From Georgenia sp. SYP-B2076 (lineage in GTDB: Bacteria; Actinomycetota; Actinomycetes; Actinomycetales; Actinomycetaceae), in NCBI RefSeq assembly GCF_003991205.1, contig NZ_RXOZ01000035.1:124001-188000 (forward strand): a stretch of DNA of 64,000 nucleotides, in the 5' to 3' direction. A model generated the notes under the pieces. It had not been told where the DNA came from. It did not search any database and saw only the letters and a list, made by a program, of their open reading frames with translations. Below are positions 1 through 64,000 of the stretch, in pieces. Numbering within the stretch: the first letter of the stretch is position 1; each line of letters opens with the position of its first letter. The position numbers and the translations under genes were made by a program.

Positions 1-110
1 GCGGGCTCGGGCATCCCGCGATCGTAGCCGCAGCCTCTCCTCCCGGCCGCGGTTGCGGGCCCAGGTCCCGTTGGCCTCCAGCCGGGGCCCGCGGGCGGTC
101 AGCGACCGCC

Positions 111-956
111 TCAGCGATACTGGGTGAAAGCCGCGACGTCGGGGTCGGCGCCGATCCGGCTCTCGGTGTCCAGGCCGCTGATGGCGTCGACCTCGTCCTC
201 GTCGAGCTCGAACCCGAACAGGTCGAGGTTGGCGGCGATGCGGTCGGGAGTCACGGACTTGGGGATCACGACGCGGCCCTCCTGAAGGTGCCAGCGCAGG
301 ACCACCTGGCCGGGCGTGACATGGTGCGCGGCGGCGATCCGGGTTACGGCTTCCGAGCCCAGGTCCCGGCCCTGCCCGAGGGGCGAGTAGGCCTCGACGG
401 CGACGCCGGCGGACTCGGTCGCGGAGAGCGTCTCGCGCTGCTGGAAGGTCGGGTGGACCTCCACCTGGTTGACGGCGGGGATGACGTCGCTCTCGGCCAG
501 GAGCCGGCGCAGGTGCCGGGGGAGGAAGTTCGAGACGCCGATCGCCCGGACCGCGCCGTCGGACAGCAGCTTCTCGAACGCCCGCCACGTCTCGACGTAG
601 AGGTCGCGGGCTGGGACGGGCCAGTGGATGAGGTAGAGGTCGACGACGTCCAGCCCCAGCGCCCGGCGGGAGTTCTCGAAGGCGGCCAGGGCGGCGTCGA
701 AGCCCTGGTCCCCGTTGCGGAGCTTGGTGGTCACGAAGACGTCCTCGCGCGGCAGGCCCGTCGCCTTCAGGGCCGCTCCGACGCCTGCCTCGTTGTAGTA
801 GCCCGCCGCGGTGTCGATGTGGCGGTAACCGGCCTCGAGAGCCGTCTCCACTACGTGCTGCGTGTTCTCCTCGGGGACCTGGAAGACGCCGAAGCCCACC
901 TGGGGGATCGCGACGCCGTTGTTGAGGGTGAGGGGCGGGACATGGATGCCGGTCAT
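111..956 (-). CDS. Aldo/keto reductase
   Basis: This 281-residue protein is a complete NADPH-dependent aldo/keto reductase of the 2,5-diketo-gluconate reductase-like group, expected to reduce aldehydes or ketones in the cytoplasm. The N-terminal strand (LNNGVAIPQVGFGVFQV) opens the TIM barrel. The catalytic tetrad is visible as the Asp of HIDTAAGYYNE, the Tyr of the same segment, the Lys of VTTKLRNG and the His of LIHWP. The cofactor-binding C-terminal part includes VVIPKSVTPDRIAANLDLF. Length is normal for the family. The 110 bases downstream of its stop, at the window edge, show no gene I can support. It stands alone, and the substrate cannot be told from sequence. Confidence 0.93.
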   Translation of the reverse strand: MTGIHVPPLTLNNGVAIPQVGFGVFQVPEENTQHVVETALEAGYRHIDTAAGYYNEAGVGAALKATGLPREDVFVTTKLRNGDQGFDAALAAFENSRRALGLDVVDLYLIHWPVPARDLYVETWRAFEKLLSDGAVRAIGVSNFLPRHLRRLLAESDVIPAVNQVEVHPTFQQRETLSATESAGVAVEAYSPLGQGRDLGSEAVTRIAAAHHVTPGQVVLRWHLQEGRVVIPKSVTPDRIAANLDLFGFELDEDEVDAISGLDTESRIGADPDVAAFTQYR

Positions 957-1056
957 GACTCCTGCTTACCGCCTGCCCACCTCTTCCCGCATCTCGGCGG
1001 CACCGGCGTCCTGGGGCCCCGGCGCCAAGGAGGGCAGTGTCATGACCCGGTGTGGC

Positions 1057-1109
1057 CTACGCCGGCGTCGTGACGCACGCCGGCGTCGTGCCCTACGCCG
1101 CGTCGTGGC
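1057..1109. repeat. 18-bp tandem repeat, 3 copies
   Basis: Three consecutive units of about 18 bp share the core ACGCCGGCGTCGTG (the third copy lacks a base in the core). They lie between the aldo/keto reductase and the hydrolase gene. No gene is supported here, and reading frames crossing it are low-complexity. Confidence 0.6.
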
Positions 1110-1136
1110 CTGCGGCGCGCGGGCCGGCCCGCGGTG

Positions 1137-1991
1137 TCATGGCCCCGGTGCGGCCCGCGGCGTTGCGGGATGCGACGCGTGGGCGTAGCGCTCCAGCCGA
1201 AGCGCCAGCTCGGCCGGGTGCGAGAGGTAGCCGGCGTGGCTGCCCGGCATTTCGTCGGCCTCGACCCCCAGGCGCTCACGCGCCATCGCGCGCAGAAAGT
1301 CGGGCCGGAAGAACCGGTCGTCGGCGAAGACCAGGTACGACGTCGGCACGTCGGGCCACGCAGCGAGCGGCCACGGCTCGGTCATAGGTCGCACGGACTG
1401 GTGCCGCGAGCGGCGCAGCGCCTCGGCGGCGAGCCGGGGCTCGACGTCGTGCATGAACGTGGCAACCAGTCCGGCGTCGTCGTCCATGGCGAGGGCGACG
1501 CCGTCCCTCTCGGCACCCTCACGGGCGGCCGCCTGGTAGCCGCTGGTCTCCCACCAGTCACGCCCGCGCTCGCCGGGCAGGGGCACCATGGCGGCGACGA
1601 GCACGAGGCGGTCGACCCGCAGGTGCTCGCACACGAGCGGCGCGGTGAAGCCGCCGAGGGAGTGCGCCACGACGACGAGGCCCGGCTCCGCGCCGCCCGG
1701 CTGCTCTCCGTCCGAACCCGTGGCGTCCGGCTCCGCGCCGTCCCGGGCCGCGCCGCCCGGGTGCTCTCCGTCCGAAGCCGCGCCGCCGGGATCTGCCGAC
1801 GCGGACCGCTGGGTGTGATCACGCACCGCGGCGGTGACGACGGCCGCATAGTCGGCGAGGCCGGCCGACTCGTCCTCGCACGGAAGGTCCACGGCGACGA
1901 CGTCGTGGCCCCGTGTGCGGAGCTCGGCGGCCGTGCGATGCCACTCCCACGCGCTGCCGCCGGCCCCGTGCACGATCGCGAACGTCGTCAC
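1137..1991 (-). CDS. Alpha/beta hydrolase
   Basis: The gene encodes a 284-residue alpha/beta-hydrolase of the esterase/AlkA-like group. It starts [17 protein letters not shown] with the HGAGG oxyanion-hole motif. The nucleophile elbow is AHSLGG, the acid loop lies near VFADDRFF, and the catalytic His is in [11 protein letters not shown] chose the GTG start at 1991 because it overlaps the stop of the upstream VOC gene (GTGA) and starts directly at the first beta strand. A longer frame upstream only shadows that gene. Between the elbow and the first helices is a Gly/Ala/Asp/Glu-rich insert of about 40 residues made of imperfect repeats such as [10 protein letters not shown], probably a surface loop. 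The substrate is unknown. Confidence 0.85.
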
Positions 1992-2392
1992 CCCCGCTGG
2001 TCCTGCACCGAGAAGATGTTGCCGGCCGGGTCCGTGAACCACGCGATCGGGGGTCCCCACTTGCGGAAGATGCCCTTCTCGTCGGTCTCCAGGTCCGTGC
2101 CCTCGTAGTGCTCGAACGCCACACCACGCGCGGTGAGGCCGTCCACGGTCTTCTCGATGTCGTCGACCGGGAAGTTCAGGACCGTGTAGGTCGCCGGGGT
2201 GTAGTCGGGCTTCTGGTAGAGGAGGACCCGTGTGCCGCCCCCGAGGTGCAGGGCCAGGAGCCCGGCCTCCCTCTCCGCCTCGCCGAACTCCGTGTCGCTG
2301 ACCTCCAACCCCAGCGTCTGGGTGTAGAACTCGCGAGCCTTGGCCATGTCGTCCACCGCGAAGCTGCTGTAGGCGTTGCTGTTGCCGAGCAT
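1988..2392 (-). CDS. VOC/glyoxalase-family protein
   Basis: This 134-residue protein is a single vicinal-oxygen-chelate (glyoxalase/bleomycin-resistance) module. It begins [20 protein letters not shown] and ends with the family signature [18 protein letters not shown] proteins bind metals and act on or sequester small molecules, often as dimers. The substrate cannot be inferred. The start at 2392 has an AAGGGA ribosome-binding site 7 bases away, whereas the longer open frame upstream is Arg-rich and unsupported. The gene overlaps the following hydrolase by 4 bases, so the two are translationally coupled and probably work on related compounds. Confidence 0.88.
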
Positions 2393-3011
2393 GATCGGTC
2401 CCTTCCGTCGGTGCCGCTGGGTGATGGGTTGCCGTGCTGTCGCTGCGCCGCCTCCCCGGTCTGCCCCTCGCCGGCCGACGGTGCGCGCCGGTGCGCGCCG
2501 CGGGCAGAACGAATGAGCCCCGCAGGTGCTCATCGGTCGGCACCATTGTTGTGCCCGTGCGCGCGGAAGAACAGATGCGTGACGTAGTCGGACTCTGCCG
2601 TCTGCGGCTCGATGTGCGGCGCGGATCGGTGGTCGCCGCCCCGGGGTAACTCCGTCAGGCCATGCCGGACGAAAATTCCCGGCGCGAGGCTGCGAGGCGG
2701 CGAGGCGGCCCGGCTGGGGTGCGGAGAGAGGCAGGAGGCGCCCGGAAGAGCCGGATGAAGCCGCGGTGAACTCCGTCGAATGGCACGAATTGGCCGGGTC
2801 TTGCCGCGGGGACCGGTGTGGAAGGTGTCAGTCGGTGGGTGGGGCGGCGCCGCGCAGATGGGTGAGTCCGCGGGCGAGGCGATGAGGTGGGCGCGACAGC
2901 TCGGCGGCGGTTGGGAGCCGAGCTCGGCGGCGGCCCGCGGCCGAGTGTGGCGGTGACCTACGGTCGGCGGGCGGGTGTGGCCGGGCGGGTGTGGTTGGCA
3001 GGGCGACGGCC
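2393..3011. other. Intergenic stretch without a supported gene
   Basis: About 620 bases separate the VOC gene from the MarR gene. Open frames here have no recognisable domain, no convincing ribosome-binding site and composition typical of GC-rich noise. The most AT-rich spots are around 2669-2677 (GAAAATTCC) and 2775-2792, possible promoter positions for the VOC/hydrolase pair, but I see no clear -35/-10 pair. Confidence 0.5.
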
Positions 3012-3043
3012 GGCTGACGCCGACGCGTTCGCCGGCGTCAGCC
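3012..3043 (-). terminator. Hairpin overlapping the marR-like stop codon
   Basis: An 11-bp perfect inverted repeat (GGCTGACGCCG at 3012-3022, CGGCGTCAGCC at 3033-3043) with a 10-base loop includes the TGA stop of the MarR gene at 3038-3040. There is no U-tract. It is best read as a transcription end or RNA-stability hairpin for the minus-strand gene. Confidence 0.6.
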
Positions 3044-3556
3044 CTCCGGCGCCGCCCGCTTCCGAGCGGGCGTCACGCGGCAGCTCGAGAGGCGGTTCTC
3101 GGGGTCGATCTTTGGCGTGATCCGGTCGAAAATCTTCTTCAGCTGACGCGTCTGCGCCGGGCTGAGGCTGTCGAAGATCAGGGTGCGCACCGTCTCCACG
3201 TGCCCGGGCGCGGTGGCCACGACCTTCTCCCAGCCAGCATCCGTCAGCACGGCCATCGTGCTGCGCCCGTCCTCGGGGACGGGCTTGCGCTCGACCCAGC
3301 CCTGGTTCTCAAGACGGTCGACGAGGTGGGACAGGCGTGACATGCTCAGGCTCGCCATGTGCGCCAGCCGGCTCATGCGGATCGCCCGGTCCGGGGCCTC
3401 GGAGAGTGCCGAGAGCACGGCGTACCCGGCGTGGGTGAGCCCGGCGTCGCGCTGCAGCTGGGCGTCGAGCGCGCCCGGCAGGAGCATGATCGCGGCCATG
3501 AGGGACCGCCAGGCGTCCTCCTGGTCCGAGGTAAGCCACACGGTCTCGTCCGTCAT
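3038..3556 (-). CDS. MarR-family transcriptional regulator
   Basis: The 172-residue product is a winged-helix MarR regulator. Helices 1-2 (DQEDAWRSLMAAIMLLPGAL), the recognition region (RMSRLAHMASLSMSRLSHLV) and the wing (RLENQGWVERKPVPEDGRS) are in the usual order. The C-terminal helices form the dimer interface. The Met at 3556 starts MTDETVWLT. A longer frame to 3625 would run through the divergent promoter region. MarR proteins bind palindromic DNA and are released by phenolics or oxidants. The divergently transcribed DoxX, reductase and dioxygenase genes are the natural targets, and repeated CTTCAAGTGA boxes lie between. Confidence 0.9.
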   Translation of the reverse strand: MTDETVWLTSDQEDAWRSLMAAIMLLPGALDAQLQRDAGLTHAGYAVLSALSEAPDRAIRMSRLAHMASLSMSRLSHLVDRLENQGWVERKPVPEDGRSTMAVLTDAGWEKVVATAPGHVETVRTLIFDSLSPAQTRQLKKIFDRITPKIDPENRLSSCRVTPARKRAAPEG

Positions 3557-3584
3557 GCTGACAGCGTACCGCCGGGAATTTGAT

Positions 3585-3664
3585 GCTTCAAGTGACCCGA
3601 TTCGCACAGTTGGTTGACGACTCAAGTGATTCGGGTCTACGTTGACGCTTGTCGCTTCAAGTGA
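3585..3664. promoter_or_regulatory. Three spaced TTCAAGTGA boxes (putative operator)
   Basis: The divergent region between marR and doxX has three same-orientation copies of (T/C)TCAAGTGA at 3587-3595, 3621-3629 and 3656-3664, spaced 34 and 35 bases. The outer two extend to GCTTCAAGTGA. Regular spacing of about three helical turns suggests cooperative binding by the MarR-type regulator. The middle copy lies inside the spacer of the likely doxX promoter. Confidence 0.55.
3614..3643 (+). promoter_or_regulatory. Putative promoter for doxX-like gene
   Basis: TTGACG at 3614-3619 and TACGTT at 3638-3643 are separated by 18 bases, a plausible sigma-70-type pair reading toward the DoxX gene. One CAAGTGA box fills the spacer, consistent with repression by occlusion. 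Confidence 0.45.
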
Positions 3665-3726
3665 GCGACGCGCCGCCTCCCGAAGTCGGAAGGCGGTGAA
3701 CCGTAGCCGCAGCCGGAGGATCTGAC

Positions 3727-4095
3727 ATGAACATCGCCCTGTGGGTCGTCGCCGGCATCCTCGCTGCGGCGTTCCTCGCCGCCGGCCTGATGAAGGTCGC
3801 CCAGCCCAGGCCCAAGCTCGTCGCCTCGGGAATGACGTACGCCGAGGACTTCTCCGACGGCGCCATGAAGGGCATCGGCGCCGTGGAGGTGCTGGGCGCC
3901 CTCGGCCTCATCCTGCCGGCCGTGCTCGACACCGCCACCGTCCTCGTGCCCCTGGCCGCGACCGGCCTGTTCCTGGTCATGGTCGGCGCCGCTGTCGTCC
4001 ACATCCGCCGCAAGGAAACCTTCGTGCCCGCGCTGGTCCTCGGCCTGCTCGCCCTCGTCGTCGCGGTCTTCCGCTTCGGCACCTACGCCTTCTGA
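3727..4095 (+). CDS. DoxX-family membrane protein
   Basis: This 122-residue protein has four hydrophobic segments, at about residues 3-22, 47-66, 70-90 and 98-116, the arrangement of DoxX/DoxD-like proteins. The hallmark GLMKVAQP and GAVEVLGALGLILP segments are present. DoxX proteins are small inner-membrane proteins tied to oxidative or thiol stress. It is the first gene after the MarR-controlled promoter region, has a GGAGGA ribosome-binding site, and is followed 26 bases later by a reductase, so the two are probably co-transcribed. Confidence 0.88.
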   Translation: MNIALWVVAGILAAAFLAAGLMKVAQPRPKLVASGMTYAEDFSDGAMKGIGAVEVLGALGLILPAVLDTATVLVPLAATGLFLVMVGAAVVHIRRKETFVPALVLGLLALVVAVFRFGTYAF

Positions 4096-4121
4096 TCCAC
4101 CACCACGAGAGGACCCGTTCC

Positions 4122-4859
4122 ATGGGCCTGTTCGACGTCTTCCGCCGCAAGGACACCGCGGCGAAGCACACCTCCACTCCGACGTCTTCCTCGGCGCCGG
4201 CCCCCATCGCCACAGGGAGCACAGCAATGAGCACCATCACCATCATCGGTGCGGGCAACATGGCCCGCGGCATCGCCACCCGCGCCCTCGCCGGCGGCTA
4301 CGGCGTGCAGATCCTCTCCCGCGACGAGTCGAACGCCGGCACGCTCGCGAACGAGCTGACCGGCACGGTCACCACCGGCACCCTCAGCGCCGCTATCACC
4401 GGCGACATCGTCGTCCTCGCGCTGCCCTACGACGCCGCGCTGAGCGTGGCCGAGCAGCTCCGCGACGTGCTGACCGGCAAGGTCGTCATCGACATCACCA
4501 ACCCGGTCGACTTCGCCACCTTCGACCGCCTCGTGACCCCGGACGACTCCTCCGCCGCGCAGGAGCTCCAGAAGGTCATCCCCGCGTCCGCCGTCGTGAA
4601 GGCCTTCAACACCACGTTCGCCGGCACGCTCGTGTCCGGCGCGGTCGAGGGCCAGAAGCTCGACGTCGCGATCGCCGCGGACGACGCGGAGGCCAAGGCC
4701 GCCGTCGTCGCCCTCGTGGAGTCCGCGGGCATGCGCGCCATCGACGCGGGTCCGCTCAAGCGCTCGCACCAGCTCGAGGGCGTCGGCTTCCTGCACATGG
4801 CGATCCAGGGCCAGCTCGGCAACACCTGGAGCACGGCCGTCAAGGTCATCGGGGCCTGA
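4122..4859 (+). CDS. F420/NADP oxidoreductase-like Rossmann protein (copy 1)
   Basis: The product (245 residues) has an N-terminal Rossmann fold starting ITIIGAGNMARGIATRAL and the conserved IDITNPVDF and KAFNTTFAGTL segments of the NADPH-dependent F420 reductase / NAD(P)-binding family. It resembles the gene at 7323 (KAFNTT, LGNTW...VKVIGA). Family members move hydride between NADP(H) and a deazaflavin or related substrate. The start is ambiguous. ATG 4122 has a GAGAGGA site and gives a 35-residue Ser/Thr/Pro-rich leader beginning MGLFDVFRRKD. ATG 4227 has AGGGAG upstream and begins exactly at the fold. I keep the longer form but both may be made. It follows DoxX in the same operon. Confidence 0.82.
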   Translation: MGLFDVFRRKDTAAKHTSTPTSSSAPAPIATGSTAMSTITIIGAGNMARGIATRALAGGYGVQILSRDESNAGTLANELTGTVTTGTLSAAITGDIVVLALPYDAALSVAEQLRDVLTGKVVIDITNPVDFATFDRLVTPDDSSAAQELQKVIPASAVVKAFNTTFAGTLVSGAVEGQKLDVAIAADDAEAKAAVVALVESAGMRAIDAGPLKRSHQLEGVGFLHMAIQGQLGNTWSTAVKVIGA

Positions 4860-4866
4860 GCACCGC

Positions 4867-4897
4867 GGCTCCGCCGTCGCACGCCGGCGGCGGAGCC
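4867..4897 (+). terminator. Hairpin after reductase copy 1
   Basis: A 10-bp perfect stem (GGCTCCGCCG/CGGCGGAGCC) with an 11-base loop begins 8 bases after the reductase stop. It lacks a U-tract, as is common for terminators in high-GC actinobacteria. Confidence 0.6.
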
Positions 4898-4940
4898 ACT
4901 CTGGCGGCGCATCCCGTCGTCTCGCGCCGGCGGCGCACCT

Positions 4941-5021
4941 CGCCGCCGTCTCGCACGCCCGACGGCGCACCCCGCCGCCGTCTCGCACGCCCGACGGCGC
5001 ACCCCGCCGCCGTCTCGCACC
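4941..5021. repeat. 32-bp tandem repeat, 2.5 copies
   Basis: Units beginning CGCCGCCGTCTCGCACGCCC repeat with a 32-bp period at 4941, 4973 and 5005. A degenerate copy lies just upstream (4904-4940). The array fills the gap between the reductase and dioxygenase genes. Frames reading through it are Arg/Ala-rich and not real genes. Confidence 0.75.
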
Positions 5022-5081
5022 CTGCCCGCGCCGCGCGTCCCCGTGCGGCGCGGGCCGCTGCTTCCACCCGGAGGACACGCC

Positions 5082-5960
5082 ATGAGCTCACTGCTGCACC
5101 CCGCCGTCCCGGCCGGCGCCTTCGACGCGTACCTGCCGACCGCCGCGGCGGCCAGCCGCCTCCAGCGCCCCTGGACGCCCGCAGACGGGCCGTTCCCCTC
5201 CCTCTACATCAGCCACGGCGCCCCGCCGCTGTTCGACGACCCGGTGTGGATCAAGCAGCTCTCCGACTGGGCGCTCGCGCTGCCCAAGCCACGCGCCATC
5301 CTCATCGTCAGCGCCCACTGGGAGAACGCCCCGCTGTCGCTGAGCGGCTCGGACGCCGGCACGCCCCTCGTGTACGACTTCGGCGGGTTCCACCGCCGCT
5401 ACTACGAGATGACCTATGCCACCCCGGACGCGTCGGCGCTGGTGCGGCGCGTGGTCGCGGTCATGCCGGACACCGAGCCGATCCACCAGTACGCGGGCCG
5501 CGGCCTGGACCACGGGGCCTGGGTGCCGCTGAAGGTGATGTACCCGCTCGCCGACGTCCCGGTGCTGCAGATGTCCATGCCCACGCACGACCCGGACACA
5601 CTGCTCGGGCTCGGCGCACGCCTGCGGTCGCTGCGCGAGGAGGGCGTGCTCGTGATCGGGTCGGGCTTTATGACGCACGGGCTGCCGTACCTCACGCGCG
5701 AGATGCTCGACGGCGCCGTCCCGGCCTGGTCCGCGGACTTCGACGCCTGGGCCGCGGACGCCCTCGCCCGCGGCGACGTCGACACCCTCGCCGGCTTCCG
5801 CACCAAGGCGCCGGGCATGCCCTATGCCCACCCCACGGTCGACCACTACATCCCGTTGTTCGTCACCCTCGGTGCCGCCACGTCCGCCGACGCCCCGGTC
5901 ACGACCGTCATCGACGGCTACATGATGGGTATGGCGAAGCGGTCCTTCCAGGTCGCGTGA
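5082..5960 (+). CDS. DODA-type (LigB) extradiol ring-cleavage dioxygenase
   Basis: This 292-residue protein belongs to the class III extradiol dioxygenases of the 4,5-DOPA dioxygenase type, which use Fe(II) to open catechol rings. Candidate metal and active-site His residues appear in LYISHGAPPLFDD, VSAHWEN, LDHGAWVPL and GFMTHGLPY. GGFHRRYYEMTY is also a family signature. ATG 5082 is preceded by GGAGGA. It sits among quinone- and phenolic-stress type genes (MarR, DoxX, NmrA reductase), which fits a role in aromatic or quinone detoxification. The last codons (KRSFQVA) lie in a 26-bp sequence that is repeated twice more after the stop. Confidence 0.9.
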   Translation: MSSLLHPAVPAGAFDAYLPTAAAASRLQRPWTPADGPFPSLYISHGAPPLFDDPVWIKQLSDWALALPKPRAILIVSAHWENAPLSLSGSDAGTPLVYDFGGFHRRYYEMTYATPDASALVRRVVAVMPDTEPIHQYAGRGLDHGAWVPLKVMYPLADVPVLQMSMPTHDPDTLLGLGARLRSLREEGVLVIGSGFMTHGLPYLTREMLDGAVPAWSADFDAWAADALARGDVDTLAGFRTKAPGMPYAHPTVDHYIPLFVTLGAATSADAPVTTVIDGYMMGMAKRSFQVA

Positions 5961-6012
5961 CGAAGCGGTCCTTCCAGGTCGCGTGGCGAAGCGGTCGTTC
6001 CAGATCGCGTGG
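5935..6012. repeat. 26-bp direct repeat, 3 copies, spanning the dioxygenase stop
   Basis: Three abutting 26-bp units starting CGAAGCGGTCCTTCCAGG lie at 5935-5960, 5961-5986 and 5987-6012. Copies 1 and 2 differ only in the last base, while copy 3 has two further changes. Copy 1 encodes the C-terminus and stop of the dioxygenase. Because 26 is not a multiple of 3, the extra copies change frame. Confidence 0.9.
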
Positions 6013-6170
6013 CGGGCGGCCCCGTCAAGGCCGCCCAACCCGTGTGCTGCGTTGGCTGCCCGCGTGTGGCCGCCCCCGCCACTCGGAGCGCACCGGCCCC
6101 CGCCCACGGAATTCCGGAAGAGCTCTTCCCGTTCCGCCACCACGTGTTCCACCGATCCCCAGGGAGTGAC

Positions 6171-7046
6171 ATGACCACCTACGCCATCACCGGAGCGACG
6201 GGGCTCTTCGCCCCCCTCGTCATCGACCAGCTGCTCGAGCGGGGCGTGGCCCCGGGCGACGTGGTCGCCGTCGCGCGCACCCCCGAGAGGGCGGCCGACC
6301 TCGCAGGGCGCGGCATCCAGGTGCGCGAGGGCGACTACGACAAGCCGGAGACCCTCGACGCCGCACTGGCCGGCGTGGACACGCTGCTGCTGGTCTCCGG
6401 CTCGGAGGTCGGCCGGCGCGTCCCTCAGCACACCAACGTCATCGAGGCGGCGAAGCGGGTTGGCGTCTCCCGGATCCTCTACACCTCCGTGCTGCGCGCC
6501 GACACCACCGCGCTCGTGCTCGCGCCCGAGCACAAGGCCACCGAGGAGGCCATCCTCTCCTCCGGTCTGACGTCGACCCTGCTGCGCAACGGCTGGTACA
6601 CGGAGAACTACACCGACCAGCTCGCCACCTACCTCGCGCAGGGCGTGGTGGTCCACGCCGCCGGCGAGGGCCGCATCGCCGCGGCGACCCGCGCCGACTT
6701 CGCCGAGGCCGCCGCCGTCGCCCTCCTCGAGGACGGGGCCGAGAGCGCGGTCTACGAGCTCGCCGGGCCCGCGTTCACCTACGACGACCTCGCCTCCGCG
6801 CTCACCGAGGTCACCGGGACGTCCGTGGTCGCGAGCGCCGTGTTCGCCACCGAGCTCACGGAGATCCTCACGGGCGCCGGCCTCGACGCCGGTCTTGTCG
6901 GGTTCCTCGTGACCGTCGACGGCGACATCGCCCGCGGCGACCTCGACGGCGACTCCGCTGAGCTCGAGCGCCTGCTCGGGCGCCCGGTCACCTCGCTCAC
7001 GGACGCCGTCCGCGCTGCGCTCGTCGAGGCGCCGCAGGCGGTCTGA
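6171..7046 (+). CDS. NmrA/QOR2-type NAD(P)-binding oxidoreductase
   Basis: The 291-residue protein is an atypical short-chain dehydrogenase like NAD(P)H:quinone oxidoreductase 2 (YtfG). It has the nucleotide-binding ITGATGLFAPLVIDQLLERG, the strand-4 region LLLVSGSEVG and the typical segment HTNVIEAAKRVGVSRILYTSVLRAD (abridged here to its family meaning). The C-terminal half contains the NGWYTENY substrate-pocket motif common to this family. It probably reduces quinones with NADPH or senses redox state. ATG 6171 follows an AGGGAG site. It continues the redox cluster, separated from the dioxygenase by the 26-bp repeats. Confidence 0.87.
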   Translation: MTTYAITGATGLFAPLVIDQLLERGVAPGDVVAVARTPERAADLAGRGIQVREGDYDKPETLDAALAGVDTLLLVSGSEVGRRVPQHTNVIEAAKRVGVSRILYTSVLRADTTALVLAPEHKATEEAILSSGLTSTLLRNGWYTENYTDQLATYLAQGVVVHAAGEGRIAAATRADFAEAAAVALLEDGAESAVYELAGPAFTYDDLASALTEVTGTSVVASAVFATELTEILTGAGLDAGLVGFLVTVDGDIARGDLDGDSAELERLLGRPVTSLTDAVRAALVEAPQAV

Positions 7047-7322
7047 CCGTCGGCTGCAGCCGGCGCGGCCGGCGTGCGGTGCGCCCGGCGCGCCTCACGG
7101 TGCCACGGGGGAGCAGACCGGGCCGGCTCCCCGCCGGGCCGGCTCCGCGCCAAACCGGCCGGCTCAGCGCCGATCGGCGGGCCGGGGCCGGCGGGCCGGC
7201 GGCCGGGACGGTCGACGTGAGCGACTCCCAGGACTACCTTTCGAGGTGCTTCGACCGGGTCGAGCGCGGCCCGTCGACGACGACGTCGGGTCCCGACGCC
7301 AGCTCAGCGACGAGGAGCAGCG

Positions 7323-7952
7323 ATGAAGATCAGCATCATCGGCACCGGGAACATGGCACGCGCGATCGGCACGCGCGCGGTCGCCGGCGGCCACAGCGTC
7401 CAGGTCCTCAACCGGGATCCCGCCAAGGCCGACGCGCTCGCCAAGGACCTGGGCGCCGATTCCACGGCCGGGCCGCTCGACGACGCGCCGAGCGGTGACC
7501 TCGTCGTCCTGGCGCTGTACTACGAGCCCGCGCTCGAGGTGATCGGGCAGCACGGCGCGGGCCTCGACGGCAAGGTTGTCGTCGACATCACGAACCCGGT
7601 GGACACCGCCACGTTCGACGGCATGCTCCCGGCCGGAGACTCGTCCGGCGCGCAGGAGATCCAGAAGCGCCTGCCGGGCTCGACGGTGGTCAAGGCGTTC
7701 AACACCACCCTGGCCGGGCCGCTCACCGCGGGTGAGGTCGACGGCCAGCCGCTCGACGTCCTCGTCGCCGCGGACGACGCCGACGCCAAGGCCGCGGTGA
7801 CCTCCTTCGTCGAGTCCGCCGGCCTGCGGGCCCTGGACGCCGGCCCCCTCCGGCGCGCCCGCGAGCTCGAGGCGCTCGGCTTCCTGCAGATGGCCATGCA
7901 GGGCGCGCTGGGCAACACGTGGGGCACGACCTTCAAGGTCCTCGGCGCCTGA
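7323..7952 (+). CDS. F420/NADP oxidoreductase-like Rossmann protein (copy 2)
   Basis: This 209-residue paralogue of the gene at 4122 starts directly at the fold (MKISIIGTGNMARAIGTRAV) and shares DITNPVDTATFDG, KAFNTTLAGPL and the C-terminal LGNTWGTTFKVLG. It has no leader peptide, which makes it useful for judging the start of copy 1. It is likely a NADP-dependent reductase, with the true electron partner (F420, flavin or a small molecule) unproven. It is 33 bases ahead of the molybdopterin oxidoreductase gene and may lead that operon. Confidence 0.86.
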   Translation: MKISIIGTGNMARAIGTRAVAGGHSVQVLNRDPAKADALAKDLGADSTAGPLDDAPSGDLVVLALYYEPALEVIGQHGAGLDGKVVVDITNPVDTATFDGMLPAGDSSGAQEIQKRLPGSTVVKAFNTTLAGPLTAGEVDGQPLDVLVAADDADAKAAVTSFVESAGLRALDAGPLRRARELEALGFLQMAMQGALGNTWGTTFKVLGA

Positions 7953-7985
7953 TCTCGGGCGTCCCGACCACGAGGAGGCGACGGC

Positions 7986-8591
7986 ATGTCCTTCGTGTCC
8001 CGCGGGTTCACCGGACGGCGTCGCACCGGGCCGCCGGGCCGGCTGCCGCCCGGGCAGTACGACGTGGGGGAGGGGTTCCCCGTCCTCTCCGCCGGCCCGA
8101 CCCCGCACACCCCGCCCGAGCTGTGGGACTTCACCGTCCAGGGACAGGTCGACCAGCCGCGCCGCTGGAGCTGGGACGAGTTCCGGCGGCTGCCGCGCGA
8201 GCCCCTCACGGTGGACATCCACTGCGTGACCAGCTGGTCGAAGTTCGACACCCACTGGGAGGGCGTCTCGGTGGACACGCTCCTGGCCGGGGTGGTGACC
8301 GACGCGAGCTTCGTGGTCGCGTTCAGCGACGGCGGCTACACCACCAACCTGCCGCTCGCCGACCTCACGGACGGGAAGGCCTGGGTCGTCGACACCTACG
8401 ACGGCGCGCCGCTGGACCCCCAGCACGGCGGCCCCGCCCGCCTGCTCGTGCCCCACCTCTACTTCTGGAAGTCGGCGAAGTGGGTGCGCGGCCTCGCCCT
8501 GAGCGCCACCGACGAGCCGGGATTCTGGGAGACCTTCGGCTACCACAACCACGGTGACCCATGGCGACAGCAGCGCTACGCCGGCGACTGA
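7986..8591 (+). CDS. Sulfite oxidase-like molybdopterin oxidoreductase
   Basis: At 201 residues this is a stand-alone molybdenum-cofactor-binding core of the sulfite oxidase / YedY (MsrP) fold, lacking the dimerisation domain. The Cys of DIHCVTSWSKFD is the expected molybdenum ligand. VQGQVDQPRRWSWDEFRRLP is the typical entrance to the fold, and WKSAKWVRGL and GFWETFGYHNHGDPW are family signatures at the end. There is no Tat signal, so it should be cytoplasmic. The next gene, an FAD reductase, overlaps its end by 31 bases, which argues that the two form an electron-transfer pair. Confidence 0.9.
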   Translation: MSFVSRGFTGRRRTGPPGRLPPGQYDVGEGFPVLSAGPTPHTPPELWDFTVQGQVDQPRRWSWDEFRRLPREPLTVDIHCVTSWSKFDTHWEGVSVDTLLAGVVTDASFVVAFSDGGYTTNLPLADLTDGKAWVVDTYDGAPLDPQHGGPARLLVPHLYFWKSAKWVRGLALSATDEPGFWETFGYHNHGDPWRQQRYAGD

Positions 8592-9310
8592 CCTGGCAGC
8601 GCGCCGAGGTCGTCGCCCTGCGGCGCGAGGCCGCACGGGCGTACCGGCTGAGCCTCGACCCCCCGGCCTGGCCCGGGCACGCGCCCGGCCAGCACCTCGA
8701 CGTCCGCCTCACCGCGCCCGACGGCTACACCGCGCAGCGCAGCTACTCCATCGCGTCGGCACCGGAGAGCCCCGGCGTCGAGCTGGTCGTGGAGCGCCTC
8801 GAGGACGGCGAGGTCTCGCCCTACCTCACCGACGTCCTGCGCCCCGGTGACCTCCTCGAGCTGCGCGGCCCGATCGGCGGCTACTTCGTCTGGCCGGAGG
8901 AGCCCGACGGCGGAGCCGTGCAGCTCGTCGCCGGCGGCTCCGGGGTGGTGCCGTTCCTCGCGATGCTCGGGCACCGCCGCGCGACGGGCGGCGCCGGGGA
9001 GGTCCGGCTCCTGTACTCCGCGCGCACCGTCGACGACGTCATCGGCAAGGACGAGCTCGAGCGGCCTCCGGACGGGGTGCGGGTCGACCTCACGCTCACC
9101 CGCGGGGCGCCACCCGGCTGGACGGGCCTGACGGGGCGCGTCGACGCCGTGACGCTCGCGGCGCGCACGCTCGAGCCCGCCCGCCGACCCCACGTGCTCG
9201 TGTGCGGCCCGACCGCGTTCGTCGAGACGGTCGCACGCGAGCTGGTGGCTCTCGGGCACGACCAGGCCCGGGTCAAGACGGAACGTTTCGGAGCAACCGG
9301 AGGCCAGTGA
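8561..9310 (+). CDS. FAD-dependent ferredoxin-NADP-type reductase
   Basis: This 249-residue protein has a ferredoxin-reductase fold. The FAD-binding barrel carries RSYSIASAP (RxYS motif), the pyridine-nucleotide domain carries VAGGSGVVPFLAM, and the C-terminal NADP/flavin contact is HVLVCGPTAFVE. No 2Fe-2S domain is present, so electrons must pass to a separate partner. The start (ATG 8561) lies inside the 3' end of the molybdopterin gene, and the stop shares a base with the next start (TGATG). The likely role is reducing the molybdopterin enzyme with NAD(P)H. Confidence 0.9.
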   Translation: MATAALRRRLTWQRAEVVALRREAARAYRLSLDPPAWPGHAPGQHLDVRLTAPDGYTAQRSYSIASAPESPGVELVVERLEDGEVSPYLTDVLRPGDLLELRGPIGGYFVWPEEPDGGAVQLVAGGSGVVPFLAMLGHRRATGGAGEVRLLYSARTVDDVIGKDELERPPDGVRVDLTLTRGAPPGWTGLTGRVDAVTLAARTLEPARRPHVLVCGPTAFVETVARELVALGHDQARVKTERFGATGGQ

Positions 9311-9609
9311 TGCCCGCACCCGAGGCGCAGGACCGGCGCCTGGACGGCAACGCCGCCGCCGGCCCGCTCGCCGAGCTGTTCACCGTGGACCTGACCGCCG
9401 CCATGGCCACCTGCGCCGGGTGCGGTAGCACCGCGCCGTTGGCCGCCCACGTTCTCTACGCCGACGCCCCCGCCATGGTGGTGCGCTGTCCGAGCTGCAC
9501 GTACGTGGTCCTGCGGTTCGCCGCCGACGGCGCCGGCCTGCGCCTCGATCTCACGGGCGCCCGGCTGATCACGGTCACCCCGCCGGCGGAGCCGTCAGCG
9601 GCGGGGTGA
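9310..9609 (+). CDS. Small zinc-ribbon protein (DUF6510-like)
   Basis: The 99-residue product has two CxxC knuckles, CAGCGS and CPSCTYVVL, separated by about 25 residues, a one-zinc ribbon layout. LDGNAAAGPLAELFTVDLTA is the conserved N-terminal part of the DUF6510-type family, as far as I can recognise it. It overlaps the reductase stop by one base (TGATG), so it belongs to the same operon. Function is unknown. A small electron-transfer or assembly partner for the molybdopterin enzyme is possible. Confidence 0.75.
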   Translation: MPAPEAQDRRLDGNAAAGPLAELFTVDLTAAMATCAGCGSTAPLAAHVLYADAPAMVVRCPSCTYVVLRFAADGAGLRLDLTGARLITVTPPAEPSAAG

Positions 9610-9678
9610 TCCGGCGACGCCCACCGCGCCCCGCGCACCTGCCGGTGTGGTCGGTGTGGTCGGTCCGTCCGCCGCTTG

Positions 9679-9744
9679 CCGCTGCGGTCGGTCCGGCCGG
9701 GCCGCCAGCGCCGCGGTCGGTCAGTGCGGCCGGGCCGCCAGCGC
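9679..9744. repeat. 33-bp imperfect tandem repeat at convergent gene ends
   Basis: Two units with the shared core CGGCCGGGCCGCCAGCGC (9694-9711 and 9727-9744) have a 33-bp period. The second copy overlaps the last codons of the ABC ATPase gene. GGCCGGGCC is self-complementary and could help end transcription from both sides. Confidence 0.5.
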
Positions 9745-11535
9745 GGCGAGGGCCACGCGCCGTGTCTCCTGCTCGACCGGGTCCGGCACCGGGACCGAGG
9801 CCAACAGGCGCCGCGTGTAGGCGTGCCGCGGCGCCCCGAGGACCTGCTGGCCCGGGCCCTCCTCGACGAGCTCGCCACGGTAGAGCACGGCGATGCGGTT
9901 CGCGAGCATGCCGACGACGGCGAGGTCGTGGCTGATGAACAGCGTCGCGAAGCCGAGGCGTTCCTGGAGCTCGGTGAAGACCTCGAGGACCTTGGCCTGC
10001 ACGGAGACGTCGAGGGCGGAGGTGGGCTCGTCGGCGACCAGGAGCTCGGGGTCGAGCGTGAGCGCCCGGGCCAGGCTCGCGCGCTGGCGCTGCCCTCCCG
10101 AGAGCTCGTGCGGGAACCGCCCGCCGAAGTGCGCGGGCAGGTGGACGGCGTCGAGCAGCTCCCGCACACGCGGGCGGGCCGCGGCGGTGTCGCGGGCCCT
10201 GCCGTGCACGATCAGCGGTTCGGCGATGGCGTCCGCGATGGTCAGCAGCGGGTTGAAGCTGGTCGCCGGGTCCTGGAAGACGAAGCCGATCTTCGCCCGC
10301 AGGGGGCGGAACGAGCGCTCCTTGTACCCGACCATCTCGTGACCGAGCACGCGCAGCGACCCGCCCGTCGCGCGCGTGAGGCCCGCGATGGCGCGGCCGA
10401 TCGTCGTCTTGCCCGACCCCGACTCGCCGACGAGCCCCAGCACCTCGCCGGGCGCGATGGACAGGCTCACGCGGTCGACGGCGCGGAAACCGGGCTGGCG
10501 GAGGCGCCCGGGGTAGACGATTTCCAGGTCGCGCGCCTCGACGACGGCGGCCCGCCCCGAGGCTCCGGCGTCGTCCGTGGGGCCCGGCGACGGCGTCGCC
10601 ATGGTCTGGCCGACGGAGGCCGATGCGGGGGCCGCGTGGGCGTGCGCGGCCGGCGTCGCCACGGTCCGGGGGGCGGACGGCGCGGCGGCGTGCGCGGGCG
10701 CCACGCCTGCGCCGTGCCCGCCTGCGCCGTGCCCGCCTGCGCCGTGCCCGCCACCGAGGCGGGGCACCGCGGCGAGGAGGCTGCGGGTGTACTCGTGGCG
10801 GGGGTTGGCGAAGAGCTCGCGCGCGTCGGCCTCCTCCACCACCTTGCCCTGGTACATCACGGCGACGCGGTCCGCGAGGTCGGCGACGACGCCCATGTTG
10901 TGGGTGATGAGCACGATGGCGGAGCCGAACTCGTCCCGGACGCGCCGGAGCAGGTCGAGGATCTCCGCCTGCACGGTCACGTCCAGGGCGGTCGTGGGCT
11001 CGTCGGCCACGATGACCTTGGGCCCGAGGACGAGCGCCATGGCGATGACGATGCGCTGCTTCTGACCGCCGGAGAACTGGTGCGGGTAGTAGTCGACCCG
11101 CGTCTCCGGCTCCGGGATCCCGACCCGGCCCAGGATCTCGATGGCGCGCTCGCGGGCCTCCTTCTTGGAGACCTTGCCGTGGGCGCGCAGCCCCTCGCTG
11201 ATCTGCCAGCCGACCGTGTACACGGGGTTCAGCGCGGTCGACGGCTCCTGGAAGACCATGGCGACGTCCCTGCCCCGCACCGCGCGCAGCCGGGCGCCGT
11301 CGAGCCGGACGATGTCCCGGCCCGCGAGCACCACGGCGCCGGAGACGTCCGCAGTCTCCGGCAGGAGCTTGAGGATCGTCTTGGCCGTGACGGTCTTGCC
11401 CGAGCCGGACTCGCCCACGATCGCCAGCACCTGGCCGGGCTCGACGGTGAGGGAGACGCCGTCGACGGCGCGCACGGGCTCGGCGTCGGTGGCGAAGGAG
11501 ACGCGGAGGTCGGTGATCTCGACGACGGCGGTCAT
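9721..11535 (-). CDS. Fused dipeptide/oligopeptide ABC transporter ATPase (DppD-DppF type)
   Basis: A 604-residue protein carries two full ATPase modules of the oligopeptide/nickel importer family. Module 1 (residues about 5-255) has Walker A GESGSGKT, signature FSGGQKQRIV and Walker B VIVADEPTTAL. Module 2 (about 320-590) has GESGSGKTTI, LSGGQRQRASLARAL and LLVADEPTSAL. The linker is Ala/Gly/His-rich and contains three identical 15-bp repeats (GAGGH, 10705-10749). It powers uptake through the two permeases. Its start overlaps the upstream permease stop by 4 bases (ATGA). A fused double ATPase is common in actinobacteria. Confidence 0.94.
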   Translation of the reverse strand: MTAVVEITDLRVSFATDAEPVRAVDGVSLTVEPGQVLAIVGESGSGKTVTAKTILKLLPETADVSGAVVLAGRDIVRLDGARLRAVRGRDVAMVFQEPSTALNPVYTVGWQISEGLRAHGKVSKKEARERAIEILGRVGIPEPETRVDYYPHQFSGGQKQRIVIAMALVLGPKVIVADEPTTALDVTVQAEILDLLRRVRDEFGSAIVLITHNMGVVADLADRVAVMYQGKVVEEADARELFANPRHEYTRSLLAAVPRLGGGHGAGGHGAGGHGAGVAPAHAAAPSAPRTVATPAAHAHAAPASASVGQTMATPSPGPTDDAGASGRAAVVEARDLEIVYPGRLRQPGFRAVDRVSLSIAPGEVLGLVGESGSGKTTIGRAIAGLTRATGGSLRVLGHEMVGYKERSFRPLRAKIGFVFQDPATSFNPLLTIADAIAEPLIVHGRARDTAAARPRVRELLDAVHLPAHFGGRFPHELSGGQRQRASLARALTLDPELLVADEPTSALDVSVQAKVLEVFTELQERLGFATLFISHDLAVVGMLANRIAVLYRGELVEEGPGQQVLGAPRHAYTRRLLASVPVPDPVEQETRRVALAALAARPH

Positions 11536-12746
11536 GACTCGGCTCCATGCCTGGGCTCGGTGGGGTGTGGCTCGGACCCGCCGGTCGACGCGCCGGTCGA
11601 CGCGGGGGAGGACGCAGGGGACGGCGAGATCGGCGTCGGGAGCGCGGCCGCGGGCGCGGCCGGCAGCGACGGGCCCGGCCGCCGTCCCCCGCGCGGCGCC
11701 CTGGGGGCGCGCCGGCGGATGCGCAGACGTGGGTCGGACAGGTCGTTCAGGCTCTCACCGACCAGCGTGACGCCGAGGACCAGCAGCACGATCGCGGCGC
11801 CCGGGAAGATGCCGGTCCACCAGATGCCGCTGGCCACGTCGGCGATGGCCCGGTTGAGGTCGTAGCCCCACTCGGCGGCCGCCGTCGGGTTGATCCCGAA
11901 GCCCAGGAAGCCGAGGGAGGCCAGCGTGAGGATGGCCTCGGCGGCGTTGAGGGTCAGGATGAGGGGGAGGGAGCGGGTGGCGTTGCGCAGGACGTGCCGG
12001 CCCAGGATCCGCGCCGTGGAGGTGCCGACCACCCGCGCGGACTCCACGAAGGGCTCGGCCTTCAGGCGCACCGTCTCGGCCCGGACCACGCGGAAGTACT
12101 GCGGGATGAACACCACGGTGATGGAGATGGCCGCGGCGACGATCCCGCCCCAGAAGCTCGACTGCCCGCCGCTGATGATGATCGAGACGACGATGGCCAG
12201 CAGCAGCGTGGGGAAGGCGTAGATGGCGTCGCAGATCGTCACGAGCACCCGGTCGACCCAGCCGCCGAGGTAGCCCGACACCAGCCCGAGGGCGATCCCG
12301 ACGAAGATCGAGGCGACGACGGCGATGATCACCGTGAGGATCGCCGTCTGCGAGCCCCAGACCACCCGGGAGAAGACGTCGTAGCCCCCGACCGTCGTGC
12401 CCCAGAGGTGCTCGGCCGACGGCGGCGCCTGGCGCGGGAAGTTCCCGTCCGGGCCGCTGAGCTGGTTGTAGGCGTACGGCGCGATGACCGGCGCGAGGAC
12501 CGCGAGGACGACGAAGGCGGCGCACAGGACCAGGCCCGCGACGAGCATGCCGCGCTGGAGGCCGACGCTGCGGCGCAGCTGCCAGACCAGCGGCAGCGTC
12601 TTCCACCTCGCCTCGGACGAGCCACCGTGCGCGACGGCGACCGCCTCGGTGGACCCTGCGGGGTCGAGGGAGGTGGCGGGCTGAGGGGAGCCGCCGGGTT
12701 CGGGTGACCCGGCGCCCGGGCGCCCGGCCAGGTCGGTGTCGCTCAT
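11532..12746 (-). CDS. Oligopeptide ABC transporter permease (DppC type)
   Basis: The 404-residue permease has the OppC-type N-terminal anchor (GMLVAGLVLCAAFVVLAVLA), an extracytoplasmic segment (LSGPDGNFPRQAPP), and five further helices with the EAA-loop signature (FVESARVVGTSTARILGRHV). N-terminal residues 1-50 are Pro/Gly/Ser-rich, and so is the C-terminal tail after about 330, so both ends are longer than usual. ATG 12746 shares its A with the stop of the preceding permease (TGATG). It pairs with that permease to form the channel. Confidence 0.93.
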   Translation of the reverse strand: MSDTDLAGRPGAGSPEPGGSPQPATSLDPAGSTEAVAVAHGGSSEARWKTLPLVWQLRRSVGLQRGMLVAGLVLCAAFVVLAVLAPVIAPYAYNQLSGPDGNFPRQAPPSAEHLWGTTVGGYDVFSRVVWGSQTAILTVIIAVVASIFVGIALGLVSGYLGGWVDRVLVTICDAIYAFPTLLLAIVVSIIISGGQSSFWGGIVAAAISITVVFIPQYFRVVRAETVRLKAEPFVESARVVGTSTARILGRHVLRNATRSLPLILTLNAAEAILTLASLGFLGFGINPTAAAEWGYDLNRAIADVASGIWWTGIFPGAAIVLLVLGVTLVGESLNDLSDPRLRIRRRAPRAPRGGRRPGPSLPAAPAAALPTPISPSPASSPASTGASTGGSEPHPTEPRHGAES

Positions 12747-13825
12747 CAGTACCTCACCCTCGGGTCGATCAGCGCGGCGATGACGTCCACGACGAAGTTG
12801 GTGACCGCCACGATGACCGCGAGGAACGCGACGATGCCCTGGACGGCGACGAAGTCGCGGGTGGCCAGGTACTGCGCGAGCTGGAAGCCCAGGCCGCGCC
12901 ACTCGAACGTCGTCTCCGTGAGGATCGCGCCGCCGAGCATGAGGGCGATCTGCATGCCCATGACCGTGACGATCGGGATGAGCGCGGGCTTGTACGCGTG
13001 CTTGCGCACCAGGCGCAGCTCGCCCACGCCGCGGGAGCGGGCGGCGTCGACGTAGTCCATCCCCAGCGTCCCGATGAGGTTGGTGCGCACGAGGCGGAGG
13101 AAGATGCCCGCGGTGAGCAGCCCGAGCGCCGTCGCCGGCAGCGCCGCGTGCATGAGGATGTCGCTGATCAGGTCCCAGCGGCCGGTCCGCAGGGCGTCGA
13201 CGATGTTGATGCCGGTGGAGCCCTGGATGCGGCCGAGGACGAGCTGGACGTCGGTGCTCGCCCGGCCGCCGAGGGGGAACCAGCCGAGCCCGACCGAGAA
13301 GATCAGCTTGAGCAGGAGGCCCGCGAAGAAGACGGGAGTGGCGTAGCAGAGGATGGCGAGGATGCGCAGCAGGGCGTCGGGCCAGCGGTCGCGCAGGTAG
13401 CCCGCCAGCATGCCCAGGGGGATGCCGACGACCAGCGCGACGACGAGGGCGAAGAAGACCAGCTCGACGGTCGCCGCGCCGTAGGTGGTCAGGACCTCGC
13501 TGATCGCCCGGTTGTCCGTGATGGTCCGGCCGAAGTCCCCGGTGAAGACCTGCCCCAGGTACTCGAGGTACTGGACCAGGATCGGGCGGTCGTAGCCGGC
13601 CGCGTGGAGCCGCTCGGCCAGCTGCGCCTCGGTCAGGCGCCCTCCCACGGACGCGGTGATCGGGTCGCCGACCACCCGCATGAGGAAGAACACCAGGCTC
13701 ACCAGGATGAACACGGTGGGGATGATGAGCAGGAACCGCACCAGGATGTACCGGCCGAGCCCCGAGCCCCCTCCCGTCTTCGCGGCAGCCGTGCTGCCGA
13801 CGGTCCGCTCGTCAACGATCGTCAC
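12746..13825 (-). CDS. Oligopeptide ABC transporter permease (DppB type)
   Basis: This 359-residue membrane protein is the OppB/DppB-type subunit. It has a first helix YILVRFLLIIPTVFILVSLVF, the periplasmic segment including GDFGRTITDNRAISEVL, and the EAA loop YVDAARSRGVGELRLVRKH. The first 20 residues (TVGSTAAAKTGGGS) are an added low-complexity lead. The start is GTG 13825. A strong hairpin lies between it and the binding-protein gene upstream, which would let the binding protein be made in excess. Confidence 0.93.
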   Translation of the reverse strand: MTIVDERTVGSTAAAKTGGGSGLGRYILVRFLLIIPTVFILVSLVFFLMRVVGDPITASVGGRLTEAQLAERLHAAGYDRPILVQYLEYLGQVFTGDFGRTITDNRAISEVLTTYGAATVELVFFALVVALVVGIPLGMLAGYLRDRWPDALLRILAILCYATPVFFAGLLLKLIFSVGLGWFPLGGRASTDVQLVLGRIQGSTGINIVDALRTGRWDLISDILMHAALPATALGLLTAGIFLRLVRTNLIGTLGMDYVDAARSRGVGELRLVRKHAYKPALIPIVTVMGMQIALMLGGAILTETTFEWRGLGFQLAQYLATRDFVAVQGIVAFLAVIVAVTNFVVDVIAALIDPRVRY

Positions 13826-13867
13826 CGTGCGGTTGTCCTCTCAGGTCGTGGCGATCCCAGCCGGCCG

Positions 13868-13897
13868 ACGCCGGCCGCGCCCCGTGGAGCGCGGCCG
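13868..13897 (-). terminator. Intercistronic hairpin between binding protein and permease
   Basis: An 11-bp perfect stem (GCCGGCCGCGC/GCGCGGCCGGC) with an 8-base loop lies in the 99-base gap of the ABC operon. It is likely a partial terminator or an mRNA 3'-end stabiliser after the abundant binding-protein message. Confidence 0.65.
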
Positions 13898-13924
13898 GCG
13901 CCGGCGGTGGCGCGAACGGGCCGG

Positions 13925-15559
13925 TCAGCGCCCGAGCGCCGAGTAGCGGAACTTGAACGAGGCGTCGAGTGTGTCCTCCACGCCCGTGATGTCCGTGCCG
14001 GCGACGGCGACCTGCGCGCCCTGCAGGTACGGGACGGTCGAGAGGTCCTCGGCGACGAGCTGCTGGATCTGCTCGATCAGCGCGGTGCGCTCGCCGGCGT
14101 CCGGCGTGGTCGCCTGCTTGAGGATGAGGTCGTTGACCTCGGCGTCCTCGTAGTGGTTGCCCAGGAAGTTCTCGGTGAGGAAGAACGGCGTGAGGTAGTT
14201 GTCCGCGTCGGAGTAGTCCGGGAACCAGCCGAGCTGGTACGAGGGGTAGAGGTCCTCGCGGCGCTCGGAGGAGTACGTGTCCCACAGCGTCGACTGCAGG
14301 TTGACGTCGAACAGCTTTGTGGCCTCCAGCTGCGCCTCGATCATGGCGTACTCCTCGTCCGAGGACTTGCCGTAGTGGTCCGGGCTGTACTGCAGGTCCA
14401 GGGTGACGGGGGTCGCGACGCCGGCGGCGGCCAGCGCGGCGGCCGCCTTGTCCGTGTCCGGCCCGCCCTGCCCGTCGCCGTAGAGCTCCTTGAGGGGCTC
14501 GGCCGCACCGGTCAGGCCGTCCGGCACGTAGGAGTACAGCGGCACGTAGGCGCCGTTGTAGATCTCCGTGGAGAGCGCCTCGCGGTCGATGGAGCTGGCC
14601 ACGGCCTGGCGCACGGCCAGGGCCTTGGCGGGGTCGGCCTCGGGCGTCGCGGCGCCGAACGGCTGGGTGTTGAAGTTGAAGACCAGGTAGCGGATCTCGC
14701 CGCCGGGCCCGTCGTGGACGGTGACGTTCTCGTCCTCGCGCAGGTCGGCGAGGTCGGTGGGGCTCAGGCTGCGGTTCGCGACGTCGACGTCGCCCTCCTG
14801 CACCGCGAGCTTCAGCGAGGTCTCCTCGGTGAAGTACTTGGCGGTGATCGAGGACGTCTTCGGGGCGCCCAGCAGGCCCTGGTAGCCGTCGAAGGCCTCG
14901 TACTTGATGAGCTCGTTCTCGGTGTAGTCGGTGATCGTGTACGGGCCGGCGAACGCCTCGCCGTCGACGATCTCCTGCGACGGGGTCAGCTCGGTGGCCG
15001 AGAAGACCTCCTCGTCCACGATCGGGCCCGCGGGGGAGGAGAGGATCTGCGGGAAGATCTGGTCGTCAGCGGTCTTGAGGTGGAAGACCACCGTGCGGTC
15101 GTCCACGGCCTCGGTGCTCTCCAGGTTGTACAGCAGCGAGGAGGGGCCGTTGCCGTCGGCGATGGCCAGCTGGCGGTCGAACGTGAACTTCACGTCCGAG
15201 GCTGTCAGGTCGTGGCCGTTGGCGAAGGTCAGGCCCTCCTTCAGCGTCACCGTGTACTCCGTCGGAGCGGTGAACTCCGCGCTCTCGGCGATGTCCGGCT
15301 CGACGTCGGGGCTGCCGTACGGGGTGTTCGTGAGGAACGGGAACACCTGGTTCTGCACGGCGAAGGAGCCGTTGTCGTAGCTGCCGGCCGGGTCGAGCGC
15401 CGTGATGACGTCGGTGGTGCCGATGGTGATGCCCGCGGCGGCGGCGGTGTCGCCCTCGTCGGCGCCCTCGGTCTCTGCGCAGGCAGCCAGCACGAGGGCC
15501 AGAGCGGCAGAGATGCCGACGACGCCCGAGGCGCGGTGGCGGTGTCCAGCGAATGCCAT
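13925..15559 (-). CDS. ABC transporter substrate-binding lipoprotein, family 5
   Basis: The 544-residue protein has a signal peptide with lipobox LVLAAC (Cys at about residue 27), so it is an outer-face membrane lipoprotein. The mature part is a family-5 solute-binding protein (DppA/OppA/NikA fold): ITALDPAGSYDNGSF at the start, the signature LKEGLTFANGHDLTASDVK, and FPDYSDADNYLTPFF near the end, typical of peptide binders. It leads the operon for the two permeases and the fused ATPase. GAGGAC precedes the ATG. The ligand is probably a peptide but could be an opine or metal chelate. Confidence 0.94.
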   Translation of the reverse strand: MAFAGHRHRASGVVGISAALALVLAACAETEGADEGDTAAAAGITIGTTDVITALDPAGSYDNGSFAVQNQVFPFLTNTPYGSPDVEPDIAESAEFTAPTEYTVTLKEGLTFANGHDLTASDVKFTFDRQLAIADGNGPSSLLYNLESTEAVDDRTVVFHLKTADDQIFPQILSSPAGPIVDEEVFSATELTPSQEIVDGEAFAGPYTITDYTENELIKYEAFDGYQGLLGAPKTSSITAKYFTEETSLKLAVQEGDVDVANRSLSPTDLADLREDENVTVHDGPGGEIRYLVFNFNTQPFGAATPEADPAKALAVRQAVASSIDREALSTEIYNGAYVPLYSYVPDGLTGAAEPLKELYGDGQGGPDTDKAAAALAAAGVATPVTLDLQYSPDHYGKSSDEEYAMIEAQLEATKLFDVNLQSTLWDTYSSERREDLYPSYQLGWFPDYSDADNYLTPFFLTENFLGNHYEDAEVNDLILKQATTPDAGERTALIEQIQQLVAEDLSTVPYLQGAQVAVAGTDITGVEDTLDASFKFRYSALGR

Positions 15560-15787
15560 GGAGTGTCCTCTTCAGTCCGTCCGCGCACGGGATGTGCCCG
15601 GCAAGGGGGGCGCGACGGGTGTGACGCCCGTCGCAAGGTGACCTGTTCTAACACAGCGGTGTTTCCAGAAATGACCGACTGGTGCCTGACGGCGGATCTG
15701 CAACCGTGTTGTGACTCGGCGGCCCACCTCTGGGTGCCGCGGCGGTCGAGCACGTGCGCCGCCGCAGGTCAGGGGCCACGATGGGGC

Positions 15788-18718
15788 ATGCCCGCACGCG
15801 AGCAGAGCGAGACCGTGACCATCGAGGGGCGCCGGCTGCGCCTGACCAACCTGTCCAAGGTGCTCTACCCGGAGACCGGCACGACCAAGGCTGATGTGCT
15901 CGGCTACCTCGCCGAGATCGCACCCGTCATGCTGCCGCACTGCGCGGGACGCCCGGCGACCCGCAAGCGCTGGCCGGCCGGCGTGGGCACCGCGGAGGAG
16001 CCGGGCGAGGTCTTCTTCATCAAGAACCTCGAGCAGGGCGCGCCGGACTGGGTGGTGCGCGCGGACATCGAGCACTCCACGGGCCCCAAGGCCTACCCGA
16101 TCGTCGACGGCGCGGCGACGCTCGCCTGGCTCGGGCAGATGGGCGCCCTCGAGATCCACGTGCCGCAGTGGAGGTTCGGCTCCGACGGTGAGCCTCGCAA
16201 CCCCGACCGCCTGGTGCTGGACCTCGACCCGGGCTCCGGCGTCGGCCTGCCCGAGTGCGCCGAGGTCGCCCGCATCGCCCGGGCCCTGCTGGAGGGCATG
16301 GGGCTGGAGCCGGTGCCCGTGACGTCGGGCTCGAAGGGGATCCACCTGTACGCCGCGCTCGACGGCTCGCACACCTCCGACCAGATCAACGCGATCGCGC
16401 ACGAGCTGGCCCGCGCCATGGAGGCCGACCACAAGGACCTCGTGGTCTCCGACATGAAGAGGGCCCTGCGCGGCGGCAAGGTGCTGGTGGACTGGTCGCA
16501 GAACAACTCGAGCAAGACGACCATCGCCCCGTACTCGCTGCGCGGGCGTCCCCACCCCACCGTGGCGGCGCCGCGCACCTGGCGCGAGCTCGACTCCCCG
16601 GACCTCGCGCAGCTGGAGTACCCCGAGGTGCTGCGCCGGGTGCGGCGCGGCGGCGACCCGATGGCCGTGCTGCTCGGCGCCTACGACGCGCCCTACGACG
16701 ATCCCGGCGAGCGCACCCCGGCGGCTCGCGAGGCCCTCCGCGGCGACGGCCCGGGCGGCGGCGGCCCGGGTGACGGGGGCCCGGGCGGTGGCGGCCCCGG
16801 TGACGGCGGCCCGGGTGACGGCGGCCCGGGTGACGGCGGCCCGGGCGGCGGCGAAGCGCGCGACGCGCCCGGACCTGCGCCGTCGACCCGGGTGGGGCTC
16901 CGGCGGCGCCGCGACCGGCTGGCGACGTACCGCGCCATGCGCGACCCGGCCAGGACCCCCGAGCCGGTCCCCGAGGCGATCCTCAGCGACTTCAGCGAGG
17001 CGGCCCAGACGTTCGTCATCCAGGAGCACCACGCCCGCCGGCTGCACTGGGACTTCCGCCTCGCGCACGAGGGCGTGCTCGTGAGCTGGGCGCTGCCCAA
17101 GGGCGTCCCGGTCGACCGGGCGCGGAACAACCTCGCCGTGCAGACCGAGGACCACCCGATGGAGTACGGCACCTTCGAGGGCACCATCCCCAGGGGCGAG
17201 TACGGCGGCGGTGAGGTGACCATCTGGGACTCCGGCACGTACGAGCTGCACAAGTGGCGCGAGGGCAAGGAGGTCATCGTCACCCTCACCGGCCGGGAGG
17301 ACGGCGGCCTCGCGACGGACGGGCCCGGCCGCACCGCCAAGTTGGCGCTCATCCGCACCGGTGGGCGCGGCGGCGAGGACGGCAACCACTGGCTCATCCA
17401 CCTCATGGACCCGGAGGCGCCCTCACGCTGGCGGCGCCCGCACGCCACCGGCGCCCACGCCGTCGCGGCACGCCGGGGCGGGGACGACGGCGGACGCGCC
17501 GGCCGGGGGACTGTCGGCCGGGGCGGCGCCGAGCATGACGCCGCGGGTCAGCGAGCCGGCCGGGGCGGCGCCGAGCATGACGCCGCGGGTCAGCGAGCCG
17601 GCCGGGGCGGCGCCGACCACGGCACCGCACGCAGCGGCGCCGACCTGCGTCCCGAGACCCGGGGCGCGGTCCGGCGTCGGACCGGCGACGCGCGAACGGC
17701 CACGGCGCGCGGCGGCCGGTCGGCCCGGCTGCCGACGCCGATGCTCGCGACCCTGGGTACCGTCGCGGACCTGTCGGACCATCACGACTGGGCGCTCGAG
17801 ATGAAGTGGGACGGCGTCCGGGCGGTCGTCGAGATCGAGGGCGGCCAGGTGCGGCTGGTCAGCCGGAACGGCAACGAGGTCACGCGCCTGTACCCGGAGC
17901 TCGCGGGCATCGCCCCGGTCCTGACCGGTGCGGGGCGCGCCGTGCTGGACGGCGAGATCGTCGCGCTCGACGGTCGCGGACGGCCGAGCTTCGCGCGCCT
18001 GCAGAAGCGGTTCAACCTGACCGACGACCGTCAGGTCGAGGCGCTCGCGGCGGACAACCCCGTCCGTCTCCTCCTCTTCGACGCGTTGGAGGCCGACGGG
18101 GAGCCGCTGACGGACCGTACGTACGACGCGCGCCGCGAGGCGCTGCGCGGGCTCGTCGACCCCGGTGCGCACCCGCTCGTCGACATCCCCGACGTGTTCG
18201 AGGGCGACGTCGCCTCAGCCGTGCGCGCCAGCCGCACCTGGGGGCTGGAGGGGGTGATGGCCAAGCGCAGGGACTCGAGGTACACGCCGGGCCGGCGCTC
18301 GCCGTCGTGGGTCAAGATCAAGCACTCCCTCACGCAGGAGGTCGTGGTCATCGGCTGGCGCCCCGGGCAGGGGAACAGGGCCGGCGCGGTCGGGTCCCTC
18401 CTCATCGCGGTGCCGGACGGCGCCCCCGGCGACGCCGAGAGGACCCTCCGCTACGCCGGGAGGGTCGGGACCGGCTTCACGCTCCGCGAGGCCGAGGAGT
18501 GGCTGCACGAGCTGGTGCGGACGGAGCGCGCCACCCCGCCCGCGCCCGACGTCCCCCGGCCGGACGCCCGCGACGCCCGGTGGGTCACGCCCGGCCGGGT
18601 CGCGGAGGTCGAGCTGTCCGAGTGGACGGGGGAGGGGCGCATGCGCCACCCCCGCTGGCGCGGGTGGCGCCCGGACAAAAGCGTCGACGACGTCGTGCTG
18701 GAGGTGGCGCCCGAGTGA
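15788..18718 (+). CDS. ligD: Multifunctional non-homologous end-joining DNA ligase LigD
   Basis: The 976-residue enzyme has the order polymerase/primase, 3'-phosphoesterase, ATP-dependent ligase. The polymerase module spans about residues 10-300 (LVLDLDPG holds metal-binding Asp residues). The phosphoesterase module spans about 370-560 (FVIQEHHARRLHWDFRL, PRGEYGGGEVTIWD). The ligase module spans about 650-976, with adenylation Lys 673 in LEMKWDGVRAVVE and later GLEGVMAKRRDSRYTPG. It repairs double-strand breaks with Ku. Linker 1 (about 317-365) is Gly/Pro/Asp repeats, and linker 2 (about 570-630) contains 14-residue repeats. The start at 15788 is directly before the conserved VTIEGRRLRLTNL. 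A frame open far upstream is spurious. No ku gene is in the window. Confidence 0.95.
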   Translation: MPAREQSETVTIEGRRLRLTNLSKVLYPETGTTKADVLGYLAEIAPVMLPHCAGRPATRKRWPAGVGTAEEPGEVFFIKNLEQGAPDWVVRADIEHSTGPKAYPIVDGAATLAWLGQMGALEIHVPQWRFGSDGEPRNPDRLVLDLDPGSGVGLPECAEVARIARALLEGMGLEPVPVTSGSKGIHLYAALDGSHTSDQINAIAHELARAMEADHKDLVVSDMKRALRGGKVLVDWSQNNSSKTTIAPYSLRGRPHPTVAAPRTWRELDSPDLAQLEYPEVLRRVRRGGDPMAVLLGAYDAPYDDPGERTPAAREALRGDGPGGGGPGDGGPGGGGPGDGGPGDGGPGDGGPGGGEARDAPGPAPSTRVGLRRRRDRLATYRAMRDPARTPEPVPEAILSDFSEAAQTFVIQEHHARRLHWDFRLAHEGVLVSWALPKGVPVDRARNNLAVQTEDHPMEYGTFEGTIPRGEYGGGEVTIWDSGTYELHKWREGKEVIVTLTGREDGGLATDGPGRTAKLALIRTGGRGGEDGNHWLIHLMDPEAPSRWRRPHATGAHAVAARRGGDDGGRAGRGTVGRGGAEHDAAGQRAGRGGAEHDAAGQRAGRGGADHGTARSGADLRPETRGAVRRRTGDARTATARGGRSARLPTPMLATLGTVADLSDHHDWALEMKWDGVRAVVEIEGGQVRLVSRNGNEVTRLYPELAGIAPVLTGAGRAVLDGEIVALDGRGRPSFARLQKRFNLTDDRQVEALAADNPVRLLLFDALEADGEPLTDRTYDARREALRGLVDPGAHPLVDIPDVFEGDVASAVRASRTWGLEGVMAKRRDSRYTPGRRSPSWVKIKHSLTQEVVVIGWRPGQGNRAGAVGSLLIAVPDGAPGDAERTLRYAGRVGTGFTLREAEEWLHELVRTERATPPAPDVPRPDARDARWVTPGRVAEVELSEWTGEGRMRHPRWRGWRPDKSVDDVVLEVAPE
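17517..17621 (+). repeat. 42-bp tandem repeat in the LigD linker
   Basis: Two perfect 42-bp units (17517-17558, 17559-17600) and a partial third encode the 14-residue repeat GRGGAEHDAAGQRA between the phosphoesterase and ligase modules. In-frame copy-number change would alter linker length without breaking the protein. Confidence 0.85.
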
Positions 18719-18800
18719 CGAGGCCGGGGTGCGCGGGTGCGCCGGGCGGGTAACGTGGCCTCGGGCCGGGAACGACGTCCGGGACATGTGTCGCAGATCA

Positions 18801-18870
18801 CAGGACGGTCACGGCGACGCTGCGCAGCGTGGCGATCCGTCCTGGTTACCGCTGTGACCTGCAGTGTTAC
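18801..18870. other. Structured intergenic element downstream of ligD
   Basis: The 308-base gap after ligD holds an outer inverted repeat CAGGACGG (18801-18808) / CCGTCCTG (18837-18844) enclosing the perfect palindrome ACGCTGCGCAGCGT (18817-18830). Three GTNAC pentamers (GTTAC, GTGAC, GTTAC) follow at about 18845-18870. This may be the ligD terminator or a leader for the CBM48 gene. The rest of the gap shows only a weak -10-like TACGCT at 18940-18945. Confidence 0.45.
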
Positions 18871-19026
18871 GGGGCATGGCCCTGAGGTGGGTGCCCGCCC
18901 GGGCGCGGCGGCGCGACGGGTCCCGGTATCGGTGAGCCTTACGCTTGGCGTGTCGGTGATGGGCGACCTCTCGGAGGCCTGCCACCATCACGCTCGAAGC
19001 GTTCCTCTCACGAAACGGGAAGTCTT

Positions 19027-19305
19027 GTGATCAAGCAGTCGCGCGCACCGAAGAAGGGCCGGAAGCTCACCTTCGTCCTCCCGGCAGACCACCCGGCGGG
19101 CACGATCAGCGTCGTCGGCACGTTCAACGACTGGACGCCGGGCGAGCACGTGCTGCGCAAGCGCAGCAACGGCACCATCAGCACGTCGGTCACCGTGCCC
19201 GAGGGGACCAGCGTGAAGTTCCGCTACCTCGGCGAGAACGGCCACTGGTTCGACGACCCCGACGCCGACGCGATCACCGCGGACGGCAGCCTCATCCACG
19301 CCTGA
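19027..19305 (+). CDS. Stand-alone CBM48/isoamylase early-set domain protein
   Basis: This 92-residue protein is a single immunoglobulin-like glycogen-binding domain of the CBM48/AMPK-beta type. Residues about 12-80 read LTFVLPADHPAGTISVVGTF then NDWTPGEHVL, followed by VTVPEGTSVKFRYL and WFDDPDAD, the usual carbohydrate-contact order. It lacks any catalytic module or signal peptide, so it probably binds glycogen in the cytoplasm or regulates a partner. The start is GTG 19027 with ACGGGAAG upstream. Such lone domains occur in many bacteria, often without an assigned job. Confidence 0.85.
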   Translation: MIKQSRAPKKGRKLTFVLPADHPAGTISVVGTFNDWTPGEHVLRKRSNGTISTSVTVPEGTSVKFRYLGENGHWFDDPDADAITADGSLIHA

Positions 19306-19444
19306 CAGGCAAGCGCGCCGGCGGGGCCGTCGAGGGTCTCGTCCGCTGTGGGGGCACGCGGGGCCGCGGCCGCCTCGTCGGCTGTGGGGCGACCGCCGCC
19401 TCCCGGGGCGGCAGGTGCCGCGCCGGCGGGGCGTCGCGCGTGTG

Positions 19445-19505
19445 CGCGAGATATAGAATTGTGCCGTCTGTAATTATGGTCGGGTAGACGCGGCGTCTCG
19501 CGCCG
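19445..19505 (+). promoter_or_regulatory. AT-rich promoter region of the 19526 gene
   Basis: The only AT-rich island nearby (TATAGAATT at 19452-19460, TAATTATGG at 19471-19479) lies 50-75 bases before the start of the membrane-anchored protein. TAGAAT at 19454-19459 fits a -10 box. No good -35 match is seen. Confidence 0.4.
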
Positions 19506-19525
19506 CCTAGCCCAAGGAGCCACAG

Positions 19526-20347
19526 ATGAGCACGCCCCCCGACTGGTCGCCGTACGGACCCGGTCAGCAGCAGGACCCGCACGTCCCCGCGCCGTCACCG
19601 TCCACGGAGTACTACGGCACCACGTACCCGCCGGCCGCTCCGACCGTCGACCCGCAGGCCGGCCGGCCGAGCGCGCCGTGGGAGGCATCGGCGCTTCCCA
19701 CGGGCGGCGCGGGCAAGAAGGGCATGAGCGGCGGCAAGGTCGCCCTGATCGCCTCGGCGACCGGCGTCGTCGGGCTCGCCCTCGGCCTGGCCATCGGCAG
19801 CGCGGGCGGGGAGCCCGCGCCCTCCGCCGCGCCGTCGTCCAGCGCGGCCGCACCCGAGAGCGACGCGCCCGAGGAGCCGCCCGCCACGGCGGACTCCGCC
19901 GTCGCCCCGGCGCCGGCGCCCGCCGACGGCGACGAGGGCACGCGCGCGAACCCGTTCGTCATCGGCGACGTCGTCTCCAGCGAGGACTGGGAGGTCGTCC
20001 TGGGTCAGCCCCGCGAGGCGCTGGCCGAGATCCAGGCGGAGAACCGGTTCAACGACCCGCCCGCGGACGGCATGGCCTTCTGGATCGTGCCGGTGAGCGC
20101 GACCTACACGGGCGCCGAGTCGGGCACCGCCTGGCTGGACCTCCGGGTCGCGTTCGTCGGGTCCGACTCCCGCACGTACTCGGACAGCTGCGGCGTCATC
20201 CCGGGCAGCCTCACCGACGTCGACGAGCTGTACACGGGCGGCGTGGCCGAGGGCAACGTCTGCGTCGCGGTCCCCTCGGGCGCCGACGGGCTCTGGACGC
20301 TGTCCGCCGGGTGGGGCGACCCGGTGTTCTTCACCGCGGCCCCGTGA
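19526..20347 (+). CDS. Membrane-anchored extracytoplasmic protein (DUF4352-like)
   Basis: The 273-residue protein begins with a Pro/Tyr/Gln-rich cytoplasmic segment (about 1-65), then one transmembrane helix (KVALIASATGVVGLALGLAIGS at about 72-93, shortened here to its core VALIASATGVVGLALGL), then an Ala/Pro/Ser-rich linker. A C-terminal beta-rich domain of about 130 residues starts NPFVIGDVVSSEDWEVVLG and has two Cys (SDSCGVIPG and GNVCVAVPSG) that could form a disulfide. The layout matches actinobacterial proteins of the DUF4352/telomeric-repeat-like group. Function is unknown. AAGGAG precedes the start. Confidence 0.78.
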   Translation: MSTPPDWSPYGPGQQQDPHVPAPSPSTEYYGTTYPPAAPTVDPQAGRPSAPWEASALPTGGAGKKGMSGGKVALIASATGVVGLALGLAIGSAGGEPAPSAAPSSSAAAPESDAPEEPPATADSAVAPAPAPADGDEGTRANPFVIGDVVSSEDWEVVLGQPREALAEIQAENRFNDPPADGMAFWIVPVSATYTGAESGTAWLDLRVAFVGSDSRTYSDSCGVIPGSLTDVDELYTGGVAEGNVCVAVPSGADGLWTLSAGWGDPVFFTAAP

Positions 20348-20399
20348 TCGCTTCCGCGTAGGCGGCTGGCCCCGGCGTCCCTCGGGGGAGCCGGGGCCG

Positions 20400-20905
20400 G
20401 CCGTTGCCCGGGGGCCTGCGGCTCGCGCTGCGGGGCCGTCCCGTGGCCGTGGCGCCGCGAGAGGCGCCGCGGTCGTCGAGAGCGAGGACGTGGTGGGGGC
20501 AGCCGGCGCGGCCGCCGCCGGGCTCCTGGGCCGGGGGCGCCTCCGGCCCGATCGCGACCGGCCCGATCGCGACCGCCCGGGGCGCGACGGCCCAGGGCGC
20601 GGCGACCGCGACCGCCCGGGGCGCGGCGACCCGGTGCGGCGTGTGCGCGAGCTCGCCGACCGCGCGCGACGCGACATCCTTATGGACGCCGTCGCCGTGC
20701 TGGGCCGTCCGGCCGCGACCGAGCTGCGACGCGGCCGCGTCGAGCGGTGGTGGTGGAGGCCGCCCGGCACGCCGACCTCCTCGTCGTCGCCCGCGACGGC
20801 GACCCGGGCCGACTCGGGCCGCGCAGCCTCGAGCCGCAAACCGCCCAACCCGGCGCGACCCCGCACTCCCGGGGCATGCCGGTGGCCGGCTCTGCTCCGG
20901 AGTAG
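20400..20905 (+). pseudogene. Decayed universal stress protein-like gene
   Basis: No intact gene fills 20348-20974, but two frames join into a degraded universal-stress-protein-like sequence. The first frame reads VRELADRARRDILMDAVAVL then GRPAATELRRGRVER. A shift at about 20745-20750 moves to a second frame reading VVVEAARHADLLVVARDGD and PGRLGPRSLEPQ, ending at TAG 20903. The phrase ADLLVVARDGDP-GRLGPRSL is typical of an actinobacterial UspA subgroup that normally continues into a C-terminal segment near VDHAP, which is missing. The upstream part is a low-complexity Arg/Asp/Pro stretch. Recognition rests on memory of the family. Confidence 0.45.
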
Positions 20906-20943
20906 ATGCCTCAGGCCTATGGCCGAGGGATGTACTCCGGAGC
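20894..20943. repeat. 11-bp inverted repeat containing a motif shared with 63.1 kb
   Basis: GCTCCGGAGTA (20894-20904) and TACTCCGGAGC (20933-20943) are exact inverted copies 28 bases apart. The right arm overlaps GCCGAGGGATGTACTCCG (20922-20939), which recurs exactly at 63087-63104 in another intergenic region. Confidence 0.6.
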
Positions 20944-20974
20944 GGAGAGGTGGGCGCTGCGTGATCCCCGGCCG

Positions 20975-21430
20975 TCAGGCCGCGTGCGCCGCGAACAGGC
21001 TCAGCACGTGCTCCCAGCCGGCGTCGTAGTCGGCCCGCGCGCGGTCGGCGTCGGGCCGCCCCTCCCAGCCGGAGTGCGTGAGCTCGACCCTCGTGCGGTC
21101 GGCGACGGCGGTGAAGGTGACCTCCACGAGCGTGCCGTCCGCCTCGCTGCGCCCGGGGTGCCACGTGCAGGCCACGAGGTGCGGCGGCTCCCACCGCGTC
21201 ACGGTCCCCCACACCGACGTGCCGCCAGCCGGCAGCGCCTCCGTGATCTCGCCGCCGACGCGTCCCGCCACGGTGATCGCCGCGCCTTCGCGCCGACCGA
21301 CGGAGTGCGTGGTCAGGGGCCACCACTCGCTCATGCGACGGGTGAAGATCTCGAACGCCCGCGCGGGCGGCGCCGTCACGGTGACGGACTTGACCAGCGG
21401 GTCGGCGGGATGCGGCGTGGTGGTGGCCAT
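20975..21430 (-). CDS. SRPBCC (AHSA1-like) domain protein
   Basis: This 151-residue protein is a single START/SRPBCC-fold domain of the activator of Hsp90 ATPase 1 type. It opens with VKSVTVTAPPARAFEIFTRR and WWPLTTHSVG and ends with VELTHSGWEGRPDADRARAD and WEHVLSLFAAHA, the usual motifs. It probably binds a small hydrophobic ligand. ATG 21430 has GAGAGG upstream. The longer open frame to 21526 runs into the divergent promoter region. The neighbouring divergent gene encodes a His-rich exported peptide with no obvious link. Confidence 0.88.
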   Translation of the reverse strand: MATTTPHPADPLVKSVTVTAPPARAFEIFTRRMSEWWPLTTHSVGRREGAAITVAGRVGGEITEALPAGGTSVWGTVTRWEPPHLVACTWHPGRSEADGTLVEVTFTAVADRTRVELTHSGWEGRPDADRARADYDAGWEHVLSLFAAHAA

Positions 21431-21489
21431 GGGGCGCCTCTCGTGGCGAAAGTTCACAGCGTACTGATAGGCGCCGCCTGGGCCCCTCT

Positions 21490-21509
21490 CACGGTGGGTG
21501 CGCACCGTG
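21490..21509. promoter_or_regulatory. Inverted repeat in the divergent promoter region
   Basis: CACGGTG (21490-21496) and CACCGTG (21503-21509) are an inverted repeat with a 6-base centre, 37 bases before the His-rich peptide start and 60 bases before the SRPBCC start. It could be an operator for either gene. Confidence 0.35.
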
Positions 21510-21545
21510 GATGTCGCCCGAAGCAATCGTCATGGGAGACACATC

Positions 21546-21848
21546 ATGCGTCACACGACCATCCTGAGCAGCGTTGCCGCGGCGGCCATCGGCGTGGCAG
21601 TCCTCGGCACGAGCGGTACGGCGTTCGCCTCGACCGCGGCGCCGGCATCGCAGACGGTCACGGTGCAGCAGCACCGGGAGACAGACCACCGGGAGACAAA
21701 CCACCGAGAGACAGACCATCGGGACTCGCACCACCGGGAGATGCGCCACCGCCACAGCAGCGAGTGGTACCGCATCCACGACCACAAGTTCTGGAAGAAG
21801 CACAGCCGCGAGTTCTGGCGGGAGTGGGACCGTCACCTCATGCACTGA
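21546..21848 (+). CDS. Small exported His/Arg/Glu-rich repeat protein
   Basis: The 100-residue product has a Sec signal peptide (SSVAAAAIGVAVLGTSGTAFA, with a likely cut after about residue 28). The mature chain of about 70 residues holds five-residue repeats: HRETD, HRETN, HRETD, HRDSH, HREMR, then HSSEWYRIHDHKFWKKHSRE and a final WDRHLMH. About a fifth of the mature residues are His. I do not recognise the family. Clustered His and acidic residues suggest metal binding or pH-dependent charge, but this is inference. GGGAGA precedes the ATG, and a very strong hairpin follows the gene, so it is likely a single-gene transcript. Confidence 0.75.
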   Translation: MRHTTILSSVAAAAIGVAVLGTSGTAFASTAAPASQTVTVQQHRETDHRETNHRETDHRDSHHREMRHRHSSEWYRIHDHKFWKKHSREFWREWDRHLMH

Positions 21849-21890
21849 CGTCCCTGAAAGCCCCGTCGACCCGTCGGCGGCGCACACGGT

Positions 21891-21923
21891 GGGAGGGTGG
21901 CCGGGACAACCGGCCGCCCTCCC
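21891..21923 (+). terminator. Strong hairpin after the His-rich peptide gene
   Basis: A 14-bp stem with one G-T pair (GGGAGGGTGGCCGG / CCGGCCGCCCTCCC) and loop GACAA lies 42 bases after the stop at 21848. No U-tract follows. Confidence 0.75.
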
Positions 21924-22014
21924 GCCATGTGCAGTGCCTGACGGCGCGCGGCGTGTCACTCCCGGCCGCGGACGGCGCGGGAGCCCGGGCACCGGGATGC
22001 CTAGCATCGGGCCC

Positions 22015-22503
22015 ATGTCACGCGAGCAAGACGCCGGGATCCCGGCGACGGCGGAAGCCTGCCCTGGGACGGCGGTGGGCTTCGCCGAGATCGCCATCCG
22101 GGCGGTCGCTTGGGACGGCGCGGACGCCACCGGGCTGCGGGCGGCCATGGGCGCGGAGCTCGATCCGCGCTACGCCGCCCACGAGGACCGGCTCGGCCGC
22201 GCGCTGGTCCCTGCGGCCTCGGAGATCGTCATGACCCTGGCCGCCTTCGACGGCGACCGTGCGGTGGCGTGCGGCTCCCTGCGCGCGATGCCCGAGCCCG
22301 TCGACGTCGACGGCGTCCCCGCGTCGCTCGAGGTGAAAAAGCTTGAGGCCATCGCCCTGTACGCGGCGCGTGGCTGGCGCCGCCTCCCCGCCTACGGCGA
22401 CTACGCCGCGATCACGGACATCAGTGTCTGCTTCGGCATGGTGCTGCCGGCGGGTGGCGGCGCGAGCGCCGCCGCCGGCGTTGCCCCGAGCGCCCCCGAG
22501 TGA
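22015..22503 (+). CDS. GNAT-family protein lacking the acetyl-CoA core
   Basis: This 162-residue sequence is recognisable as a GNAT acetyltransferase by FDGDRAVACGSLRAM, LEVKK and the C-terminal EAIALYAARGWRRLPAYGDY and SVCFGM. In intact relatives the segment between EVK(R/K) and PEAIALY is about 40 residues and includes the R/Q-x-x-G-x-G/A pantetheine loop. Here VKK (22333-22341) runs directly into LEAIALY, so the core strand and loop are missing in frame. The remaining protein should not bind acetyl-CoA. It may be a degraded gene or may have another role. Downstream, the VIT-family gene begins 14 bases later. Confidence 0.7.
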   Translation: MSREQDAGIPATAEACPGTAVGFAEIAIRAVAWDGADATGLRAAMGAELDPRYAAHEDRLGRALVPAASEIVMTLAAFDGDRAVACGSLRAMPEPVDVDGVPASLEVKKLEAIALYAARGWRRLPAYGDYAAITDISVCFGMVLPAGGGASAAAGVAPSAPE

Positions 22504-22516
22504 TTCGCTGACCGTC

Positions 22517-23248
22517 ATGACTGAGCACGCCCCCGCCGCGTCCCGCCAGGACGAGCCCCACGGCAGCGCCAACCTCGCCCAGCGGCTCAACTGGCTGCGC
22601 GCCGGCGTCCTCGGGGCGAACGACGGCATCGTGTCCACGGCCGCCGTCGTCGTCGGCGTGGCCGGCGCGACGGCGAGCACCGGCGCGATCGTCACGGCTG
22701 GCGTCGCCGCGGCCGTCGGCGGGGCCGTGTCCATGGCGCTGGGCGAGTACGTCTCGGTGAGCAGCCAGCGCGACTCCGAGCGCCACCTCATCGAGCAGGA
22801 GCGCCGCGAGCTCGAGGAGGACCCGGAGGGGGAGCTGCGCGAGCTCACCGAGATCTACATGTCCCAGGGCATCTCCCCGGACACGGCGCACCAGGCCGCC
22901 GTCGAGCTCACCGAGCGTGACGCGCTCGCCGCCCACCTGGCGGCGGAGCTGGGCATCGACCAGGACGACGTCGTCAGCCCCTGGCACGCGGCCCTGGCAT
23001 CCGCCGTCTCGTTCACCCTGGGCGCGATCCTGCCGCTGCTCGCGATCCTGCTCCCGCCGGAGGCGGCGCGGGTGCCGGTGACGTTCGTCGTCACGCTCCT
23101 CGCCCTCGGGCTGACCGGCGCCGTCGCCGCGTGGATCGGCGGCGGGTCCAGGACCCGGGCCGCCGTGCGCGTCGTCGCCGGCGGCGCCCTGGCGCTCGCG
23201 GCCACATTCCTGATCGGTAACCTCCTGGGAACCACCGGCCTGGTGTAG
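22517..23248 (+). CDS. VIT1/CCC1-family iron/manganese transporter
   Basis: The 243-residue protein is a VIT-type divalent metal transporter. The first helices contain NWLRAGVLGANDGIVSTAAV with the conserved Asp, then the EYVSVSSQRD motif. A cytoplasmic metal-binding helical region (ERHLIEQERRELEEDPEGEL) follows, and then three more helices. Members move Fe(II) or Mn(II) out of the cytosol. The gene follows the GNAT remnant closely (14 bases), so they may share a transcript. It converges on a DUF2807 lipoprotein gene with a palindrome between. Confidence 0.92.
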   Translation: MTEHAPAASRQDEPHGSANLAQRLNWLRAGVLGANDGIVSTAAVVVGVAGATASTGAIVTAGVAAAVGGAVSMALGEYVSVSSQRDSERHLIEQERRELEEDPEGELRELTEIYMSQGISPDTAHQAAVELTERDALAAHLAAELGIDQDDVVSPWHAALASAVSFTLGAILPLLAILLPPEAARVPVTFVVTLLALGLTGAVAAWIGGGSRTRAAVRVVAGGALALAATFLIGNLLGTTGLV

Positions 23249-23266
23249 CGGCCCGGGCGCCCGGCC
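23249..23266. terminator. Short palindrome between convergent genes
   Basis: CCGGGCGCCCGG (23253-23264) is a perfect palindrome that almost fills the 18-base gap between the VIT-family stop and the lipoprotein stop. It may act as a compact two-way terminator, folding as CCGG with a GCGC loop. Confidence 0.4.
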
Positions 23267-23977
23267 CTACCGCTGCGAGATGTCGCCCGAGCCCTTGACC
23301 GCGCTGCGCACGCTCGCGCCGCCGGAGTGCACGATGGAGCCGCTGCCGGAGACGCTGGCGTCCAGCGCGCCGGAGGCCTGGACTGCCGCGTCGCCGGAGC
23401 CGTCCACCGAGACCTCGGCGTCCGTGCTCGCGAGGTCGGCACCGTCGTACTCGCCCGAGCCGTCGATGCGCACCGACTGGCGCCCCGCCGTGCCGGCGGC
23501 GTCGACCGTGCCCGAACCGGCGACCGTCACGTCGAGGTCGGCGACGTCGACGCCGCGGACCGTGGCGTCACCGGAGCCGTTCACCGTCACGCTCAGGCCG
23601 TCGGTGGCGACGAGGTCGGCGTCGACGTCGCCCGAGCCCTCGACCGTGAGCGCCTCCACCTCCGGCAGCACGAGCTCGTAGCTGACGTCCCCCAGGGTGC
23701 CGCGCATGCCGCGCTCGGCGCCGAGGACGAGCACGCCGTCACGCACCTCGCTGGTGAGGCGGTCGAGGACGTTCCGCCCGGCGGTGACGGTCAGGGACGG
23801 CTCGCCCCCGGTCGAGATGGTGAGCCGGCCGCTCGTGGAGAGCTGGACGGCGGTCACGTCGGCGATGTCGCGCTCCTCGCTCGCCGTCGGGCCGACGTCG
23901 GCGATGCTCCCGCAAGCGGCGAGCGTCGCCGTCACGGCGGCGAGGGTGAGCAGGGCAGGGATCCGGGCCAGCGCCAT
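23267..23977 (-). CDS. DUF2807 (GIN-domain) lipoprotein, copy 1
   Basis: The 236-residue protein has a lipoprotein signal (lipobox TLAAC, Cys at about 22) followed by a right-handed beta-helix of the DUF2807/GIN type. The helix is made of repeating strands with GSGD turns: VEGSGDVDADL, VNGSGDATVRG, VAGSGTVDAAG, IDGSGEYDGAD, VDGSGDAAVQA. Such proteins sit on the outer face of the membrane or wall, with unknown ligands. It is similar to the gene at 25347 throughout, and both have the same palindromic element about 80-90 bases upstream. GAGAGGA precedes the ATG. Confidence 0.88.
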   Translation of the reverse strand: MALARIPALLTLAAVTATLAACGSIADVGPTASEERDIADVTAVQLSTSGRLTISTGGEPSLTVTAGRNVLDRLTSEVRDGVLVLGAERGMRGTLGDVSYELVLPEVEALTVEGSGDVDADLVATDGLSVTVNGSGDATVRGVDVADLDVTVAGSGTVDAAGTAGRQSVRIDGSGEYDGADLASTDAEVSVDGSGDAAVQASGALDASVSGSGSIVHSGGASVRSAVKGSGDISQR

Positions 23978-24053
23978 CGGGGTCCTCTCGGTTCTGGTTT
24001 CGGGCGACGGGAGTCGGTGAAGGCCCTAGCGTGGCACCCACCGCCCTCGCGCG

Positions 24054-25115
24054 TCATCGGGGTCCTCCCTGAGCGGGACCCCGAGATCGGCCGGCGCGAG
24101 CGCGGGCGACGCCCACCGCCGACCCGCGCAGCAGCACCGGCAGCGCGACGGCGAGCGCGGCGACCAGCGCGGCGGCGGCCGTCAGGCGCCCGGCCGCCCA
24201 GGCGCCGTAGACCGCGAACGTCGCGACCTCGCTGCCCAAGCCGGCCACCGACGTCACGGTCGCCCGCAAGGCGCTCGGGATCCGCTCCTGCAGGCGTGCG
24301 TCCACGGCCACGAGCACCATCCGGTAGACGCCATAGAACGCGGCGACGCCGACCAGCCCGGCCACGTGCGGCGTGCTGCCCGCGACGCCGAGCACGAGCG
24401 CGGCGATGCCCAGCAGGGTCGCCAGGAGCAGCGGCCGCCGCAGGCGTGCCGCGCCGCCGAGGGCCGCCCCGGCGGCGCCCGCCACGGGGATGGCCATGAG
24501 GGCGACGGGGATGCCCGCGACGGGCAGGCCCATGTCGCGGGCCGCCAGCGGGAAGTACTCCTCGAGCCCGTCGACGGCGGTGAGCAGGGCGACCGCGACG
24601 ACGGCGCCACGCACCCCGGGGCGGGCCGCGATGCCCCGGACCTCGGCGGCCACCGTCGCGACGTAGCCACGGCCGGCGTCGTCGGGCTCACGGGTTCGGA
24701 CGACACTCGCGCGCGGCGGCTCGGGCAGCGTCGTCGCCAGCGCGGCGGCGGCGAGGCAGCACCCCACGCTGACCCAGCCGGCCAGCGCGTACCCGCCCAC
24801 GCCGAACAGGACCGCCGCGGCGACGGCGGCCGGGAGCTGGGCGAGCAACCCCGCGGAGGTGACCCGCCCGAGCAGCCGTGCGTAGTGCGCCTCCGCGCGG
24901 ACCGCGGCGAGGCCGTCGTACAGCAGGGCCTCCAGCGCGCCCGAGGAGCACGCGCCGCCGATCGCCCACAGGACGAAGCCCGCGGCGAAGCCGGTGAAGT
25001 CGGGGACGACGATCCACAGCGCGAAGCCGGCGGCCTGCACGGTGGTGGCCGCCACGAGGGAGGCGCGCCGCGAGAACCGGTCCGCCAGCAACCCGGTCGG
25101 GACCTCGGCCAGCAC
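24054..25115 (-). CDS. MFS transporter, intact frame (first helix lies upstream out of frame)
   Basis: The intact frame encodes 353 residues of a major facilitator protein, with motif A GLLADRFSRR near its start and about eleven helices. From the nearest start (GTG 25115) the first transmembrane helix would be missing. Upstream the same frame continues as RLARLSTGWALLAESLPLYP and LYALLFADAGLSDAQISALF, a normal first helix, but meets a stop with no usable start. One base fewer in the five-G run 25268-25272 would join it to ATG 25287 giving MLTLVPREARRLARLS. So the gene is frameshifted or carries a sequence error. Substrate unknown. It lies between the two DUF2807 lipoproteins. Confidence 0.75.
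   Translation of the reverse strand: MLAEVPTGLLADRFSRRASLVAATTVQAAGFALWIVVPDFTGFAAGFVLWAIGGACSSGALEALLYDGLAAVRAEAHYARLLGRVTSAGLLAQLPAAVAAAVLFGVGGYALAGWVSVGCCLAAAALATTLPEPPRASVVRTREPDDAGRGYVATVAAEVRGIAARPGVRGAVVAVALLTAVDGLEEYFPLAARDMGLPVAGIPVALMAIPVAGAAGAALGGAARLRRPLLLATLLGIAALVLGVAGSTPHVAGLVGVAAFYGVYRMVLVAVDARLQERIPSALRATVTSVAGLGSEVATFAVYGAWAAGRLTAAAALVAALAVALPVLLRGSAVGVARARAGRSRGPAQGGPR
24057..24084 (-). promoter_or_regulatory. Palindromic element upstream of DUF2807 copy 1
   Basis: TCGGGGTCCTCCCTGA (24057-24072) is an imperfect dyad (TCGGGG/TCCCTGA), followed 12 bases later by another CCCCGA half-site (24079-24084). An almost identical arrangement lies upstream of DUF2807 copy 2. It overlaps the 3' end of the MFS gene, 80 bases before the lipoprotein start. 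Confidence 0.55.
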
Positions 25116-25346
25116 GGCGACGGCGGACCAGATCGCGAACAGGGCGGAGATCTGCGCGTCGCTCAGGCCGGCGTCGGCGAAGAGGAGGGCATACAGCGGG
25201 TAGAGCGGGAGGCTCTCCGCGAGAAGCGCCCACCCGGTGCTCAGCCGGGCGAGCCTGCGTGCCTCACGGGGGAACGAGCGTCAACATCGCATGCCGTCAA
25301 GGCTAGGCAGCGCGGCGGCGGCCGTCCACGGAAGACGTGCCCGGCG

Positions 25347-26066
25347 CTACGCCTCGCGGACGTCCCCGACGCCGGAGACCTCGCTGACCACGTGCGCGCC
25401 GCCGGAGTGGGTGATCTCCCCGGCGCCGTCCACCGTGGCGCTGAGCGTGTCGGTCACGCGGACGTGGGCGTCGCCCGCGCCGCCGATCGAGACGTCGGCG
25501 TCCCGGGCGGTGAGCTCGTCGCCGTCGTACTCGCCGAGCCCGTCGATGGCCACCACCTGACGGTCGGCCGCACCCGTGAGGGTGATGCCGCCGGCGCCTC
25601 CCACCCGCACGGTGAGCTCGTCGACGTCGATGCCGCGCGCCGTGATGTCGCCGGCTCCGTCGAGGTTGATCGCGAGCGTCCGGGTCGGGACGAGGTCCGC
25701 GTCGACGTCGCCCGCGCCCGCGACGGTGATCGTGTCCACGGCGGGGAGGACGAGCTCGTACGTGATCTCCCCGGGATGGCGCCATCCCGCGTCATCCATG
25801 CCGAGGACCAGGACGCCGTCGCGCACGTCGGTGGTGATCCGGTCGATGACGTCCTCCCCGGCGGTCACCCGGAGCGAGGGCGTGGCGCCCGCCCGGATGT
25901 CGAGGTGGCCGGTGGCCGCGAGCGACACGGCGGTGACCGCCTCCACCTCGCGCTCCTGCGTGGTGGGCGCGCCCGCACGTCCGTCGAGGGCGGTGCCGCA
26001 CCCGGCGAGGGCGAGTGTCGGGGCGGTGACGAAGACGGCCCAGAAGGCGACCTTGCGGAGGTCCAT
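25347..26066 (-). CDS. DUF2807 (GIN-domain) lipoprotein, copy 2
   Basis: This 239-residue paralogue of the protein at 23267 has lipobox LALAGC and the same beta-helix with GAGD-type turns: VAGAGDVDADL, LDGAGDITARG, VGGAGGITLTG, IGGAGDAHVRV, VDGAGEITHSG. In copy 1 the turns are GSGD; here nearly all are GAGD or GAGE. The two genes therefore diverged across every repeat, perhaps by gene conversion within each. The start is ATG 26066, and an upstream open frame to 26222 would cross the shared regulatory element. A surface or wall role is likely. The ligand is unknown. Confidence 0.86.
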   Translation of the reverse strand: MDLRKVAFWAVFVTAPTLALAGCGTALDGRAGAPTTQEREVEAVTAVSLAATGHLDIRAGATPSLRVTAGEDVIDRITTDVRDGVLVLGMDDAGWRHPGEITYELVLPAVDTITVAGAGDVDADLVPTRTLAINLDGAGDITARGIDVDELTVRVGGAGGITLTGAADRQVVAIDGLGEYDGDELTARDADVSIGGAGDAHVRVTDTLSATVDGAGEITHSGGAHVVSEVSGVGDVREA

Positions 26067-26155
26067 GAGAGTCCCATTTCCGTGGATGAGGGGTGGTGGT
26101 CCGGCGGGAGCCGGGGGGCTACGTCGAGCCTGGCAGCGGTCGTCGGACGGCGATA

Positions 26156-26182
26156 TCGGGGTTCTCCCTGAACGGCCCCTGA
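26156..26182. promoter_or_regulatory. Palindromic element upstream of DUF2807 copy 2
   Basis: TCGGGGTTCTCCCTGA (26156-26171) plus a CCCTGA half-site at 26177-26182 matches the element upstream of copy 1 in sequence and distance (90 bases to the start). It is also in the divergent region facing the penicillin-binding protein gene, so one regulator could act on both. Confidence 0.6.
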
Positions 26183-26284
26183 AATCGCGCCGAACGTTCC
26201 CCGAGACGAACGCCCCCGCCATTCACTATGAACACCGGCCGTTATGGGCTCGACAAGCCCGATCGCCTGGGATTGGCTGCACCC

Positions 26285-28348
26285 ATGACGCACCGACGCA
26301 CCTTCTCGGGGGAGGCCGCCGCGGCACCGCCCGCGGCGCCCGCGCGGCCTGCGCGGCTCGCGCGGCTTGCGCGGCCCGCTCGGCCCGCTCGGCCCGCGCG
26401 GCCCGCGGGGTCCACCGCCCGACGACGCCCGGTGGCCGCCCTGGCCGGCCTCGTCGTCCTGGCGGGCGGCCTGGTTGCATGCTCTCCGGCGACGCCCGAC
26501 CCTGCCGGGGCGGCCGAGCAGCTCGCGGCCGCCCTCGAGTCCGGCGAGGTGACCGGCGCGCCCCTGGACGCCGGTGCGCGACAGGCCGCGGCCGCAGGCC
26601 TTGAGTTCGCTCTGGCCGACGTCGCGGACCTTCCCCGCGCGGTCGTCGTCGCCGAGATCGGCGAGGTGGACGACTCCGGCGAGCACCCGACCGCGTCCGT
26701 CGAGCTCGAGTGGACGTGGGGCGTGAACGGCACCGGCACGGAAGTGTCCTACCGCACCTTCGCCGTGCTGAGCCACGACGGCGACGACTGGTCGGCGTCC
26801 TGGTCACCCGCGCTCATCCACCCCAACCTGGGCGCGGACGGGACCCTCGGCGTCAGCCGCGCGCCGGCCGCACGCGGAGAGATCCTGGGCGCCGGCCGGA
26901 GCGTGCTCGTCACGTCACGGCCCGTGCAGCGCCTGGGGATCGACAAGGCCAACCTCGACCCGGACGCCGCGGCCGGGGCCGCCGCCGCGCTGGCCGAGGC
27001 GGTGGGGCTCGACGACTCGCACGCGTACGCGGAGCGCGTCGCGGCAGCGGGTCCGCGCGCGTTCGTCGAGGCGATCGTGGTGCGGACGGAGGACCCCGGC
27101 GACATCGACCTGGCCGCCGTCCGCCGGCTGCCCGGCGTCCTCGCCGTGGCGGGGGAGCTGCCCCTGGCGCCCACGAGCCGTTTCGCGCGTCCCATCCTCG
27201 GGACGGTGGGGCAGGCGACGGCCGAGATCGTGGAGGAGTCCGGCGGCGCCGTCCGCCCCGGGGACGAGGCGGGCCTGTCCGGGCTGCAGCGTCTGTACGA
27301 CGACACCCTGCGCGGCACCCCGGGCACCACGATGGTCATCCGTCACGGGGACGGCACCGAGCAGGAAATCTTCCGCTCGGAGCCGACCGCCGGCGCCGAC
27401 GTGACGCTCACCCTCGACGCCCGGCTGCAGATGCTCGCCGAGCAGGTGCTCGAGCCCGTCGTCCCGGCCAGCGCGATCGTGGCGGTGCGCCCCTCCACCG
27501 GTGAGGTGCTCGCCGCCGCGAGCGGGCCCGGCGGGGACGGGCTCAGCACGGCGACGGTGGGCGCGTTCGCGCCGGGGTCCACGTTCAAGGTCGTCACCGC
27601 CCTGGCCCTGCTGCGCTCGGGGCTCGACGTCGCCAGCCCGATGGAGTGCACGCCGACCGTCACGGCCGAGGGACGCGAGTTCAGGAACTACCCGGACTTC
27701 CCCGCCGGGGACACCGGGACGACGACGCTCGAGGGCGTCGTCGCGTCCTCGTGCAACACGGCGCTGGTCGCGGCCCGGGACCGGGTGAGCGCCGCGGAGC
27801 TGGCGGACGCCGGAGCCTCTCTCGGCCTGGGCGTCGCGGCCGACCTCGGCGTGCCGTCCTTCGCCGGCAACGTGCCCACCGACGCCGCGGGCACGGAGCA
27901 CGCCGCCTCGATGATCGGCCAGGGCCGGGTGGAGGCCTCGCCGCTGGCCATGGCGACCGTCGCCACGTCGGTGGCCCGCGGCGAACGGGTCTCCCCGGTG
28001 CTCGTCACCGACGTCGGCGGGACGGCGCCGGCCGGCGCGGGCGCCCGGGCCGCGGCGCCGGCGGACGACGTCACGCCACTCGCGGCCGGCGAGGCCCAGG
28101 CGCTGCAGCGGCTCATGCGCGCCGTCGTCGTCGACGGGACCTCCACGTTCCTCCTGGACGTGCCGGGCGAGCCGGTCAGCGCGAAGAGCGGCACCGCGCA
28201 GTACGGCACCGAGGTGCCGCCGCGCGCGCACGCCTGGATGATCGCGTACCGGGGCGACCTCGCCGTCGCCGTGTTCGTGGGGGACGGCTACTCTGGCGCG
28301 CACACGGCCGGCCCGTTGCTCGAGGAGTTCCTCCGCCAGGCGGGGTGA
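26285..28348 (+). CDS. Penicillin-binding lipoprotein with MecA-type N-terminal domain
   Basis: The 687-residue protein is a class B-like transpeptidase. An Arg/Ala/Pro-rich head (about residues 1-50, with repeats of ARPARPA type) precedes a hydrophobic helix ending in lipobox-like GGLVAC. Then come an NTF2-like MecA N-terminal domain (about 70-190), a dimerisation region (about 200-350) and the transpeptidase. The active site has PGSTFK (Ser 432), SSCNT (SxN, Ser 489) and KSGTAQ (Lys 634). It would cross-link peptidoglycan outside the membrane. ATG 26285 is chosen over ATG 26228. Neither has a strong ribosome-binding site. MecA-like N-domains are found in many actinobacterial PBPs and do not show resistance by themselves. 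Confidence 0.9.
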   Translation: MTHRRTFSGEAAAAPPAAPARPARLARLARPARPARPARPAGSTARRRPVAALAGLVVLAGGLVACSPATPDPAGAAEQLAAALESGEVTGAPLDAGARQAAAAGLEFALADVADLPRAVVVAEIGEVDDSGEHPTASVELEWTWGVNGTGTEVSYRTFAVLSHDGDDWSASWSPALIHPNLGADGTLGVSRAPAARGEILGAGRSVLVTSRPVQRLGIDKANLDPDAAAGAAAALAEAVGLDDSHAYAERVAAAGPRAFVEAIVVRTEDPGDIDLAAVRRLPGVLAVAGELPLAPTSRFARPILGTVGQATAEIVEESGGAVRPGDEAGLSGLQRLYDDTLRGTPGTTMVIRHGDGTEQEIFRSEPTAGADVTLTLDARLQMLAEQVLEPVVPASAIVAVRPSTGEVLAAASGPGGDGLSTATVGAFAPGSTFKVVTALALLRSGLDVASPMECTPTVTAEGREFRNYPDFPAGDTGTTTLEGVVASSCNTALVAARDRVSAAELADAGASLGLGVAADLGVPSFAGNVPTDAAGTEHAASMIGQGRVEASPLAMATVATSVARGERVSPVLVTDVGGTAPAGAGARAAAPADDVTPLAAGEAQALQRLMRAVVVDGTSTFLLDVPGEPVSAKSGTAQYGTEVPPRAHAWMIAYRGDLAVAVFVGDGYSGAHTAGPLLEEFLRQAG

Positions 28349-28438
28349 CGGGGACGCCGGAGGCCGTCCGGCCGCCACGCCCACGACGCGGTGCATGAGG
28401 CCCTACAACGGCCCCGGTTTACGGCGTAGCGTCAACCC

Positions 28439-29269
28439 ATGCGGTTCGGCTTGACCGGCAGCTTCGGTTCCGCTCGGCAGATGCTCGACCTCGCTGTGGA
28501 GGCGGAGCACGCGGGCTGGGACGGCTTCTTCACGTGGGACGGCATCTCGGAGATCGAGGCCTTCGACCCGTGGAGCCTCCTCGCGGCCGTCGCGGTCAGC
28601 ACCTCCACCATCCGGCTGGGCGCGACGCTCCTGACCCTCCCGCTCCGCCGTCCCTGGGTCGTGGCGCGGCAGGCCCTCACGGTTGACCACCTCTCGGAGG
28701 GCCGGCTCGTCGTCCAGGTGGGGCTGGGGCCGTTCGACGACGGCGGGAACAGCCGGGTCTCGGGGGAGATCTCCGACCCGCGCAGGCGCGTCATGGAGCT
28801 GGACGACACCCTGGCGATCCTCGACCTGGCCTGGCAGGGCGAGAGCTTCAGCTACGCCGGCCCGGAGTACCAGGTGCACGACCTCGTCCTGCGCCCCAGG
28901 CCGGTGCAGAGCCCCCGGATCCCGATCTGGCTCACGGCGTCCTGGCCCGCGCCGGACTCGATGGGCCGGGCCATCACCTGGGACGGCGTCCTCCCGTCGC
29001 GCCTGTGCGACCCGATCGATCCGCTGGCCCCCGCCGAGATCGGTGAGCTGGTGGCATGGGTGGCCGAGCGCCGCCCGGCCGACGCGCCGACACCGTTCGA
29101 CGTCGTGGTCGAGGGCGTCCTGCCCGACGACCCGGCCGCCGGGTGCGGGCACCTGCGCGCGCTCGCGGACGCGGGGGTCACCTGGTGGATCGAGTCCCGC
29201 TGGGACGTCGACCGGGACACCCCCGACCGTCTCCTGGAGCTCGCCCGCCGCGGCCCGCCGTCGCTCTGA
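28439..29269 (+). CDS. LLM-class flavin/F420-dependent oxidoreductase (tandem copy 1)
   Basis: This 276-residue TIM-barrel protein is a luciferase-like monooxygenase-family enzyme. The start MRFGLTGSFGS gives the first strand, GWDGFFTWDGI follows, and the segment VVARQALTVDHLSEGRLVV holds the family's phosphate-contacting region. It is closely similar to the next gene (WDGFFTWDGIS, HLSxGRLV, TWWIESRWDxDR...TP). Members reduce or oxidise small molecules using F420H2 or FMN; cofactor choice is not clear. No good ribosome-binding site is seen, and the message may be leaderless (start within the motif GCGTAGCGTCAACCCATG). Confidence 0.88.
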   Translation: MRFGLTGSFGSARQMLDLAVEAEHAGWDGFFTWDGISEIEAFDPWSLLAAVAVSTSTIRLGATLLTLPLRRPWVVARQALTVDHLSEGRLVVQVGLGPFDDGGNSRVSGEISDPRRRVMELDDTLAILDLAWQGESFSYAGPEYQVHDLVLRPRPVQSPRIPIWLTASWPAPDSMGRAITWDGVLPSRLCDPIDPLAPAEIGELVAWVAERRPADAPTPFDVVVEGVLPDDPAAGCGHLRALADAGVTWWIESRWDVDRDTPDRLLELARRGPPSL

Positions 29270-29414
29270 CCACCGTTCTGACCGCCGCTCTGACGGCCGT
29301 CCTAGCCGCCGTTCTGACCGCCGCCCGGGCCGACGGCGTCATGACGCGACCGTAGGACGCGAAAGTGCGGTGATCGAGGGGACGTGGCGGAGCGGTCCCC
29401 GCTACCGTCGGCCC

Positions 29415-30257
29415 ATGAAGTTCGGTTTCGTGGCGACCTGCGGCTCGACCGACCAGATCCTTCAGATGGCGGTCGAGGCCGAGCGGGCGGGCTGGGACGG
29501 GTTCTTCACGTGGGACGGCATCAGCGTCGGCCCGTACGACACGTTCGACCCCTGGGCGCTGCTGGGCGCGGTCGCGGCCACGACGTCGACCATCCGGATC
29601 GGTGCCATGGTCTTCTCCCTCCCGCGGCGCAAGCCCTGGGAAGTTGCCCGCCAGGCGGTGACCGTCGACCACCTCTCCGGCGGCCGGCTCGTCATGCCGG
29701 TCGGCCTCGGTGCCGTCGACGACGGCGGGTACAGCCGGGTGTCGGGGGAGACCACCGACATCCGCACGCGCGCCCAGCTGCTCGACGACACCCTCGCCAT
29801 CCTCGACCGCGCCTGGACGGGCGAGCCGTTCAGCTACGACGGCACGCATCACCACGTGCGCCACATGGTCTTCCGTCCGACGCCGGTCCAGTCGCCCATC
29901 CCTATCTGGGTGGTGGGCGCCTGGCCGGCGCCGCGGTCCATGCGCCGTGCCAGCACGCGGCAGGGCGTCCTCCCGGCCAACATCGCGAACCCGATGGAAC
30001 CGCTGCCCCCCGAGGAGATCGCGAAGATGCTCGCGTGGGTGACCGAGCACCGCCCGCCGGACGCGGGGCCGTTCGACGTCGTCGTCGAGGGGATCCTGCC
30101 GGCCGACCCCGGCGAGGCGCACGCGAGGATCCAGGGCCTGGCCGACGCCGGAGCCACCTGGTGGATCGAGTCCCGGTGGGACTTCGACCGGGAGACGCCG
30201 CAGACGCTGCTCGACCGGATCCGGCAGGGGCCGGTGCCGAGCGTCCAGCCCGGATAG
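29415..30257 (+). CDS. LLM-class flavin/F420-dependent oxidoreductase (tandem copy 2)
   Basis: The 280-residue product is a tandem paralogue of the gene at 28439, sharing layout and many segments (AEWAGWDGFFTWDG-like start, VDHLSGGRLVMPVGLG, TWWIESRWDFDRETPQ). As in copy 1, the ATG directly follows a CTACCGTCGGCCC-type sequence without a ribosome-binding site, suggesting that the duplicated unit included its own promoter and a short or absent leader. The 145 bases between the copies contain short GCCGTTCTGAC repeats. It ends before a strong hairpin facing thioredoxin. Confidence 0.88.
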   Translation: MKFGFVATCGSTDQILQMAVEAERAGWDGFFTWDGISVGPYDTFDPWALLGAVAATTSTIRIGAMVFSLPRRKPWEVARQAVTVDHLSGGRLVMPVGLGAVDDGGYSRVSGETTDIRTRAQLLDDTLAILDRAWTGEPFSYDGTHHHVRHMVFRPTPVQSPIPIWVVGAWPAPRSMRRASTRQGVLPANIANPMEPLPPEEIAKMLAWVTEHRPPDAGPFDVVVEGILPADPGEAHARIQGLADAGATWWIESRWDFDRETPQTLLDRIRQGPVPSVQPG

Positions 30258-30333
30258 CCCCTCGCGGCTGCGGCCGAGGCCGCGGCCCTGAAGGTCACCG
30301 CCCTCTCGGTCGCTGCGCGGCCGGGATGACGAA

Positions 30334-30362
30334 CGCGCGGCCCACCATCGGTGGACCGCGCG
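30334..30362. terminator. Bidirectional terminator hairpin between LLM copy 2 and thioredoxin
   Basis: CGCGCGG (30334-30340) pairs with CCGCGCG (30356-30362), and inside it CCACC (30342-30346) pairs with GGTGG (30350-30354) around a 3-base loop, with one mismatch. It sits between convergent genes. Confidence 0.75.
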
Positions 30363-30415
30363 CCGGAGAGCGGAAGCAGCTCAGTGGTGAGGGCTCACCT
30401 CAGTGCTGCTGCGCC

Positions 30416-30808
30416 TCAGTGCTGGTGGCTGGCCTCGTGGTCGTGACCGGCCTCGTGCTCGGCGATCTGCTTGCGCACATCCTCCATGTCGAGCCCTCGG
30501 ACGCCTTCGACGAGCTGCTCGAGGCTCTTCGCCGGCAGCGCGCCGGCCTGGGAGAACACCAGGATGCCGTCGCGGAACGCCATGAGGGTGGGGATCGCCG
30601 TGATCTGCAGCTGGGCTGCGAGCTGCTGCTCGGCCTCGGTGTCGACCTTGGCGAAGGTGATGTCGGTGTGGGTCTCCGACGCCTTCTCGTAGATCGGGCT
30701 GAACTGCTTGCACGGGCCGCACCAGTCGGCCCAGAAGTCGACCAGCGTGATGCCGTCGGTGCCGACCGTCTTCTCGAACTCTGCGGTGGTGAGGTTCTTC
30801 GTCGCCAT
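30416..30808 (-). CDS. trxA: Thioredoxin with His-rich tail
   Basis: The 130-residue protein has the full thioredoxin fold with active site DFWADWCGPCKQF at about residues 24-36 and the cis-Pro loop AIPTLMAFRDG. It reduces disulfides in cytoplasmic proteins, fed by thioredoxin reductase. The C-terminus is about 20 residues longer than the minimal protein and ends in HEAGHDHEASHQH, a possible metal-binding tail. AAGGAG lies 7 bases before the ATG. No thioredoxin reductase gene is nearby. Confidence 0.95.
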   Translation of the reverse strand: MATKNLTTAEFEKTVGTDGITLVDFWADWCGPCKQFSPIYEKASETHTDITFAKVDTEAEQQLAAQLQITAIPTLMAFRDGILVFSQAGALPAKSLEQLVEGVRGLDMEDVRKQIAEHEAGHDHEASHQH

Positions 30809-30916
30809 GCTGTATCTCCTTCGTCCGGTGGCTCAGGGAGTACAACGCCTGGGCGCCCCAGACATTCCTGGCCTACAGGCCGCGGCAGCGCGGCGCGTGT
30901 CCGGGGCTCCGCCGGG

Positions 30917-31066
30917 TCAGATCTTGGGCTTGCCCCGGCGCTGGGTGGCCTTGGCCAGCAGCTCCCTCGCCTTGCGCTGGTTTTCGGGTTTGGCTGCCTC
31001 ACGCTTGATGATCTGGATGGCCTTGATGGCCAGGCCGCTCTTGGCGGCCTTTCCCAGAAAGCCCAT
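30917..31066 (-). CDS. Small basic protein, 49 residues
   Basis: This short gene encodes MGFLGKAAKSGLAIKAIQII followed by KREAAKPENQRKARELLAKA and a Lys/Arg-rich end. It is about 30% Lys/Arg with an amphipathic helical N-terminus. The support is an exact GAGGAGG ribosome-binding site 5 bases before the ATG and a composition unlike chance frames. I recognise similar small proteins in actinobacteria but know no function. It may bind nucleic acid or lie on the membrane surface. Confidence 0.72.
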   Translation of the reverse strand: MGFLGKAAKSGLAIKAIQIIKREAAKPENQRKARELLAKATQRRGKPKI

Positions 31067-31255
31067 GGGTCCTCCTCGGGTCGGGACGCCCGGAGGCGTC
31101 CGCAGGACTAGCCCTTGCGACGTTACGTCACACAACCGGGAGGCGGCCACCGGAGGAGCTGCCCCGATGACACGCGCGGCGGGCGAAGTGCGCCCGGCCA
31201 TGGCGCGCGGGGCGGGCAGGGTGCGCCCGGCCGCGTGAAGTCGCCGGCCGGCCGG

Positions 31256-32104
31256 TCACCAGTCGCGCGCGGCGGGCCGCAGGCTCTCCAGGAAGGTGCC
31301 GAGCGCGGCGTTGACGCCGTTCGGGGCGTCCAGCGTCGCGAGGTGCCCGGCGTCGGGGACGGTGTTCACCCTCACGAGGTCCTTGCCGGCCCAGCGGCGC
31401 ATGGAGGTGGCGACCGTGCCGGTCTTGTCACGCTCGCCGCGGATCAGGCAGAGCGGGACGGGGGTGCGGTAAAAGCGCTTACGGGCGCGGAGCAGGTCGG
31501 GGGAGCGCCACAGGTTCAGCAGCTCCTCGTGGCCCGCGCGGGCGTAGCACCGCTCGGCGTAGGCGCGTGCCGTCCGGGTCGTGGTCGCCCGGTTCGCGAG
31601 GACGGCGGGCAGCCGTCCCGCCGGCACGCGGCGGACCACCGCGGCCTTGACGAGGCGGACGAGTCGCTCGCCGAGGGAGATCCGGCCGGTGTTGGACGCC
31701 GCACCGATGACGACGAGGGCGCGGACATGGTCCGGGGCGCGTCGAACGAAGGCCTGGCTGATGTTGCCGCCGAGGCCCTGGCCGACCAGGACCGGACGCA
31801 CGATGGAGAGTGTCTCGAGCAGCACGCGCAGGTCGTCCACCGCCCGCGCGGGGTCGAACGGCTCCGCCGGCGTGCCCGGGCCGAACGGCACCTCCGACGG
31901 CTGCGAGAGGCCGTGCCCCGGCAGGTCCCACGTCACGACCCGGTACCCCGCCTCGAGGAGGTACGCGACCTGCGCGTCGAAGACCGTGTGGTCCATGCCG
32001 GCGTCGTGGGTCATCACCACCGGGTCGCCCTGCCCGTGGGCCCAGTAGTGCAGGCCGCAGCCGTTGACCTGGATGATTGCGCCGCCGTCGGACAGAGTTG
32101 CCAT
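31256..32104 (-). CDS. Alpha/beta hydrolase-fold protein lacking the Ser nucleophile
   Basis: The 282-residue protein has the complete hydrolase fold: strand motif [24 protein letters not shown], the elbow, the acid loop [12 protein letters not shown] and the His segment [15 protein letters not shown]. The elbow reads VGQGLGG instead of GxSxGG, so residue 110 is Gly (codon GGC, one base from Ser AGC). It may be a non-hydrolytic family member, a cofactor-free oxygenase-like enzyme or an inactivated hydrolase. It is divergent from proA, with a 27-bp repeat between them. Confidence 0.85.
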
Positions 32105-32177
32105 GGACAGAACTTAACGAACTTGCTGGCCGCGCCCCATCCGGGAACCATGCGGCGTCGCGCGCCGGTGGCGCCGG

Positions 32178-32234
32178 CCCGACGGCGGTGCCCAGCAGGT
32201 GGCGCCCGACGGCGGTGCCCACCAGGTGGCGCCG
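32178..32234. repeat. 27-bp direct repeat, 2 copies
   Basis: Two units with the core CCCGACGGCGGTGCCCA and then CAGGTGGCG have a 27-bp period (32178 and 32205) in the divergent promoter region between the hydrolase and proA. Confidence 0.6.
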
Positions 32235-32272
32235 CGCTACCCGCCGGCGATGGCCCCATCTACGCTGGTCCC

Positions 32273-33619
32273 ATGAGCGAGACCCTTGTCACTCCCGCGC
32301 AGGAGCCCGCGTCCGCGGCCATCGGCAGTGCCGCGACCCCAGGTGGTTCGGTCGGCGTCGCCGTCACCGACGTGGCCCGCGCGGCGAAGAAGGCGTCCCG
32401 GGTGCTCGCGACCGCGACCCGCGCGACCAAGGACGCCGCCCTCCTCGCGATGGCCGACGCGCTCGTCGCCGACGCGCCGCGCATCGTCGCGGCGAACGCC
32501 GAGGACCTCGAGCGCGGCCGCGCCACCAACATGACGACCTCGCTGCTGGACCGCCTCGCGCTAGACGAGACGCGCATCGGCGCCATCGCGGACGCCCTGC
32601 GGGAGCTCGCCGCGCTGCCCGACCCGGTCGGCGAGGTCGTCCGCGGGTCGACGCTGCCCAACGGCCTGCGCCTGCGCCAGGTGCGCGTGCCCATGGGCGT
32701 GGTCGGCATGATCTACGAGGCCCGTCCCAACGTCACCGTCGACGCCGCGGGCCTGGCGCTGAAGTCCGGCAACGCCGTGATCCTGCGTGGCGGCTCGGCC
32801 GCGGCCAGCTCGAACGCCGTCATCGTGGGCGTCCTCGGCGACGCGCTGGCGGCCCGGGGCCTCCCGCGGGAGCTCATCCAGTCCATCGACGCCTACGGCC
32901 GCGCTGGCGCCGTCGAGCTCATGCGCGCCCGCGGCCTGGTGGACGTGCTGGTGCCGCGGGGCGGCGCGGACCTCATCCAGACCGTCGTGCGCGAGTCCGT
33001 CGTCCCCGTCATCGAGACCGGGGTGGGCAACTGCCACATCTTTGTCGACGCCAGCGCCGACGTCGCCAAGGCGGTGCCGATCGTGCTCAACTCCAAGACC
33101 CAGCGCACCGGCGTGTGCAACGCGGCCGAGACGCTGCTGGTCCACCGGGACGTCGCGCGTGCCTTCCTGCCCGCCGTGCTCGCCGCGCTGCGGGAGGAGG
33201 ACGTGACCATCCACGGCGACGACGACGTCGCCGCCGTCGCCCCGACCGTCCCCGGCGGGCTGCGGTTCGAGGCCGCGACCGAGGCGGACTGGGAGACCGA
33301 GTACCTGTCCCTCGACCTCGCGGTCAAGGTCGTCGACTCCCTCGACGAGGCGCTCGAGCACATCTCCCGCTACTCCTCCGGCCACACGGAGGTCATCTGC
33401 ACCCAGGACGTCACCTCGGTGCGCCGCTTCACGACCGAGCTCGACTCCGCGGCGCTGATCGTCAACGCGTCCTCCCGCTTCACCGACGGCGGCCAGCTCG
33501 GTCTCGGCGCGGAGATCGGCATCTCCACCCAGAAGCTCCACGCCCGCGGCCCCATGGGGCTGGCCGAGCTGACGACGACGACGTGGATCGTCGAGGGGGA
33601 CGGTCAGATCCGCGAGTGA
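32273..33619 (+). CDS. proA: Glutamate-5-semialdehyde dehydrogenase (gamma-glutamyl phosphate reductase)
   Basis: ProA reduces gamma-glutamyl phosphate to the semialdehyde with NADPH in proline synthesis. The 448-residue protein has the family's [20 protein letters not shown] cofactor region, the catalytic Cys 282 in [15 protein letters not shown], and the end [19 protein letters not shown]. The first about 30 residues ([20 protein letters not shown]) are an N-terminal addition over the usual start. proB, normally just upstream, is absent from this position; a hydrolase gene lies divergent instead, so proA here has its own promoter. Confidence 0.96.
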
Positions 33620-33708
33620 GCGGGGTCGCGGACCTGCCGGGCCGGTCGCGCCGTCGCGGGAGTGCGATAGTGATGCGGGCCACACCGTAGATGAGGCACC
33701 ATCTGGGG

Positions 33709-34679
<971 letters not shown>

Positions 34680-34683
<4 letters not shown>

Positions 34684-35990
34684 CCGCGCGCGGCCCGACG
34701 CCGCCGGGCCCGACGCCGCCCGGCGCGACGCCGCCCGGCGCGACCGTGCGGGGCCTGACGGCGCGCGGCTGGGCGTTCCTGGGCGCCGGCGTGACCATCG
34801 TGGTCGGGGCCGCGCTGCTCGGCTTCCCGGACCTCACCCGGATCGGCGTCCTCCTCGCCGTCCTCCCGCTGCTCGCGCTGGCCAGCGTCTGGCGACGCAC
34901 CCCGCAGATCGCGGCGCGGCGCCTGGCGCCGGCGGTGCTCCGCCCGGGAGAGTCGGCGCAGGTGCGGGTCGAGCTGCGCAACGAGGGACGCCGCGGCACC
35001 CTGCCCCACCTGGCAAGGGAGCACGTCGACCCCCAGCTGGGCCACGGCCCCCACGTCGTCCTGCCGCGTCTGGCTCCGGGCGAGCGCGAGGACCTCACCT
35101 ACACGATCCGCGGCGCCGCGCGCGGCCGGTACGTTCTCGGCCCTGTCGCGCTGGGCCTGCAGGATCCGTTCGGCCTGACCCTGAGCCGGGGGGCGCTGCG
35201 CGAGACGGCCGAGGTGCTCGTCCTGCCGCGCGTCGAACCACTCGGCGGCGGTGGGCACCGGTGGCACGGCGGGGCGGGGGAGCGGCCGATGCCGCACATG
35301 GTCGCGTCGCAGGGGGAGGACGACCTCAGCACGCGGTTCTACCGCCAGGGCGACGACCTGCGGCGCATCCACTGGCCCGCCACCGCCCACCGTGCCGAGC
35401 TCATGGTCCGCCAGGAGGAGCGTCCCGCCCGGCGCCGGGCGGTGCTCGTGCTCGGCCCGCGTCCCGCAGACCCTCCGGCGGGCGGCGGACCGAGCTTCGA
35501 GTGGGCCGTGAGCGCGCTGGCCTCGGTCGCCGTGTATCTCGCCGGGCAGGGGTATGCCGTCCACCTCGTCAGCGCCGAGACCGTGCGCGAGGGCAGGGCG
35601 GCCCGGGCGCTGGGCGTCGACGCCGTCCTGCGGTGCCTCGCCGTAGCCGCGCCGGACGCCGGCGACGTCGAGCCCGTCCTCCGCGCCGCCCGCGCGATCA
35701 CGGCAGGGGTGCTGGTCGCCGCGGTCACCGCCGACGACGGGCCCGCGGTCCGGCGGCTCACCCGGGCCCGCGCGCCCGGCACGATCGGCGTCCTGCTCCT
35801 CGACGGCGCGTCGGGGGCTCCCGGCGGCCAGGCCCCGGTCCCGGGACCCGCCGGCGCGAACGGCGTCGCCGACCTGGTCCGTGCCGCGCGCGCCGCGGGC
35901 TGGCGGGCCGCCGTCGTCCGGCCGGGCGCCGGCGTCGCCGAGACCTGGGACCGGGTCACGGCCACCGGACCGAGGCCGGTGCCGGCGTGA
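34680..35990 (+). CDS. DUF58 domain protein
   Basis: The 436-residue protein starts with four TPPG repeats, then two transmembrane helices (FLGAGVTIVVGAALLGF and GVLLAVLPLLALASV, about residues 32-70), a beta-rich segment, and the DUF58 signature FYRQGDDLRRIHWPATAHR at about residue 220. A von Willebrand-like fold follows to the C-terminus. It is the middle partner of the MoxR/DUF58/transglutaminase system. The start overlaps moxR (ATGA), and the end overlaps the next gene (GTGA). Confidence 0.92.
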
Positions 35991-38356
35991 ACGCGGGGGG
36001 CCGGTGGGGCGACGGCCGGTGGGGCGACGCGGCGCTGGCGGCGCTGACCACGGCCGTGGCGAGCTGGCCCCTGACCCGCCTGATGCAGGAGCAGGCGTGG
36101 GTGGGGCCCACGTTCGCCGCCTTCGTCGTCGTGGCCGGTTCGGGGGCGCTGGCCCGCACGGCGCGGTTCCCGGCGTGGGCGGTGGTGGCCGTCCAGACGT
36201 ACGCCGCCGCGCTGGTCGTGTCCTGGTTCCTGGTGCCGGGCCACCACGTGCTCGGCGTCCCGCTGCCCTCGGCCTTCGCGGCGATGGCCGACCTGTGGTG
36301 GCAGGGGGTCGCGGCGATCCAGGTCGAGTCCGTCCCGGCCCGCTCCAGCCCCGGCCTGGTGCTCATCGTCGTCATGGCCATGACCGCGGTGGGCCTCGCG
36401 GTCGACGTCATCGCCGTGACCCTGCGGTCCCCGGCGCTGGCGGGGCTGCCGCTGCTCGTGGTGCTGAGCATCACCGCGTCGAACACGGGGCAGCCGCTGC
36501 CCGCCAGGTACTTCCTCGTCACCGCCCCCGTCTGGCTGCTGCTCGTGGCGCGCCAGGGCATCGGGTCGGTGCGCGCCTGGGCGGAGCAGCACGGGCCGAC
36601 GGCGGCGCACGGCGACGTGGTCGCGGGCCGCGGCGCCGACGCGGGAGACGGCGCCGACGTCGCGGCGGGCGGCGCACGCACGTACCGGTCGTGGGCGCAG
36701 ACCCTCGGCGTGGTCACGGTGCTCCTCGCCGTTCTCCTCCCCGGTGTCGTGCCGCACCTGCCGCCCGTGGCGCTCGGGCAGGCGCCGGGCGCCGGACGCG
36801 GACCCGGGTTCGCCTCGGGCCGGGTCACGTTCACCGACACCCTCGACCTCGCCGCCGACCTGAGGAGCCCGAGCCGGCGGCCGGTGCTGCGCTACCGCAC
36901 CGACGACGTCCGGCCCCCGCCGCTGCGCGTGACCGTGAGCACCCGGTACGACGACGGCCGGTGGTGGCCGCCGGCGAGCGACGGCGCGTCCGGCGCGGCG
37001 CAGCCCGCGCTCTCGCCGACCGGCGGGCCGGAGGTCGAGCGGGCCACGATGTCCCTGACCGTGGTCCACAACGAGCTGACGGCGCCGCAGGTGGCGCTGC
37101 CCCAGCCGCTGGGCGACGCCGACTTCGGGGAGATCCCCTGGGAGCTGGACCCCGTCACAGGAACGGTCCTCGTGGCCGGCCAGCCCGACAGCTACGAGGC
37201 GACGTACTGGCGCACCACCGGGCCGCTGCCCGTGGGCGTCGGGGACCCCGCGGCGCTCGGGCCCGTCGACCCGGAGCTGCTCCGCGTCGACGAGGCGTCC
37301 TGGGACCGCGTCCACGAGCTCGCCGCCACGCTCACCGCCGGCACCACCAACCAGGTGCAGGCCGCGATGGCGATCCAGGCCTACCTGCGCGGCGCCGCCT
37401 TCCGGTACTCCCTCACGCTCGCCGACCCCGTCGCCGGGCCCGACGGCCGGACCCTGGACCCGCTGAGCCACTTCCTGGTGACGAAGCAGGGGTACTGCGT
37501 CCAGTTCGCCTCCGCCATGGTGATGCTGTCGCGGGCCCACGGCATCCCGGCGCGCCTGGCGGTCGGCTTCCTGCCGGGGACGCGCGGGGCGGACGGCTCC
37601 CGCACGGTGGTGGCCGCCGACGCGCACGCCTGGCCGGAGCTGTACATCACCGGCCTCGGGTGGACCCGATTCGAACCCACCCCCGGCACGCGCACCGGCG
37701 CCGCCACGGCGTACGTCACGGAGCAGGACGCGGCCGCGCCCGTACCCACCGCGGAGGCGCCCACGGTGGCCCCGGAGCGGCGGAACGGCGCGCCGGACGT
37801 CGGGGCCGTGAAGAGCGAGACGGGCGGCGGGGGGCTCTCCGCCGTCGGACCGGAGATCGCCCGCGCGGGCGTGCTGGCGCTCGCCGTCCTCCTGGCCGTG
37901 TCCGTGGTCCCGGCCGCCGGGCGCTGGCGCCGCTCGGCGGGGCGGCGGCGGGCCGGCGACGACGCCGCCCGCGTCGAGGGCGAGTGGCAGGCGTTGACGG
38001 CCACGCTGGCGGACCTCGGGGTCGCCGCGCCGGCGGGCGCCACGCCCCGGCAGGCCCGCGCCCACTACGCGCGGGCGACGGGCCTGGACGGGCCGAGCGC
38101 CGACGCGTTGTCCCGGGCCGCCACGCGGCTCGAGGACGCCCGGTACGCCCCGGGACGCGCGAATCTCGGCACGATGGCGGAGGACGTGCGGGAGGTCGCC
38201 ACCCGGGTGCGGAGCACCCGGCCGTGGCGAATCCGACTGCGGGCGGGGTTGTGGCCGCGCAGCGGCGTGGCCGCGCTCCACGAGATCACTGCCGGCCTCG
38301 GCGAGGTCGCCGGAGTGGTCCGTGAGCGTGTGCGGGGCGGCCACCGCAGGGGGTGA
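35987..38356 (+). CDS. Transglutaminase-like membrane protein (TgpA/DUF3488 type)
   Basis: This 789-residue protein has about six N-terminal transmembrane helices (residues 15-260), an extracytoplasmic transglutaminase domain and one later helix (GVLALAVLLAVSVVPAAG at about 625) before a cytoplasmic tail. The papain-like core has Cys 504 in TKQGYCVQFASAMVMLSRA and His 547 in AADAHAWPELYI; the acidic position is Glu in GWTRFEPTPG. It completes the MoxR/DUF58/transglutaminase operon, which in other actinobacteria may act on the envelope. The real substrate is unknown. Confidence 0.93.
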   Translation: MNAGGRWGDGRWGDAALAALTTAVASWPLTRLMQEQAWVGPTFAAFVVVAGSGALARTARFPAWAVVAVQTYAAALVVSWFLVPGHHVLGVPLPSAFAAMADLWWQGVAAIQVESVPARSSPGLVLIVVMAMTAVGLAVDVIAVTLRSPALAGLPLLVVLSITASNTGQPLPARYFLVTAPVWLLLVARQGIGSVRAWAEQHGPTAAHGDVVAGRGADAGDGADVAAGGARTYRSWAQTLGVVTVLLAVLLPGVVPHLPPVALGQAPGAGRGPGFASGRVTFTDTLDLAADLRSPSRRPVLRYRTDDVRPPPLRVTVSTRYDDGRWWPPASDGASGAAQPALSPTGGPEVERATMSLTVVHNELTAPQVALPQPLGDADFGEIPWELDPVTGTVLVAGQPDSYEATYWRTTGPLPVGVGDPAALGPVDPELLRVDEASWDRVHELAATLTAGTTNQVQAAMAIQAYLRGAAFRYSLTLADPVAGPDGRTLDPLSHFLVTKQGYCVQFASAMVMLSRAHGIPARLAVGFLPGTRGADGSRTVVAADAHAWPELYITGLGWTRFEPTPGTRTGAATAYVTEQDAAAPVPTAEAPTVAPERRNGAPDVGAVKSETGGGGLSAVGPEIARAGVLALAVLLAVSVVPAAGRWRRSAGRRRAGDDAARVEGEWQALTATLADLGVAAPAGATPRQARAHYARATGLDGPSADALSRAATRLEDARYAPGRANLGTMAEDVREVATRVRSTRPWRIRLRAGLWPRSGVAALHEITAGLGEVAGVVRERVRGGHRRG

Positions 38357-38451
38357 GCGGCGGCGTCGCGTGGGGGCGCGCTGCGGCGGCGCGACGCGCC
38401 GCGGCCGGGGTCGCGCTGCGGCGGCGCTGCCGGGAGCGGGGGAGACGTCGC

Positions 38452-39243
38452 TCACCGCGCGCGCTCAGCCGCCGCGAAGAACTCCGCCAGCACGGGGCCG
38501 ACGGCCTCGGGGACCATGTCGTGGTCCGTGCCGGGGACCACCCGGTGCTCGGCGTCGGGCAGGGCGCCCGCCGCGCCCGCCGCGGCGTCCACGAGCCTCG
38601 GCCAGGTCGCGTCGCCGCTGAGCACGAGGGTGGGCACGGTCACGGCGGCGAGCACCTGCGCGGGGACCGGCTCCGCGGTCAGTGACGCGTCGTAGACGGC
38701 GGACTGCGCCATGGCCTCGAGCGCCGGCCAGAACGGCGCCTGGCGGATCTGGGCGATGACCTCGGCGGGCAGGCCGACGCCCTCGGCCTGGAAGAGTGAG
38801 ACGGCGTCGCCGGGGCGTCCCGCCCCGATGAGGTCGCTCATCCGCGCCGCCAGGTCGGACGGCGACCGGGCGCTGCCGTCGCCCGTGACGGCCGGCGGCT
38901 CGAAGAGCGCGAGACGGGTGATCGGCAGCCCGGTCGCGGCGGCCCGCAGCGCGATGACCGCGCCGGAGGAGTACCCCAGGACCGAGACGGGGGCGCCGAC
39001 CTCGGCGATCAGGGCGGCGAGGTCCTCGACCTCCCGGTCGGCGGCGTAGGGCGGGGTGTCGCCGCTGTCACCCCGCGCGCGCCGGTCGTAGGTGTAGACC
39101 GTGAACCGCGGGGCCAGCTCGCGGGCGAGGGGCTCGCCGCGGCTGCGGTCGTTGAAGGCGCCGACGACGATGACGACGGGCGGACCGCCGCCCGTGCGGT
39201 CGAACGCGATGGGGGTGCCGTCGCGGGAGGTGACGATCTCCAT
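38452..39243 (-). CDS. Alpha/beta hydrolase
   Basis: The 263-residue hydrolase has GTPIAFDRTGGGPPVVIVVG at its start, YDRRARGDSGDTPPY, the nucleophile elbow GYSSG with Ser, and VPGTDHDMVPEAVGP with the catalytic His. It resembles small esterases that often accompany YCII or DUF899 genes. AAGGAG precedes the ATG. It follows the YCII-domain gene by 69 bases on the same strand, so they are probably co-transcribed. Confidence 0.9.
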   Translation of the reverse strand: MEIVTSRDGTPIAFDRTGGGPPVVIVVGAFNDRSRGEPLARELAPRFTVYTYDRRARGDSGDTPPYAADREVEDLAALIAEVGAPVSVLGYSSGAVIALRAAATGLPITRLALFEPPAVTGDGSARSPSDLAARMSDLIGAGRPGDAVSLFQAEGVGLPAEVIAQIRQAPFWPALEAMAQSAVYDASLTAEPVPAQVLAAVTVPTLVLSGDATWPRLVDAAAGAAGALPDAEHRVVPGTDHDMVPEAVGPVLAEFFAAAERAR

Positions 39244-39312
39244 GCGGGTCTCCTTGGTGCGGTCCTCGGTGGCGTTGCCCGGTTCGTCAGGGGGCAGGTG
39301 GCAGGTCCGCCG

Positions 39313-39666
39313 TCATCCGTGCGCGTTCGCCGGGGCCGGGCGCTCGAGCAGCGGCCGGATCTCCACCGCGCCGTAGCCGGCGACCGGGTGCTGCGCGGCC
39401 ACCTCGACCGCCTCGTCCAGGCTGGCGCACTCGATGAGCGCGTATCCGGCGATGACCTCTTTGGACTCGGTGAACGGGCCGTCGGACAGCACCACCCGCT
39501 CGCCGCGGACCCGGACGGTCGTCGCCTCCCGGCTCGGGCGCAGCTGGCTCGTCCCGCGCATGACGCCCAGGCGTTCGGTGTCCTCACTCCAGGTGCCGCA
39601 GCCCGGCGGCTCGGCGTCCGAGGCGTCCTCGCCCTCGGGCACGGCGATCAGCAGCAGGTATCGCAC
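39313..39666 (-). CDS. YCII-related domain protein
   Basis: This 117-residue protein is a YCII/DGPF-type domain: VRYLLLIAVPEGE at the start, DGPFTESKEVIAGYALIECA in the middle (DGPF motif) and HPVAGYGAVEIRPL at the end. Such proteins are often co-encoded with ECF sigma factors. None is visible here. The start is GTG 39666 with GAGGAGGAG directly before it. An ATG 27 bases upstream is less likely because it would bury that site in the coding region. Function unknown. Confidence 0.88.
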   Translation of the reverse strand: MRYLLLIAVPEGEDASDAEPPGCGTWSEDTERLGVMRGTSQLRPSREATTVRVRGERVVLSDGPFTESKEVIAGYALIECASLDEAVEVAAQHPVAGYGAVEIRPLLERPAPANAHG

Positions 39667-39730
39667 ATCTCCTCCTCGAGCCGGGAACACCACGACCCTC
39701 CCACGGCCGGCCCCTCGAGGGAACGGCAGG

Positions 39731-39794
39731 GGACGCTCGGCGGTGGGGACGCTCGGCGGTGGGGACGCTCGGCGGTGCGGACGCTCGGCGGCGG
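39731..39794. repeat. 16-bp tandem repeat, 4 copies
   Basis: Four abutting copies of GGACGCTCGGCGGTGG (39731, 39747, 39763, 39779), the last two with one or two changes, sit in the divergent region between the YCII gene and the acetyltransferase. Confidence 0.85.
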
Positions 39795-39864
39795 GGATGG
39801 GCGGCGGCGGGAATGGACGACCGTGCCCGTGCGGTTGTCACTGCCGATCCCCGAGGAGGAACCG

Positions 39865-40434
39865 TTGTCCCAGCACTCGCCGGTCCAGGTCGCGCGCCCG
39901 CCCGCGGCGCTCCACTTCCGGCTCGTCCGGCCCGAGGAGCACGACGCGGTCGGTGAGCTGCTCCTCGCCGCGTACGACGAGTACGGCATGGGCGGGGCGT
40001 ACCGCGCGCACCTCCGTGACGTCGCCGGCCGCGTGGCCGAGCAGGAGGTCTGGGTCGCCCTGGACGACGGCGGAACGATCGTCGGCACGGTCGTCACGCC
40101 GCGCGAGGGGCGCACGCTCACCCCGCTCGCCCGGGCCGGCGAGCTCGACTTCCGCTTCCTGGCCGTCTCTCCGGCCGCGCGTGGCCGCGGCGTCGGCAGC
40201 GCACTGACGCGTCACGTGCTCGACGTCGCCCGGCGCCGCGGCGCCTCGGCGGTGGTGATGAACTCCGGGCCTCAGATGCTCGGGGCCCACGCCCTCTACC
40301 TCGGCCTGGGCTTCGTGCGGCTGCCCGAGCGCGAGACCGTCGTGGTCGCGGACGGCCGGCTGCTCGCCTTCGGCTACGCGCTCGTGGACCACCCGGCAGA
40401 GCCGGCGCGTGACGCCGGGCCGCTCGACGCGTAG
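39865..40434 (+). CDS. GNAT-family N-acetyltransferase
   Basis: The 189-residue enzyme has an intact acetyl-CoA site: FRFLAVSPAARGRGVGSALT (R-G-x-G-x-G/A loop) at about residues 95-114, and a final ALYLGLGFVRLPERE segment. It transfers acetyl groups to an unknown amine. I start at TTG 39865 because AGGAGG lies 5 bases upstream. Earlier GTG codons lack a site and add a low-complexity head. The C-terminal end runs up to a 27-bp minisatellite. Confidence 0.88.
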   Translation: MSQHSPVQVARPPAALHFRLVRPEEHDAVGELLLAAYDEYGMGGAYRAHLRDVAGRVAEQEVWVALDDGGTIVGTVVTPREGRTLTPLARAGELDFRFLAVSPAARGRGVGSALTRHVLDVARRRGASAVVMNSGPQMLGAHALYLGLGFVRLPERETVVVADGRLLAFGYALVDHPAEPARDAGPLDA

Positions 40435-40475
40435 CCGCGACCGGCCGGGGGTGGCGACGTGGCCGGCCGTGGCGG

Positions 40476-40630
40476 GTGAGGCAGCGCGCCGTGAGGCCGG
40501 CGGTGAGGCGGCGCGCCGTGAGGCCGGCGGTGAGGCGGCGCGCCGTGAGGCCGGCGGTGAGGCGGCGCGCCGTGAGGCCGGCGGTGAGGCGGCGCGCCGT
40601 GAGGCCGGCGGTGAGGCGGCGCGCCGTGAG
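40476..40630. repeat. 27-bp minisatellite, about 5.7 copies
   Basis: A nearly perfect array of GTGAGGCGGCGCGCCGTGAG + GCCGGCG (27 bp) starts at 40476 and repeats at 40503, 40530, 40557, 40584 and 40611. Because 27 is a multiple of three, all six frames stay open, producing false reading frames such as GGEAARREA on one strand and TARRLTAGL on the other. It fills the gap between the acetyltransferase and the small CxxxxC gene. Confidence 0.93.
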
Positions 40631-40711
40631 GCAGCGCGCGGCCGGCGCCAGGATCCCGCCATCCCCCGGCACAAGGTAAACGGTCTCCCGTCGCGGGCCG
40701 AGCGCCCTGCG

Positions 40712-40939
40712 CTAGATGGCCGTCAGGTGAGGTCCTGCCGCCGCGCCGCCGTATCCCGTGACGGGCACGTAGCAAACTCCGTCGGCGCAGTAGCCGGCGT
40801 CGGCACCCCCGAGGGTCTCGAGCGAGGTGCCAATCGCCTCGAGCGACGTGCCGAAGCTCTCGAGCGACGTGCCCAACTCGCGCGACGCCGGGAGGCCGAG
40901 CCCCGCAACGGGCGCACCCGAAGGCGTGGTCGCGCTCAT
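40712..40939 (-). CDS. Small heptad-repeat/CxxxxC protein coupled to a DsbA-like gene
   Basis: This 75-residue reading frame starts within the stop of the upstream DsbA-family gene (ATGA overlap), which is the main evidence that it is translated. Residues about 21-43 are three 7-residue repeats (LGTSLES, FGTSLEA, IGTSLET), encoded by diverged 21-bp units. They are followed by GGADAGYCADGVCYVPVTGY, with two Cys four residues apart. There is no signal peptide. I do not recognise the family. It may be a substrate or partner of the oxidoreductase, a small metal-binding protein, or a peptide precursor. Each of these is inference. Confidence 0.6.
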   Translation of the reverse strand: MSATTPSGAPVAGLGLPASRELGTSLESFGTSLEAIGTSLETLGGADAGYCADGVCYVPVTGYGGAAAGPHLTAI

Positions 40940-41688
40940 CGCGCGGTCTCCGGCTGCGCCGTCTCCGGCTGCGCCGTCTCCGCCTGGGCGCTCCCGGCGC
41001 TTCCCGGCTGCGGCGCCTCGGCGGTTCCCGGCTGCGCCGCCTCGGCGGCCATGTCCGCGCGGGCGCGGCGCAGCGCCTCGCCGAAGATCTCGGGGCTCTG
41101 GGCGCCGGAGACGCCGTACTTCTCGCCGATGATGTAGAACGGCACGCCCTGGATGCCGATCTGCTGCGCCGCGGCGATGTCTGCCTGGACGGCCCCGGCG
41201 TAAGTGCCCTCGCGCAGCGCCCGGCCCACCTCGTCGGCGTCGAGGCCGGCCTCGACGGCCACCTCAACGAGGTCCTCGTCGTGGCCGACGTGCCTGCCCT
41301 GCTCGAAGTAGGCGGAGAAGAGCTTCTCCATGAGCTCGAGCTGCAGGCCCTTCGCCTTGGCGAGGTGGAGCACCTGGTGGGCCTTGAGGGTCTTGGTGTG
41401 CTTCACGCTGTCGAAGTCGTACGCGAGGCCCTCGCCGGCGGCCAGCTGCGTCATCTGGCCGAGCATCTGCGCCACCTGCTCCTTGGCCATGCCCTTGTGG
41501 CCGGCGAGGAAGTCGACCTCGCTGCCCTCGAAGTCGACGGGGGTGTCGGGGGCGAGCTCGAAGGAGTGATACTCCAGGGTCACCTCGCCGTCGAAGTCCG
41601 CCGCGGCCTTCTCGAACCGGCGCTTGCCGATGAAGCACCAGGGGCAGGCGATATCGGACCACACGTGCACGTTGATGGGTTCAGTCAT
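40936..41688 (-). CDS. DsbA-family (FrnE-like) oxidoreductase
   Basis: The 250-residue protein is a cytoplasmic DsbA-fold enzyme of the FrnE type: VWSDIACPWCFIGKRRFEKA with the CPWC active site at residues 15-18, a helical insert, and the cis-Pro loop IGIQGVPFYIIGEKYGVSGA. FrnE proteins act in disulfide exchange or as 2-hydroxychromene-carboxylate isomerase relatives. The tail after about residue 210 is Ala/Gln/Pro/Glu-rich with repeats such as AQPETAQPETAR. The start is ATG 41688 rather than an upstream one at 41703. The next gene is a 75-residue protein with a CxxxxC motif overlapping its stop. Confidence 0.92.
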   Translation of the reverse strand: MTEPINVHVWSDIACPWCFIGKRRFEKAAADFDGEVTLEYHSFELAPDTPVDFEGSEVDFLAGHKGMAKEQVAQMLGQMTQLAAGEGLAYDFDSVKHTKTLKAHQVLHLAKAKGLQLELMEKLFSAYFEQGRHVGHDEDLVEVAVEAGLDADEVGRALREGTYAGAVQADIAAAQQIGIQGVPFYIIGEKYGVSGAQSPEIFGEALRRARADMAAEAAQPGTAEAPQPGSAGSAQAETAQPETAQPETAR

Positions 41689-41828
41689 GCCGGGTCCAAC
41701 CACCGCGCGCCCCCTATCATTCCGGGCCGGTCCGGTCCGGCGTCGGGCCGGGGGGAGGCGGCTGCCCGATGCCCGTGCTCCCGCCCCGGGGGCCTTGGCG
41801 ATCGCCCGGCAATGAGATGTGATGGGGC

Positions 41829-42125
41829 ATGACCTTCTGCTCGCACCTCGACACCATCGACCACGGCGTCACCGCAGACGGCGCCCCGGGGTGCGTGGAC
41901 TGCCTGGCGATGGGCGGGCAGTGGCTGCACCTGCGCGCCTGCCAGCAGTGCGGCCACATCGGTTGCTGCGACTCGTCGCCGAACCGGCACGCCCGCGTCC
42001 ACAGCCACGACGTCGGTCACCCCGTGGTCCGCTCCTACGAGCCCGGGGAGGCCTGGTACTACTGCTTCCCCGAGGACGTCACCTTCGAGCTCGACGGCGC
42101 ACCACCCGCGCCGTCGCACGCGTGA
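41829..42125 (+). CDS. UBP-type zinc-finger protein
   Basis: This 98-residue protein is a single UBP (ZnF-UBP) domain: FCSHLDTIDHGVTADG, CVDCLAMG, LRACQQCGHIGCCDSSPNRH and then HARVHSHDVGHPVV hold the Cys/His ligands in the usual order, and GEAWYYCFPEDVTFEL ends it. Such one-domain proteins are common in actinobacteria and their ligand is unknown, since there is no ubiquitin. It sits 3 bases upstream of a DsbA-domain gene and probably shares its transcript. Confidence 0.9.
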   Translation: MTFCSHLDTIDHGVTADGAPGCVDCLAMGGQWLHLRACQQCGHIGCCDSSPNRHARVHSHDVGHPVVRSYEPGEAWYYCFPEDVTFELDGAPPAPSHA

Positions 42126-42128
42126 GCC

Positions 42129-42968
42129 ATGTCCGACGGCACGGAGCGACGCCCGATGGCGCGCGCCGACGCGGACGCGGCAGAGGCCCCGGACCAGGTC
42201 GAGGTGCTCGCCGAGGGGGACGGCGACGCGGGGCGGCACGTGGAGGAGGCGCGCGAGTTCCCCGAGCACGGCGTCTCCGCGGAGGCATGGGACGTGTGCG
42301 AGCCGCCGGCGCCCGGGGCGCTCTTCGCGACGGGCGAGCGTGGGCGCGAGCCGGGGGAGCGACCGACGCCGCACCAGCCCGCGGTCCCGGTCCGCCACCT
42401 CCGGGGCAACCCCGATGCTGCGGTGACCGTCGTCGAGTACGGCGACTTCGAGTGCCCCTACTGCGCGGCGGCCGCGCCGGTCCTGCATGAGGTCGTCGAC
42501 GGCTCGGACGGCGGCGTCCGGCTCGAGTTTCGCAACTTCCCGCTCGCGCAGGTCCATCCTTACGCGCTCACCGCGGCGCTCGCCGCCGAGGCGGTCAGCC
42601 CGTACGGGGTGTTCTGGGAGATGCACGACCTGCTCTTCACCCATCAGGACCGCCTGCGCGACGTCGACCTGCGCAGCTACGCCGAGTCCCTCGGCGTCGA
42701 CGGCGACGCTGTGGTCGGCGACCGGGCCCAGGTCTTCGGTGACCGGGTCGAGGCCGACTTCGCCTCCGGCGTCGAGCTGGGGGTGCGGGGGACGCCGTGG
42801 TTGTTCGTGAACGGCGAGCACTACCTCGGTCGCATGGAGGTCGCGGCGCTGCGCCAGGCCACCTCGGCAGCCCTCGCCCCGCGCCGCGTCGGCGGTCTCC
42901 GTCCCCGCGGGGACTCACCGCCCCGGCGCCGGCTCGTACCACGGCCGTGGGGGCAGCGTCGGGACTGA
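42129..42968 (+). CDS. Stand-alone DsbA/thioredoxin-domain protein (NhaA-associated type)
   Basis: The 279-residue protein has a poorly conserved acidic lead (about 1-95) and then a DsbA-type domain: VTVVEYGDFECPYCAAAAPV with CPYC, the helical part GVFWEMHDLLFTHQDRLRDV, and the cis-Pro loop GVRGTPWLFVNGEHYLG. In many actinobacteria this exact domain is fused to the C-terminus of the Na+/H+ antiporter NhaA. Here it is separate and its 3' end overlaps nhaA on the other strand by 54 bases, so the last 18 or so residues (PRRRLVPRPWGQRRD) are shaped by antisense coding. It has no signal peptide. Confidence 0.87.
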   Translation: MSDGTERRPMARADADAAEAPDQVEVLAEGDGDAGRHVEEAREFPEHGVSAEAWDVCEPPAPGALFATGERGREPGERPTPHQPAVPVRHLRGNPDAAVTVVEYGDFECPYCAAAAPVLHEVVDGSDGGVRLEFRNFPLAQVHPYALTAALAAEAVSPYGVFWEMHDLLFTHQDRLRDVDLRSYAESLGVDGDAVVGDRAQVFGDRVEADFASGVELGVRGTPWLFVNGEHYLGRMEVAALRQATSAALAPRRVGGLRPRGDSPPRRRLVPRPWGQRRD

Positions 42969-44294
42969 GGCCGTGTCCGGGCTGCACAGCGACGAGCGCT
43001 CGCCGAGCGTGCGCAGGACGAGGGTGCCGAGCGCGGCGGCGACCAGGGAGCCGACGAGGATCCCGATCTTCGCCTGGTCCTGGAGCGCCGGGTCCCTGAA
43101 CGCGAGCCCCGTGATGAACAGCGCGATGGTGAAGCCGATCCCGGCGAGGGTCGCCCCGCCGACCAGGTGGGTGTAGCGCACCCGGCCCGGGAGGACGCCC
43201 CACCCGGCGCGCAGGGCCAGGGTGGCGCCGGCGGTGATGCCGACGGTGTTGCCGACGAGGAGGGCGACGACGACGCCGAGGGTCACGGGCGAGGCGGCGG
43301 CCGCGCGCAGCGTCGCGCCGTCGAGCGAGACGCCGGCGTTGGCGAGGCCGAAGACGGGGACCACGAGGAACGCGGACCAGGGGTGCAGCACGTATGTCAG
43401 GCGGGCGTTGGCCGGGACGGCCGCCCGGGCGGCCAGGACGGCGAGGTTGACCCGCTCCGCGTCGGGCTGCTCCTGCACGGCCCGGCTGTAGGTGGGCACC
43501 TGGTCCACGTTCTCCTGCTGCGGCGGGCGCGCCGGGATTAGGAGCCCGAGCAGGACCCCGGCGAGGGTGGGGTGCACCCCGGACTCGTGCAGTACCAGCC
43601 ACAGGAGCACCCCGGCGAGCAGGTACGGGCTCAGGCGCCAGACCCGCATCCAGCGCATCGCGGCGAGGACGACGACGACGGCGCCCGCCGTCGCCAGCGC
43701 CGGCAAGGACAGGCCCTCGCTGTAGAACACGGCCATCACGGTGATGGCACCGAGGTCGTCGACGATCGCGAGGGTGAGCATGAACAGGCGCAGCCGGTCC
43801 GGGCACCGCGGGCCGACGAGGGCGAGGACCCCGATGACGAACGCCGTGTCGGTGGACATCGCGATGCCCCAACCGCGGGCGGCCTCCCCGGCGGGGTTGA
43901 ACACCGAGTAGATCACCGCGGGCGCGAGGAGCCCGCCGACCGCGCCGAGGGCGGGCACGGCGACGGCGCGCCGGTCGCGCAGCTCGCCGGTGGTCAGCTC
44001 GCGGGTGATCTCCAGACCGACGACGAGGAAGAACACCGACATGGCGGCATCGTTGACCCAGCCGTGCAGGTCGAGGTGCACCGTGAGGTCGCCCAGGCGG
44101 AGGTCGGCGGGCGCGTCCCAGAGCTGGTGGTAGGTCTCGGCGAAGGGGGCGTTGGCCCACACGAGCGCGATGACGGTGGCGGCGAGCAGGAGCGCGGCGC
44201 CGCCGGCCTCGGTCGCGAGGAAGCGGCCCAGGGCCGGGGAGGGTGCGGGGACGCGGACGCGGGGGGCCGGCCCGGGCCGTGGTGCCTGGGTCAT
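42915..44294 (-). CDS. nhaA: Na+/H+ antiporter NhaA
   Basis: This 459-residue membrane protein has about twelve helices and the NhaA landmarks: the TD of GIAMSTDTAFVIGVL, the paired Asp of LTLAIVDDLGAITVM, and the unwound-helix segment TLAGIGFTIALFITGLAF. It exchanges sodium for protons to control pH and salt. The start is ATG 44294 with GGAGG upstream. The C-terminal tail (SLCSPDTASVPTLPPRPW) is encoded opposite the DsbA-domain gene. The normal C-terminal DsbA fusion seen in relatives is absent. Confidence 0.95.
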   Translation of the reverse strand: MTQAPRPGPAPRVRVPAPSPALGRFLATEAGGAALLLAATVIALVWANAPFAETYHQLWDAPADLRLGDLTVHLDLHGWVNDAAMSVFFLVVGLEITRELTTGELRDRRAVAVPALGAVGGLLAPAVIYSVFNPAGEAARGWGIAMSTDTAFVIGVLALVGPRCPDRLRLFMLTLAIVDDLGAITVMAVFYSEGLSLPALATAGAVVVVLAAMRWMRVWRLSPYLLAGVLLWLVLHESGVHPTLAGVLLGLLIPARPPQQENVDQVPTYSRAVQEQPDAERVNLAVLAARAAVPANARLTYVLHPWSAFLVVPVFGLANAGVSLDGATLRAAAASPVTLGVVVALLVGNTVGITAGATLALRAGWGVLPGRVRYTHLVGGATLAGIGFTIALFITGLAFRDPALQDQAKIGILVGSLVAAALGTLVLRTLGERSSLCSPDTASVPTLPPRPWYEPAPGR

Positions 44295-44529
44295 CGGCGG
44301 CCTCCAGACGTGGACCTCTCGGGCGCTCGCGGCCAGGCTACGCCGCGCCGGTGGCCGGGCCGGGATTCGTCCGACGGCGGTACGGCCAGCCTGCGCGCCG
44401 GCGGCCGGGGCAAAGGGACCCGGGCGGCATCGTCCCGAACGGCCCCGACGGTTCGGACGCGAGACACGTGGAGGTCCGCACCCTGCCGGTGCGGACCTCC
44501 AGGTGGTGCGCCGAGCGGCGCCGGCGTCC

Positions 44530-45474
44530 CTATCGACGGAAGACGCTGAGGAGGAACTCGAGAACGAGCCGCTCGAAGTGACCGAGCTTCTCGCGTGCGG
44601 GCTTCTCCTCCTCCGACGCCGCCGGCCCGTCGGCGGGAGCCTGCTCCTCCTCGGCGGGCGCCTGCGCGCCGTCTCCAGCGGCCTCGTCGGCGGGCGCGGT
44701 AGGCGCCGGGTGCTCGGCGGAAGCGGGCTCCTCGGAGGAAGCCGGCTCCTCAGCGGGCGCGGGATCCGCACCCTCGGCGGGCTCGGTCGCCGGCTCCTGC
44801 TCGGCGGGCTCCTTCGCCGGCTCCTGCTCGGTAGCGGCCTCGGGCGCCGGCACCGGCATCGGAGCCAGGGCGGGCTCCTCGGCGGGCGCGGCCGGGGCGG
44901 GCTGCTCGATGGGGGCGGGGGCGAGCTCAGCGTCGCCCGGCAGGGCGCCGGCGTAGCTTCCGAAGTTCTGCGTGGCGTACACCTCGCCGCCGGCGTTCTG
45001 CGCCACGCCGACGCCCGTGTGGGTGGCCTTGGGGTCGAGCAGGTTGCGGCGGTGACCCTCGGAGTCGATCCAGCCGTCGACGAAGACGCCCGCCATCTCC
45101 GCCGTGCTGTAGCCGGAGAGGTACGCGACGTTCTCGGACCAGCTCGAGGCTCCGGCCGGCATCTGCTGGCCGTACTGGGGGTTGTGCGACATGTTCGACT
45201 GGGCGGCCTGCGTCTCGCTCCACCCACGTGCGAGCGCGTCCACGGCGGAGTTGCGCGTCAGGGGGGCCACGCCCTGCGACTGCCGGTACTCGTTGATGCG
45301 GTTGAAGACCTCGGCCTCGACCTCGAGCGTCCAGGCCGCCTGCGTGGCGGTGATGACGGGGCTCGGGGCCGGCGAGGCGAAGGCCGGGGCGGTGGCGAGG
45401 CCCACCGGGATCGCGACTGCGGCCGCGGCGACGGCGGCGAGGGTGCGGCGGTAACGGGCGGACTGGACGGACAA
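44530..45474 (-). CDS. Secreted CAP/SCP-domain protein
   Basis: The 314-residue protein has a signal peptide (AAVAAAAVAIPVGLATAPAFA, cut near residue 33) and a CAP domain (about 40-160) with FNRINEYRQSQGVAPL, ARGWSETQA, NMSHNP, SWSENVAYLSGYS and DSEGHRRNLLDPKATHTGVG (the last being the family signature). A long Pro/Glu/Ala-rich tail (about 170-295) ends in ERLVLEFLLSVFRR. CAP proteins act outside the cell, often in stress or wall contexts. I choose TTG 45474 because GGAGA lies 5 bases before it and it begins immediately ahead of the signal peptide. A GTNAC direct repeat lies 30 bases upstream. Confidence 0.88.
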   Translation of the reverse strand: MSVQSARYRRTLAAVAAAAVAIPVGLATAPAFASPAPSPVITATQAAWTLEVEAEVFNRINEYRQSQGVAPLTRNSAVDALARGWSETQAAQSNMSHNPQYGQQMPAGASSWSENVAYLSGYSTAEMAGVFVDGWIDSEGHRRNLLDPKATHTGVGVAQNAGGEVYATQNFGSYAGALPGDAELAPAPIEQPAPAAPAEEPALAPMPVPAPEAATEQEPAKEPAEQEPATEPAEGADPAPAEEPASSEEPASAEHPAPTAPADEAAGDGAQAPAEEEQAPADGPAASEEEKPAREKLGHFERLVLEFLLSVFRR

Positions 45475-45502
45475 GAGAGTCTCCGTTTGTGACGATGGGA
45501 AG

Positions 45503-45518
45503 GTCACAAAAGGGTAAC
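45503..45518 (-). promoter_or_regulatory. MtrA-type direct repeat before the CAP gene
   Basis: GTCAC (45503-45507) and GTAAC (45514-45518) are direct repeats with a 6-base gap. This matches the GTNAC-N6-GTNAC pattern reported, as I recall it, for the actinobacterial response regulator MtrA, which controls cell-wall and secreted hydrolase genes. The other 250 bases of this gap hold no clear gene. Confidence 0.5.
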
Positions 45519-45768
45519 GGCAATCAGGACGCTCATCGTCCCGTGCCCGGGGTGCGGCGAGTAGCGACGCCGGTACGTCGCCGCGGGCCAGCATCGATGC
45601 CGCCTGAGGGTGCGCGACCGGCCCGCGAACGTGCGGAAGGTCACGTGGGTGCCGACCACCTGACATTCGCCCTCACACCGGGGCGCTTTCGACCCCTGCG
45701 CCGTTCGGTGCTGACGGCAGCACGTTCGCCTCGCGGGGCGCGTGCCAGCGAGGCGAACGTGATCCGGT

Positions 45769-47736
45769 TCAGAAGGGTGGGTTGGGGTCCTGGCCGGGTG
45801 GGATGTCGTCGTCCCAGAGGCCGGCCGGTGGGGGTGGCGCCGGTCGTGCGGCGGCCCTGTGCGGTGGTGGGGCGGGCGGGGCTGTGCCGTCGGCGGACGG
45901 CGGGGGTGGCCCATTTGTGGGGACGCCGGGGCGCGGGGCGCCGGACGTCGTGGTGCTCGTCCCGGCGCCGCCTGCCCGGGAGGTCGTCCCCGCCCCGGTC
46001 GGTCCCGCCTCCGTCGTCCCTAAACCGGTGCTGGCCGGGATGTTCGCGGTGGTGGGGCTGGGGGGCCAGGAGGCGGCCAGGACGGTGCCGAGGTCGCCGG
46101 GCACAGGGCGCGGCGGGGTCAGCGCGTCCGGGGTGCGCCCCGCCCGGGCGGGGCCTGGTCTTCGGTGTGTGGTGCCGATGTGGCGCCCGTCGCGGTAGTG
46201 GAAGTCGAACCCGTCGGCCAGGATCGTGATGCGGATGTCCTGGTCGTGGACACGGTGATGGTGGTACGTGCACAGCGTGCACCCGTTCTCCACCGAGGTC
46301 GGGCCGCCGTGGGAGAAGTGCCAGATGTGGTGGACCTCGCACCAGGACGCGCGCAGCGTGCACCCGGGCCACTGGCAGCTCCGGTCCCGGCTGGTCACCC
46401 CCCGGCGCAGCTCCTTGGTGTAGGTCCGCACGGACTGGCCCACGTCCAGCGGCACGGCCTGGGCGTCCATCACGATGCGGGTCAGCTCGCAGTCACACAT
46501 GAGCCGCTCGAGCTCGCCGAGCGGGACGAGGGAGCCGTCCTCGAGCTCGGCCGGGGCCACGTCTGGCAGCAGCGGCACCGGTGCCAGGATGGGCAGCACG
46601 GGGGCGATCACCCCACCGCACCCCACCCCGGGGCTGGCGCCGGGGTCGGGGCGGAAGGCGGTCCCGGCGGCCCCGGCCGCGCTCGCGGCGTCCTCGATCG
46701 CGCGGCGGTCGCCGGCCTCGATGGCTTGGCGGCGCCGGCGCAGCGCGGTCCAGGTCTCCTCGGTGGCCAGCACGGCTAGGTGCGGGCGGACCTGCGCCCC
46801 GTTCAGGTCCGCCCCGACCTGCAGGACGCGGGCGGCCATGGTCACCAGGGCGTCGGCGCGGCGCTGCTCACGGGTACGGTCATCCCCGGCAGCCAGGGTC
46901 CCCACGACCGCGTCCAGCGCGGTGTCCACGATCGTGCCGCCCACGTCGTCGAGGAACCAGGTCCCGGCCCGCCCGCCCGCCCCGCGCCGGGACGTCACCG
47001 ACCGGCGCCGCCACACCGCCGCGAACGAGGCCTGCGCGGCCTGGGCGTCGATGCCCGCGGCCACCGCCTTGGCCGCCCGGGCCAGCTCGGGCGCCGAGAG
47101 CTCCTTGGCCCGCTCGACCAGGTCGGCCGCCACCCCGTGGTCCAGGGCGTCCTTGACCTCCGCCGAGGCACCCGCGCGCAGCCGGGTCAGGGCCTTGGCG
47201 TGCTCGAGGTTCAGGTCCCCGTCCGCCACGGCCCGGGCGACCTCGGGCATCGCCGCCAGGCCCTCGGCGACCTGGAGCTCACCGGCCGCGGGCCCACGCC
47301 CGGTCCCGGTCACCCGGGCCCGCCAGTCCGTGAAGTCCCGGTCCAGCCCGATGCCCCAGCGCCCGTCCTCCTTGTGCGCGAGGAGCACACCGCCTCGGTA
47401 CACCGTCAGCTCCCGGATGGCCGCGTCCACCCCAGCGATCATGCGTTCGCGCTCACCGTGCTCCCACCCCGACGCCCCGCTCCCCGGCGCCCCGAGCGCC
47501 AGCGCCGCCACCGCCGCCCGCACCCCCGCCAGCAACACCGTCGGCCCCACCAGTGCGCCGATGGCACCCGGCGCCTCGGCGGTGTCGGCGGCGTCCCCGC
47601 TCGCAGCGGCGAGCCCCGGGCCAGCAGCGGCGTCCCCGCCGGCAAGGGCGAGGGCGGCCGGCGGCCGCGTGCCATCGGCCGCGGTGGCCTTCACGCCCTC
47701 CCCGACGGGCAGTGCCGCCATCTCCCTCACCCCCAC
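45769..47736 (-). CDS. DUF222 / HNH endonuclease-domain protein (13E12-like)
   Basis: The 655-residue protein has an N-terminal DUF222 region (about 60-400) and a C-terminal HNH nuclease motif: SCQWPGCTLRASWCEVHHIW, HFSHGGPTSVENG and CTLCTYHHHRVH, which include the zinc Cys and catalytic His residues. A Pro/Gly/Ala/Thr-rich tail of about 100 residues follows. This matches the 13E12 repeat family widespread in actinobacteria, thought to be mobile or DNA-damage linked. The start is GTG 47736; ATG 47721 is an alternative with GAGGGAG directly before it. A LexA-type box lies 7 bases upstream of the GTG. Confidence 0.92.
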   Translation of the reverse strand: MGVREMAALPVGEGVKATAADGTRPPAALALAGGDAAAGPGLAAASGDAADTAEAPGAIGALVGPTVLLAGVRAAVAALALGAPGSGASGWEHGERERMIAGVDAAIRELTVYRGGVLLAHKEDGRWGIGLDRDFTDWRARVTGTGRGPAAGELQVAEGLAAMPEVARAVADGDLNLEHAKALTRLRAGASAEVKDALDHGVAADLVERAKELSAPELARAAKAVAAGIDAQAAQASFAAVWRRRSVTSRRGAGGRAGTWFLDDVGGTIVDTALDAVVGTLAAGDDRTREQRRADALVTMAARVLQVGADLNGAQVRPHLAVLATEETWTALRRRRQAIEAGDRRAIEDAASAAGAAGTAFRPDPGASPGVGCGGVIAPVLPILAPVPLLPDVAPAELEDGSLVPLGELERLMCDCELTRIVMDAQAVPLDVGQSVRTYTKELRRGVTSRDRSCQWPGCTLRASWCEVHHIWHFSHGGPTSVENGCTLCTYHHHRVHDQDIRITILADGFDFHYRDGRHIGTTHRRPGPARAGRTPDALTPPRPVPGDLGTVLAASWPPSPTTANIPASTGLGTTEAGPTGAGTTSRAGGAGTSTTTSGAPRPGVPTNGPPPPSADGTAPPAPPPHRAAARPAPPPPAGLWDDDIPPGQDPNPPF

Positions 47737-47742
47737 TCATCT

Positions 47743-47758
47743 TCGAACGGATGTTTGA
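47743..47758 (-). promoter_or_regulatory. SOS (LexA) box upstream of the DUF222/HNH gene
   Basis: TCGAACGGATGTTTGA fits the actinobacterial LexA consensus TCGAAC-N4-GTTCGA at 11 of 12 defined positions. It sits immediately upstream of the start, so bound LexA would block expression until DNA damage. In Mycobacterium tuberculosis several 13E12-family genes are known to have SOS boxes. Confidence 0.75.
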
Positions 47759-47988
47759 AGGTTATGGCAACCCGCTGACATCCGCGCCGGGGGTGTGGAC
47801 AAGCATCAAGAGGGCCGGCGGGCCGGTCCCGCCGAGCCAGCCACCGACCCCGAGGACGTCGGCCCAGGGCAAGAGCCCGGCCCCCAGGCTCGCGCAGCCT
47901 AGGCAGCCAGCGCTCGGCGTCGACCCCATCCGTCGCCCGCGCGCCGCCCCGGGGTGCCCGCCGCCACCCGCAGCGGTATAACGCCACC

Positions 47989-48894
47989 ATGCCGAGCGAA
48001 CCCGACCCGCGCGTGGGCGTCGTCGTCATCACCCACAACCGGCGTGAGGAGCTGAACCGGACGCTGACGGCGCTGGGTCAGGTTCCCGAACGGCCCCGGG
48101 TGGTCGTGGTGGACAACGCCTCGGTCGACGGCACGGCGGCAAGCGTCCGTGCGGACTTCCCCTGGGCCGAGCTCATCACGCCCGGGACCAACCTCGGCGC
48201 GGTCGGGCGAAACGTCGGTGTCGAACACCTGGACACGCCGTACGTCGCATTCTGCGACGATGACACCTGGTGGGAGCCCGGCTCGCTGCGCGCCGCGGCC
48301 GACGCCCTCGACGCCTGCCCGCACCTCGCGGTGATCACGGCCCGGATCGTGGTCGAGCCGGCCGGCACGGAGGACCCGATCGTCGCGGAGCTGCGTGACT
48401 CCCCGGTGCGCGGGCTCCCGGGGCTGCCCGGCCCCGCGCTCGGCAGCTTCCTCGCGGGCGCGTCGGTGGTCCGGCGGGCGGCCTTCCGCGAGGTCGGCGG
48501 GTTCAGCTCGCGGCTGTGGCTGGGCGGGGAGGAGGAGCTGCTCGCGGCCGACCTCGCGGCGGCCGGCTGGGAGCTGTGCTACCTCGACGCGCTCACCGTC
48601 CACCACCAGGCCTCGGTCCTGCGCGACGGCGACCGCCGGCTGCACGACGGCGTCCGCAACACCCTCTGGTTCACGTGGCTGCGGCGCCCCTGGCCGGCGG
48701 CGGTCCGCCGCACCGGTGTGGTCCTTCGCCAGATGAACCCTGGGCGTCCGGCCTTCGGGGGCGTCCTCGCCGCGGTGCGGGGGCTTCCCTGGGTGCTGCG
48801 GGAGCGTCGCGTGCTGCCCCCGCACGTCGAGGCCCGCTTCCTGGCCCTCGAGGACGCACAGCGACGGTCGACCGCCCGCCGCTACGGACGCTGA
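47989..48894 (+). CDS. Glycosyltransferase family 2
   Basis: The 301-residue enzyme has a GT-A fold: VGVVVITHNRREELNRTLTA at the start, VVVVDNASVDGT, and the metal-binding VAFCDDDTWWEPGSL motif at about residues 85-99. An acceptor-side segment GGFSSRLWLGGEEELLAADL is typical of rhamnosyl- or galactofuranosyl-transferase-like members. It transfers a sugar from a nucleotide donor to an unknown acceptor. It has no transmembrane helix. It ends in the first of a set of small hairpin repeats. Confidence 0.9.
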   Translation: MPSEPDPRVGVVVITHNRREELNRTLTALGQVPERPRVVVVDNASVDGTAASVRADFPWAELITPGTNLGAVGRNVGVEHLDTPYVAFCDDDTWWEPGSLRAAADALDACPHLAVITARIVVEPAGTEDPIVAELRDSPVRGLPGLPGPALGSFLAGASVVRRAAFREVGGFSSRLWLGGEEELLAADLAAAGWELCYLDALTVHHQASVLRDGDRRLHDGVRNTLWFTWLRRPWPAAVRRTGVVLRQMNPGRPAFGGVLAAVRGLPWVLRERRVLPPHVEARFLALEDAQRRSTARRYGR

Positions 48895-48971
48895 AGCGTC
48901 ACCTCGACGCTGAGCCGTCACGTCGCGTCACGGCGCTCAAGCGTCACGTCGCGTTACGACGCTGAAGCGTC
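48887..48971. repeat. Hairpin-forming repeat cluster at convergent gene ends
   Basis: GACGCTGAAGCGTC occurs at 48887-48900 and 48958-48971, with two degenerate copies at 48906-48919 and 48932-48945. Each perfect copy is self-complementary (GACGC/GCGTC around TGAA). They alternate with GTCACGTCGCGTCACGG-type sequence and span the 106-base gap between the glycosyltransferase and patatin stops. The first copy includes the glycosyltransferase stop codon. A role in two-way termination is likely. Confidence 0.65.
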
Positions 48972-49000
48972 ACCACACCTGACGACGGCGCAGCACCACC

Positions 49001-50971
49001 TCACGTCACGGGGATCCGCCTGATCACCCCGACCGGGCGCGGCTCCTCCGTCAGCTCACCGACCGCGTCCTCGTCCGCCGTCGTGACGACCCGCGCGGCG
49101 GCGTCGAGCGCGTCCGAGAGGCTGTCCGCCAGCGCGATGCCGCGCATGCTCAGCGGGTATCCCGGCGGGGACGCGGGATCGACGTCCAGCGCCTGGCGAC
49201 CGTCCGCGTACGCCGTGAGCCACGCCGGCAGGACGGACATCAGCGCCCGGTACCGCACCCAGCGGTGGTTGTCCCAGCCCGTCGCTCTTGGCGCGCCGGG
49301 CGGGTAGCGCGGCTCGGTGAACTGCTCGACGATCACCATCCCGGCGGCGCGGCCGCGCCCGGCGAGCCGGGCGATCGTGGGCCCGTCCATGTTGAGGTTG
49401 ATCCCGCCCTCCCGCGGCGTCTGCAGCACCCGCACGATCCGGTCGCGGAACCCGGGGAAGTCGAGGTGGGAGCTGTCCTGCCAGTTGCGGGCCGTGTTCA
49501 GGGCGGCGCTGACGAACCCGACGACGGCGGGGAACCCCCGGTCGGGGATCTTCAGCAACGTCGGCGGCAGCCCTCGGCGGTTGGTCGTCGCGAGCTCGAC
49601 GTTCTCGCGCTCGTCCGCGGCCGGTGCGCGCCCGTCGGGGAACGGCCCGAGGGAGATGTCGAACGTGGGACGGGTCGGCAGCGGCGCGTCGAAGAGGTGG
49701 ACCGGGAAGTTCGAGCACAGGCCGCCGTCGGTGAACCACAGCTTGATGAATTCCAGGTCCGACGCCGGAGCTGTCGCGCCGTCGGCCGGCGCCGGCGCCG
49801 TCGCGCTCCGATGCCGCGCACCCGTGGAGGCCCGAAGGCCGCTGACCGTCCACAGCGGCACGGCCGAGATCAGCAGCGGGAAGCTGAGGGAGAGCCGGAC
49901 CGCCACGATGACGGGTAGGTGCTCGGGAGCAGGAAGACGGCGGAGCGCGGGTGAGTGCGTGGCGGCCAGCTCCTCCTCCCGCTGCCACGCCGCGGCGCCG
50001 TCACCCGCCGGCGGCGCGGCCGGCGGCGCGTCGACCAGTGCCCGCATGACGTGCGGCGGGAACAGCGTCGCCCAGGCCTCCGGGTCGTAGAAGAAGTGTC
50101 GCGCCTCCCACGGCATCTCGTACGGCCGGCCCTGGCTCAGGCACGTGCTGATCATCCGCAGGTCGACGCGCCGCTTTCGCCGCGAGACGTCGGCGCACTC
50201 GCTCGTGCCCGTCCACAGCTGACCGAAGCGGAGGGGGCAGTCGCGTGGGCCGATGCCGGCGAGGTCGTCAATGCGCTCCGCGAGCCAGTCGGTCAGCCCC
50301 GGATCTTGTCCGTCGGCCGAGAGACCGCGGCAGATGCCGAACAGGTTCTCCGGAACGTCCACCGTCAGCTGGCGGGTCAGCCGTGCGCCAATTCCCGCGA
50401 TCCAGCCGACGACGGCGATCACCAGCCCGGCCAGCACGAGGACCACCCCGGGCGCACCCCCCACGACGACGCCGTAGCCGACGAGCGCGGCGCCGGGCAG
50501 CACGCCGAGGAGCCCGGCCCACGGAAAGCACCGGACCAGGCACCCGAGCACGGCACCGAACCGGCCCACCCCTTCCCGAGCAGGGCCGGGACGGTCGTTG
50601 CCGGTGGCGGTCAGCAGCAGGCCGAGCAGCCGGCGTGTCGACCGCTCCGGCTGGAACAGGGCCGCGAGCCTGCCGTCCGAGAGGTCGGCGGGCAGCGCGT
50701 CGAGCCGGTCGAAGCCGCCCGAGGCGCGCCCGTGCTCGGCCGCGGCCCCGAGAGCCGCCCCGATCGCGCCGGCCGACGCCCCGCCCACGCCGCGCAGGCG
50801 GTACCTGGCCCCGATCGCCCTCAGCGCCCGCGGGTAGATGACCCCCGAGGTGATCCCGCCCTTCATGACGACGTCGCACATCGCCGTCGGCTCGGCCGAA
50901 CGCTGCTCCGGCGTGGGGCCGTGCGCCGCGTTCCCCCGAGAAGGATGGGGCGCGCATGGGGTGCTCGTCAT
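49001..50971 (-). CDS. Patatin-like phospholipase with a membrane hairpin
   Basis: This 656-residue protein has the patatin core in pieces: the oxyanion segment DVVMKGGITSGVIYPRAL (about 33-50), the nucleophile GGASAG (Ser 66), and the DGG dyad in FTDGGLCSNFPVHLFDAPL (Asp at about 414). Between Ser 66 and the dyad there is a large insert that includes two hydrophobic helices at about 138-170 and 173-196. It likely cleaves membrane lipids while anchored to the bilayer. AAGGAG lies before ATG 50971; the longer frame to 51034 is not supported. The C-terminal about 200 residues are unassigned. Confidence 0.88.
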   Translation of the reverse strand: MTSTPCAPHPSRGNAAHGPTPEQRSAEPTAMCDVVMKGGITSGVIYPRALRAIGARYRLRGVGGASAGAIGAALGAAAEHGRASGGFDRLDALPADLSDGRLAALFQPERSTRRLLGLLLTATGNDRPGPAREGVGRFGAVLGCLVRCFPWAGLLGVLPGAALVGYGVVVGGAPGVVLVLAGLVIAVVGWIAGIGARLTRQLTVDVPENLFGICRGLSADGQDPGLTDWLAERIDDLAGIGPRDCPLRFGQLWTGTSECADVSRRKRRVDLRMISTCLSQGRPYEMPWEARHFFYDPEAWATLFPPHVMRALVDAPPAAPPAGDGAAAWQREEELAATHSPALRRLPAPEHLPVIVAVRLSLSFPLLISAVPLWTVSGLRASTGARHRSATAPAPADGATAPASDLEFIKLWFTDGGLCSNFPVHLFDAPLPTRPTFDISLGPFPDGRAPAADERENVELATTNRRGLPPTLLKIPDRGFPAVVGFVSAALNTARNWQDSSHLDFPGFRDRIVRVLQTPREGGINLNMDGPTIARLAGRGRAAGMVIVEQFTEPRYPPGAPRATGWDNHRWVRYRALMSVLPAWLTAYADGRQALDVDPASPPGYPLSMRGIALADSLSDALDAAARVVTTADEDAVGELTEEPRPVGVIRRIPVT

Positions 50972-51237
50972 CGGGACTCCTTCCGGCCACGGCCGCCGCA
51001 CAGCGAGGGCCACTGAGCGCCTCCGCGGCGCCACGCCGCTGCCCGCCTCCGCGCGCCGCCACGCCGCTGCCCGCCTCGCCTTTCAGCGTCCTCGGCGCCC
51101 GCGCCGCCCGTCAAGCACGATGCGCGTCGTCGCCCGCCGCACGCGTCGGCGTCGCCCTCGGCGTGCGCCCGCCCGCCGACGCTCGTAACGTCGGAGCACA
51201 CCCGCAGAGCCACGATGACGAGGCACCGGGAGGCGCC

Positions 51238-51522
51238 ATGGCCTCGAAGAGCCACACAACCACGGACCACGACGAGATCCGCAGGTGGGTGGAGGAGCAC
51301 GACGGCAAGCCGGCCAGCGTGCGTGGCACGGAGAGGTCCGGCGAACCCGGCGTGCTGCGCATCGACTTCCCCGGCGGCGCCGGGCAGATGGAGCTCGAGC
51401 ACATCAGCTGGGACGACTGGTTCGCGAAGTTCGACGACGGGTCGCTCGCGTTCCTCTACCAGGAACAGAAAGCCGACGGCTCGGACAGCACCTTCTTCAA
51501 GCTCGTCTCGCGTGAGGGGTGA
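51238..51522 (+). CDS. Small conserved actinobacterial protein
   Basis: The 94-residue protein reads TDHDEIRRWVEEHDGKPASV, then LRIDFPGGAGQMELEHISW and DDWFAKFDDGSLAFLYQEQ, and ends FFKLVSREG. I recognise this layout from small actinobacterial proteins with a helical start and a DUF-type beta fold, sometimes misnamed as glucan branching enzyme. Function is unknown. GGGAGG precedes ATG 51238. It is followed 68 bases later by another small conserved gene, and both could be stress-linked. Confidence 0.8.
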   Translation: MASKSHTTTDHDEIRRWVEEHDGKPASVRGTERSGEPGVLRIDFPGGAGQMELEHISWDDWFAKFDDGSLAFLYQEQKADGSDSTFFKLVSREG

Positions 51523-51590
51523 TGGCCCCGCCACAGACGGCACCAGGCACGACACGCGACCGACCCGCACCCAACCCCAAGGAGAATGTC

Positions 51591-51827
51591 ATGAGCAGCA
51601 GCGAGACCGGTGACGTCACCGGGACCAAGGACAAGGACTACAACATCATTTGGTTCACCGAGCAGTGCCTTTCGAACGCCCTGCGCCTGGAGACCTACGT
51701 CAAGGACGCCGAGCGGGACGGGGACAACGAGCTCGCCGAATTCTTCCGCCGGGCACAGGCGGACAGCCGCAAGGGGGCCGAGAAGGGCAAGCAGATGCTC
51801 GCCAGCCGCTTCGGGGGCCGGAGCTGA
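51591..51827 (+). CDS. Small conserved helical protein
   Basis: This 78-residue acidic, mostly helical protein contains KDKDYNIIWFTEQCLSNALR, LETYVKDAERDGDNELAEFF and RRAQADSRKGAEKGKQMLA. I recognise it as a common small actinobacterial protein without a known function. The start is ATG 51591 with AAGGAG 7 bases upstream; a longer frame from 51519 runs back through the previous stop region. It lies in the same direction as the preceding gene, so they may form a two-gene unit. Confidence 0.82.
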   Translation: MSSSETGDVTGTKDKDYNIIWFTEQCLSNALRLETYVKDAERDGDNELAEFFRRAQADSRKGAEKGKQMLASRFGGRS

Positions 51828-51883
51828 GCCCGTACCGGCCCACCCGGTAGCCGCACATACAGGTCGCCGCCGGGACCCCCGGT

Positions 51884-51937
51884 GACGCAGTGCCCCGCCA
51901 CCTCACCGGCGACGCGGTGCCCCGCCACCTCACCGGC
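51884..51937. repeat. 27-bp tandem repeat, 2 copies
   Basis: Two 27-bp units with the core GTGCCCCGCCACCTCACCGG (51884-51910, 51911-51937) differ at one base. They lie in the leader of the SDR gene. Confidence 0.85.
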
Positions 51938-51970
51938 GGCGGGGCACCCGACCGAGACGGAGGTCGACGC

Positions 51971-52804
51971 ATGGCCGCTTCACCCAGCCCCACCGAGGCA
52001 CCCGCCGCCGCCGCGCCCCGGCGGGTCATCGTCACGGGCGCCGACTCCGGCATCGGCAAGGCGGTCGCCGTCACCCTGGCCGGCCACGGCCGCCAGATCG
52101 GCATCACCTGGCACAGCGACGCCGACGGCGCCGCGCGCACGGGCGAGGAGGTCGAGCACCACGGCGCCAAGGCGCACGTGCGCCACCTCGACCTGACCCG
52201 GCCCGAGGAGGGCGCCGCCGTGGTGGACGAGCTGGCAGCGACGATGGGCGGCCTGGACACGCTGGTCCTGTGCTCCGGCACCGGCACCGCCACCCTGCTG
52301 ATGGAGATGGACTACGCGCGCTGGCGGGAGGTCGTCTCGGTGGATCTCGACGGCGCCTTCTGCTGTCTGCAGGCCGGCGCGAGGCACATGGTCGACGGCG
52401 GACGCGGCGGCCGGATCGTCGCGATCACCTCCGTCCACGAGCACGCCCCGCGGGTGGGCGCGGCGCCCTATTGCGCCGCGAAGGGCGGCCTCGGGCTGCT
52501 GGTCAAGGTCGCCGCCCTCGAGCTCGCCGAGCACGGCATCACCGTCAACGCCGTCGCGCCCGGCGAGATCGCCACCCCGATGACCGGCCAGGAGGACGAG
52601 TCGGTGCTCGTGGGCAAGGAGCGCCCTGGCATCCCGGTGGCGCGCCCCGGGGACGCGCGCGAGGTCGCCGCCGTCGTCGCGTTCCTGTGCGGGCCGGACG
52701 CCGGGTACGTCAACGGCGCGTCCTGGCTCGTCGACGGCGGGATGCTCCAGATGGGCCCGCAGGCCGGCTCGCACCTGACCAGCAACGACTGGCGGCGGCC
52801 GTAA
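51971..52804 (+). CDS. Short-chain dehydrogenase/reductase
   Basis: The 277-residue SDR has the cofactor motif VTGADSGIGKAVAVTLAG (TGxxxGIG), LCSGTGTAT, the catalytic Ser of IVAITSVHEHAPR, and YCAAKGGLGLL (YxxxK). The end GYVNGASWLVDGGMLQMGPQ is the usual SDR C-terminus. It likely reduces a carbonyl with NADPH, the acidic residue after the second strand (WHSDADG) being compatible with either cofactor. GGAGG precedes ATG 51971. It is followed by an LLM oxidoreductase after 35 bases, so the two are probably an operon. Confidence 0.92.
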   Translation: MAASPSPTEAPAAAAPRRVIVTGADSGIGKAVAVTLAGHGRQIGITWHSDADGAARTGEEVEHHGAKAHVRHLDLTRPEEGAAVVDELAATMGGLDTLVLCSGTGTATLLMEMDYARWREVVSVDLDGAFCCLQAGARHMVDGGRGGRIVAITSVHEHAPRVGAAPYCAAKGGLGLLVKVAALELAEHGITVNAVAPGEIATPMTGQEDESVLVGKERPGIPVARPGDAREVAAVVAFLCGPDAGYVNGASWLVDGGMLQMGPQAGSHLTSNDWRRP

Positions 52805-52839
52805 AGGCCCGTCGCACGTGCGGGGGACAGAGAGGCGTG

Positions 52840-53832
52840 ATGACGGTCAAGGTCGACATCCGGGTGCCCGTGGGCCGCCCGGTGCCCGAGGTCGTGGACT
52901 TCATCGCCTCGTGCGAGGACGCGGGCTTCCACGGTGTCGGTGTGCACGACCACCACCACTCCGGGCGGGACGTCTACGTCACGCTCGCGGCGGCCGCGGT
53001 CCGGACCACCCGGCTCGCGCTCTACCCGGCGACCACCAACCCGGTGACCCGGCACCCGCTGGTGCTCGCGGCTACCGCCAACGCCCTGACGGAGCTCGCG
53101 CCCGGGCGGGTGCTCCTCACCCTCGCGCCCGGCTTCCTCTCGGTGGAGAAGGCGGGCAAGCCGCAGGCGAGGCGCCAACAGCTGGGCGAGGTCGTCTTGG
53201 CGGTGCGCCAGCTCCTCGCCGGGAGACCGGCGGTGGTCGACGGCGCCGAGCTGCGCATGAACAACCCCGCGACGCCGACCGCGAAGGTCTTCGTCCTCGC
53301 CTCCGGGCCCAAGATGCTCGAGCTCGCCGGCGAGGTCGCCGACGGCGTCCTCATGCTGGTCGGGCTCCACCCGGCGGCGGTCGAGGCCGCCCGCGGCCAC
53401 GTCCGTGCGGGGCTGGAGCGCGCGGGGCGCGTCCGGGGGGAGGTCGAGGAGGTCCTCATCGTCCCGACGGCGGTGGAGCCCTACGAGGCGGCGCGCGAGT
53501 GGCCGCGGCGATGGTTCCGGCCCGGCAAGTCGTTCCTGACCTATCCCAGCGCGTCCAACCTTCACTGGCTGCGCATCGCCGGGATCGACATCGCCGACGA
53601 CCACCGGCCCGAAAACCTCTCCCCGGCGGTCGCGGCCCAGGTCTGTGACGCGTTCGGCCTCTTCGGGCCGCCGGAGCACTGCGCCGAGCGCCTGCTCCGC
53701 GCGCAGCGGGAGACCGGCGTCGAGCACGTGTTCTTCTTCCCCTCGCACACCGCCGACAGCGGCTACGACCTCCCCGCCAGTGATGTCGCCGCCTTCCGGG
53801 ACGTCATCGGCCCCCGGCTCGCAGCGGGCTGA
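52840..53832 (+). CDS. LLM-class F420-dependent-type oxidoreductase
   Basis: This 330-residue enzyme has the luciferase-like TIM barrel: VKVDIRVPVGRPVPEVVDFI at the start, then FHGVGVHDHHHSGRDVYVT, LALYPATTNPVTRHPLVLAA and GRVLLTLAPGF. This order resembles methylene-H4MPT reductase-like F420 enzymes more than bacterial luciferase. The C-terminus holds GVEHVFFFPSHTADSGYDLP. The cofactor choice (F420 or FMN) is inference. ATG 52840 follows GAGAGG. It is downstream of the SDR. Confidence 0.88.
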   Translation: MTVKVDIRVPVGRPVPEVVDFIASCEDAGFHGVGVHDHHHSGRDVYVTLAAAAVRTTRLALYPATTNPVTRHPLVLAATANALTELAPGRVLLTLAPGFLSVEKAGKPQARRQQLGEVVLAVRQLLAGRPAVVDGAELRMNNPATPTAKVFVLASGPKMLELAGEVADGVLMLVGLHPAAVEAARGHVRAGLERAGRVRGEVEEVLIVPTAVEPYEAAREWPRRWFRPGKSFLTYPSASNLHWLRIAGIDIADDHRPENLSPAVAAQVCDAFGLFGPPEHCAERLLRAQRETGVEHVFFFPSHTADSGYDLPASDVAAFRDVIGPRLAAG

Positions 53833-54023
53833 CGACGGCGGAGCCCGGTCGTCCCCACTGGTGCGCACTGCGGGCGCCGGTCTGTCGGCGGGGCGTGTCA
53901 TCCTGCAGGTGAGGGACCACCATGGACCGCGTGGCAGCTCGGCCGGCGCCGCCTCCGGCGGGCGGAGCGGCACACGGGCCGCGGCGCCACCCCGAACCTG
54001 AGCCCCGACCGGAAGGACCAGAG

Positions 54024-55073
54024 ATGGCACCACCTCACGCCGACAAGAAGCGCATCGGGTTCCTCAGCTTCGGCCACTGGCAGCCGATCCCCGGCTCGCA
54101 GACGCACACGCCGAGCGACGCCCTCCTGCAGACCATCGACCTCGCGGTCGCGGCGGAGGAGCTCGGCATCGACGGCGCCTACATCCGCGTGCACCACTTC
54201 GCCCGCCAGCTGGCCTCGCCGTTCCCGCTCCTCGCCGCCATCGCGGCACGCACCACCCGCATCGAGATGGGCACCGCCGTCATCGACATGCGCTACGAAA
54301 ACCCCCTGTACATGGCGGAGGAGGCCGCGGCCACCGACCTCATCAGCGGCGGCCGCCTTCAGCTCGGTGTCAGTCGCGGCTCCCCGGAGCCGGCGATGCG
54401 TGGCTCCGAGTCCTTCGGGTACGTCCCGGAGGAGGGCCAGAGCGACGCCGACCTCGCCCGGGCCCACACTGCCCTCTTCCGGGCCGCGATCGCGGGCGCG
54501 CCCGTGGTGCGCGCCAACCCTCAGATGACGGGCTCCGCCGGCGTCCTCGGCATCCAGCCGCAGTCGCCCGGGCTCGCGGACCGCATCTGGTGGGGGTCCG
54601 GCACGCGTCAGACCGCCCGGTGGGCCGCCGAGCGGGGGATGAACCTCATGAGTTCGACGCTGCTGAGCGAGGACACGGGCGTGCCCTTCGACGAGCTCCA
54701 GGCCGAGCAGATCGCCCTGTACCGCGAGGCCTGGACGCATGCGGGGCACGCCCGGGAGCCGCGCGTCTCGGTGAGCCGCAGCGTCATCCCGATCACCACC
54801 GACGTCGACCGCCGCTACTTCGGCATCCGGTCGGCAGAGAACGAGGACCAGGTGGGCAACCTCGAGGGGGTGCGAGCCCGGTTCGGGAAGAGCTACACGG
54901 GGGAGCCAGACGTCGTCGCCGAGCAGCTGAGCCAGGACGCGGCGGTCCAGGCCGCCGACACGGTCCTGCTCACGGTCCCCAACCAGCTCGGCGTCGACTA
55001 CAACGTGCACCTGCTGGAGTCGATCGCGCGCCACGTGGCCCCGGCCATCGGGTGGGCGCCGGCCCGTGCCTGA
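54024..55073 (+). CDS. LLM-class flavin-dependent oxidoreductase (alkanal monooxygenase-like)
   Basis: The 349-residue protein has the luciferase-family core: RIGFLSFGHWQPIPG, AAEELGIDGAYIRVHHFARQ, RTTRIEMGTAVIDMRYENPL and DLISGGRLQLGVSRGSPEPA. It is closer to FMN-dependent flavin monooxygenases than the enzyme at 52840. ATG 54024 has GGAAGGA upstream; an open frame from 53922 is unsupported. It is likely a FMNH2-dependent oxidase of unknown substrate. The gene ends at a hairpin facing the next, convergent gene. Confidence 0.88.
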   Translation: MAPPHADKKRIGFLSFGHWQPIPGSQTHTPSDALLQTIDLAVAAEELGIDGAYIRVHHFARQLASPFPLLAAIAARTTRIEMGTAVIDMRYENPLYMAEEAAATDLISGGRLQLGVSRGSPEPAMRGSESFGYVPEEGQSDADLARAHTALFRAAIAGAPVVRANPQMTGSAGVLGIQPQSPGLADRIWWGSGTRQTARWAAERGMNLMSSTLLSEDTGVPFDELQAEQIALYREAWTHAGHAREPRVSVSRSVIPITTDVDRRYFGIRSAENEDQVGNLEGVRARFGKSYTGEPDVVAEQLSQDAAVQAADTVLLTVPNQLGVDYNVHLLESIARHVAPAIGWAPARA

Positions 55074-55159
55074 TCGCAGCAGTCCGGGGCTGAGCGCCGC
55101 CGTCCGAGCCTGACCGCCCAGCCGTCGGGGGCGCCGCGCCGCCGCCCGGCCGCCGCCGC

Positions 55160-55189
55160 GGGCCGCGCGCTACAGGGAGCGCGCGGCCC
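55160..55189. terminator. Hairpin across the stop codon of the amidotransferase gene
   Basis: A 12-bp perfect stem (GGGCCGCGCGCT / AGCGCGCGGCCC) with loop ACAGGG includes the stop codon (55170-55172) and the last codons of the minus-strand gene. It lies 86 bases after the LLM gene stop on the plus strand, so it can terminate both. Confidence 0.75.
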
Positions 55190-56015
55190 CGACCGGCCGG
55201 AACCGGTGCATCTCGGCGTGGCCGTCCGGCCGCACGAGCCCCCACCTGGACTCCGGCACCTCGTGCCACGCCCCGGGGAGGTCCCGCAGCGGCTCGGAGA
55301 CGATCATCCGGCTCTCGTCGCTGAGCCGGTCCAGCACCGGCAGCTCGGGGTGCAGGAGCCGCATCGTGGTGACGTCGGTGGAGTAGAACAGGGTCCGCGT
55401 GCGACGCACGCTCGAGTACCGGAACGCCCAGATCGACGAGCCGTCGGTGGTCGCCACGGTCATCTGGACGGGGTGCCTCACCTGGTGGCGGCGGGCGACG
55501 TCCTCGACGAGGCCGACCGCCCGCTCGACGGCCGCCGGGGGATCGTCGGCCAGGCCGAACGTGAGCGCGAGGAAGAAGAGCACCTCCGAGTCGGTCGACC
55601 CCTCGATGTCGGGGAACAGGGCCGGGTCGACTGCCGAGACGAGGTCACGCTTGAGGCGGTGGAAGCCGGTGATGCCGCCGTTGTGCATCCAGAGCCACCG
55701 GCCATGACGGAACGGGTGGCAGTTGCTGCGCTGCACGGGGGAGCCCGTCGAGGCGCGGATGTGCGCGAAGAACAACGGCGTGCGGACCTGGCTGGCGACC
55801 TCGCGCAGGTTCAGGTCGTTCCAGGCCGGCTCGATGCTCTTGAACACAGCGGGCACGGGCCCCTCGCCGTACCAGCCGAGTCCGAACCCGTCCCCGTTCG
55901 TCGTCGTGGCACCGAGCCGGGAGTGCAGGCTCTGGTCGATGAGGGAGTGCGTCGGCTTGAACAGCAGCTCCTCGGCCAGGATCACGGACCCGCAGTAGGC
56001 CAGCCAACGGCACAT
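55170..56015 (-). CDS. Class II glutamine amidotransferase (EgtC/YafJ-like)
   Basis: This 281-residue Ntn-hydrolase starts MCRWLAYCGS, so Cys 2 becomes the N-terminal nucleophile after Met removal. Other signatures are NGDGFGLGWYGEG, FFAHIRASTGSPVQRSNCHP and MHNGGITGFHRLK. It resembles the YafJ and EgtC (gamma-glutamyl hercynylcysteine hydrolase) group. The rest of the ergothioneine pathway (egtB, egtD) is not nearby, so an EgtC role is only possible. A GGGGAGGG site precedes ATG 56015. The gene stands alone on the minus strand. Confidence 0.9.
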   Translation of the reverse strand: MCRWLAYCGSVILAEELLFKPTHSLIDQSLHSRLGATTTNGDGFGLGWYGEGPVPAVFKSIEPAWNDLNLREVASQVRTPLFFAHIRASTGSPVQRSNCHPFRHGRWLWMHNGGITGFHRLKRDLVSAVDPALFPDIEGSTDSEVLFFLALTFGLADDPPAAVERAVGLVEDVARRHQVRHPVQMTVATTDGSSIWAFRYSSVRRTRTLFYSTDVTTMRLLHPELPVLDRLSDESRMIVSEPLRDLPGAWHEVPESRWGLVRPDGHAEMHRFRPVGAARSL

Positions 56016-56125
56016 CGTTCCCTCCCCTTCACGGATGGGGCCAGTACAGCGGTTCCCCCACCGCACCGCACCACGGGGCGCGCAGGGTGCCCTGTCGACG
56101 GGAGCAGGCGCGCGACGTCGGCGGC

Positions 56126-56842
56126 TCAGGCCTGCGGACGTGCGGTGAGCGGCGCGCCCAGCGCGAGCTCGGCGGCCCGCAGGGCGTGGACGTGCATGGA
56201 GTCGATGAGCGGCAGCGGGCTGTCACCGGGCTTGATGAGGAGCTCGATCTCGGTGCACGCGAGCACGACCGCTTCGGCGCCCGCGCGGGCGAGGGACGCG
56301 AGCACCCGGGCGTACGCCTGGCGCGAGGTGTCGGTGACGATGCCCTGGGTGAGCTCGTCCCAGATGACGCGGTCGATCATCTCCCGGTCCTCCGGCGCGG
56401 GGACGGTCGTGGCGACGCCGTGGCGGGCGAGCCGGTCCGCGTAGAACGGCTCCGACATGACCCACCGGGTCCCCACCAGCCCGAGCGTCCGGCACCCCTT
56501 GGACGTTGCTGCGGCTCCTACGGCGTCGCCGATGTGCAGCAGGGGCACCCCGATCGAGGCCTCCACCGCGTCGGCGACTTTGTGCATGAGGTTCGTGCCG
56601 ATCAGGACGAAGTCCGCCCCCGCGGCCTCGAGCCGGACCGCCGCGTCGGACAGCAGCTCACCCGCGCCCGCCCAGTCCTCACGCTCCTGGAGGTCGCGCA
56701 CCTCCTGGAAGTCCAGGGAGGACAGCACGATCCGCGCGGAGTGGTGTCCCCCGAGGCGGCGCTGCACCTCGGCGTTGATGACCCGGTAGTACTCGGCCGT
56801 CGAGTACCAGCTCATGCCCCCGATGATGCCGATCGTCTGCAT
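56126..56842 (-). CDS. Aspartate/glutamate racemase-family protein
   Basis: The 238-residue protein is of the Asp/Glu/hydantoin racemase superfamily, YgeA-like: QTIGIIGGMSWYSTAEYYRV at the start, ARIVLSSLDFQEV, FVLIGTNLMHKVADAVE (first catalytic region) and LACTEIELLI (second catalytic region with Cys). The first region has GTN where classic two-Cys racemases have a Cys, which matches the broad-specificity YgeA subgroup. It may interconvert L- and D-amino acids for cell-wall or signalling use. GGGAGGGAC precedes the ATG. Confidence 0.88.
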   Translation of the reverse strand: MQTIGIIGGMSWYSTAEYYRVINAEVQRRLGGHHSARIVLSSLDFQEVRDLQEREDWAGAGELLSDAAVRLEAAGADFVLIGTNLMHKVADAVEASIGVPLLHIGDAVGAAATSKGCRTLGLVGTRWVMSEPFYADRLARHGVATTVPAPEDREMIDRVIWDELTQGIVTDTSRQAYARVLASLARAGAEAVVLACTEIELLIKPGDSPLPLIDSMHVHALRAAELALGAPLTARPQA

Positions 56843-57084
56843 GGTCGTCCCTCCCGAGGCGGGTCGCGGCTATGGCTCCATGCTCCGCCACGCGAACCGC
56901 TGAGGGAATGCTCGCGCCCACCGGCGTCGCCCCGAGGCGGCCTGCGACGGCGGTGCCGGGCTGCCCCGCCACACCGGGCAAGGGGCTCGGCCGTCCGGCC
57001 GGTGCAGCCGTCGCGGTGTGTGTCATTGGCGACAGTCGGTGCCGTCACGTTCCCATCGGCTTGGCGGGGGAGGACCATGAAGGA

Positions 57085-57321
57085 ATGGCCACCACTCACA
57101 CCGGAAACCGTCCGTTCCTGAAGAACAGCCCGTTCAACGCCGCCCGGGAGGCCGCAGAGGCCAAGTTCGTCCCGATCCCCGTCGGTGAGCAGGTGCTCCA
57201 CGAGCGTCACGGTCTCGGCAAGGTGGTCGCGCTGGACGGCCCGCGCGCGGTCATCGTCGACTTCGGCGGCGGCAACCGTCGCCGGGTGCAGCTCGACTCC
57301 GCCAAGCTCGAGGTGCTCTGA
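57085..57321 (+). CDS. Small SH3/Tudor-like domain protein
   Basis: This 78-residue protein has a basic N-terminal segment and one compact beta domain: GEQVLHERHGLGKVVALDGP and RAVIVDFGGGNRRRVQLDSA, ending KLEVL. The fold resembles the C-terminal Tudor-like domain of PcrA/UvrD helicases and the RNA-polymerase-interacting domain of CarD (VLHxRxGLGxVV pattern). It may bind nucleic acid or RNA polymerase. The start at 57085 has GAAGGA directly before it, an unusual spacing, and GGGGGAGGA 11 bases up. Function unknown. Confidence 0.75.
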   Translation: MATTHTGNRPFLKNSPFNAAREAAEAKFVPIPVGEQVLHERHGLGKVVALDGPRAVIVDFGGGNRRRVQLDSAKLEVL

Positions 57322-57405
57322 CACCGCTGCCGGTGGGCCGCGTCCGGCGGCCCCACCACCCCCGCGACTGGTGACGCCGCCGCCCGGCGCGCGAGAATGC
57401 TCGGC

Positions 57406-58728
57406 ATGACGACCTGGCACGAGCACGCGATCTGGTGGCACGTCTACCCGCTGGGGTTCCTTGGCGCCGAGCACGTCCTGCCCGACGGCGCGCAGCCGCA
57501 GCACCGGCTGCGCCGGCTCATCGACTGGCTCGACTACGCCGTCGAGCTCGGCGTCTCCGGCCTTGCTCTCGGCCCGATCTTCACCTCCGCCAGCCACGGC
57601 TACGACACCCTCGACTACTTCACCATCGATCCGCGCCTCGGCGACCGCACCGACTTCGACGCCCTCGTCGCCGCCGCCCACCGGCGTGGCCTGAAGATCA
57701 TGCTCGACGGCGTCTTCAACCACGTCGGCCGCGACCACCCCGCCTTCCTCCGCGCCCTCGACGAGGGCCCCGACGCCCCCGAGGGCAGGCTGTTCCACCT
57801 CACCTGGCCCGACCGGCCGGGGGAGCGGCCCGGCTACCGCACCTTCGAGGGCCACGACGGCCTGGTGGCGCTGAACCACGACGACGACCGCGTCGCCGAG
57901 CTCGTCACCGAGGTCATGCGGCACTGGCTGCACGCCGGCGCCGACGCCTGGCGCCTGGACGCGGCGTACGCCGTCCCGACCGGCTTCTGGGCGCGGGTGC
58001 TGCCCGCCGTGCGCGCGGACTTCCCCGAGAGCTACGTCGTCGGCGAGGTGATCCACGGGGACTACGCCCAGATCGTGGCCGACTCCGGCATGGACGCCGT
58101 GACCCAGTACGAGCTGTGGAAGGCCGTCTGGAGCTCGCTGAACGACCGCAACCTCTACGAGCTCGCCCACACGCTGGGACGGCACAACACCCTGCTGGAG
58201 ACCTTCGCGCCGCTGACGTTCGTCGGCAACCACGACGTCACCCGCGTGGCCACCCAGGTCACCGACGCGCGCCACCTCCCGCACGCCGTCGTCCTGCTCC
58301 TGACGCTCGGCGGCACACCCTCCGTCTACTACGGGGACGAGCAGGGCTTCGAGGGCGTCAAGGAGGAGCGGCTCGGCGGTGACGATGCCATCCGTCCCGC
58401 CTTCCCCGCCGGCCCGGGCGACCTGCCGGCCGGCGGGTGGGCGACCTACCGGCTCCACCAGGAGCTGATCGCGCTGCGCCGGCGCCACCTCTGGCTCCAC
58501 CGGGCCCAGACCCGCCAGCTGGAGCTGTCCAACGAGGTCCTTGCCTACGAGGTCGCCGGCGGACTGCCCGACGGCGGCGCCGGGCGGCTGGTCGTCATCC
58601 TCAACCTCGGCGACGCCCCGGCGGAGGTGCCGGCGGAGCGGGCCACCGCGGTCGTGGCCGGCGGCGCCGAGATGCGAGGCGACGGCCGGGCCCAGGTCCC
58701 CCCGCACGGCTGGGCCGTCCTGGAGTAG
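57406..58728 (+). CDS. Alpha-amylase family glycoside hydrolase (GH13)
   Basis: The 440-residue enzyme is a cytoplasmic GH13 protein with all conserved regions: DGVFNHVGRDHP (region I), ADAWRLDAAYA with nucleophile Asp 185, VVGEVIHGDY with acid Glu 214, and VGNHDVTR with Asp 277. There is no signal peptide. Its short size and the unusual substrate-side loops place it with trehalose- or glycogen-linked enzymes, but I cannot assign the sugar. A C-terminal beta domain (VLAYEVAGGLPDGG) completes it. ATG 57406 is chosen over 57397. The CBM48 protein at 19 kb may act in the same pathway. Confidence 0.92.
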   Translation: MTTWHEHAIWWHVYPLGFLGAEHVLPDGAQPQHRLRRLIDWLDYAVELGVSGLALGPIFTSASHGYDTLDYFTIDPRLGDRTDFDALVAAAHRRGLKIMLDGVFNHVGRDHPAFLRALDEGPDAPEGRLFHLTWPDRPGERPGYRTFEGHDGLVALNHDDDRVAELVTEVMRHWLHAGADAWRLDAAYAVPTGFWARVLPAVRADFPESYVVGEVIHGDYAQIVADSGMDAVTQYELWKAVWSSLNDRNLYELAHTLGRHNTLLETFAPLTFVGNHDVTRVATQVTDARHLPHAVVLLLTLGGTPSVYYGDEQGFEGVKEERLGGDDAIRPAFPAGPGDLPAGGWATYRLHQELIALRRRHLWLHRAQTRQLELSNEVLAYEVAGGLPDGGAGRLVVILNLGDAPAEVPAERATAVVAGGAEMRGDGRAQVPPHGWAVLE

Positions 58729-58860
58729 GCGGCACCCGGGGCGGCGGGCGACCCGCCGCGCGGACGACCCGCCGCGCGCGAGCCTCACCGCAGCGCCCCT
58801 CGCCGACGTGACACACTGGAGCCCTGCATGCCCGTCGGGGCGCGACCAGGAAGGAACCCC

Positions 58861-59019
58861 ATGAAGAGCTCTCTCGTGATGTTCGCCGCCCAGGAGACGG
58901 AACATGCCGCCGGCGGCCTGACGATTAACCCGTACCTGCTGGGTGGCCTGACCCTCTGCGGGTTCATCTTCCTGCTGCTCGTGACGTACGCGTTCCGCAA
59001 CGTCGGCACCCGCCACTGA
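58861..59019 (+). CDS. Small membrane protein upstream of nadD
   Basis: This 52-residue protein has one transmembrane helix ([22 protein letters not shown], about residues 24-45) after a short head ([19 protein letters not shown]) and ends RNVGTRH. A small membrane protein of this layout precedes nadD in many actinobacteria, which supports its being real. AGGAAGGA lies 8 bases before the ATG. Function is unknown. It is 13 bases upstream of nadD, so it is part of that transcript. Confidence 0.85.
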
Positions 59020-59032
59020 CCTCGGGGTAGCC

Positions 59033-59737
59033 ATGGCGTGGGGCAAGGATCGCAAGCGACGGGTAGGTGTCATGGGTGGCACCTTCGACCCCGTGCACCA
59101 CGGGCACCTCGTCGCCGCGAGCGAGGTGCTTGACGCGTTCAACCTCGACGAGGTGGTCTTCGTCCCCGCGGGCGAGCAGCCCTTCAAGCAGGACCGTGAC
59201 GTGACCGAGGCGGAGCACCGGTACCTCATGACGGTGATCGCCACGGCGTCCAACCCGCGGTTCAACGTGTCACGCATGGAGATCGACCGCCCCGGCAAGA
59301 CGTACACGATCGACACGCTGCGTCTGCTGCGTGAGCAGATGCCCGACGCGGAGCTGTTCTTCATCACCGGTGCGGACGTCCTCGCGCAGATCCTGACGTG
59401 GAAGGACGCCGACGAGCTGTGGTCCATGGCGCACTTCATCGGCGTCACCCGCCCCGGCCACATGCTCGACGACGCCGGCCTGCCCGCCAACGGTGTGTCC
59501 CTCATGGAGGTGCCCGCCATGGCGATCTCCTCCACGGACTGCCGCGCGCGCGTCCGGGCGGGCAAGCCCGTGTGGTACCTCGTGCCTGACGGCGTGGTCC
59601 AGTACATCGGCAAGCACCGGCTCTATCGCCCGGCGGCCCCGTCCCACCCCGCGCGCCCGCATGCAGCGGCGGCCCCCAAGCGGTCGGGCACGGCCACGGC
59701 CGAGGCGCCTCCGCGCGCCGTGGGGGCCGGGCAGTGA
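59033..59737 (+). CDS. nadD: Nicotinate-nucleotide adenylyltransferase
   Basis: NadD makes deamido-NAD from nicotinate mononucleotide and ATP. The 234-residue protein has the nucleotidyltransferase motif [35 protein letters not shown] and [10 protein letters not shown], with an Ala/Pro-rich C-terminal extension after about residue 200 that is beyond the normal length. It precedes an uncharacterised membrane protein and rsfS, as in other actinobacteria. The next start overlaps its stop by 4 bases (GTGA). Confidence 0.95.
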
Positions 59738-61485
59738 ACGGGCGCGAACCGTCCACGGACACCGACGGGCTGGGGGAGCGGCGTCGCCGACGCGAGGCCG
59801 CCCGCGCCGCCCGCCTCGCCGCCGAGCGTGAGGGCACGCGCACGCCGCCCAGCCGTAAGGAGCTGCGCTGGCTCCAGGAGGAGGAGCAGGCGCGCCTCGA
59901 GGCCATCGCCACCGGCGAGTACCTGCCCGTGGACGAGGCCGGCAACCCGCTCACGCACGAGCAGGCGGCGCGCGCGGCCGAGGCCGCCGGCGTGGGCGAC
60001 GCCGCGCAGCCCCCTTCCACGCGTCGCTCCCGCCGCCGTCCCGCGGACGGGACGACGGCGGAGGAGTCCGCCCGCCCGACGGCGGCGGAGCCCTCACGCC
60101 CGACGGCACCCGGTGTCCGTGCTGGAGCGCAGGCCGGTTCGGTGGACGCGGCTGGGCAGGCACGCTCGGGCGCGCCCGAACGCGGCCAGGTGAAGTCTGC
60201 GCTCGCGGCCAGGCCGGCGGCGGCTAGGACGCCTGAGCCCAACCCGGCCGCAGCCAAAGCGCCCGAGCCCAAGCCGGCGGCACCCAAGACGCCCGAGGAC
60301 GAGCCGGCCGCGCCCAGGAAGCCCGCCCCCGGGCAGTCCGTGCCCACGGAGCCCGTCGCCGCACCACCTGCGGGCGCGCCTCAGGCCGTGAGTTCCCGTC
60401 GGGCGATGCGCGCCGCCCAGGCCGCTGCCGCCGCGCGGGCCGCTGCCGCGGCGGAGGCCGCCGAGCCCAAGGACGAGCCCCGGCCGGCGACCCGCCGACC
60501 CGTCGTCCGCGCCCCGCACACCGCCAAGGGCATCCGCACGCTCGACGCCACCGGCACGCTCACCGGCATCCGGCCCGTGCCGCCCGGCGCGCCCACGCCG
60601 CCCCAGGGGGTGGCCGCGCCCTCCGCGAAATCTGCACCCGAGTCCGAGGTCACGACCGACCCCGCGGGGTGGGAGTCGGCCGCGGCCCTGCCGGCGGTGC
60701 GCGACGACGAGCACACCGTCACCATCCCGACCAGATCGCCGGCCCCACGGTCGCCGTCGACGGCGTCGACGGCCTCCGCCAGCTCGAAGCGGCCGACGCG
60801 GTCGGAGCGGCCTGCGCCGTCGCAGCGGCCGACGCCGTCCGAGCGGCCGACGCCGTCCGAGCGGCCGACGCGGTCCGAGCGGCCGACGCCGTCGGACGCT
60901 CCGCGTCCGGCGCCGCGTGACCCGCGGCCCATCTCGCCCGCCCGCCCGGCTGCGGGCTCGGTGTCGACCGCCCGGCCCGGGGGCGGCCCCGTCGAGGACG
61001 AGCCCGAGCGCACCGTCGCCATGCCCGTGCCGGTCCGAGACGACGCACCGCCGCCGTCCCGCCGCCCGGCCGAGCCCGAGGACGACGAGGAGCCGCTGCG
61101 TCCGCAGTGGCCCTCCCTCGCGGAGTACAGCGGCGCGACCGGTGCGTCCCCGGACGAGGCCGAGTCCATCGCGAGCCGCCGGGCCATGCGCGAGCCCACC
61201 CCACGCCCGTCGGTGCGCGACCGCGTCACCGCCGCCGCGCGGAACATGACCGCGGCCTCCGCGAATGAGGCGGACGACGAGGACCTGGAGGACGACGACC
61301 ACGACGACGGGCGCAACACCGCTGCCTCCGTCGTCAAGATTGTCATCCTCGTCCTCGCGGCCGTGATCATCGGCCTGCTCATCGGCCTGCTCGCCTTCAA
61401 CGAGAACAGCGGCGCGGCCGCGGCGGCCCTCGCGCAGCGGGTGATGGTGCTCACGGGCGGACTGGCGCCGGGCTTGCTCGCGTAA
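59734..61485 (+). CDS. Low-complexity membrane protein between nadD and rsfS
   Basis: The 583-residue protein begins with a basic helix ([16 protein letters not shown]), then 450 residues rich in Ala, Pro, Glu and Arg with tandem [18 protein letters not shown]-type repeats (about 365-390). It carries short conserved elements such as [12 protein letters not shown] and [20 protein letters not shown], and ends in one transmembrane helix ([20 protein letters not shown]). Proteins like this sit between nadD and rsfS in related genomes. The repeated SRRAMR pieces may bind a partner. No enzyme domain is seen. It likely anchors to the membrane with a long cytoplasmic arm. Confidence 0.8.
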
Positions 61486-61522
61486 GATCGACCAGACCGC
61501 CCCAATTTTCTCAAGGAGACCC

Positions 61523-61936
61523 GTGTCTGCTGACGATCGTTCCCGCCATCTCGCCGTCGTCGCGGCCCGAGCCGCCGCCGACAAGAAGGCCAAGGAGATC
61601 ATCGCCCTCGACGTCAGCGAGCAGCTCGTGCTCACCGACGTCTTCCTCGTGGTCTCCGGCGCCAACGAGCGCCAGGTGAAGTCCATCGTCGACGCCATCG
61701 AGGAGGCCCTGCACAAGGAGGGCGCCAAGGCGGTCCGCAAGGAGGGCATGACCCAGGCCCGTTGGATCCTCATGGACTACGGCGACATCGTCGTCCACGT
61801 CCAGCACGAGGAGGACCGCGAGTTCTACGCCCTCGAGCGGCTCTGGAAGGACTGCCCCGTCGTCGACCTGCCGACCGACCTGTACGTGGCCGCCGAGGAG
61901 GACGCCGAGGTCGAGGGCGAGACCGCGCAGGCATGA
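61523..61936 (+). CDS. rsfS: Ribosomal silencing factor RsfS
   Basis: RsfS binds large-subunit protein L14 and blocks subunit joining in starvation. The 137-residue protein has the full Iojap/RsfS fold: KKAKEIIALDVSEQLVLTDV, FLVVSGANERQVKSIVDAI, and WILMDYGDIVVHVQHEEDRE. It ends in an acidic tail (EEDAEVEGETAQA). The start is GTG 61523, with AAGGAG 6 bases upstream. The stop overlaps the next gene by 4 bases (ATGA). Confidence 0.96.
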   Translation: MSADDRSRHLAVVAARAAADKKAKEIIALDVSEQLVLTDVFLVVSGANERQVKSIVDAIEEALHKEGAKAVRKEGMTQARWILMDYGDIVVHVQHEEDREFYALERLWKDCPVVDLPTDLYVAAEEDAEVEGETAQA

Positions 61937-62553
61937 GCGCCGGCACCATCGTCCTGTGGCGTCACGGGCAGACGGAGTACAACGCGAGCAAGCGCCTTCA
62001 GGGGCAGGTGGACATCGCGCTGAACGAGACGGGCAGGGCGCAGGCCGCCCGGGCGGCCGAGGTCCTCGCCGCCCTCGAGCCGACGCGGATCGTCACGTCC
62101 GACCTCGTGCGCGCCGCCGCGACCGCGCGGGCGCTCGGCGACCTGACCGGCCTGGAGCCGGCGCCGGACGCGCGCCTGCGCGAGCGCAGCTTCGGTGACT
62201 GGGAAGGCCTGACCGCCGAGCAGATCAGGTCGGGCTGGCCCGAGGCGTGGGCCGCGTGGCGCCAGGGCAAGGAGCCCGACGGCGTGGGCGCGGAGACACG
62301 CTCCGACGCCGGCCGGCGGGTCGCCGAGGCCGTCGAGGAGGTGGCGGCCGACCTGGGCCGCGACGACGTCCTGGTGGTCGTCGCGCACGGCGCCGCGATC
62401 ACGCTGGGCCAGTCGGTGCTCCTCGGCCTCGACCCGGCGGCGTGGTTCGGCCTGACGGGCTTGGACAACTGCCGCTGGACCTCGATGCACCCGAACCCCG
62501 GGCGCGAGCCCGCATGGCGCCTGGCCGGTTACAACATCGGAGCCGAGGAGTAG
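61933..62553 (+). CDS. Histidine phosphatase-family protein
   Basis: This 206-residue enzyme of the phosphoglycerate-mutase-like superfamily has the catalytic TIVLWRHGQTEYN motif, RERSFGDWEGLTAEQI and a second His in VVVAHGAAITL. It removes phosphate from a small substrate. In actinobacteria the gene next to rsfS is often a glucosyl-3-phosphoglycerate phosphatase-like protein, but the substrate is not shown by sequence. The start overlaps rsfS (ATGA), so it is coupled to it. Confidence 0.92.
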   Translation: MSAGTIVLWRHGQTEYNASKRLQGQVDIALNETGRAQAARAAEVLAALEPTRIVTSDLVRAAATARALGDLTGLEPAPDARLRERSFGDWEGLTAEQIRSGWPEAWAAWRQGKEPDGVGAETRSDAGRRVAEAVEEVAADLGRDDVLVVVAHGAAITLGQSVLLGLDPAAWFGLTGLDNCRWTSMHPNPGREPAWRLAGYNIGAEE

Positions 62554-62554
62554 G

Positions 62555-62989
62555 TCAGGACCGCCTGCTCGCCTCGAGCAGCACCGCCATGCGCGGCAGG
62601 TTGAACATCTGCGCCGCCTGCATGGGCGACGGCGTCCCGGCGTCCGGGTCCGCCCCTGCCTCCAACAGCATCGACGTGATGCCCTCGTCCTGCTGGAACA
62701 CCGCGCACACGAGCGCGCTCTGGCCGCGGTCGTTGAGGCGGTGCACGTCCGCCCCGCGCTCGAGCAGGGCCCGCACCGTGTCCGCCTGCTGGTGGTAGGC
62801 GGCGAGCGTGAGGAGTGTGTCGCCCTTGGAGTTGGTGAGGTTCACGGGCACGCCGGCGTCGATGCCCGCGGCGAGCTCGGCCGTGGCGCCCTCCCGGGCG
62901 AGGTCGAACAGGCGCTCCGCGTAGGCCAGGGCGGCGTCGTCGGGCCGGCCGGTCTCGGGCTGGCCGGTCTCCTCAGGCTGGTCGGTCAT
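62555..62989 (-). CDS. Ankyrin-repeat protein
   Basis: The 144-residue protein has about three ankyrin repeats: LTNSKGDTLLTLAAYHQQAD, LLERGADVHRLNDRGQSALV and LLEAGADPDAGTPSPMQAA. The N-terminus is a Gln/Glu/Thr/Pro-rich head (MTDQPEETGQPETGRPDD). It is probably a cytoplasmic protein-binding adaptor. The start is ATG 62989, although the ribosome-binding site is weak. It ends one base from the convergent phosphatase stop. Confidence 0.9.
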   Translation of the reverse strand: MTDQPEETGQPETGRPDDAALAYAERLFDLAREGATAELAAGIDAGVPVNLTNSKGDTLLTLAAYHQQADTVRALLERGADVHRLNDRGQSALVCAVFQQDEGITSMLLEAGADPDAGTPSPMQAAQMFNLPRMAVLLEASRRS

Positions 62990-63086
62990 GAGGCAAGGGT
63001 AGAGGCCGGCGCCGATGAGGTCCCGGGGTGCGCGCGCCCGACGCGCGCCCGTGCGAGCGGCCAAGCACGTGCTCGGGAGGAAGGCC

Positions 63087-63108
63087 GCCGAGGGATGTAC
63101 TCCGCAGC
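63087..63108. repeat. Second copy of the 18-bp intergenic motif
   Basis: GCCGAGGGATGTACTCCG at 63087-63104 matches 20922-20939 exactly and is followed by CAGC (GAGC at the first site). It lies 126 bases before the tRNA-Ala promoter side, between genes. Confidence 0.6.
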
Positions 63109-63173
63109 AAAGGGGCGAACCAGGGCCGCGGGAGGAGAGTGGCGAGGGTCACGCCGCCCAGGGGCCCCGCGGA

Positions 63174-63204
63174 TTGGCACTTCGGGCCGGCGATGGCTTA
63201 AAGT
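63174..63204 (+). promoter_or_regulatory. Putative tRNA-Ala promoter
   Basis: TTGGCA (63174-63179) and TAAAGT (63199-63204) with a 19-base spacer lie 27 bases before the tRNA. The TTAAAGTTGTC run is the only AT-rich spot nearby. Confidence 0.5.
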
Positions 63205-63230
63205 TGTCAACGCCCCGCGGGGCACAGCAA

Positions 63231-63306
63231 GGGGCTATGGCGCAGTTGGTAGCGCGCTTCCATGGCATGGAAGAGGTCGAGGGTTCGAATCCCTCTAGCT
63301 CCACCA
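63231..63306 (+). tRNA. tRNA-Ala (anticodon GGC)
   Basis: The sequence folds as a full cloverleaf: acceptor GGGGCTA/TAGCTCC, D-arm GCGC-AGTTGGTA-GCGC, anticodon stem CTTCC/GGAAG with loop ATGGCAT (anticodon GGC), variable AGGTC, and T-arm GAGGG-TTCGAAT-CCCTC. The G3-U70 pair that identifies alanine tRNA is present, and CCA is encoded (63304-63306). It reads GCC and GCU codons. Confidence 0.97.
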
Positions 63307-63313
63307 GCAGTAC

Positions 63314-63350
63314 CGAAGAGCCGTCCGTGATGGGCGGCTCTTCGTCGTTT
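63314..63350 (+). terminator. Rho-independent terminator after tRNA-Ala
   Basis: CGAAGAGCCG (63314-63323) pairs perfectly with CGGCTCTTCG (63335-63344) and is followed by TCGTTT. The 11-base loop has a small inner pairing. Confidence 0.85.
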
Positions 63351-63375
63351 CCGGGGTGTCCGAAGGGAGAAGTTC

Positions 63376-64000
63376 GTGGTCCAGCTCGCCTATGTCATTG
63401 CCGGCTCGGAAGCGACCGGCGGCGCCGGCATCCAGGTCGACCTCAAGACCTTCCAGGAGCTCGGCGTCTACGGCGTCGGCACGCTCACCTGCATCGTCTC
63501 GTTCGACCCGAAGAACGGCTGGGGACACCGCTTCGTGCCGGTGCCCCCGGGGGTCATCGCGGACCAGATGGAGGCGGCCACCTCCGCCCACGACCTCGAC
63601 GTCGTCAAGATCGGCATGCTCGGCACGCCCGCCACCATCGAGACGGTCGCGGCGGGGCTGCGGCGTCAGCCCTGGCGCCACGTCGTCCTCGACCCGGTAC
63701 TCATCTGCAAGGGCCAGGAGGCCGGCGCGGCGCTGGACACGGACAACGCGCTGCGCGAGTCGATCCTGCCGCTGGCGACCATGGTCACCCCCAACCTGTT
63801 CGAGGCGCGCACCCTCGCCGGCATGGACCGGATCGAGACCGTGGAGGAGCTCACCGAGGCCGCCCGCCGCATCCACGCGCTCGGCCCGCAGTACGTCCTG
63901 GCCAAGGGCGGCGTCGAGCTCCCGGGCGAGGACGCCGTCGACGTCCTCTTCGACGGCGAGGACGTCACCGTCCTGTCCGCGCCCAAGGTGGGCCAGGAGC
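63376..64000 (+). CDS. pdxK: Pyridoxine/pyridoxal/pyridoxamine kinase (PdxK/ThiD2 type), cut by window end
   Basis: The partial gene (208 codons visible) encodes a ribokinase-fold vitamin kinase: LAYVIAGSEATGGAGIQVDL at the start, KIGMLGTPATIETVA, VVLDPVLICKGQEAGAALDT, ATMVTPNLFEARTLAGM and YVLAKGGVELPGEDAVDVLF. The CKG and NLFEA pattern matches B. subtilis-type PdxK more than ThiD, which would phosphorylate pyridoxal or hydroxymethylpyrimidine. The start is GTG 63376 with GGGAGA 7 bases upstream. The window ends before its stop, in the nucleotide-binding lid part. Confidence 0.92.
   Translation, partial: MVQLAYVIAGSEATGGAGIQVDLKTFQELGVYGVGTLTCIVSFDPKNGWGHRFVPVPPGVIADQMEAATSAHDLDVVKIGMLGTPATIETVAAGLRRQPWRHVVLDPVLICKGQEAGAALDTDNALRESILPLATMVTPNLFEARTLAGMDRIETVEELTEAARRIHALGPQYVLAKGGVELPGEDAVDVLFDGEDVTVLSAPKVGQE

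Follow-up and report, generated by a model that had tools for sequence, protein, structure and literature searches.

A separately encoded homologue of the CX4C tail of FrnE and its putative role as a redox partner in actinobacteria

A microprotein of 75 residues, encoded on the minus strand at positions 40712 to 40939 of the window (the whole 64,000-nucleotide stretch of Georgenia DNA analyzed here), is, as judged from profile matches, homologous to the C-terminal CX4C tail of the oxidoreductase FrnE of Deinococcus radiodurans (drFrnE), but is encoded apart from the enzyme. This assignment rests on the recurrence of homologues in this position at 80 of 172 FrnE loci and on the match of a family profile to the drFrnE tail. 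We put the probability at about 0.75 that the separate tail acts in trans as a dithiol arm regenerating the CPWC site of the enzyme. The chemistry of such a tail is already known; what is new is a drFrnE-type arm as a gene product of its own, and no description of a separate FrnE tail protein or of a split FrnE was found in the open-licence literature searched.

A review (PMC8945050) describes drFrnE with a CXXC motif at residues 22-25 and a CXXXXC motif at residues 239-244. Every crystal structure places the tail of one molecule at the active site of a neighboring one, and an intermolecular Cys244-Cys22 disulfide was reported with DTT. According to the same review, the tail helps to regenerate the CXXC motif, with tail mutants showing a partial loss of TrxR-driven activity, and is dispensable for insulin reduction with DTT. 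FrnE proteins lacking the CX4C motif are also mentioned there, namely those of the frenolicin cluster of S. roseofulvus and of D. maricopensis. The sequence-only reading of this locus knew of no described system of this kind, which has to be corrected because the Cys pair of the microprotein is homologous to the drFrnE tail described in this review.

The frnE gene and the overlapping microprotein gene

The gene preceding the microprotein frame (40936-41688, minus strand) encodes a FrnE-type oxidoreductase of the DsbA family with 250 residues. It matches the Pfam model DSBA (PF01323) with an E-value of 3e-44, contains the CPxC active site and has Deinococcus FrnE as its best match among PDB sequences (E 2e-52), in agreement with its earlier description as FrnE-like. 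The active site CPWC occupies residues 15-18 (41635-41646, minus strand) and is present in 79 of the 80 split loci, that is, those with a separate microprotein frame. No Cys follows CPWC in the window enzyme, whose C-terminus reads ETAQPETAQPETAR, and CXXC and CX4C are thus not found together in one chain. It shares this build, a CPxC enzyme without a tail of its own, with the S. roseofulvus and D. maricopensis proteins named in the review.

A fused relative from Jonesia (L097), 59% identical to the window FrnE, was modeled with AlphaFold as a stand-in for the window protein and gave a mean pLDDT of 93. A fold search with this Jonesia model, not with the window protein, returned 5coh and 5cnw on top, with TM-scores by query of 0.88 and 0.87. 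The fused Jonesia tail appears mobile, its last blocks having pLDDT values of 54-55, and AlphaFold placed neither this tail nor the window microprotein.

The microprotein, with the translation MSATTPSGAPVAGLGLPASRELGTSLESFGTSLEAIGTSLETLGGADAGYCADGVCYVPVTGYGGAAAGPHLTAI, begins inside the stop codon of frnE, as had been claimed from the letters alone: the TGA stop and the ATG start share the tetranucleotide ATGA at 40936-40939 (minus strand). Alignments A1 and A4, together with column counts, delimit a conserved core at residues 40-59, LETLGGADAGYCADGVCYVP (40763-40822, minus strand), within which the cysteine pair C51-ADGV-C56 (40772-40789, minus strand) aligns with C239 and C244 of drFrnE. The linker ahead of it contains three GTSLE heptads (residues 23-43; 40811-40873, minus strand), a local 21-bp duplication that Tandem Repeats Finder detected in the window as an array at 40817-40873. 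The three LGTSLES-like repeats of the sequence-only reading are therefore present, but a conserved helix formed by them is not supported, since the repeat is particular to the window microprotein (1 of 80 split loci) and the AlphaFold helix at residues 26-37 is of low confidence (block pLDDT 59-66). A conserved coiled coil formed by the heptads was rejected on the same count. The AlphaFold model of the microprotein is weak overall (mean pLDDT 61), with a short hairpin at residues 50-57 that holds the Cys pair (block pLDDT 79).

Standard searches with this sequence returned little. No Pfam model scored over its cut-off (best DUF6944, E 0.11), nor did any NCBIfam model; a single-sequence database search retrieved the protein itself only, and a direct search found it in 3 of 99 genomes, its own included. 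The family becomes visible only when all frames are read past the FrnE stop or when a profile is used; profile A1 matched 63 database proteins, the window's own among them, none of which is functionally named.

Several further features lie around the pair. A 27-bp tandem repeat with 5.9 copies and 99% match is located at 40475-40632, directly downstream of the microprotein gene. On the other side, a zf-UBP zinc-finger gene (41829-42122, plus strand) stands divergently beside frnE, and a similar frame, judged by eye, occupies the corresponding position in another Georgenia (L007:333-629, minus strand). Directly past the zf-UBP gene lies a second gene of the DsbA/Thioredoxin_4 type (42129-42965, plus strand), which is faced by a Na+/H+ antiporter gene (PF06965). 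A plasmid search matched the frnE part alone, in 5 records listed of 7.

Distribution, conservation and homology of the family

All frames were read past the FrnE stop in 172 distinct loci. These came from 80 named loci in one-genome-per-species records, from 49 places in 47 of 99 related genomes and from 47 new places in 296 genomes of the phylum. A locus was scored as split when a small ORF with C-x4/5-C began between -45 and +60 of the FrnE stop, a motif by which other Cys spacings may have been missed. The raw scan of 176 loci gave 90 split, 41 fused and 45 neither. On inspection by eye, five of the 90 split calls (L028, L087, L100, L166, L175) lacked the core motif and were moved to neither as chance frames, L144 was changed from split to fused (CX6C), and the start of L106 was reset. 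From 184 loci in total, L001-L008 (places fetched a second time, and two further DsbA genes from the genome of the window itself) and the duplicates L039-L042 were dropped, which left 172. The FrnE place in G267 was left out of the set, and L090 was counted as neither, though its microprotein sits behind an inserted gene.

The final count was 80 split, 42 fused, with CX4C to CX6C at the chain end, and 50 neither. Since the 80 named loci are the nearest relatives, they favor the split state; the less biased samples gave 16 split, 15 fused and 18 neither among the 49 loci of relatives, and 2 split, 26 fused and 19 neither among the 47 new loci of the phylum. The split arrangement was found in all nine Georgenia genomes searched (the own and eight others), one of which also encodes a distant tailless FrnE paralogue (L145). 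The sequence-only reading had staked its case on small frames with a Cys pair recurring after orthologous frnE genes, and in 80 of the 172 loci they do.

The microprotein start lies at exactly -4 in 76 of the 80 split loci despite the scan range of -45 to +60, which indicates that the small ORF is more than a chance frame. The other overlaps are those of L020, L048, L077 and L080, the last two in the +1 frame. ATGA or GTGA is found at the FrnE stop in 77/80 split loci, compared with 6/42 fused and 15/50 neither loci. A Shine-Dalgarno match of at least 5 bases was present in 24 of 75 split loci and 16 of 92 others, a weak difference.

Across actinobacteria the family core is approximately [ML]-[VL]-G-D-x-D-A-x-x-C-x-D-G-x-C-x-[VL]-P. 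Conservation is confined to some 18 residues surrounding CX4C, the linker is free to vary, and the microproteins range from 26 to 90 residues with a median of 50 (n = 79). In the 79 aligned cores, A stands at -3 from the first Cys in 60 and G at -7 in 54, and 62 of 76 cores have P at +3 from the second Cys; the invariance of the Cys pair itself in these 79 cores is by construction, because the pair was the scan criterion. Exactly two Cys are found in 78 of the 80 split FrnE proteins and in 76 of the 80 microproteins. In the split ORFs L061 and L071, the Cys-rich ends CCGGGCCS and CCGGGSCGV replace the usual core.

Substitution patterns indicate that the microprotein is a protein under purifying selection, and in its own frame only. 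Pooled over 15 groups of close relatives, dN/dS was 0.45, with group values from 0.17 to 1.14; only one group, Georgenia_B, exceeded 1 (1.14), on few changes. For the gap-free core, dN/dS was 0.41 in frame vs. 1.50 and 1.53 in the shifted frames (394 non-independent pairs). This selection, together with the survival of the gene after its relocation in Microbacterium (see below), makes it very improbable that the small ORF is a relic or neutral leftover of a lost tail, a view to which the several lineages with neither tail nor microprotein would otherwise lend some weight.

Profile A1 was built from 30 free-standing microproteins (the window's and 29 from 84 rows) and contains no fused protein. 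Searched against all PDB sequences, it placed the drFrnE tail on top (5cnw, residues 224-249, E 7.8e-6), followed by the tail of SCO1869 (3gl5, residues 216-239, E 6.4e-4) and, lower, by the drFrnE C239S mutant (5cp1, E 0.026), the next and unrelated match being at E 0.24. Over 347 genomes of the order, A1 likewise matched fused tails (L194, L196, L205, L206, L211). Profile A2, made of seven rows of unlinked copies, also had drFrnE on top of its PDB matches, at an E-value of only 0.15. The likeness can be read from the drFrnE tail, PLTMLGQDAPAEGCEDGQCAVP, and a Rhodococcus microprotein, MSGPLEMVGDDHGPVCEDGVCEVPP.

The enzyme drFrnE (DR_0659; PDB 5cnw, 5coh, 5co3, 5cp1, 5xwh) belongs to the same enzyme family and has a homologous CX4C tail, but its tail and enzyme form one chain, whereas the window encodes them in two overlapping genes. 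The same holds for the actinobacterial relative SCO1869 of Streptomyces coelicolor, whose tail (ACGPDGCAVP) matches the microprotein profile but is fused.

Displaced copies and evolutionary history

The best 30 A1 loci in the order sample of 347 genomes comprised 26 with FrnE and 4 without. The latter four belong to one genus, which encodes its FrnE elsewhere; the grouping of this FrnE (L022) with named Microbacterium FrnE proteins identifies the genus as Microbacterium. A search with A2 at E ≤ 1e-3 found the gene in 16 of 59 Microbacterium genomes, 5 of these 16 having supplied rows of the profile; another 13 of the 43 genomes without a match at this threshold showed weaker ones, up to 0.1. 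FrnE was absent from all 16 unlinked loci within about 1.5 kb on each side, but is encoded in 57 of the 59 genomes and, elsewhere in the genome, by 15 of the 16 carriers, the remaining genome being 44% complete. The main FrnE had neither a fused nor an adjacent core in any of 17 carriers (L022, L256-L266 and L268-L270, which are the 15, plus L271 and L272). The genome G709 additionally encodes a 41%-identical FrnE paralogue (L267) with its own ATGA-coupled microprotein.

The unlinked loci (L195, L198, L201, L222-L237) have DUF6328, MFS and sometimes CMD-family genes as neighbors. A DUF6328 gene was counted in 13 and an MFS gene in 14 of the 16, and their retention hints at partners of the microprotein besides FrnE. 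Among the Microbacterium FrnE proteins L256-L275, the 16 rows from carriers end in a VxRDxW-type helix (e.g., ENVLRDLWAKR), and the three non-carriers read end in QxxRQVW; the VxRDxW-type C-terminus possibly marks a FrnE subtype that accompanies the unlinked gene.

A different displacement was found in an Aeromicrobium MAG (L254:982-1701), where frnE is separated from the microprotein gene by a 165-residue gene without a Pfam match, whose stop overlaps the microprotein start by 8 bases. An A1 search of 13 further genomes with a neither-type FrnE yielded no match in 11, a weak match outside the core in one and a displaced copy in one. No A1 match was obtained in the five Gordonia and Actinotalea genomes, the sensitivity of A1 being limited, as it also missed the fused Jonesia protein. 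Many FrnE proteins of the same clade have neither a tail nor a detected microprotein, which speaks against the arm being strictly required.

FrnE proteins at least 50% identical to that of the window included 79 split, 2 fused and 15 neither, while those below 50% included 1 split, 40 fused and 35 neither. In a quick tree of the 172 FrnE proteins, 79 of the 80 split rows fell into one clade (SH-aLRT 97), together with 15 neither rows and one fused row (Jonesia), and fused rows prevailed outside it. A careful tree was calculated from 70 chosen rows (40 of the 80 split, 24 of the 42 fused and 6 of the 50 neither, L158 being left out); all fused rows fell on the same side of a branch with support 80/61, and Jonesia stood at the base of the split clade. 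As Jonesia stands inside the split clade in the quick tree and at its base in the careful tree, both a re-fusion and a later fission could account for it. The simplest reading, for which the support is moderate, is a single fission at the origin of the main split clade, with later losses and relocations and possibly a re-fusion. The divergent split loci L158 (G058; 32% identity, placement unsure) and L267 (G709; 41%) may represent separate fission events.

Proposed role of the microprotein

Flexible Cys pairs that ferry electrons to a buried active site, in many cases from one subunit to another, are familiar from the C-terminal arms of high-Mr thioredoxin reductases and the shuttle Cys pairs of Erv/ALR oxidases, which have folds unrelated to FrnE and keep the arm within the same polypeptide. 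For the split FrnE loci, we propose that translation of the microprotein would be coupled to that of frnE by re-initiation at ATGA or GTGA. The microprotein may then bind in the groove of FrnE, much as one drFrnE molecule receives the tail of another in crystals, and the Cys pair of the microprotein would exchange with CPWC and be re-reduced by a thioredoxin or mycothiol system. That the drFrnE tail already works between molecules makes its detachment plausible, and the unlinked and gene-separated copies argue for an action in trans. An exchange between the Cys pair and the oxidoreductase had been anticipated in the sequence-only reading, and the homology to the tail speaks in its favor. The redox partner is the best of the three roles considered there; nothing was found that points to a peptide precursor with its maturation enzyme.

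The microprotein could instead be a dedicated substrate or a signaling peptide, the disulfide of which is made or broken by FrnE. A free two-Cys peptide encoded beside an oxidoreductase is compatible with electrons flowing either way, and unlinked copies exist. We consider this unlikely in view of the homology to a tail that is reported to help regenerate the enzyme (PMC8945050).

Slightly less probable still is that the microprotein serves as a thiol ligand for Cd, Zn or Cu and is kept reduced by FrnE. The review describes the frnE mutant of D. radiodurans as cadmium-sensitive and the gene as cadmium-induced (PMC8945050), and a few variants, such as CCGGGCCS in L061, are richer in Cys. The usual limitation to two Cys in the microproteins and the match of the core to a redox tail for which this source reports a mixed disulfide speak against a metal ligand.

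A programmed -1 frameshift could join the two frames, in which case an ordinary FrnE with a tail would be produced, the small ORF being no more than its shifted end. In the 76 loci starting at -4, the small frame is indeed shifted by -1 against frnE, and fused homologues exist. However, none of the 80 split loci (and none of the 42 fused) has an X-XXY-YYZ heptamer within the final 45 nt, split loci but rarely fused ones retain a start codon where the two genes overlap, and the overlaps of L077 and L080 lie in the +1 frame. The gene is, moreover, unlinked in 16 Microbacterium genomes and stands behind an inserted gene in L254, two arrangements that a frameshift fusion cannot produce. Frameshift fusion was consequently rejected on the unlinked and gene-separated copies and the missing slippery heptamers, and we regard it as highly improbable.

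Beyond the trans-acting arm, we tentatively consider that this uncatalogued and widespread dithiol microprotein family might constitute a diffusible actinobacterial redox carrier, coupled to FrnE through the stop-start overlap and freed in Microbacterium, where it may serve other partners.

Taken together, an unnamed actinobacterial hypothetical protein becomes a testable redox partner and a family for gene callers to name. It offers a possible explanation of why many FrnE proteins are without the CX4C motif that helps drFrnE turn over, and raises the question of whether electrons can be carried specifically by a peptide of 26-90 residues. The natural series of fused, overlapping, spaced and unlinked arrangements would allow both this and the working of a protein arm as a separate molecule to be studied.
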